Source: a virus. Taken from it: a stretch of 23,423 bases of DNA. Shown here in pieces: positions 1 to 23,423 of the stretch. The notes beneath the pieces are model-generated. The model did no database searches, was not told the DNA's origin, and saw nothing but the letters and a program-made list of their open reading frames with translations. The position numbers and the translations under genes are program-made. Where the stretch lies: IMG/VR virus record IMGVR_UViG_3300044731_000773, positions 1 to 23,423 of that record; one strand, given 5' to 3'. The number at the start of each line of letters is the position of its first letter. The first letter of the stretch is position 1.

Positions 1-1845
1 GCGCAACGGTACCGCACCATCACCGGTCATGATGCCGCCATTGGCGAACAACGCAGAATTACCGATCAAGCCGCTAATGTCGGCATTAAGCCCGCCACCG
101 AATAACCCGCTTAATCCGCTTTTAACCGCGCCAAATAACGACCCCAATAAACCGCCAGAATCACCACCGCCCGTTTTCCCAAACAATCCTTCCATCAATT
201 GTTTTGACGCTTGTTCTGCGGCCATTCTGCGGATAGCGGTTAGAAAGCCATCCAACATTCCATCAACACCTTTTTCAAACGGATCAAACAGAAAATCAGC
301 AAAGGCCGTTTGCATGTTGCGGGCGGCCTGTATGGAAAACTCACTCATCTGGTCGGTGGATTCCTTAGCTTTGCCGGTGACGGCGTCAAAGCCCTGGCTG
401 ATGTTTTCCAGTGAAGTTGCCAGTTGCTGATCGTCGATAATGCCAAGGCCTTTGGCCTTAAATGCGTCATCGAACTGGCCATACATCGCTTGATTTTCGC
501 CGCTGAACATTTGAGTAAGGCGATTGTATTCATCTGCAGAATCGGTGCGTTGCTTGGCTGCCAGTTTTTCACCTTCGGCCAATATCTGATCAGCCTCAAC
601 CAGATCGTATTTTGTTTTAATCAGCGCCTCGATCGATGCAGCTTCGTCAGCTGTGGCTTTGCTGGTGGCGGTGCGGATTTCGCGCAATTGGTTTTGCACG
701 TCTGCCGATTGGCCGGTTAGGCTGATCTCAAACTGCAGGTTGTCGACGATGGTTTTTATTGAATCTGCGCGGGCTGATTCTGTCGCCGCGGCGGCGCTAT
801 GGGCTGCACTGAGCTTTTTGGATGCGGTTTCCGCGTCACCAGATTTTTTGATGAAATTATCCAGAGCAGCGGTTGAAGGCGCGTTTGTCGATTCGGCTTT
901 TTGCTGTGGCCCCTGCAATAAATCACGGCTTTTTGTCAGTTTTTCCAGCTTGCCTTGCAATTCATCAATGCCTTTTCCGTACTCTTCTGGAGCCGTCAAT
1001 TCAGCCGACGCCATCAGTTTTTTTAACGAATCATTGGTTTCATTGATTTTTCCATTGATATAGTCCAGCTGCCCCGCTTTACCGGATGCACCAAAACCGC
1101 CCGCATTCAACCAACCAAAAGGATCAAAACCTTCTGTCTGCTCGTTGGCAAACGCAATGCCTTGCGCAAACCCGTTTAAGGCCTCGATGACCGGGCCGGC
1201 AATCACAATCGAAAAACTTTGAAACCGGTTTTGCAGTTCGCCGATTTTGTCGTTTAACTCACCAGCCAGCCGCGCCTGTTCTGCCGTGACCGGGTTATGC
1301 TCCTGGCCTTTGTTGATAAGTTCTTGTATGCCATCAGCCCCCAGCATCAACAATGGGGCCATTTCGGCATAGGATTTACCAAGAGCCGCCGCACCCACGG
1401 CCGCGCGTTGTTGCGGGTCTTCGATGCTGCTGAATACGTCCGCAAGCTGTTTGAAGGCTTCCACCGGGTCATTAGCTGTAATGCCAAGTTTGGCGAAATC
1501 TTCCGCGTTTTTGCTGATGTTGATCGATAGCTTATTCGAGGCGGAAATAAACGATTCCATCGACGTGTCGCCGATTTTTACCGCATATTCAAGACCGGCC
1601 AGTTTTTCAATCGCAATGCCTGACCGGTCTGCCAGATCGTTCAGCGCATCAGCCGCATCGATGCCCGATTTAACAAACGCGGCAAAGCCAGACACTGACA
1701 ACGCTACACCCATACCGGACAGCAGGCCATTGAGTTTTTGGCTTGAGCTTTCCAGGCCTTTCAACGCTGCATTGACCCGCCCCACGCTGTCCTCAGCCTG
1801 TTTGCTGTCGCTGCCTATCTTGATTTTAAGATTCATGTCAGCCAT
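1..1845 (-). CDS. Tail tape measure protein (partial, C-terminus beyond left edge)
   Basis: Open from an ATG at 1845 to the left edge: 615 codons visible, no stop. The protein starts MADMNLKIKIG and is rich in Ala, Lys, Gln and Ser helices. It has a hydrophobic stretch near residues 40-60 and a segment around residue 150-175 (GKSYAEMAPLL...GADG) that matches the conserved block of lambda-like tape measure proteins. The last visible part is Gly- and hydrophobic-rich (GLLGSLFGAVKSGLSGLFGGG), also typical of the family. Tape measures set tail length and pass into the host envelope at infection. The ATGGCTGA start overlaps the stop of the frameshifted chaperone by 8 nt, so translation is probably coupled. 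A second in-frame ATG lies at 1836. Family assignment rests on position, composition and the GKS-A-E-PLL block. Confidence 0.9.
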   Translation of the reverse strand, partial: MADMNLKIKIGSDSKQAEDSVGRVNAALKGLESSSQKLNGLLSGMGVALSVSGFAAFVKSGIDAADALNDLADRSGIAIEKLAGLEYAVKIGDTSMESFISASNKLSINISKNAEDFAKLGITANDPVEAFKQLADVFSSIEDPQQRAAVGAAALGKSYAEMAPLLMLGADGIQELINKGQEHNPVTAEQARLAGELNDKIGELQNRFQSFSIVIAGPVIEALNGFAQGIAFANEQTEGFDPFGWLNAGGFGASGKAGQLDYINGKINETNDSLKKLMASAELTAPEEYGKGIDELQGKLEKLTKSRDLLQGPQQKAESTNAPSTAALDNFIKKSGDAETASKKLSAAHSAAAATESARADSIKTIVDNLQFEISLTGQSADVQNQLREIRTATSKATADEAASIEALIKTKYDLVEADQILAEGEKLAAKQRTDSADEYNRLTQMFSGENQAMYGQFDDAFKAKGLGIIDDQQLATSLENISQGFDAVTGKAKESTDQMSEFSIQAARNMQTAFADFLFDPFEKGVDGMLDGFLTAIRRMAAEQASKQLMEGLFGKTGGGDSGGLLGSLFGAVKSGLSGLFGGGLNADISGLIGNSALFANGGIMTGDGAVPLR

Positions 1846-2394
1846 GGCGTTCTCGTTGCGTGTCGCGGATTAGTGTCAGGTGATAAATCAGTGTTTCAAT
1901 GTCGTGTATGCCCAGCATTTCGGCTACCACGGGCAGCGCGGCCCAATCGATGCCGCCCATTACATTCCAGGCTTTGATAGCCAGTTGCAGCCAGTGCGGC
2001 TGCGGGTCTTTGCAACCGCCTGGCAGCTGGCTCAGTTCGAGCCAGTGTCGGGCTTTTTTATCGCGTCTTCCCGTTCTTGTTCGTGGGCTTTGTAAGCGGT
2101 CAGGATGCATTCAATCAGGGTGATAAACACCGCTGGCTGATCAGCTACCCATTCAATGAACAGGTCCGCGTCAAAATCCACCAGTTTGGGTGTGCCGCCG
2201 GGGATTAAATCCATTTCCCGCACATCCACCCAGCCGACCACAAAGCGTTTCAATATGTCGCGCTGGCTGATGCCTTTGCCGCGCATTTCGATCACTTCCA
2301 AGTCATCAGGCCGCCGAACAGTAAACTGCAAGCCGTTGGCAACTACCAACAGCTCGCGGGCTTTTTTGATTTTGTCGATCAGGATTTGACTCAT
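1838..2394 (-). CDS. Tail chaperone -1 frameshift fusion (gpGT/E+E'-like)
   Basis: Predicted 185-residue product made when ribosomes slip -1 on A AAA AAG (2059-2053). It has 114 residues of the short form, then 71 residues from the overlapping frame beginning ARHWLELSQLPGG and ending TQRERHG. The -1 frame is open from well upstream of the slippery site to a TGA at 1840-1838, and that stop is embedded in the tape measure start (ATGGCTGA). In known long-tailed phages the extension (T in lambda, E' in P2) binds the tape measure. The extension has a Trp-rich start and the motif NVMGGIDWAALPVVAEMLGI. It has no start codon placed for independent translation, which supports expression only by frameshift. 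The efficiency is unknown. Confidence 0.85.
2027..2059 (-). promoter_or_regulatory. Programmed -1 ribosomal frameshift signal
   Basis: Slippery heptamer A AAA AAG at 2059-2053 is in the correct X XXY YYZ phase (zero frame ATA AAA AAG). A 7-nt spacer follows (2052-2046), then a perfect 7-bp hairpin CTGGCTC-GAACT-GAGCCAG at 2045-2027. The zero-frame TGA (2034-2032) falls in the loop and 3' arm. Heptamer, phase, spacer length and hairpin all match characterised -1 frameshift elements such as E. coli dnaX and tail chaperone genes. Confidence 0.9.
2032..2394 (-). CDS. Tail assembly chaperone, unshifted product (gpG/gpE-like)
   Basis: A 120-residue protein starting MSQILIDKIKKARELL, directly downstream of the tail tube gene (2 bp gap) and upstream of the tape measure. 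This is the invariant place for the tail assembly chaperone, which coats the tape measure before tube polymerisation (gpG in lambda, gpE in P2). It ends in DAIKKPDTGSN. The ATA AAA AAG codons at 2061-2053 form a slippery site, and the stop codon lies inside a downstream hairpin. Sequence similarity to a named family was not recognised, so the call rests on gene order, size and the frameshift signal. That combination is strong. Confidence 0.85.
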   Translation of the reverse strand: MSQILIDKIKKARELLVVANGLQFTVRRPDDLEVIEMRGKGISQRDILKRFVVGWVDVREMDLIPGGTPKLVDFDADLFIEWVADQPAVFITLIECILTAYKAHEQEREDAIKKPDTGSN

Positions 2395-2396
2395 GA

Positions 2397-3038
2397 TTAA
2401 CTTGGGTAAGCAGTTAATGAACCTTGCGCAGTGATCTTGACGCTTGTGGTCACCATGCCACCGGTTGAACCGCCGGGTTGTAACTGAGCACCGATATAGC
2501 CGTAAAACAACACCCGTTGACCGTTGCTAAACACGATCATGAAGGCTTTTTGGGCTTTGGTGTCCGAGGCTTGTTTGGCGGCAATCAAACCGGCGTCGGA
2601 TACGTCCCAGATTGAATCGAAGGTGTATTCACTGGCAGAGGCCATACCAGGAATGCTGGACTTGGCTTTGTCGTGAATGGTGGTGGTGTCGATCGAATCA
2701 AATTCACCGCCGGAGCCGTTGACCGATGTCAATGTGGACAGCGTGGTACCAAAGGTCAGTTTTTGCGCAGAACCAGAGGTTAACGTACCGTAATTGGTGG
2801 TGTTTTCACCTTCAAGCACAAACGAATCGGTGGCAACGCTTTTAACGCGGAAAATACGCCCGTTCACTTCGGCCATGCCTTGGGCTTTGATCAAAACATA
2901 ATCGCCGTTTGAATAGCCATGGGCCACCGCGCTGACGACGCCTTCTGCCGCTTTGGAAATAGCGGTAATGGTTTTTTCGGCAGCGATGGCGGATTCCATG
3001 AATACGTCTACGTCTGTCCAGGTTGAGATTTTGGCCAT
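2397..3038 (-). CDS. Tail tube protein with an inserted FCCH-like beta domain
   Basis: A 213-residue protein. The C-terminal half (residues about 105-213; GGEFDSIDTTTIHDKAKS, then FMIVFSNGQRVLFYGYIG, then TTSVKITAQG) follows the pattern of lambda gpV-type tail tube proteins, the major subunit of non-contractile tails. Residues about 27-90 (VVSAVAHGYSNGDYVLI, AEVNGRIFRV) match the short beta module seen in many phage proteins and named after the E1 FCCH domain. It looks inserted near the N-terminus, probably on the tube surface. The ATG at 3038 has AGGACAC upstream. The gene sits between a terminator-like gene and the chaperone, and no sheath gene precedes it. It could also be a contractile-type inner tube, but the missing sheath argues against that. 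Confidence 0.85.
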   Translation of the reverse strand: MAKISTWTDVDVFMESAIAAEKTITAISKAAEGVVSAVAHGYSNGDYVLIKAQGMAEVNGRIFRVKSVATDSFVLEGENTTNYGTLTSGSAQKLTFGTTLSTLTSVNGSGGEFDSIDTTTIHDKAKSSIPGMASASEYTFDSIWDVSDAGLIAAKQASDTKAQKAFMIVFSNGQRVLFYGYIGAQLQPGGSTGGMVTTSVKITAQGSLTAYPS

Positions 3039-3047
3039 GGCTGTGTC

Positions 3048-3488
3048 CTATAAGTTGGTTAAATAATCGTGAGTGTTGTACAGGTCTATCCACACCAGAT
3101 AGCGGTCGGTTTCCGTGAGTTCGCCGCTGGCATGTTCCAAAGGTTTTTCAGCGCCGGCGGGTTTAAAACCCAGCAGCGCATTCAGTTGTTGTTGGCGGAT
3201 CGTCCGCAGGGTAGCCGCGTCGGCTGTGTTGAGCCGGTCGGTAAGGCTTTGGGTTTTGCGGACGGTGGTTTTCACCGCAATGCTCATCGCGTGCGATTGC
3301 AATACGCTGGAAATCACCGCATTCGGTTCTGAGGCATCGTTAGCCAGGTACACAAACGCCGCCGGTGCGCCAAACAGTTCATAAGCGGCGTCATTGTTTG
3401 CCACGGTTTCAAAGGCGCGGTTTTGCAACAACGTGCAATCGGTTTTTAGCTTGTCGACAATGGGGGTTAAATCCAGCAGGGTAATCAT
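3048..3488 (-). CDS. Probable tail terminator / tail completion protein
   Basis: A 146-residue protein starting MITLLDLTPIVDKLKT. It has a compact alpha/beta layout with a C-terminal strand region (LVWIDLYNTHDYL). It lies immediately before the tail tube gene, where tail terminators (lambda gpU, Mu gp37-like) are usually encoded. A terminator would cap the polymerised tube and join it to the head. The start overlaps the end of the gpS-like gene (ATGA, 3488-3485). Because a gpR-like protein is also present, the two may share or divide the terminator role. The call is from position and general fold pattern; no diagnostic motif was seen. Confidence 0.6.
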   Translation of the reverse strand: MITLLDLTPIVDKLKTDCTLLQNRAFETVANNDAAYELFGAPAAFVYLANDASEPNAVISSVLQSHAMSIAVKTTVRKTQSLTDRLNTADAATLRTIRQQQLNALLGFKPAGAEKPLEHASGELTETDRYLVWIDLYNTHDYLTNL

Positions 3489-4198
3489 GAAAATTCTTTA
3501 GTATGAAAACTATTTAAAGCTTTAGTTAATGCATCAATCATTATTTGTGCATCTTCATTATTTAGACCGAGAAACGGCCTAGCTGGCAGGTTGATAGTCC
3601 ACTTTTCTTTTGATCCCCTCATTACATGCAAAATATATCCAGCTTGGCCAATAGATAGATTTTGCATGATCCATTTCATGGTAGGTGTCTTGTAACCTTT
3701 GCCTTTTACCCTGGCTTTATAACCAGCTTGCAGAAGTGACCTGGCTTGTTGTTTTGTTGCGCTTTTTTTGTAATAAGCTAAGTTTTGACGGCTATCGTCT
3801 AAATTATGTGGTTCTTTTTCTTTATTGATGCGTCTTACTAATTTTTCTTTAGTAAAATTTTCACTAAATCCAAACTGTTGTTTAGCCGCAATACCACCTT
3901 CAACCGGGCTAGACCATCCAACTACTGCATAGTTATTTTCAGACCAAAACCGTAAATTTTTTACAATTCTATGTAGCATTTTTCGATTACGCGGCCTTGG
4001 TCTTTTGTGCCGTGTATTTGTTGAGTAATTCCCAAATGGCTTACCATCAACATCAATTTGCTTTGATGTATGACGTTTTGCTGCTTTTATGACTTCACGT
4101 GCAGCAACACTTAATATTCTTTTTTGCTGAGAAGGTGATTTTATTAATCCCAGCTGAAACCTTGCCTTGTCTAAACCTTCTACGTAAATATTAAGCAT
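3485..4198 (-). CDS. Phage virion morphogenesis protein (P2 gpS / Mu gpG family)
   Basis: A 237-residue protein. The N-terminus (IKSPSQQKRILSVAAREVIK) and the C-terminal signature NLPARPFLGLNNEDAQIMI are hallmarks of the Phage_tail_S family, which acts in head-tail joining and tail completion. The family is usually about 150-180 residues, so this member is long, with a basic Lys/Arg-rich middle (residues about 120-180). The start ATG overlaps the gpR stop by 8 nt (ATGCTTAA). Base composition is clearly more AT-rich than the genes on both sides (for example AAA/TTT runs through 3490-4190), which suggests this gene was swapped in as a unit. Confidence 0.85.
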   Translation of the reverse strand: MLNIYVEGLDKARFQLGLIKSPSQQKRILSVAAREVIKAAKRHTSKQIDVDGKPFGNYSTNTRHKRPRPRNRKMLHRIVKNLRFWSENNYAVVGWSSPVEGGIAAKQQFGFSENFTKEKLVRRINKEKEPHNLDDSRQNLAYYKKSATKQQARSLLQAGYKARVKGKGYKTPTMKWIMQNLSIGQAGYILHVMRGSKEKWTINLPARPFLGLNNEDAQIMIDALTKALNSFHTKEFS

Positions 4199-4598
4199 CT
4201 AACACATACCCTTGGCCGTTAAACAGAATGTCACCGCTGGGGTGCTGGGTCGCGGTGCTGGTTTCGTGGAAGCCGATGCGGATTTCCAGGTCTGCAGTGC
4301 TGTCGTCCAAAATGTCCACGTTCACCGGAAAATCAAACCCGGCGTGACGATCAGGATCGTTTTGCAATAACCAGGCGCTGATCTGCGCAAACAGCAGCGG
4401 CGCTGGTGTGCTGCCGTGCGGGAAGCGTTCGATATAAAATGCAGCCGTGTAATCCATTTCACAAACGACGATTTGACCAGCCGCCGCAGTGCGACACGCA
4501 GGCATTATCGTCAGATCGTCGACGAACGATTCCAGCTGTTCAGCTGCAAACAGGTTGAGATTAAGCAAAAAGGTGGTGAGTGCTGTTAGCTTAGTCAT
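4191..4598 (-). CDS. Tail completion protein gpR-like
   Basis: A 135-residue protein with the P2 gpR pattern: an N-terminal helix, a central block (LLFAQISAWLLQNDPDRHAG) and a C-terminal strand set (DILDDSTADLEIRIGF). The central block aligns by eye with the gpR region LLIVPVLAWLRENQPD. gpR caps or completes the tail in P2 and is followed by S, as here. The start overlaps the holin stop (ATGA at 4598-4595). In P2 the R-S pair leads into baseplate and tail genes V, W, J and I. Here it leads into a terminator-like gene and a tail tube instead. Confidence 0.8.
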   Translation of the reverse strand: MTKLTALTTFLLNLNLFAAEQLESFVDDLTIMPACRTAAAGQIVVCEMDYTAAFYIERFPHGSTPAPLLFAQISAWLLQNDPDRHAGFDFPVNVDILDDSTADLEIRIGFHETSTATQHPSGDILFNGQGYVLDA

Positions 4599-4924
4599 AG
4601 CTTTGGCTCGTCATCACGCAAGGGCAGCTTGTTGGTTGCCCAACGTTCCAAAAAAAAAATGGCCCGGCTGCCCATGTGTCCGGATATGCCGACCATCGCC
4701 GCGCTGATCAATGCCGACACGCCAGCCGCTTCGCATAGCCAAAACGTAATCACGCCCACAAAGGCGCTGGTCATGATCTCGCCTATCAGTTCCATGAAAT
4801 TGAATGGTCGCGCGTGGCCACTGCGAACCTTGGTATTAAAACTGACCATGCCACCGAGCATGGAGAGTAAAAAAACCCAGGCGTAGGTTAGGAGCGGGTA
4901 GCTTAGGGGGTCTTTTTCGATCAT
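4595..4924 (-). CDS. Phage holin (LydA-type, three membrane segments)
   Basis: A 109-residue membrane protein with three hydrophobic segments at about residues 11-32, 46-66 and 70-92 (LLTYAWVFLLSMLGGMVSF; MTSAFVGVITFWLCEAAG; SALISAAMVGISGHMG). A charged C-terminal tail ends in LRDDEPKL. This matches the LydA / phage holin superfamily II pattern of small inner-membrane proteins that form lysis holes. It lies just upstream of R, as the holin gene Y does in P2. The start overlaps the SGNH gene stop by one base (TAATG). No endolysin or spanin gene was found next to it, which is unusual for a lysis cassette. Confidence 0.8.
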   Translation of the reverse strand: MIEKDPLSYPLLTYAWVFLLSMLGGMVSFNTKVRSGHARPFNFMELIGEIMTSAFVGVITFWLCEAAGVSALISAAMVGISGHMGSRAIFFLERWATNKLPLRDDEPKL

Positions 4925-6357
4925 TACAAACTCGCCGCGATAGCGTTATAAATAGCTTGCGCATAGAGAGTTGATCCCACGTCGTTCAGATGTAGCGCAT
5001 CTTGTGAGTAATTTGTGGTTGTTCCAGCGCCATCTGATAATTTGTCAAGATCTGTTGAATCGCTGAGTTTTTCATACATGCGCACAAATAAATAACCACG
5101 TTCTGCCGCTAAATTTTGCAGTGCAGCATTTAGCGTTTTTACTAACGTTAATTTTTGTGCGCTGTATGAGGCGTGTGCTTTAAACGGGTTGTTATCAGAC
5201 AATATAATCCGCATTCCCAATGCGTCTGCACGGTCGCACATCGTAATGATATTAGCCAGCGCAGTGACGGCACCATTTACTGGATCTGCGTTAATGTCGT
5301 TATAGCCAAAATCGCACACCAATAGCGTGTCATAGTTGAATCCACTTTGATTATCCCCTATTTGTTCATCGCCAGCCGTTGAGTACGTTCTAACGATTAA
5401 ACTACCCGTTATGGCATTTTCAAACGTTGCTGAAATGGCTGATGACATATTGGCATCATTTACCGTAGTTGGTCCTATTTGGTTTGATGTACTCCAGCCA
5501 CCTTTAGCGTGCCAAATACAGGTCCCTGCATTGTTGTTTTTTAAGATGGTGTCTAATTGCGCGGCAATGTTGGCAACTTCGTCAATCCGGCTATCGCCGA
5601 CTGCTAAAATATGCGAATAGGGTTTTGTAACAAATGGCACACGCAACGTAGCAGGAATAATCAGCTTGCCATTAGCGTCCATTGCATGCGGGTTTATGTA
5701 ATTAAACGCTGAAGACCAGCCAGGGTAAACATATTCACCTGCGCACATTGAGCCGTTTTCAGAAAGCTCTTCAAGTTGCAAACTGTGGATGGTCATGAGT
5801 TTGCTGGCTGCGTTGCTACTCATGCCAACGCCTATTCTGAACGTTGTTGTTCCGCCAAGAATTGATCTAAAAATAATGCAGTATCGGCCATTTCCGCCAG
5901 CTGCTAGTTTTTGCTCGGTAATGTCACCAGATGAATTGTCAATGACAGCCGTGCCAGCCGTTTTTAATTGTATTCCACAGTTAGAACCGGTTGTCATGCC
6001 TGACATGCCATCAAAATCAATTGATAAGGCATACCAAACGCCAGCAGTCAGCGTCACGGTAACAGACGAAAATGCCCGTCCAGCACTGCCAGAATCTAAT
6101 GCTAATAAACCATTTTTAACGCCATTCTGATTGGTTGATTTTGATGCTGTTTTAGCTGCTGTGCCTGATAATGTGGCAGTGTCTAAAAACCTCAGAGATG
6201 GCGATAAAATGTTTCTGATGATGCGTGGTGACCGTGCCTGTATGTTCAAAATACTTGACCGCTTCTCATCACCCAAACCAGCCTCATCACCTTGCACTAC
6301 CAGCCAATCACTAGCATTGACAGCATTTGCAATCGGCCTTTGTTTAACGTCACTCAT
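4924..6357 (-). CDS. SGNH/GDSL hydrolase with appendage-like N-terminus
   Basis: A 477-residue protein. Residues about 1-45 (IANAVNASDWLVVQGD...SSILNIQA) resemble the short N-terminal adapter of phage tail appendages. Residues about 55-200 look like a beta-sandwich (TLTAGVWYALSIDFDG). The C-terminal half is an SGNH hydrolase with all four blocks: GDS with Ser256, Gly286/287, GYND with Asn353, and DxxH with Asp453/His456. Such esterases remove acyl groups from surface polysaccharide. With the adapter-like start, a virion-borne decapping or depolymerising enzyme is the likeliest role; a lysis role is an alternative, since it sits beside the holin. Composition is somewhat more AT-rich than the head genes. 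In P2 this place holds the tail gene X, so the enzyme replaces it. Confidence 0.85.
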   Translation of the reverse strand: MSDVKQRPIANAVNASDWLVVQGDEAGLGDEKRSSILNIQARSPRIIRNILSPSLRFLDTATLSGTAAKTASKSTNQNGVKNGLLALDSGSAGRAFSSVTVTLTAGVWYALSIDFDGMSGMTTGSNCGIQLKTAGTAVIDNSSGDITEQKLAAGGNGRYCIIFRSILGGTTTFRIGVGMSSNAASKLMTIHSLQLEELSENGSMCAGEYVYPGWSSAFNYINPHAMDANGKLIIPATLRVPFVTKPYSHILAVGDSRIDEVANIAAQLDTILKNNNAGTCIWHAKGGWSTSNQIGPTTVNDANMSSAISATFENAITGSLIVRTYSTAGDEQIGDNQSGFNYDTLLVCDFGYNDINADPVNGAVTALANIITMCDRADALGMRIILSDNNPFKAHASYSAQKLTLVKTLNAALQNLAAERGYLFVRMYEKLSDSTDLDKLSDGAGTTTNYSQDALHLNDVGSTLYAQAIYNAIAASL

Positions 6358-6374
6358 ATTAATATCCCATTCAA

Positions 6375-6875
6375 TTAAAGCAACGCCACGTAAGCGCCTG
6401 CGGTGGATGTTTTGGTTGTCTGCGGCAGAAACTGTGCGAACAGTTTTTGCACGGCGGCGGCGGATTGGTCCAGCCAGTAGTGTTCGGTTTCCGGGGCTTC
6501 TTTGGCTGCGTTGGCGGCGTTTTCCCGGCGGTTCATGCTGTTAAATTGTTGCAAAAGCTGTGCTTTGGCATAGGCGTACACGGCGTGGCTGTAAATAATC
6601 GCCAGCTGATCGTCGTTATTGATGTCGTGCGGATTGGCCAGCATGTAAGCGTCCGCGGTGGTGTAGCCCAGTTCGATAATGGCGAATTTAACCGGCTCCA
6701 ATTCCATATTGACGTTGACCAGTGCCAGCGTCAGCCCCCATTTAATGGTGTCGTCGGCGTATTCTGCCGGTATCCGGTAACGGCTCATCAATTGGCCTAT
6801 ATCTAAATCAGGCCAAAAGCCATCGTTCACAAACGGTGACGGGGTGGTGAGTGAGGGTTTACCGGTTAGGCTCAT
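6375..6875 (-). CDS. L: Head completion/stabilisation protein gpL
   Basis: A 166-residue protein with the gpL pattern: NDGFWPDLDIGQLMSRYRIP followed by a helical block (TIKWGLTLALVNVNMELE). gpL seals the packaged P2 head at the connector before tail attachment. The length fits the family (about 165-170 residues). It lies 17 bp before the SGNH gene and downstream of a rho-independent terminator that ends the lipoprotein gene. Its expression therefore depends on readthrough or a local promoter that I could not identify. The ATG at 6875 lacks a strong Shine-Dalgarno sequence. Confidence 0.88.
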   Translation of the reverse strand: MSLTGKPSLTTPSPFVNDGFWPDLDIGQLMSRYRIPAEYADDTIKWGLTLALVNVNMELEPVKFAIIELGYTTADAYMLANPHDINNDDQLAIIYSHAVYAYAKAQLLQQFNSMNRRENAANAAKEAPETEHYWLDQSAAAVQKLFAQFLPQTTKTSTAGAYVALL

Positions 6876-6893
6876 GGCGGTGTTGGTTGGGTT

Positions 6894-6918
6894 AAAAAAG
6901 GCCGGCGATTAAACCGGC
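6894..6918 (-). terminator. Rho-independent terminator after the lipoprotein gene
   Basis: On the minus strand: GCCGG (6918-6914), loop of 8 nt, CCGGC (6905-6901), one C, then six T (6899-6894). The stem is short but GC-only and the T-run is clean. It lies 25 bp past the lipoprotein stop and 19 bp before the gpL start, that is, inside what would be the continuous M-L late operon. Confidence 0.65.
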
Positions 6919-6942
6919 TAAGCGCATTACATAGTTGCTGGG

Positions 6943-7275
6943 TTATGGATCGACGCGGGCCTTGGCGTGCGGTGCTTCTGCTGGCACTTCATGGTTCGGC
7001 GGCAATAACTGCAGCAAATCGCTGCAAATGCCATGTTCCGGATAACCCGGCAGCCGGGTTTGAATAACGGCAATGGCCAGCCGTTTCAAGGTCGAGCTGC
7101 TGGTACTGTCGCAATACGCCACGCGGGCGTCGTGCAGTTTGCTGAGTTCAAACCCGGTTAATTTTGACAGGTCACCAAATTGATACCCATCTGCCAGTTC
7201 TGGTGTGGTGCAGGCCGTAGGCCCACCCAACATCATGACTGCACTGAATAAACCGATTGCAATGTGCTTTTTCAA
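6943..7275 (-). CDS. Small exported protein, probable lipoprotein (candidate moron)
   Basis: A 110-residue protein with a signal peptide: basic start MKKHIA, hydrophobic core (IGLFSAVMMLGG), then PTAC. The PTAC sequence is a poor but possible lipobox (Cys22). The mature part is small, with two more Cys (55 and 83) and no recognised domain. The start codon is TTG at 7275 with AAGGTGG about 5 nt upstream. In P2, M and L are adjacent; here this gene is wedged between them with about 100 bp of leader and its own terminator. That is the layout of a moron, a gene expressed by a lysogen for host benefit. A superinfection-exclusion or envelope role is possible but only inferred. A lone outer-membrane spanin is an alternative. 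Confidence 0.65.
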   Translation of the reverse strand: MKKHIAIGLFSAVMMLGGPTACTTPELADGYQFGDLSKLTGFELSKLHDARVAYCDSTSSSTLKRLAIAVIQTRLPGYPEHGICSDLLQLLPPNHEVPAEAPHAKARVDP

Positions 7276-7295
7276 AATGCCACCTTGTTGTTAGT

Positions 7296-7359
7296 GCCTA
7301 CCAAAACAACCGTTCGATAACTGCGAGGTGGATCGAGTCTCGAGTGGTGGTTGTTAGGC
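7296..7359. repeat. Inverted repeat upstream of the lipoprotein gene
   Basis: Arms GCCT...AACAACC (7296-7299 and 7305-7311) pair with GGTTGTT-AGGC (7349-7359), leaving a 5-nt bulge on one arm. The inner part has CTCGAG and GATCGAG elements. It fills most of the 100-bp leader between gpM and the lipoprotein. It may be an RNA hairpin that controls or insulates the lipoprotein. No convincing -35/-10 pair was seen on either side. Confidence 0.45.
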
Positions 7360-7375
7360 AGGGCTTGAGGAGTTG

Positions 7376-8164
7376 TTACTCGTCCTTGAGCGTTTCTTTT
7401 AATTTAGCCACCGCAGCGGCTTTTAAGCCTTTGGTGCCGTGGCCTTCTGGGTTGACCTGCTCGGCTTTCTCACATAAAGCCACCACGGTTTGATACTCAC
7501 CGACGCGGTTTTTGTGTTTTGCCAGCATGGAGTACAGCTTGGATTGCACCGGCGGCGCCAGTGACATCTGTTCGCTATCCACTGCAGCCACCCAGGCATC
7601 AAGATACGGACTGGCTGACTGATCAGCCTTTAACATGGCGTTAGCCCAGTCATATATCGCATCGGATACAAAGGTCTGCAGATCCCGGTCGAATTTGGCC
7701 GGGGTGTGCTGGTTTTGCTTGATCAGCACTAACGCCAAATCCAAACCGCGCTCGATGTCCAGCGTATCAAACAGCCAGATACACACCCGCACGGCAATGT
7801 CGTTCGGGTAGTTGTCGCCGTTATCCAGATAGGCTTTCACAAACGGCCAATAGGTCGCCAGCATGGCGGCTTTGGCTTTGGCCTTTTCCACCACGTCTTT
7901 CAGCACGGCCAAACTAGCCAGGTCGGCAGACATGGCGGCTTGGTAGTGTTCCAGGGTTTGCAGTTCAGCCGGCGTGGCTGCCGGAGCAAGGTCAGCGTTT
8001 TCCGGCTGAGCTGCATACTGTTCGCCGTTGGCTACCTCTTCGGCTTTGATAGCTGCCAGCCTGCGCAGAGGCACAGGCGCAGGATTTGCAGACAATGCCT
8101 TGCCTTCCGCTGCATCCTGCAGTTGTTGCTGTTTAATCTGCGCAATTTTGCTGGCGTATTCCAT
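7376..8164 (-). CDS. M: Terminase endonuclease subunit gpM
   Basis: About 262 residues. The central block (YWPFVKAYLDNGDNYPNDIAV followed by CIWLFDTLDIERGLDLALVL) matches the small terminase family of P2 (Phage_term_smal). In P2, gpM cuts at cos and works with the gpP ATPase. The C-terminal part ends with a TPR-like helical repeat (YQTVVALCEKAEQVNPEG) and a Lys-rich tail. I chose the ATG at 8164 because AAGGA lies 5 nt upstream; an ATG at 8170 (MVMEYAS) is directly abutted by that sequence and is less likely. Gene order O-N-M is as in P2. The N-terminal 95 residues are Ala/Glu-rich and poorly conserved. Confidence 0.88.
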   Translation of the reverse strand: MEYASKIAQIKQQQLQDAAEGKALSANPAPVPLRRLAAIKAEEVANGEQYAAQPENADLAPAATPAELQTLEHYQAAMSADLASLAVLKDVVEKAKAKAAMLATYWPFVKAYLDNGDNYPNDIAVRVCIWLFDTLDIERGLDLALVLIKQNQHTPAKFDRDLQTFVSDAIYDWANAMLKADQSASPYLDAWVAAVDSEQMSLAPPVQSKLYSMLAKHKNRVGEYQTVVALCEKAEQVNPEGHGTKGLKAAAVAKLKETLKDE

Positions 8165-8172
8165 AACCATCC

Positions 8173-9255
8173 TTAAACCAGCGTGATGCCTTCGACCATG
8201 GCGGTGGCAAACTCTTCTTGCACCACGTAGGCCAAATTCATGCTGTTAAACTCTTGCACCTCGTCTTTCGCTGGCCAGTCGCGTTGTGTTCTGCGCACGC
8301 TCGAGTCTTGGTAATACACAGCCAAATTAGACAGCGGCGTAATGACGATGGTGCCGTTCGGGAAAAACGGCGGGCTGAAGGTTGGCAAGCCACCAAAGTC
8401 GGAGGTCACTACACCATTAATCGCCGCCTTTTCGGTTGGGGTGTTGCCGTGGGTTTCGTAAAACTTGTCATGTGCATTAACCAGCAAGTTATCACCCACC
8501 AAGGCCACCAAATCACCGCGATAACGGAAGGCCGCAGACACCACTTGCTTAATGTCATGAATCGCTTCCGACAAGTTTTTGTAGGTGCCAGTCGCGCCAA
8601 TGGACACACCAGAACCGACGTGTTGCGAGGTGCTGTTAAATGTGCGGATTTTTTCCAACCAGCCAACGTTCAAGTCTTGCAGGTTGGCATTGGTGACGAT
8701 GTTAGTCGCTGCCGCTGCTGATGTACCGTACCAGCCGGTTACCAGCATATCGTTGACAATCGCCTCTCTGACGACTTGCATATACAAGGCTTCAAAGTTG
8801 GGGAATTTTGCCCAGGCATCAATATCAGCGTAGGACAGCGCCACGTCAAAGTTGGTTTGTTTGGTGGTGTAGTCCTGGTTGTCTTGTTGGTTAAGACGTT
8901 TAGGCACACGCTCGTTAGAGCTGGTGTTGGTACGGCTGGCCACGCGACCGGTTAAGCCTAAAATGACTTTTTGACCCGTGGTTTCTGTTACAGGCACCAT
9001 TGGCAGCTGTGAGAAAAACGGATTTGCCAATTGAATGGCTTTAGGCTGCAATGTTTGCTGCATTTGCGGCGTGGCGGCAAATAATGCGGCTGCGCTTGGG
9101 TTTGCCTGCAGTTTTTTGAAAATAGCCACCGCCTGTTCTGGCGTAGCCATAAAGTTTTGGCCGATGTCAGGATCGCGGGCAGTAATGCCGTAAGCCATCG
9201 CGGTTTTTGCAAACAAAGCGTTGACTCTGGCGCGGGAATTAATTGATAAGTTCAT
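8173..9255 (-). CDS. N: Major capsid protein gpN
   Basis: A 360-residue protein of the P2 gpN family, length as expected (P2 about 357). Recognisable blocks are the start (RARVNALFAKTAMAYGI), the region LPMVPVTETTGQKVILG, the DYTTKQTNFDVALSYADIDAWA block and the LVNAHDKFY motif. It forms the icosahedral shell after cleavage of its N-terminus by the gpO protease. The ATG at 9255 has AAGGAACACTC upstream. It sits between O and M as in P2. Composition matches the other head genes. Confidence 0.95.
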   Translation of the reverse strand: MNLSINSRARVNALFAKTAMAYGITARDPDIGQNFMATPEQAVAIFKKLQANPSAAALFAATPQMQQTLQPKAIQLANPFFSQLPMVPVTETTGQKVILGLTGRVASRTNTSSNERVPKRLNQQDNQDYTTKQTNFDVALSYADIDAWAKFPNFEALYMQVVREAIVNDMLVTGWYGTSAAAATNIVTNANLQDLNVGWLEKIRTFNSTSQHVGSGVSIGATGTYKNLSEAIHDIKQVVSAAFRYRGDLVALVGDNLLVNAHDKFYETHGNTPTEKAAINGVVTSDFGGLPTFSPPFFPNGTIVITPLSNLAVYYQDSSVRRTQRDWPAKDEVQEFNSMNLAYVVQEEFATAMVEGITLV

Positions 9256-9300
9256 GAGTGTTCCTTAATAGTTGCGCAGTGTGTAGGTCCGTTACAGCCC

Positions 9301-10173
9301 TTACAGGTAATCGCTGCTGTTTTCACCAGCGCCCAAATGTTCGCCCGCATCGGTGCCAGGGTGTTCTTTCAATGCATCCTCCAGCTTGGCCGCCAAGGCA
9401 TCAAACTTGGCTGTTAACTCAGTAACCGCGTCACCTGCTGGGCTATCGCCTGCTGCTGGTGCAGGATTGGCACTGAATTTGGCTTCTAACGCATCCAGCC
9501 TGGCAATCAATGCGCTGAACTGGTCTTCTGTCTTGTCTGCCGGTTTATCGGCTTCGGGTTGTGCGGGTAATTTGGACAGCATCTCCTTGACTGCCGCCAA
9601 CTCCGTTTTTAGTGCTTCTAAAGCGGCTTTGTCTGCCATCTCTGCATCCTCTGGTTGATTGGTAAATAAAGATTTGATTTGATCCAGCAGGGTGGATGGC
9701 TGCTGCTCGGTAAAGGTTTTGGTTTCAGACTCGATGAATCCAGACAGGACCATCCCAGCCGCTTGGGCGTGTTTATTGAATTTAATCTCGCTGGTACCCA
9801 GGCTGGCCGGCTCATCCGTCGCCCCCAGTCCTGTCAGATAGCATTTGCCGGATTTGGCAAAGTCAAAGGTGATTTCCATGCTGGTAAACAGCCTGCGGTC
9901 GAATTTGTTGTCGGCTTGATACGACATATTGGGCGCTAACACAGCCCACAATTCGCGGCGGCCATCAACTCCCGTTGTGGCTTTTAACGCCTCGACAGAG
10001 CCGTAATTCATGTAGCGCATGTGGTCAGGCCAGATCAACGCCTTAAACGTTTTTTCAGGATCGTAGGTTTCTGCCATTTCATCGATCCAGGACGGATCAA
10101 CCACGCGGCCATCGGATGTAGGTCCAGAAACGCCTATGCGTTTAAAATCGGTCTGTAAGACTCTGCCTGTCAT
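9301..10173 (-). CDS. O: Capsid scaffolding protein and protease gpO
   Basis: A 290-residue protein. The N-terminal half is the GpO serine protease, with a likely triad by alignment to P2 (Asp19, His48, Ser107): Asp21 in TSDGR, His51 in WPDHMRY and Ser98 in FTSMEI. The GKCYLTGLGATDEPASLGT block is a family signature. The C-terminal half is a helical, Ala/Lys/Glu/Asp-rich scaffold (residues about 185-280), with heptad-like DALEAKFSA and KFDALAAKLEDALK stretches. gpO directs gpN assembly and then processes capsid proteins. It is the first gene of the minus-strand late operon, with the divergent promoter region just upstream. Confidence 0.93.
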   Translation of the reverse strand: MTGRVLQTDFKRIGVSGPTSDGRVVDPSWIDEMAETYDPEKTFKALIWPDHMRYMNYGSVEALKATTGVDGRRELWAVLAPNMSYQADNKFDRRLFTSMEITFDFAKSGKCYLTGLGATDEPASLGTSEIKFNKHAQAAGMVLSGFIESETKTFTEQQPSTLLDQIKSLFTNQPEDAEMADKAALEALKTELAAVKEMLSKLPAQPEADKPADKTEDQFSALIARLDALEAKFSANPAPAAGDSPAGDAVTELTAKFDALAAKLEDALKEHPGTDAGEHLGAGENSSDYL

Positions 10174-10349
10174 GTTTCACTCTAAATCGGGTGGAATTGA
10201 CGCACAGAGTAACGCTTTGCACCGCTGCTGCAATACCGGCCTTTCCTACCTATACCTATAAGCCAACTATAGGAATTTTAAGAAAATGTTGCGGGCGTTT
10301 TGCGTTTTTAAACACCTGATAATGAGTGTAAACCCATTTCAGGAAAACC
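10174..10349. promoter_or_regulatory. Divergent late promoter region between O (minus) and P (plus)
   Basis: 176 bp between divergently read O and P, where P2 has two Ogr-activated promoters. Visible elements are a dyad CCTATA-N7-TATAGG (10253-10272), a minus-strand -10-like TATAGT at 10271-10266, and an ACAC-N10-GTGT dyad at 10312-10329. If the minus-strand start is near 10260, that dyad is centred about 60 bp upstream, close to the -55 position of Ogr sites in P2. There is no good -35 at the expected distance, which fits activator dependence. The plus-strand promoter for P is not clear. AGGA precedes the P start codon. Confidence 0.6.
10312..10329. promoter_or_regulatory. ACAC-N10-GTGT dyad, copy 1
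   Basis: 18-bp imperfect dyad with left half ACACCTG. It shares AAACACCTGA with the copy at 15023-15040 and the outer ACAC/GTGT plus one ACACCTG half with the copy at 14704-14721. It lies in the O/P divergent region and is a candidate binding site for a phage regulator. See the findings for caveats. Confidence 0.4.
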
Positions 10350-12173
10350 ATGAAGCATTCGCCATCCATCAAAATGTTGGCTCGTCAGCATTACGTCAAG
10401 GGCATGACCCTAAAAGACGTGGCCAAACGGACCGGCATTGCCCAGCGCACGCTAGAACGCTGGTCATCGACTGAGCAATGGCGAGCCAATTACACCTCAC
10501 CCGATGAACTGGTAGAGATGACCCTGGCCCGGCGTATCAATGCCCTGGCAGAACTGGACGATAAAACACCGGACGAGTTGAGCGAACTGTTAAAACTGGT
10601 GGAAACCTTCGGAAAGTTGCAGAAGGATTTGAAGGTGGCGCAAAAGATCGGCGCAGAAACCGAAGCCATCCAGCTCAACAAACGCCTGTATGCCCAGGCC
10701 ATGGGCAGCCACACTTGGACCACCGACAAACCGCAAGAAGAAGGCACGGCCAAAGCCCCAAAAGAAAAAAAAGCCGGTCGGGAAAAGAAAATTAAAAACG
10801 ATGTATCCGGCATCACCGAACAACTGCTGGATGACGTGCGCAACCAGCTGTTTTACGACTACCAAAAAACCTGGTGGGAACACCGCAACGACCGCACCCG
10901 CATTATCTTAAAAAGTCGGCAGATCGGCGCCACGTTTTACTTTGCATGGGAAGCATTTAATAAAGCCATCGTAACCGGCAAAAACCAAATATTTTTATCA
11001 GCCAGCCGAGACCAGGCGGAAGTCTTCAAGGCTTACATCATCGCCTTTGCGCTGCAGCATTTTGAGCTTGAACTGAAAGGCACAACGGTTATTTTGCTGA
11101 GCAATGGCGCGGAACTGCGGTTTTTATCCACCAACAGCAACACCGCGCAGTCGTACCACGGTGATTTATACATCGACGAGTTTTTCTGGATCCCCAAATT
11201 CAAGAAACTGCGCAAAGTAGCCAGCGGTATGGCGGCGCACAAACAATGGACGACTACTTTATTCAGCACGCCCTCAGCCACCAGCCACGAAGCCTACAGC
11301 GAATGGTCTGGCGAGGACTTTAACAAAGGCAAGCCCGACGACAAGCGCATCGAGTTTGACGTCTCGCACAAAACCCTGAAAGACGGGTTTTACGGTCCTG
11401 ATAAGAAGTGGCGGCACATGGTCACGGTCAAAGACGCGCAGGCGCAGGGCTGTGATTTGTTTGACATCGATGAGCTGCAGATCGAGTACAGCGAGGATGA
11501 TTTCGCCAATCTGTTCATGTGCAAATTCATCGACGATAGCCAATCGGTATTCAGTTTGCAAAAACTGCTTGATTGCACGGTGGACGCTGACAGCTGGAAA
11601 GACTACCAAGCGGATTCAGAGCGGCCCTTTGCCAATAAACCTGTGTCATTAGGCTATGACCCCAGCCGGGTACGCGATAACGCCTCCCTGGCTGTGATGG
11701 CCGTGCCATTGCATGCCCGAGACAAATGGCGGGCCTTGCTGACTAAAAGCTACCACGGCCAAAACTTTGCCTACCAAGCCAACCGCATCCAGGAAGTGAT
11801 CGACGCGCATAACGTGGTGCATCTGGGCATTGATACCACCGGCATCGGTTACGGCGTGTATGAAAAGGTGATTGATTTTTACCCCAACGCCACGCCCATC
11901 CATTACAGCATGGACATGAAAAACCAGCTGGTGATTAAAGCCCTGGATGTCATCAACACCGGGCGCTTTGAATATTTGGCCGGCGATAACGAAATCACCC
12001 GGGCGTTTTTAATGATCAGCAAAACCACCACCAACAGCGGACAAATCACCTACGCATCCAGCCGCAGCGTAGAAAGTGGTCATGCTGATATTGCGTGGTC
12101 GATTATGCACGCGCTTATTTATGAACCGATCAACAACGATGGCCGCAAAACCACGGTCACCTTTAGCAGCTGA
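10350..12173 (+). CDS. P: Terminase large subunit gpP (ATPase)
   Basis: A 607-residue protein of the P2 gpP family. The N-terminus has a helix-turn-helix (residues about 20-42, LKDVAKRTGIAQRTLERW) for DNA recognition. The ATPase has a Walker A-like KSRQIGAT (about 187-194) and Walker B YIDEFF (about 273-278). The C-terminal RuvC-like nuclease fold carries acidic residues in GYDPSR (about 435), GIDTTGIG (about 494) and SGHADIAW (about 577). gpP pumps DNA into the prohead with gpM. The ATG at 10350 has AGGA 6-8 nt upstream. P is transcribed away from O, as in P2. Confidence 0.95.
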   Translation: MKHSPSIKMLARQHYVKGMTLKDVAKRTGIAQRTLERWSSTEQWRANYTSPDELVEMTLARRINALAELDDKTPDELSELLKLVETFGKLQKDLKVAQKIGAETEAIQLNKRLYAQAMGSHTWTTDKPQEEGTAKAPKEKKAGREKKIKNDVSGITEQLLDDVRNQLFYDYQKTWWEHRNDRTRIILKSRQIGATFYFAWEAFNKAIVTGKNQIFLSASRDQAEVFKAYIIAFALQHFELELKGTTVILLSNGAELRFLSTNSNTAQSYHGDLYIDEFFWIPKFKKLRKVASGMAAHKQWTTTLFSTPSATSHEAYSEWSGEDFNKGKPDDKRIEFDVSHKTLKDGFYGPDKKWRHMVTVKDAQAQGCDLFDIDELQIEYSEDDFANLFMCKFIDDSQSVFSLQKLLDCTVDADSWKDYQADSERPFANKPVSLGYDPSRVRDNASLAVMAVPLHARDKWRALLTKSYHGQNFAYQANRIQEVIDAHNVVHLGIDTTGIGYGVYEKVIDFYPNATPIHYSMDMKNQLVIKALDVINTGRFEYLAGDNEITRAFLMISKTTTNSGQITYASSRSVESGHADIAWSIMHALIYEPINNDGRKTTVTFSS

Positions 12174-12183
12174 CGGTATAAGC

Positions 12184-12348
12184 ATGGACATCGAGCACAT
12201 CAACCAGCAAGACCAGCTCTACCGCCAAACCATAGACGAGCTGGAAAAAACCATCATGTTTTTGGCCATGTGTATGCAAAGCATGGTCAAACGTCGCGCT
12301 TATCTACATGCAGAACGCAAAAAACTTAAACAACAGGAACCCTCATGA
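12184..12348 (+). CDS. Small helical protein between P and Q
   Basis: 54 residues (MDIEHINQQDQLYRQTIDEL, ending KKLKQQEPS), probably one long amphipathic helix with a hydrophobic centre (TIMFLAMCMQSMV) and a basic C-terminus. It starts 10 bp after the P stop, and its TGA overlaps the portal ATG (ATGA at 12345-12348), so it is likely translated and coupled to Q. An in-frame extension back to 12076 lies inside P and is not credible. I do not recognise the family. In P2, P and Q have no gene between them. Confidence 0.6.
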   Translation: MDIEHINQQDQLYRQTIDELEKTIMFLAMCMQSMVKRRAYLHAERKKLKQQEPS

Positions 12349-13406
12349 CTGCAGATACCTTATTCACTGCTGACGATGCCGCAGACAGCCCGCAAACCGG
12401 CAAGCCATTAATCTTCAGCTTTGGCGACCCGGAACCGGTATTGAATAACAACCTGACGGATTATCTGGGGGTTTTTACCGATATCGGCGGCGATTATTAC
12501 CGGCCACCGGTGGATTTGGTCGGCCTGGCTAATTTGATGAACGCCAATGCTTACCACGGTCCCATTCTGCATTTTAAAAAGAACATGCTATCCAAATGGT
12601 TTGCGCCCACGCCATTGCTGTCATCGCTGGATTTTAAACGCGCTGCGCTGGATTACGTGGTGACAGGCAATGCTTACCTGCAAAAGTTTTACAACCGGCT
12701 TGGGCAAGTGGTCAGGCTTGGCTGGCTGCCTGCTTTGAGTATGCGGCCGCATAAAACACCTGGCGTGTACATCAAACTGACCAACACCACGGATAACGCC
12801 GGACTCAGCTTAAATTACATAACATTTGCAGCCAATGAAGTCATACATTTAAAAGAGCCGGACATTAAGCAAAGTATATTTGGCATGCCGCAATATTTGG
12901 GCGGCATTCAATCGGTACTGCTCAGCGAAGACGCCAGCCTGTTTCGGCGTAAGTATTTCATCAACGGCGCCCACATGGGATACATCCTTGTCACCGCTGA
13001 TGCGAATCTGGACGAGGCAACGTCTAAAGCCATCGAAAAAGCCGTGAAGGACAGCAAAGGCCCAGGAAACTTCCGCAGTTTGTACCTGAACATTCCGCGC
13101 AGTAACGGCAACAAAGAGCCGGTAAAAATCATCCCGGTCGGCAACATCGGCAGCAAAGACGAATTTCAAGCGATTAAGGAAGTCACCGAAATGGAAATGC
13201 TGGCCATGCATCGGGTTTACCCCGGACTGGCGTCCATCATCCCCGCCAATGTCGGCGGCTTTGGGGATTTAACCACCTCGATGAAGGTCTACCACGAAAT
13301 TGAAGTGACAGCCATGCAGCAGGTATTTTTAGAAGTGAACGAACAGATACCCGGCAACCCGATCAAATTTATAGATCCTGAATGGAAAACCAACACCACC
13401 GCATAA
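12345..13406 (+). CDS. Q: Portal protein gpQ
   Basis: A 353-residue protein (P2 gpQ about 344). Diagnostic blocks include the start region FSFGDPEPVLNNN, the PPVDLVGLANLMNANAYHG block, DYVVTGNAYLQKFYNRLG, LKEPDIKQSIFGMPQYLGG and the C-terminal RVYPGLASIIPANVGGFGD. The dodecameric portal sits at one head vertex and is the channel for packaging and ejection. It follows P as in P2, although P2 places cos next to Q. I could not identify cos here by eye. Confidence 0.95.
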   Translation: MTADTLFTADDAADSPQTGKPLIFSFGDPEPVLNNNLTDYLGVFTDIGGDYYRPPVDLVGLANLMNANAYHGPILHFKKNMLSKWFAPTPLLSSLDFKRAALDYVVTGNAYLQKFYNRLGQVVRLGWLPALSMRPHKTPGVYIKLTNTTDNAGLSLNYITFAANEVIHLKEPDIKQSIFGMPQYLGGIQSVLLSEDASLFRRKYFINGAHMGYILVTADANLDEATSKAIEKAVKDSKGPGNFRSLYLNIPRSNGNKEPVKIIPVGNIGSKDEFQAIKEVTEMEMLAMHRVYPGLASIIPANVGGFGDLTTSMKVYHEIEVTAMQQVFLEVNEQIPGNPIKFIDPEWKTNTTA

Positions 13407-13415
13407 GGAGGTCAC

Positions 13416-13586
13416 ATGCTAGACCTGTTCATAAAATACGCCGTGGTGCTGATCGTCATTTTATGCATCTTGTGCATAGGTATGTATGAGGTGCTGAAAG
13501 AACTGGGCAAGCTGCTGCAACGCAAAGTGTTTGACAGCTTTGACGCGCGGGTGAATGCAGCGTTTAACCGGGTGTTTGATTGGTGA
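13416..13586 (+). CDS. Small single-span membrane protein
   Basis: 56 residues: MLDLFIKYAVVLIVILCILC is a strong N-terminal membrane segment (residues about 5-24), followed by a basic amphipathic tail (ELGKLLQRKVFD...NRVFDW). A near-perfect Shine-Dalgarno AAGGAGGT at 13405-13412 precedes the ATG by 3 nt, so it is almost certainly translated. It is the last gene of the plus-strand P-Q operon. I do not recognise the family. A lysis accessory or envelope role is possible, since late membrane miniproteins often act there, but nothing in the sequence proves it. Confidence 0.7.
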   Translation: MLDLFIKYAVVLIVILCILCIGMYEVLKELGKLLQRKVFDSFDARVNAAFNRVFDW

Positions 13587-13588
13587 AG

Positions 13589-13613
13589 GGTGGGCATGAT
13601 GACCATGCCCACC
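13589..13613. terminator. Perfect hairpin between convergent genes
   Basis: GGTGGGCATG (13589-13598), loop ATGAC, CATGCCCACC (13604-13613): a perfect 10-bp stem located exactly between the ends of the plus-strand P-Q operon and the minus-strand gene at 13621. No T-run follows on either strand, so it may act as an RNA 3'-end stabiliser or a weak bidirectional terminator. Confidence 0.5.
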
Positions 13614-13620
13614 GGTTACG

Positions 13621-13839
13621 CTACTGGGTTTTAGTCACCAGCTGTTTCATGCCATCCAATACCGACTCTTGACGCTCGATAATGGGGTCTATCAAGCAGG
13701 GCAGTTCGTTGATGTTGACAGAACAACTGTCATCATGGCCATTCATTAAGCCAGACAACGCCCGCAACGCGCATAACTCGCTGTGCAGAGTGTCTATTAA
13801 ATCGTTTAAGTACGATTGTTCCAGCGTAATAACAGCCAT
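13621..13839 (-). CDS. Hypothetical small protein downstream of the antirepressor
   Basis: 72 residues (MAVITLEQSYLNDLIDTLHS...MKQLVTKTQ), mostly helical and acidic, with two Cys near residue 40-50 (DSCSVNINELPC). The ATG at 13839 overlaps the TGA of the Bro gene by one base (TGATG), which implies translational coupling; a GTG one codon earlier is also possible. Being co-translated with an antirepressor suggests a regulatory partner, but no domain is recognised. Confidence 0.65.
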   Translation of the reverse strand: MAVITLEQSYLNDLIDTLHSELCALRALSGLMNGHDDSCSVNINELPCLIDPIIERQESVLDGMKQLVTKTQ

Positions 13840-14411
13840 CACGCACCGCCCTGCAATAGCATTTTCCCGGAACTGGGAAAAAGGTCGGTTTGTTTAACAT
13901 CCTTGCCGAGCAGCTGCAGGTCGGGCATTTTACGACCGACCAAATTACACAAGTCCCGCAACTCATCCACCAACAGCTTAAACAGCATGGCGTCAGTGGT
14001 CAGGGTTAAACGGGCGGTGATTTCCACGATCTGTTTGGAATAGGCCAGCCGGTCTTTGCCTTCGATAATGCCGAAGTAACCGTGCTTACGGATTTGTGGC
14101 AGGACTTCTTCACATACCCAGTTGGCGAATTCTTCGGCGGCTGGTTTGCTAGAACGGAAAATCATTTTGTACAAGGCTGGTTCATTGATAAAAATTGTCT
14201 CTCTATCGCCTTTTATGGTCTCGTGAAACGAGACCATAACCCATGTTTCAGGTATTGACCTTAGCGTATTTCCGCGCCCTGCCCACGTAATATCGAGCAC
14301 GTCACAGACATCCTTAGCGCAAAAAAACACCTCGCCGTTTTCGTCTACAGCGGTGCGAACATCAAGGTTTGAAAATTGGAATGGGTTTGCAAGTGTTTTG
14401 AATTCAGACAT
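13839..14411 (-). CDS. Bro-N domain antirepressor-like protein
   Basis: 190 residues from the ATG at 14411, preceded by GGAGACAATC. Residues about 10-115 are a Bro-N domain: LDVRTAVDENGEVFFCAKDV, then VCDVLDITWAGRG, FINEPALYKMIFRSSKPAAE and ANWVCEEVLPQIRKHGYFG. Bro-N proteins bind DNA, and in P1-like phages they are antirepressors that trigger induction by blocking the lytic repressor. The C-terminal part (about 115-190) is helical and ends DLFPSSGKMLLQGGA. A C4-type antisense RNA leader lies directly upstream, as in the P1 immI locus. A 27-nt perfect hairpin (14213-14239) lies within the coding region. Confidence 0.85.
   Translation of the reverse strand: MSEFKTLANPFQFSNLDVRTAVDENGEVFFCAKDVCDVLDITWAGRGNTLRSIPETWVMVSFHETIKGDRETIFINEPALYKMIFRSSKPAAEEFANWVCEEVLPQIRKHGYFGIIEGKDRLAYSKQIVEITARLTLTTDAMLFKLLVDELRDLCNLVGRKMPDLQLLGKDVKQTDLFPSSGKMLLQGGA
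14213..14239. repeat. Perfect 12-bp inverted repeat inside the Bro gene
   Basis: TTATGGTCTCGT (14213-14224), GAA, ACGAGACCATAA (14228-14239): perfect arms around a 3-nt centre. It encodes part of VMVSFHETIK. It contains GGTCTC, which is also found in the leader of this gene, so it could take part in the RNA control of the locus or be a protein-binding dyad. Confidence 0.6.
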
Positions 14412-14427
14412 GATTGTCTCCAGGGTA

Positions 14428-14568
14428 TTAAGTAATAAACCCGACAACCATGAGACCAAACATGGGTGCCGGACTGAACGAGGTTGGTCTACCGGGAACC
14501 CAGGGAACCGGCCAGCCTTTCGACTGCCCCGACCAGCCCGACATAACGATAGGCTGAACGTTGCGCAT
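14428..14568 (-). CDS. Possible icd-like leader ORF overlapping the C4 element
   Basis: 46 codons (MRNVQPIVMSGWSGQSKGWP...FGLMVVGFIT) that span the C4 RNA and stop 16 nt before the Bro start codon. In P1 a short ORF (icd) overlaps this position and its translation is needed for ant expression. The motif SGWSGQSKGWPVP resembles Ash/Icd-like leader peptides. No Shine-Dalgarno is visible before the ATG, because a T-run from the upstream hairpin occupies that place. It may therefore be untranslated. A 64-codon ORF in another frame (14489-14683, TTG start) is an equally weak rival. Confidence 0.3.
   Translation of the reverse strand: MRNVQPIVMSGWSGQSKGWPVPWVPGRPTSFSPAPMFGLMVVGFIT
14464..14545 (-). 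ncRNA. C4-type antisense RNA upstream of the antirepressor
   Basis: The minus-strand stretch reads like the C4 RNA family of P1, P7 and P4: a GGGCTGGTCGGGGC start, a hairpin CAGTC-GAAA-GGCTG (14526-14513), a CCGG...CCGG hairpin (14511-14492), then GACCAACC (14489-14482), which can pair back to GGCTGGTC (14538-14531) to close a multibranch fold. It lies 50-130 nt before a Bro-type antirepressor, the known location. AGACCAA at 14490-14484 is complementary to TTGGTCT at 14459-14453 just downstream and at 14619-14613 upstream, which are candidate target sites. In known systems the processed RNA represses ant translation or causes leader termination. Confidence 0.75.
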
Positions 14569-14591
14569 AAAAAAACCGCTTGAAGGCGGTT
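14569..14591 (-). terminator. Terminator-like hairpin in the C4/Bro leader
   Basis: Minus strand: AACCGC (14591-14586), loop CTTCAA, GCGGTT (14579-14574), then T to 14569. Outer arms GCGCATA and TATGCGC can extend the stem around the T-run. It sits between the leader promoter and the C4 element, so it could terminate or attenuate leader transcripts. Confidence 0.6.
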
Positions 14592-14651
14592 ATGCGCCTG
14601 GAGTATTCCGGGAGACCAATCCCAGGCACTGTATTTTGCCAGTGCATTTTT

Positions 14652-14680
14652 AGATTAGGCCCGGAAAAACCTTTTGTCAA
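14652..14680 (-). promoter_or_regulatory. Promoter of the C4/antirepressor transcript
   Basis: Minus strand: perfect -35 TTGACA at 14680-14675, a 17-bp spacer, and -10-like TAATCT at 14657-14652. Transcription would start near 14645 and read through the hairpin, C4 and the Bro gene. The -35 is consensus and the -10 is weak. An ACAC-N10-GTGT dyad lies just upstream (14704-14721). Confidence 0.65.
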
Positions 14681-14703
14681 CAAGCATTTGACGACATGAT
14701 TTT

Positions 14704-14721
14704 ACACTTAAAAACAGGTGT
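14704..14721. promoter_or_regulatory. ACAC-N10-GTGT dyad, copy 2
   Basis: The dyad is longer here: TTTTACAC (14700-14707), 10 nt, GTGTAAAA (14718-14725), perfect 8-bp arms. It sits between the C4/Bro promoter and the plus-strand gene at 14812, so a protein bound there could act in both directions. A related CACC-N10-GGTG dyad follows at 14738-14755. Confidence 0.5.
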
Positions 14722-14811
14722 AAAAACTGGGCTTTATCACCCTTTTTGTGTGGTGAATTGTTCGCGCCGCCTTGCTACAGTAACCGACATTACAATCACA
14801 CGGAATGACAC

Positions 14812-15030
14812 ATGAACAGCATCTTTCAAACCTTCGGCCTTTTCTTCGGTACCGTGATCATGGCGTTTGTATTATCGGTGTGTGTGCTGTGGTTGGTGTT
14901 GCCGTTGATTTTGTATCAAGTGCGTAATCGGCTGGATACCTTGATCAAAGAAACCCAGGAAGTGCGGTTTGCCATCAAGTATTTAGCCAACAAGATTGAA
15001 CAAACCGATAAAAAACCGCCAAACACCTGA
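14812..15030 (+). CDS. Small membrane protein upstream of the Ogr-like gene
   Basis: 72 residues. The N-terminal half (FGLFFGTVIMAFVLSVCVL, then WLVLPLILYQV) is a long hydrophobic segment of residues about 7-37, one or two spans. The rest is a charged helix (RNRLDTLIKETQEVRFAIKYL). I do not recognise the family. It is the first gene of a two-gene plus-strand unit with the Ogr-like activator. A -10-like TACAAT lies at 14791-14796, within TTACAATCAC, a 10-mer that recurs before the next gene (15047-15056). The Shine-Dalgarno is weak (CGGAATG). Confidence 0.7.
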   Translation: MNSIFQTFGLFFGTVIMAFVLSVCVLWLVLPLILYQVRNRLDTLIKETQEVRFAIKYLANKIEQTDKKPPNT

Positions 15031-15040
15031 ATTTGGGTGT
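15023..15040. promoter_or_regulatory. ACAC-N10-GTGT dyad, copy 3
   Basis: ACACCTG...GTGT across the stop codon of the preceding gene and upstream of the Ogr-like gene. Extended arms AACACC/GGTGTT (15022-15027, 15036-15041) could also form an RNA hairpin, but no T-run follows. It shares AAACACCTGA with copy 1. Confidence 0.4.
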
Positions 15041-15079
15041 TATTTGTTACAATCACGCAAAACTTGAGGAGGTTTTAGC

Positions 15080-15334
15080 GTGAAAGTGACGTGTCCACAT
15101 TGCTTATCAAAAGCCCGTATTACATCCCGCAACGACATTACCCACACCGTGGCGGATTTGTATTGTCAATGCATGAATACAAAAGCCTGCGGGGCGTCGT
15201 TTGTGATGACGCTGGGGTTTAAAAACTATCTGAATCCGCCGCTGACCAATACCCAGCAGCTGGCGGCGCATCTGCTGGGCAGTTTGACCAAAGCCCAGCG
15301 CAACGAATTGCTGCAGGGCGATTTGTTTCATTAG
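15080..15334 (+). CDS. ogr: Ogr/Delta-like zinc-finger late gene activator
   Basis: 84 residues from GTG at 15080, preceded by a strong GAGGAGGT (15066-15073). Four Cys in the Ogr/Delta arrangement: CPHC (residues 5 and 8), then CQCMNTKACGASF (the Cys pair with the C-x4-C spacing). In P2 and relatives this zinc protein binds upstream of late promoters and contacts RNA polymerase alpha to turn on head and tail operons. Here the targets would include the O/P divergent region. The C-terminal half (TNTQQLAAHLLGSLTKAQ) is helical and longer than in P2 Ogr (72 residues). The stop overlaps the convergent gene end by 4 bp. Confidence 0.88.
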   Translation: MKVTCPHCLSKARITSRNDITHTVADLYCQCMNTKACGASFVMTLGFKNYLNPPLTNTQQLAAHLLGSLTKAQRNELLQGDLFH

Positions 15335-15540
15335 ATCATACCCGCTGCTTTGCGCAGCATGATGGCGTCATCGGGCGTGGTGGTTTCCCGTCTGGCCATG
15401 TCGCGTAAATAGTCCGCAGTATCCCGCCGCGATTGTTCGCGGTAAGCAGCACGTTTAACCATGCCGCAGGGTTCCACGGTTTTTTTGCTCAGCCGTGGAT
15501 CGTCGCCGCAATAACTGGTGCAGTCGCATTGTTCTGTCAT
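15331..15540 (-). CDS. Small Cys-containing hypothetical protein
   Basis: 69 residues with an N-terminal Cys cluster (MTEQCDCTSYCGDDPRLSKK, then another Cys in VEPCGM) and an Arg-rich helical C-terminus (YREQSRRDTADYLRDMARRE). The cluster could bind a metal. The start overlaps the stop of the SANT-like gene (ATGA at 15540-15537), so it is the last gene of the long minus-strand operon. It converges on the Ogr-like gene with a 4-bp overlap. I do not recognise the family. Confidence 0.65.
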   Translation of the reverse strand: MTEQCDCTSYCGDDPRLSKKTVEPCGMVKRAAYREQSRRDTADYLRDMARRETTTPDDAIMLRKAAGMI

Positions 15541-16136
15541 TTAATCGCTCCCGTCAGTAAGTCAATCAACCAATATTTGTCGCATTTCGCCAGGTCTATC
15601 ATGGGCGCGTAGTCTTTTATCAACGACCGCACGTCAGCCGCTTTGATCGAGTATTCAATTTGCTTGATGTTCTCGCGGCGCTTGGCTCTTAAATGGCCGT
15701 CGCGGATATAGCGGCTAATCACATTTTGATTAATGCCCATCAGTTCGGCTAACTGGTGCTGGGTATAAATGCCATTGTCGGCGCGGGTTTCGCGCAGGTT
15801 AAGTCCTAAGTGGCGCAGTTTGCCCTTGATGGATTCCATGCTGCGGCTTTCAAACCCGGCTTTTATCAAAGCGCGGTTGATGGCTTCCAGTTCTTTATGG
15901 GCATTGGCTTCCACAATCTGTTCCTCTTCTGGCGACCAGTAGCGGGCTTTCCGATGGCTGCATCGCAATACGCCCAAATGCGCGGCGCGGCGGTGAATGC
16001 TGCCGGTGGATTTTCCCAGCCGGGCGGCGGTGGCAATGGGGCCTTTGTCGCCGGTACCGTAACAGCCGACCGAATAGGCGCGGCGGATCATGTTGTCTTC
16101 GTGTTCTGTGAAGGTGACGCGTTTGGGTGCTGGCAT
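15537..16136 (-). CDS. DNA-binding protein with tandem SANT/Myb-like repeats and an HTH
   Basis: 199 residues. Two Myb/SANT-like helical repeats are visible: residues about 7-56 (TEHEDNMIRRAY...GKSTGSIHRRAAHLGV) and 66-112 (WSPEEEQIVEAN...SMESIKGKLRHLGL). A third element at about 124-165 is a helix-turn-helix with a following wing (YTQHQLAELMGINQNVISRYI, then LRAKRR). Such a protein would bind long or repeated DNA sites and could be a phage regulator, as with GcrA-like or RinA-like factors. It starts 2 bp after the stop of the AlpA-like gene. The HTH call is confident; the specific role is not known. Confidence 0.75.
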   Translation of the reverse strand: MPAPKRVTFTEHEDNMIRRAYSVGCYGTGDKGPIATAARLGKSTGSIHRRAAHLGVLRCSHRKARYWSPEEEQIVEANAHKELEAINRALIKAGFESRSMESIKGKLRHLGLNLRETRADNGIYTQHQLAELMGINQNVISRYIRDGHLRAKRRENIKQIEYSIKAADVRSLIKDYAPMIDLAKCDKYWLIDLLTGAIK

Positions 16137-16138
16137 GG

Positions 16139-16522
16139 TTATCCCCTATCAGTTGCGGAATAAATGGGCGTTCTCATCAGGTTAAACACTTGCCTAAACG
16201 ATAAGCATTGCCGCTGCTCTTGTCGGCTATGGGCTGGCACTGCATACGGTGGTGCTTTTTCCAGCCTTGGCCCTGGCATGGTGGTTTTTTTAATAAATGT
16301 GTCAAAGGTAACGCCTTCCAGATAACACTTAACCGCTTCCAGGTTCCAGTAGGGGTAAAACCTGCGGTTGCAGTTGTTAGCTATGTAAAAACCAGCCGGT
16401 TCGGGAAAATCATCTTGTTCGGCGATGATTTGCAGGGTAGTGGTTCCAATACCCAGCGCTTTGGATAACTGGGATTTGTTGAAACAGCCTTCTGGGATGA
16501 TGGTGTTATGCATGTCATGCAT
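16139..16522 (-). CDS. AlpA/excisionase-like small DNA-binding protein
   Basis: 127 residues from the ATG at 16522, 6 nt after AAGGGGG. An upstream in-frame extension to 16585 would overlap the preceding gene and is unlikely. Residues about 12-60 (CFNKSQLSKALGIGTTTLQI, then DDFPEPAGFYIANN, then RFYPYWNLEAVKCYL) match the MerR/AlpA-type winged helix used by excisionases and phage regulators. The C-terminal half is basic and unordered. The start codon lies in a 15-bp palindrome, a possible autoregulatory operator. No integrase is in the window, so a Cox/Xis role cannot be tested. Confidence 0.7.
   Translation of the reverse strand: MHDMHNTIIPEGCFNKSQLSKALGIGTTTLQIIAEQDDFPEPAGFYIANNCNRRFYPYWNLEAVKCYLEGVTFDTFIKKTTMPGPRLEKAPPYAVPAHSRQEQRQCLSFRQVFNLMRTPIYSATDRG
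16508..16522. repeat. Palindrome at the AlpA-like start codon
   Basis: ATGCATG-A-CATGCAT on the minus strand, with the ATG start as its first three bases. It is a perfect 7+7 dyad around one base. It could be an operator for the HTH protein it precedes, or an RNA hairpin that hides the start. Confidence 0.5.
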
Positions 16523-16523
16523 A

Positions 16524-16751
16524 TCAAGCCCCCTTATCCAATGAATTAAAAATACGCCGATCGATGGCGAACGAAACTGGCTCATAATGATCTTTATCTG
16601 CTGCCGTCAATCCAACACCGACCAGGGTTTCATTGGCAATTGCCTGGGCGTCTGTCAGTGATGCAGAAAAATGTTGCAAAAACTTTAGCCTGGCACCGTA
16701 GCGGTTGAAGTAACGGATGATGTAATCGCCGGTTTTGATGGGTTGGCTCAT
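16524..16751 (-). CDS. Hypothetical small protein
   Basis: 75 residues from the ATG at 16751 (MSQPIKTGDYIIRYFNRYGA), which overlaps the upstream TGA by 4 nt. A small alpha/beta protein with the pattern GDYIIRYFNR...LTDAQAIANETL...FAIDRRIFN. The start and strand order look like small phage proteins that read out cell signals or modify host function, but no family is recognised. Its C-terminus ends 1 bp before the next start. Confidence 0.6.
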   Translation of the reverse strand: MSQPIKTGDYIIRYFNRYGARLKFLQHFSASLTDAQAIANETLVGVGLTAADKDHYEPVSFAIDRRIFNSLDKGA

Positions 16752-17365
16752 GCTGCACACTCCCATTTCTCGACATATTCCCGCAGCTCTACCAGGTGCG
16801 TTTTAAACTCTGGATTGACCAATATAGAATCAGCCAGCAAGGCCAGTATCTGGCGTTTTTCGGCCGGGCTGTTTAGCGTGGGTTTGCTGGGCTGGGTTTT
16901 GTAGGCGCGGTGTTGTTTGATCAGATCCACCAGGGCAGCTTCCAGCTGGTCGTTGGTGTCGAGGATGGTGGCGTCGATTTCAACGGCCTGCCATTTTTCT
17001 GGGTTGTCCAGATCGGCAACGGCTTCTTCAAACGATGCTTCGGGTGTTTGGAGTTCTGCTTCGGGTGCTGCAGCATCCTGTTCTGGCTGATCATCCTCTA
17101 CGATATCGGCATTTGAATATTTTGGATGAATGCGCCAGGTCAAAACGCTTTTGCCGTTTTTATAGTCGCTTTCACCATTGGCCACAATGCCATTGCGGCG
17201 CAAGGCGTCCAGGGTTTTGCGGATGGCATTAATGCCGTCGCTGAATAAGGTATCGCGCAGATCGGCGGGTATGACTTCATACAGTTCGTTCGCGGTAAAG
17301 GCTTCCATGGGATAGAAAACATTGAGTTTTTGCAGTTGGTTTACGAGGTATTGACGTTGGTTCAT
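16748..17365 (-). CDS. Winged-helix-like hypothetical protein
   Basis: 205 residues. Residues about 15-80 (FTANELYEVIPADLRDTLFS, then ALRRNGIVANGES, SVLTWRIHP) look like a winged helix. A long acidic, Glu/Ala/Pro-rich linker follows (about 88-120), then a helical C-terminal domain (LEAALVDLIKQHRAYKTQPS, then ILALLADSILVNP). DNA or protein binding in the early replication module is plausible. The ATG at 17365 is preceded by GGAGACACC. Confidence 0.65.
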   Translation of the reverse strand: MNQRQYLVNQLQKLNVFYPMEAFTANELYEVIPADLRDTLFSDGINAIRKTLDALRRNGIVANGESDYKNGKSVLTWRIHPKYSNADIVEDDQPEQDAAAPEAELQTPEASFEEAVADLDNPEKWQAVEIDATILDTNDQLEAALVDLIKQHRAYKTQPSKPTLNSPAEKRQILALLADSILVNPEFKTHLVELREYVEKWECAA

Positions 17366-17374
17366 GGTGTCTCC

Positions 17375-17530
17375 TTAATCTGTAATGGCTTTTTTACGGC
17401 GTTTGATTTCTTTGCGGATGGCTGCAAGGCGTTGGCTGGTTATTTTTTGGTCGGCTGCATAGTTGCTTTCCCATTTTTTTAAAGCATCCAAGCTGGCTTC
17501 GCGGATGGCTTCTGTGAAGTTGGTGTTCAT
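17375..17530 (-). CDS. Small basic helical protein
   Basis: 51 residues (MNTNFTEAIREASLDALKKW...RRKKAITD), a long helix with a strongly basic end (RKEIKRRKK). The ATG overlaps the DUF551 stop by 4 nt, and the stop lies 9 nt before the next start with GGAGACACC between. Spacing and coupling support a real gene. The sequence suggests nucleic-acid binding; no family is recognised. Confidence 0.6.
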   Translation of the reverse strand: MNTNFTEAIREASLDALKKWESNYAADQKITSQRLAAIRKEIKRRKKAITD

Positions 17531-17877
17531 AAGGTGATGCCTTCATCCAGAATCAGCGTGGCGTTAGTTTTTGATTTAATAAAATCCAAGTCTTCTGGAT
17601 TAACAAGATCTCGACCAACTGCATAAATACGGAAAGCCGTATCTCTCCCAGCGTTGACACGAATGTGAGATACATCGACAGGTCCGGCTGGCATGTCTGC
17701 CCAGTGGGTAGGTTTTGCAAGTAACGGCATACCATCCGGCAAAAACCATGCATTGGCTTCATAAAACCCAAACCAAACCGGTTCATCGTGTTTTGCGCTG
17801 TAAATCATCACGGTGGTTTCGTCGTCGGGTAGTTGGTCTTTAACGGGTATCCAGTTGATTAATTCATTCGTGTTCAT
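17527..17877 (-). CDS. DUF551-family protein
   Basis: 116 residues. The first 70 match the DUF551 pattern common in phage early regions: NWIPVKDQLPDDETTVMIYS, then WFGFYEANAWFLPDG, then PTHWADMPAGP. Its function is unknown. The C-terminal 45 residues (VNAGRDTAFRIYAVGRDLVN) are outside the usual domain. Both ends overlap neighbours by 4 nt (ATGA). Composition is more AT-rich than the primase gene upstream. Confidence 0.8.
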   Translation of the reverse strand: MNTNELINWIPVKDQLPDDETTVMIYSAKHDEPVWFGFYEANAWFLPDGMPLLAKPTHWADMPAGPVDVSHIRVNAGRDTAFRIYAVGRDLVNPEDLDFIKSKTNATLILDEGITL

Positions 17878-18110
17878 GGTTTTACCTTGGTTATATTTTC
17901 AAGAAAGTCCAATAACTCTTGTTGTAATGACCTAAGCAGCATTTCTGCAGCATCATCAGACGCACTGGCAACGGGGCCGAACATCAAACTGAAAGAAGTA
18001 TTTGCACCGGCATAAAAAGCCAATTTCATTTCTGATATTTGTATGTCTGGCGCGTTTTTTGATATGACGCGATTTTTAAAATCAAGCCACTCTGATTCAA
18101 TGGTATTCAT
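17874..18110 (-). CDS. Hypothetical small protein
   Basis: 78 residues from the ATG at 18110, with GAGGAG 4 nt upstream (an in-frame start at 18122 would overlap the primase stop). Sequence MNTIESEWLDFKNRVISKNA, then MKLAFYAGANTSFSLMFG, then a helical end. The MKLAFYAGA...SLMF block is common in small phage proteins that follow replication genes, with no known role. It overlaps DUF551 by 4 nt. Confidence 0.65.
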   Translation of the reverse strand: MNTIESEWLDFKNRVISKNAPDIQISEMKLAFYAGANTSFSLMFGPVASASDDAAEMLLRSLQQELLDFLENITKVKP

Positions 18111-18118
18111 AACTCTCC

Positions 18119-20785
18119 TCAAGCCTTAAACCGCCAGCACCAAATCGATCGGTTTTCCAACCGGGATTTGACGCTGCCGTTTCCAAGGTATTCACGTTTT
18201 CGACTGGTCACCAACCAGCGGCGCAGGTCTTTGCTATCAATCGTTTCCTGCTTCATTTCCACGCACAGGCGGCGGAAATGTTCCAAATTGACGCAAATCT
18301 CCCGCTCGGGGTGGTGACTGTGGTTTAACAGGTGTTGTCCGCTGGTGACGGGTGACACCATGTCTTCGGTTTCCGGCAATGACGGACGGCTGTTGATGTA
18401 ATCGAACAGCGCCCAGAATTGCTGGACAATGGGGTGGTCCTCGTTTAACGAGGCTTGCCGGTTGACGGCCATATCCACCAGCGTGGCATGGACCTTATCA
18501 ATGGCGTTGTCGCTGATCGGCATGGCCAGTTTTAAACAATCCGCAAAGGCCATGATCTTGGCGTGGTTCTCGACAATCCTTTGCAGTTTGATGCCGGGGT
18601 GTTGTTGCAGCTGGATACGATGGCGGCGGAATGACTCGGTAAATTGCGTCATCACGGCTTCCGCTTTGCTGATGCTGTGCAGTAAAAACCCGGATACAGC
18701 ATCCACGTCCAGCATGTTCAATCGGTCTGAGGCGTGTTTGCCGTCCAGCGAGTGGTGCGATCGGTCAAACGTTAAGTGCATGATCCGCGTCATGATCGCT
18801 TCCGATGCCACAACCGGCACGTTTTGCACGATCATCAAGCCGCTTTTAAAGGTAGGTTTGCGGGTGCTGTTGTCTTGGGTTTTTTGACCGGTGACGCGGC
18901 CAAACTCGCCGTCGAACAGGTCTTTTTGCTCATCCCAGTTAAAGCGTTTGATGTGCTTGTCGTCGGCCAGCTGCTCGTTGTCGGTTTCGTTAAACACCAC
19001 CGGCAAGTTGGACACCTCTGCCATTTTGCGGGTCCGGCCTGCTAACGTTGAGCTGTTGGGGTTGAAGGATTCGCCTTCGCGGCCTAACAGCTTCCATAAA
19101 AAATCCACCATGTCGGACTTACCGGAACCAGCCTCGCCGACCACTTCTAAAAACGGATAGCTGCGGTGGTTGTGGCGGACCTGCTCCACAAACAAACAGC
19201 CAAACCACCACGACAAGGTGACCAGACCACCGACACCGAAAGCGGTTTGGTAATCGTTAAGCCAGCCATCGACCGGCGGTTTGGTGGTGAGTTTTTGCTT
19301 GATGTCGACGGTGGTTTTAATGCCGCCTTGTTTGAGTTGGAAAAACGACTCTTTATTAACATTCAGGATCCGACCGCCTTGCACCGCATAATCCGGAAAC
19401 ACATAAGCCCCGGTGGCTTTGTCATACCCGACATAATCCAGCGTGGTGACGATCTTGGGGATTTTGCCCATCCAGTGCTTATAGAGGTAATCCAGATCGG
19501 ACCCGCTGCCGGTGAATTGCGCACCGGGGGCTTTTTGCATGGCGGCTTTTTTAAAGTCACCGTGCGCACCGAAGGTTTTACCGGGGAACGGCAATTGCAC
19601 TTCCGGCGCGTGGTTTTGAAAGTTAAACCGAAAGAAGTATTGGCCATCCTCGCCGTTTTCAGGGCGTTGGAAGTACAGAAAATCCATTTTAAAGGTGGCG
19701 ATTTCTTTAATCTTGCTGGTAAAGGTAAAGGCCTTGCTTTCTGCTTTGATCGGGTCCGCATCGTGCTCTTGCGCTGCGGCCTTTTCGTATTCGGTGGCGT
19801 CGATCTTGAACGAGTAGGTACTGTTGCCAAAGGTGTACACAAAGAATGTACGCTTGGTATTGTGCCGCCACATGATTTCGGCTTTTTTGATGTAGCTTTG
19901 CGCCAGTTCTAACTTGCCCATGTACAAATACTCGGCCATGTCCTCGTCTGACAGTTTTTTGATTTTGTGCAGATCGTTCCAGTCGGCTTTTTCTTCGGTT
20001 TCTGACGATATCGCCGCGCCGACTTTTTCGCCCATCTCCCGCAGTTTGGCCGCGTGTTTTTGCAGGCAGCGCCGACCGGTGGCGTCGTTATCCAGGGCCA
20101 GTATCCATTTCACCTCTTTTTTCAGGTGTGGCTGGATGGCCTCTGTTGGAAACGTGCCGCTGGACATAATGGCGCAGGCTTTATACCCGTTAAGGTTTAA
20201 AGCAATGGCGTCCAGAATGCCCTCGCACAAATACACCCGGTCTTCTGGGTTGATCTCCAGGCCTGGAGGCTGCCACCACAAACCTTTAAACGCACCTTTA
20301 AAGTTTTTGTTGCGGCTTTCTTTGCTGCCGTCGTCCGGGTCGGTGATGGTGACATCCTCCACCAGCCGTTCCCAGTACACGGTTTTGGCGTCGTCCAGAT
20401 AAAAGCGCACGGCCGCCGTGCCTTTGTCGCCGTGCGGGTGCCAATACTTGGACTGGTGGTACCAGCCGTTGATTTTAGCCAGGTCAAAACCGCGGATTAA
20501 ATGCAGGTACGCGTCGGCGGTGGCGTTGGGGTTTTCCGGCGTGGCTTGGTATTTTTTGTTCAGGTTTTCGAATAGGTCCGGGAATAAGTCCTTGCTGGTG
20601 GCAGCAAAATTGCAATTGTTGGTGCGGTTGCACTGAATCACACCCGGCGTAGCGGTCCAGGTCCACAAGGTTTTTTTGCCGCAACTCGGGCAAACACCTT
20701 CACGCAGGTGTTCGCCACGATGCTTGGCGTTATACGGCGGCGATTGCAGGCGCTGAATGATTTGTGGGTTTATGCGGTCTAGCAT
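18119..20785 (-). CDS. Toprim primase-helicase
   Basis: 888 residues. The N-terminus has a zinc finger (Cys32, Cys35, Cys52, Cys58) like bacterial and T7-type primases. A Toprim domain follows: the CEGILDAIA motif has Glu188, and LDNDATGR has Asp232/Asp234. The C-terminal half is a P-loop ATPase with Walker A GEAGSGKS (about residue 550) and Walker B-like LPVVFNET (about 593), the organisation of phage DUF927/D5-like primase-helicases. It should make primers and unwind DNA at the phage origin. P2 itself uses rolling-circle gpA, so replication here differs. The start overlaps the ASCH gene stop by 7 nt. Confidence 0.9.
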   Translation of the reverse strand: MLDRINPQIIQRLQSPPYNAKHRGEHLREGVCPSCGKKTLWTWTATPGVIQCNRTNNCNFAATSKDLFPDLFENLNKKYQATPENPNATADAYLHLIRGFDLAKINGWYHQSKYWHPHGDKGTAAVRFYLDDAKTVYWERLVEDVTITDPDDGSKESRNKNFKGAFKGLWWQPPGLEINPEDRVYLCEGILDAIALNLNGYKACAIMSSGTFPTEAIQPHLKKEVKWILALDNDATGRRCLQKHAAKLREMGEKVGAAISSETEEKADWNDLHKIKKLSDEDMAEYLYMGKLELAQSYIKKAEIMWRHNTKRTFFVYTFGNSTYSFKIDATEYEKAAAQEHDADPIKAESKAFTFTSKIKEIATFKMDFLYFQRPENGEDGQYFFRFNFQNHAPEVQLPFPGKTFGAHGDFKKAAMQKAPGAQFTGSGSDLDYLYKHWMGKIPKIVTTLDYVGYDKATGAYVFPDYAVQGGRILNVNKESFFQLKQGGIKTTVDIKQKLTTKPPVDGWLNDYQTAFGVGGLVTLSWWFGCLFVEQVRHNHRSYPFLEVVGEAGSGKSDMVDFLWKLLGREGESFNPNSSTLAGRTRKMAEVSNLPVVFNETDNEQLADDKHIKRFNWDEQKDLFDGEFGRVTGQKTQDNSTRKPTFKSGLMIVQNVPVVASEAIMTRIMHLTFDRSHHSLDGKHASDRLNMLDVDAVSGFLLHSISKAEAVMTQFTESFRRHRIQLQQHPGIKLQRIVENHAKIMAFADCLKLAMPISDNAIDKVHATLVDMAVNRQASLNEDHPIVQQFWALFDYINSRPSLPETEDMVSPVTSGQHLLNHSHHPEREICVNLEHFRRLCVEMKQETIDSKDLRRWLVTSRKREYLGNGSVKSRLENRSIWCWRFKA

Positions 20786-21450
20786 GATGAAACACTCTCA
20801 TCAATGCGTTTGAACTCTATAACCCATACCCATGGGTTTTTATCCCATGATCCTTTGCCATTGATTGATTCCCAAAGATCCCTATATCCTGCCGGCCCAT
20901 AGATATGCTCTAAAAAATCAGCAGTAATACCCTCGGCAATCGCATCCGCTTCACTAATATCTTGCAACCGCTCCACTCGAACGCCTGTAATTTCCAGGTT
21001 GATACGGCTCGCCCATCTAGGCATATGTATGGAAGGTTTCCATCCGACTAATTCATGACCATCCCAGGTTGATCTAAATAAAACATGCTCTGGCTTACGA
21101 TACCTATCGGGTATCCAGCTTAATGGCGAATTCTTGCAACCGTAAAACTCAACATCTGGCCATGTCCCATCTTGCGGTGCATCGGGCATCCAAGTTTCAC
21201 GAACCCAAAGCCTATTGCCAAAAATTCCATACGGGCAAGCATTAACAATATGATTTGGGTGTGATTTTTGGCAATCAAACCAATATGTTTTTTTGCGGAA
21301 ATTAACGACTTTCGCGTTGAATTGCGGATAATCAAATGGGTCTGAAATATCGGCTATCCGCCTAGTCTGAGTTTTCCGCCCATCCAAAATAGCCCGCACC
21401 ATAGCCGCAGAAAACAATATTGGCCGCTCTTTTATTGCTGCTTCATTCAT
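20779..21450 (-). CDS. ASCH/PUA-like phage protein
   Basis: 223 residues. The start (KERPILFSAAMVRAILDGRKTQTRR) is the signature of a common phage family with an ASCH/PUA-like fold, sometimes labelled morphogenetic. Further blocks are GNRLWVRETWMP, then WKPSIHMPRWASRINLEITGV, then ADAIAEGI and YRDLWESINGKGSW. PUA-like folds bind RNA or modified bases, so a role in handling modified nucleotides is possible but unproven. The ATG overlaps the upstream stop by 4 nt. Base composition is more AT-rich than its neighbours on both sides. Confidence 0.8.
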   Translation of the reverse strand: MNEAAIKERPILFSAAMVRAILDGRKTQTRRIADISDPFDYPQFNAKVVNFRKKTYWFDCQKSHPNHIVNACPYGIFGNRLWVRETWMPDAPQDGTWPDVEFYGCKNSPLSWIPDRYRKPEHVLFRSTWDGHELVGWKPSIHMPRWASRINLEITGVRVERLQDISEADAIAEGITADFLEHIYGPAGYRDLWESINGKGSWDKNPWVWVIEFKRIDESVSSC

Positions 21451-21632
21451 GGATTCAACCGTAATTCCTGCAATGCTTCGCTGCGGGCCTTAGCCAGCAG
21501 GTCGGCGGGTGGATTGTGATCGTCGACTTTCATGCCGACGCGTTCTATAAATTTCTCGATTTCTGCCGAGGTGGCTTGCGGCCTAAAGGTGCGCAGCCAG
21601 GCCTTGTCGCTACGAATGGATTGATGTGGCAT
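21447..21632 (-). CDS. Hypothetical small protein
   Basis: 61 residues (MPHQSIRSDKAWLRTFRPQA...NPPADLLAKARSEALQELR), helical and charged. It overlaps the DUF3310 gene end by 23 nt at its start and the ASCH start by 4 nt at its stop, so it is embedded in the operon. I do not recognise the family. The longer overlap lowers confidence slightly, but no other frame is credible here. Confidence 0.55.
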   Translation of the reverse strand: MPHQSIRSDKAWLRTFRPQATSAEIEKFIERVGMKVDDHNPPADLLAKARSEALQELRLNP

Positions 21633-22032
21633 GGATTAACTCATGTAATAGTTCGTCCAGGTGTTCACGCGCATCGGACAGGTAACGCAACAGCGGTTCA
21701 GCGTGATAGTAGGCCGTGAGTTTTTCGATAATCTTGCGGCGCTTGCCGTCGATGTTATTGGCGGCGCAAAACTCCGATGCTCTGATGGCTTGTTCGGTGT
21801 TGGCGTCATACACAAAGCCTTTGCGGTGCTGATCAATCAAAATATCCAGCTCATGCAGGGCTTTTTCGATGTCTTCCAGGCCTTTGCCGGTGGGGTGGTT
21901 GTATCGGCAGATTCGTTTGATGATACAAACTGCGATAAAGCCAAGTCCGTTTTGGTGGCCATATTCAATCGGCTCAATAGCCATGGTTTTGTAATGGCTG
22001 CCGCCGATTTGTTTTTTAAGTGGGTTTTGCAC
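21610..22032 (-). CDS. DUF3310 phage protein
   Basis: About 140 residues from GTG at 22032, which has AGGAGAGA 5 nt upstream. The frame is open farther up to 22089, but no signal supports an earlier start. The DUF3310 signature is QIGGSHYKTMAIEPIEYGHQ, then GFIAVCIIKRICRYNHPTGKG, then DIEKALHELDILI. The family is widespread in phages, with an unproven link to nucleotide metabolism. The C-terminal 60 residues (RASEFCAANNIDGKRRKIIE) are a helical extension outside the usual domain. The start overlaps the previous gene by 17 nt. Confidence 0.85.
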   Translation of the reverse strand: MQNPLKKQIGGSHYKTMAIEPIEYGHQNGLGFIAVCIIKRICRYNHPTGKGLEDIEKALHELDILIDQHRKGFVYDANTEQAIRASEFCAANNIDGKRRKIIEKLTAYYHAEPLLRYLSDAREHLDELLHELIHATSIHS

Positions 22033-22276
22033 GGTGTCTCTCCTCAAGTATTCGTCTGCCTTCCATGACATACCGGCGCGCGTTTTCACGGGTAAAGCGC
22101 ACGGTTGCTGAGAAGGCGTTTTTTAATGCGGTTAAGTTGGGATCGTTGACCAGCAAGTCAGCCAAGGCCGGGTCTATGCTTTTAAGGCCGATCCATAATT
22201 CGTTTTTTGTTTTGGCGTCCAGCTGGTCGGGTGTTACCCAGCCGTCAAAATGGCGACGCGCCACCACACACCACAA
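22016..22276 (-). CDS. Hypothetical small protein
   Basis: Up to 86 residues, with DGWVTPDQLDAKTKNELWIG, then DPALADLLVNDPNLTALKNA and a basic end (ENARRYVMEGRRILEERHRA). The start is uncertain: TTG at 22276 or GTG at 22267 or 22264, all inside the end of the upstream gene and none with a clear Shine-Dalgarno. Its coding look comes from its amphipathic helices and its place in the operon. I do not recognise the family. Confidence 0.55.
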   Translation of the reverse strand: MWCVVARRHFDGWVTPDQLDAKTKNELWIGLKSIDPALADLLVNDPNLTALKNAFSATVRFTRENARRYVMEGRRILEERHRAKPT

Positions 22277-22529
22277 TCCATTGGTACAAGGTCAAACCCA
22301 ACGTGATCAGCAAGCCGACAACAGCCACCCGGTAACTGATGATCTCGATATGTTTGTCTTCCAGCTGCTCTTCCAGATATTCAATCCGCTCGTTTTTGGC
22401 CGCGACTTTATCGGCCATAAATTCGTGATAATCGGGCGCACCTTTGGCGACCACATGAAACGGTGTATGTTTTTGGGTGTGCTGTTGAATCACATAATCC
22501 AGCGGTTTTTGTGGGTGTACTGCGGCCAT
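22245..22529 (-). CDS. Coiled-coil membrane protein
   Basis: 94 residues. The N-terminal part is polar; a coiled coil (residues about 36-62, MADKVAAKNERIEYLEEQLE) leads into a membrane segment (about 68-88, VAVVGLLITLGLTLYQWIVV). A Shine-Dalgarno AGGAGATCACC lies just before the ATG at 22529. A cytosolic coiled coil anchored at the C-terminal membrane is a layout used by several phage regulators and exclusion proteins, but no family is recognised. It ends inside the next gene start region. Confidence 0.65.
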   Translation of the reverse strand: MAAVHPQKPLDYVIQQHTQKHTPFHVVAKGAPDYHEFMADKVAAKNERIEYLEEQLEDKHIEIISYRVAVVGLLITLGLTLYQWIVVCGGASPF

Positions 22530-22538
22530 GGTGATCTC

Positions 22539-22919
22539 CTAATGAACGCTGAGCAGGGCAGACAGCAATAACTGTCCGATTTCAAATTGCAGTTGGGTGC
22601 CGTTTTCGTGGCGGATGGTCAAAACCCGGTCGGTGCTGCGGTCGATATCGATAAACCAAGGCAGTGCGCCGGATTCGTACACCCCCAAACGCTCGATGAC
22701 CATCAGCCGCAAGTATTCCCAGGTGAACAGCTCGTCTTCATAGGCCATCAAGGACACCACGCACAAATCAATCAGCCGTTGACGCTGGCGTTTGAGTTGC
22801 TGCGGGGCGTTGGCGTGGATGTATTCGTCAATGTGCGCGGTAATGCGGCCGATTTTGGCGACCGTGGTGGATACGGCCAGCGCGGCGGCGGTTTGGTCGG
22901 CGTGCGTGTCGAGTTGCAT
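22539..22919 (-). CDS. Hypothetical protein
   Basis: 126 residues (MQLDTHADQTAAALAVSTTV...), with a helical N-terminal half (QLKRQRQRLIDLCVVSLMAY) and a strand-rich end (WFIDIDRSTDRVLTIRHENG). ATG at 22919 follows GAGGAAACCACC. No motif is recognised. It lies between an HTH gene and the membrane protein, so it is probably an early function. Confidence 0.65.
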   Translation of the reverse strand: MQLDTHADQTAAALAVSTTVAKIGRITAHIDEYIHANAPQQLKRQRQRLIDLCVVSLMAYEDELFTWEYLRLMVIERLGVYESGALPWFIDIDRSTDRVLTIRHENGTQLQFEIGQLLLSALLSVH

Positions 22920-22929
22920 GGTGGTTTCC

Positions 22930-23301
22930 TCAAGCGTTTGGTTGGGTGCGTGGTGTAGTGTTGCTGGTGTGGCAACGGGTAACGGTTGGCCGTGGGCAAT
23001 GCGGCGGCCGGCGTAGGTCGCTGGTACTGATCAAACAGCACTGGCAGAGCATAGCCAGCAGCCAAATTTTGATAGTGATATCGACGTAATGATTAGCCAC
23101 CGCTTTGGCGACGATTTCGGCGGCGCTGTGTGCGCCGAGTTTTTCAGCGATGGCTTCGATTTGTTTGCTAACGCACCCGTAACTGCGGTGGCAAACACGG
23201 CAAATCTCTTTGCGCATCTTGCCTTCGCAGATCAGCAGCAGGACGTCTGATTCTTTCTTGGTCAACGGTCCGCTGTTGGTTAGGGTGGCGTGGAGTTTCA
23301 T
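22930..23301 (-). CDS. LuxR-type HTH protein with a C-terminal membrane segment
   Basis: 123 residues. Residues about 12-70 are a LuxR/GerE HTH: LTKKESDVLLLICEGKMRKE, then SYGCVSKQIEAIAEKLGAHS, then AAEIVAKAVAN. A hydrophobic stretch follows (about 76-93, IKIWLLAMLCQCCLI) and then a Pro/Thr/Arg-rich tail. This would tether a DNA-binding domain to the membrane. The tail may be non-functional or the product of a frame change. The ATG at 23301 lies 4 bp after the stop of the edge ORF. A sensor-like transcription regulator of the early operon is the likely role. Confidence 0.7.
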   Translation of the reverse strand: MKLHATLTNSGPLTKKESDVLLLICEGKMRKEICRVCHRSYGCVSKQIEAIAEKLGAHSAAEIVAKAVANHYVDITIKIWLLAMLCQCCLISTSDLRRPPHCPRPTVTRCHTSNTTPRTQPNA

Positions 23302-23305
23302 GGGA

Positions 23306-23423
23306 TTAACCGCGTTTGAACAGGAAGCACCAAGTGCTTTGTTTCCAAACTTTAGATTTGACGCATTTGTTACCGAGATATGAACTATCGCGCTTTAAAA
23401 CATTGATTAAGTCATTTCTGTAA
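23306..23423 (-). CDS. C-terminal end of a gene cut by the right edge
   Basis: The minus strand is open from the edge to a TAA at 23308-23306: 38 codons (RNDLINVLKRDSSYLGNKCV, ending WCFLFKRG). The stop is 4 bp before the LuxR-type gene start, a spacing like other operon junctions here. It is AT-rich and short, so it could be a chance open frame. No family is recognised. An AAGCAC-CAA-GTGCTT hairpin lies at about 23326-23340. Confidence 0.4.
   Translation of the reverse strand, partial: YRNDLINVLKRDSSYLGNKCVKSKVWKQSTWCFLFKRG

Follow-up and report, generated by a model that had tools for sequence, protein, structure and literature searches.

The stretch of DNA analysed here (the window) is a virus record of 23.4 kb carrying capsid genes of the P2 type, with a GPO scaffold, a P2 major capsid protein, small and large terminase and a portal, together with an Ogr/Delta-like activator and a large primase; no gene on the contig was recognised as a repressor gene. 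An RNA module lies on the minus strand, flanked by a Bro-N gene and by a divergent small gene at 14812. The Bro-N gene starts at 14411 behind the Shine-Dalgarno sequence GGAG, has an intact frame, and matches Pfam Bro-N (E 3.6e-20, obtained on a longer frame of the gene) and the PHROG family anti-repressor Ant (E 3.3e-32). The features of the module, all on the minus strand, are the following, in the direction of transcription:

14652-14680, minus strand: promoter of the leader (TTGACA at 14680-14675, 17 nt, TAATCT at 14657-14652)
14569-14645, minus strand: IsrK-type leader RNA with intrinsic terminator (RF01394)
14613-14619, minus strand: a1 target TTGGTCT, located in the loop of a hairpin within the IsrK-type RNA, 7 of 7 with a'
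14597-14602, minus strand: b1 target TCCAGG, forms 6 bp with b', one of them G-U
14574-14591, minus strand: stem-loop that terminates the leader RNA, with a U tract behind it, inside the isrK model match
14428-14568, minus strand: 46-codon open frame across C4, a possible analogue of Gifsy orf45, coding doubtful
14462-14548, minus strand: C4 antisense RNA (RF01695), found with the Rfam covariance model
14499-14504, minus strand: b' site CCTGGG in the loop of C4 hairpin P3, pairs with b1
14484-14490, minus strand: a' site AGACCAA at the junction of C4, fully complementary to both a1 and a2
14453-14459, minus strand: a2 target TTGGTCT ahead of the antirepressor gene, 7 of 7 with a'
14418-14424, minus strand: CCTGGAG, containing the Bro Shine-Dalgarno GGAG, the expected b2 site
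13839-14411, minus strand: Bro-N antirepressor gene, 190 aa, with Pfam Bro-N and PHROG matches

Elsewhere in the window, five ACAC-N10-GTGT dyads (14704-14721, 10312-10329, 15023-15040, 20694-20711 and 8606-8623) were observed against 0.37 expected, and none of 100 shuffles reached five. The dyads at 14700-14725 and 10308-10333 fall in divergent gene gaps, and the five are candidate sites for the phage's Ogr-like activator or repressor.

The sequence-only reading had described a strong promoter at the start of the module, and this description suits its perfect -35 hexamer TTGACA but not its -10 hexamer TAATCT, which matches at three of six positions and is so weak that a consensus promoter scan did not report the promoter. 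The pattern TTGACA-N17-TANNNT occurs a single time in the window, with 0.13 expected, and a -35-like hexamer with at least five of six matches is found at -35/-36 in 22 of the 27 isrK-C4 loci considered below. Downstream of the promoter, the isrK model of Rfam was matched with 59.2 bits (gathering threshold 50, E 1.4e-10), and the predicted fold of this RNA has a z of -2.2. Since the match covers 14645-14569, the terminator-like hairpin noticed earlier at 14591-14574 is indeed present and forms the 3' end of an isrK-family RNA. In the window, no match to the family c4-a1b1 (RF03163), which overlaps isrK in Rfam and is titled 'a1, b1 targets of C4 antisense RNA', was obtained at E-values as high as 10; the isrK model does match and the a1 and b1 sites are present, but the module is not assigned to c4-a1b1.

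The C4-like fold proposed from the letters was recognised by the Rfam C4 covariance model at gathering level (70.6 bits against a threshold of 45, E 3.7e-12, model positions 1-87 of 87), so that the search named in advance as able to refute the proposal returned a match over the full model. In addition, the element sits upstream of an antirepressor gene, as membership of the C4 family leads one to expect. An alignment of 26 C4 sequences gave 27 consensus pairs, 21 of them with compensatory changes, and the single-sequence fold of the window copy reaches -39.3 kcal/mol (z -2.6). In the cmscan alignment, which has two non-standard positions, the junction closed by P1 with hairpins P2 and P3 is present; the single-sequence fold retains P1 and P2 and shifts P3. 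The 5' end of the window C4 (14548-14538) reads ATGTCGG, whereas most relatives carry ATGG beside the reported RNase P cleavage site; despite this the P1 stem is preserved through U-A and G-U pairs. The 46-codon frame that crosses C4, considered as a possible counterpart of orf45 or icd, gave no match in family searches. An open frame crossing C4 is in any case uninformative, because 26 of the 27 loci have some such frame.

Pairing between the antisense RNA and its targets was assessed across 27 isrK-C4 loci including the window, using fixed regions and comparing own with swapped partners in 5000 permutations. The isrK loci were gathered from 369 genomes of the class and have C4 just downstream in most cases; a contig scan that used the Bro protein as query yielded just two loci, and the family-wide loci came from the genome search. 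Four isrK matches were not counted as tandem loci: L047-L049, weak matches that lack C4 (L048 overlaps a tRNA), and L051, which has no C4 at the E-value used. For all four combinations of sites, own pairings exceeded swapped ones and no permutation in 5000 reached the observed value: a'-a1 (7.4 vs 4.6 bp), a'-a2 (6.8 vs 4.5 bp), b'-b1 (7.2 vs 4.4 bp) and b'-b2 (7.2 vs 4.5 bp). The sites vary among loci while own pairs remain longer, and thus they covary. The motifs named in the sequence-only reading all lie where it had placed them, and its suggestion that AGACCAA has TTGGTCT as antisense targets on both sides agrees with this comparison, in which the two copies are the a1 and a2 sites of the family. 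In the window itself, the a' heptamer with perfect complements on both sides was reproduced in 6 of 5000 dinucleotide shuffles, and a2 can occupy a hairpin loop (14472-14462 with 14451-14440, drawn by eye and absent from the minimum-energy fold). The weak -10 hexamer is the one feature in keeping with a locus of chance hairpins and repeats that yields no functional RNA; this explanation has a negligible probability, given two adjacent, full-length, gathering-level Rfam matches in the published order, and it is contradicted by the own-versus-swapped pairing across the 27 loci.

About ten unrelated phage contigs (L086, L091, L092, L104, L105, L109, L164, L192 and others) share the a-type of the window, an AGACCAA flanked on each side by TTGGTCT, and have different b sites. 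Such sharing of an a-type among loci with differing b sites suggests combinatorial specificity. As to the b sites of the window, pairing of b' with b2 at the Bro Shine-Dalgarno was not above the swapped level, unlike the family as a whole; pairing at the ribosome-binding site is a family trend and not an Rfam criterion, and a clear b2 or a2 match is also missing in a few full C4 loci (e.g., L031, L038 and L052). The chance-level b'-b2 pairing, together with the recurrence of the same a' and flanking TTGGTCT in unrelated phages, would be accommodated by a decayed or partly inactive C4 that has lost its b2 match, represses Bro poorly in cis and acts mainly in trans against phages of the same a-type. 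We regard this as rather unlikely, as the C4 fold, terminator, promoter, a1, a2 and b1 are all retained along with an intact Bro gene and its Shine-Dalgarno.

It had also been proposed that CTCCAGG (14603-14597) might hide the Bro start by pairing with CCTGGAG (14424-14418). More broadly, IsrK and C4 might pair within one long transcript and so hide or expose the start, with little free C4 being formed. The two motifs do make a perfect 7-mer, and the minimum-energy fold of the whole window leader (-98.8 kcal/mol, z -4.5) pairs a1 with a' and b1 with b'. That same fold, however, joins b1 to b' and not to the Shine-Dalgarno, whereas CTCCAGG with CCTGGAG would join b1 to the b2 position. The masking proposal was not supported, as the 7-mer arose in 180 of 5000 shuffles (3.6%) and b1-b2 pairing is not conserved across the family (4.26 own vs 4.13 swapped), where b1 and b2 have the same sense. 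Control by folding in cis is improbable, somewhat more so than a decayed C4.

In all likelihood, the locus is a C4-type antisense switch with an IsrK-type leader that controls the Bro-N antirepressor of a P2-like temperate phage. The two RNA families, their folds, the family covariation of the four pairings, the gene family and the conserved -35 were shown by the analysis, and the window copy has the exact a-site pairings and b'-b1. The promoter upstream of the leader would yield mainly a short IsrK-like RNA whose 3' end is set by the intrinsic terminator, and read-through transcripts would include C4, which would be excised. Excised C4 would then pair through a' with the leader site a1 and with a2 ahead of the antirepressor gene, and through b' with b1, leaving the transcript untranslated or prematurely terminated, so that the prophage is proposed to remain quiet. 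The IsrK-like RNA, which bears the same a1 and b1 sites, could serve as a decoy or competitor and allow translation, and the antirepressor would then inactivate the lysogenic repressor. In this scheme, C4 processing, expected as RNase P cleavage to an RNA of about 77 nt, together with repression, the decoy action of the IsrK-like RNA and the antirepressor activity are presumed by analogy with P1, P4 and Gifsy-1.

Both c4-icd-ant of P1 and P7 and CI with seqA and seqC of P4 resemble the window system in that an antisense RNA comes out of the leader of the operon that it targets and has targets on both sides. In P1, an intervening icd/orfX is coupled to ant, while CI of P4 works on replication genes through early termination. 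The earlier comparison with a P1/P4 immunity arrangement was largely right. The P1-type tripartite order, in which icd/orfX lies between C4 and ant beside a C1-type repressor, was not found here: family searches gave no recognisable icd product in the window, and a repressor was not identified. The window system would work like P1/P7 tripartite immunity, yet it is not classed as P1-type. Among more distant relatives of the Bro gene, three loci (L010, L011 and L014) have C4, then a conserved gene of 46-47 codons beginning MNKLLTWLLS.. or MNKFLSWL.., and then Bro, an order like that of P1 c4-orfX-ant. The a'/b' logic of P1 and P7 and the RNase P processing have been summarised elsewhere (PMC5320573), and c4 and c4-a1b1 were described by Weinberg et al., 2010 (PMC2864571).

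Because the upstream part of the module is an isrK-family RNA, isrK-orf45-anrP of Gifsy-1 and seqA-CI-seqC of P4 are its nearest characterised models as much as P1 is. The Gifsy-1 locus of Salmonella likewise has a promoter, an IsrK RNA with a terminator, read-through and an antirepressor; its read-through enters the stable RNA STnc1160, and IsrK pairs with the corresponding part of the downstream RNA (PMC4825925). Moreover, the fold of the window leader resembles the inactive long-range structure A of Gifsy-1, and IsrK has already been compared with seqA of P4, and the downstream RNA with CI (PMC4825925). Activation by a short IsrK RNA of the translation of its own read-through mRNA has been demonstrated only for Gifsy-1 (PMC4825925). 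Unlike in Gifsy-1, the antirepressor gene of the window stands directly behind C4 without a convincing coupled orf45, belongs to the Bro-N family and has no adjoining antQ. Phage phiV10 (Uetakevirus), a different type of phage from that of the window, has a gene for a Bro-N 'putative anti-immunity protein' preceded by DNA that resembles the RNA module; the likeness concerns the DNA and the downstream gene. The same tandem of isrK and C4 has been listed, without target analysis, for Burkholderia cenocepacia, where dRNA-seq indicated one transcription unit (PMC4603805), and for Xylella (PMC12189769). As isrK-C4 tandems have thus been published, the window module adds a case to a known switch.

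The closest relatives of the window Bro protein (60-79% identity) are encoded by phages of the same lineage where neighbouring genes are comparable, with the same gene order and identities of 58-82% for the portal and 62-90% for the terminase. The leaders before Bro in these sibling phages differ from that of the window and match sRNA-Xcc1 (RF02221) in ten records (L002-L009, L012 and L013; E 1e-7 to 1e-13), in which this RNA stands in place of isrK-C4; further sRNA-Xcc1 loci are L055-L084. A heptamer of the sibling sRNA-Xcc1 complements one site near the transcript start and another at the Bro Shine-Dalgarno, and the heptamers (e.g., CTATAGG, CTTTCGG, CTATCGG and CTGTAAG) change in step with their targets. 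The family was present in 57 of 398 sampled Pseudomonadota genomes, from which most of the 36 loci of its pairing set were taken. Across these 36 loci, complementarity of the sRNA-Xcc1 3' half was greater within a locus than between loci, both for the upstream leader (8.4 bp own vs 5.6 swapped) and for the downstream start region (6.9 bp own vs 5.2 swapped), neither value being reached in 5000 permutations. A MAFFT alignment of the elements gave no useful consensus structure and single folds were used. Many of these folds show the C4 layout: P1 closes a junction from which P2 and P3 emerge, the P3 loop holds b', and a' lies in the junction itself.

The gene directly downstream of sRNA-Xcc1 (n=36) was Bro-N in nine cases, Rha in three, P22_AR_N in two, SymE in two and KilA-N in one, and directly downstream of isrK-C4 (n=32) it was Bro-N in five and P22_AR_N, AntA and SymE in one each; these counts are not independent, because some loci are near-identical siblings. 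SymE-like toxin genes follow both modules (L035 for isrK-C4; members such as L075 for sRNA-Xcc1), which places the switch before genes other than antirepressors as well. This association may account for the occurrence of sRNA-Xcc1 upstream of symE in Xanthomonas integrons.

sRNA-Xcc1 shares with the window C4 its place before the same Bro gene, a three-way junction and covarying antisense sites upstream and downstream, but it belongs to a different sequence family outside the C4 clan of Rfam. Published accounts present it as linked to virulence (plant) or as lying upstream of symE, without a mechanism, and a literature search of incomplete coverage found no publication linking it to C4 or to antirepressors. 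We consider it likely that sRNA-Xcc1 is a second C4-type family of antisense immunity RNAs, with targets in a leader bearing a terminator and at the ribosome-binding site of the gene that follows, which encodes SymE or one of several kinds of antirepressor, and that its exchange with isrK-C4 before the same antirepressor would change the immunity type.

Taken alone, the window module adds a P2-like phage to the known range of this immunity switch. Its relatives weigh more, as two unrelated RNA families appear exchanged before the same antirepressor, which gives sRNA-Xcc1, widespread in Pseudomonadota, a testable function. On this basis, two short heptamers would predict the immunity groups of phages.
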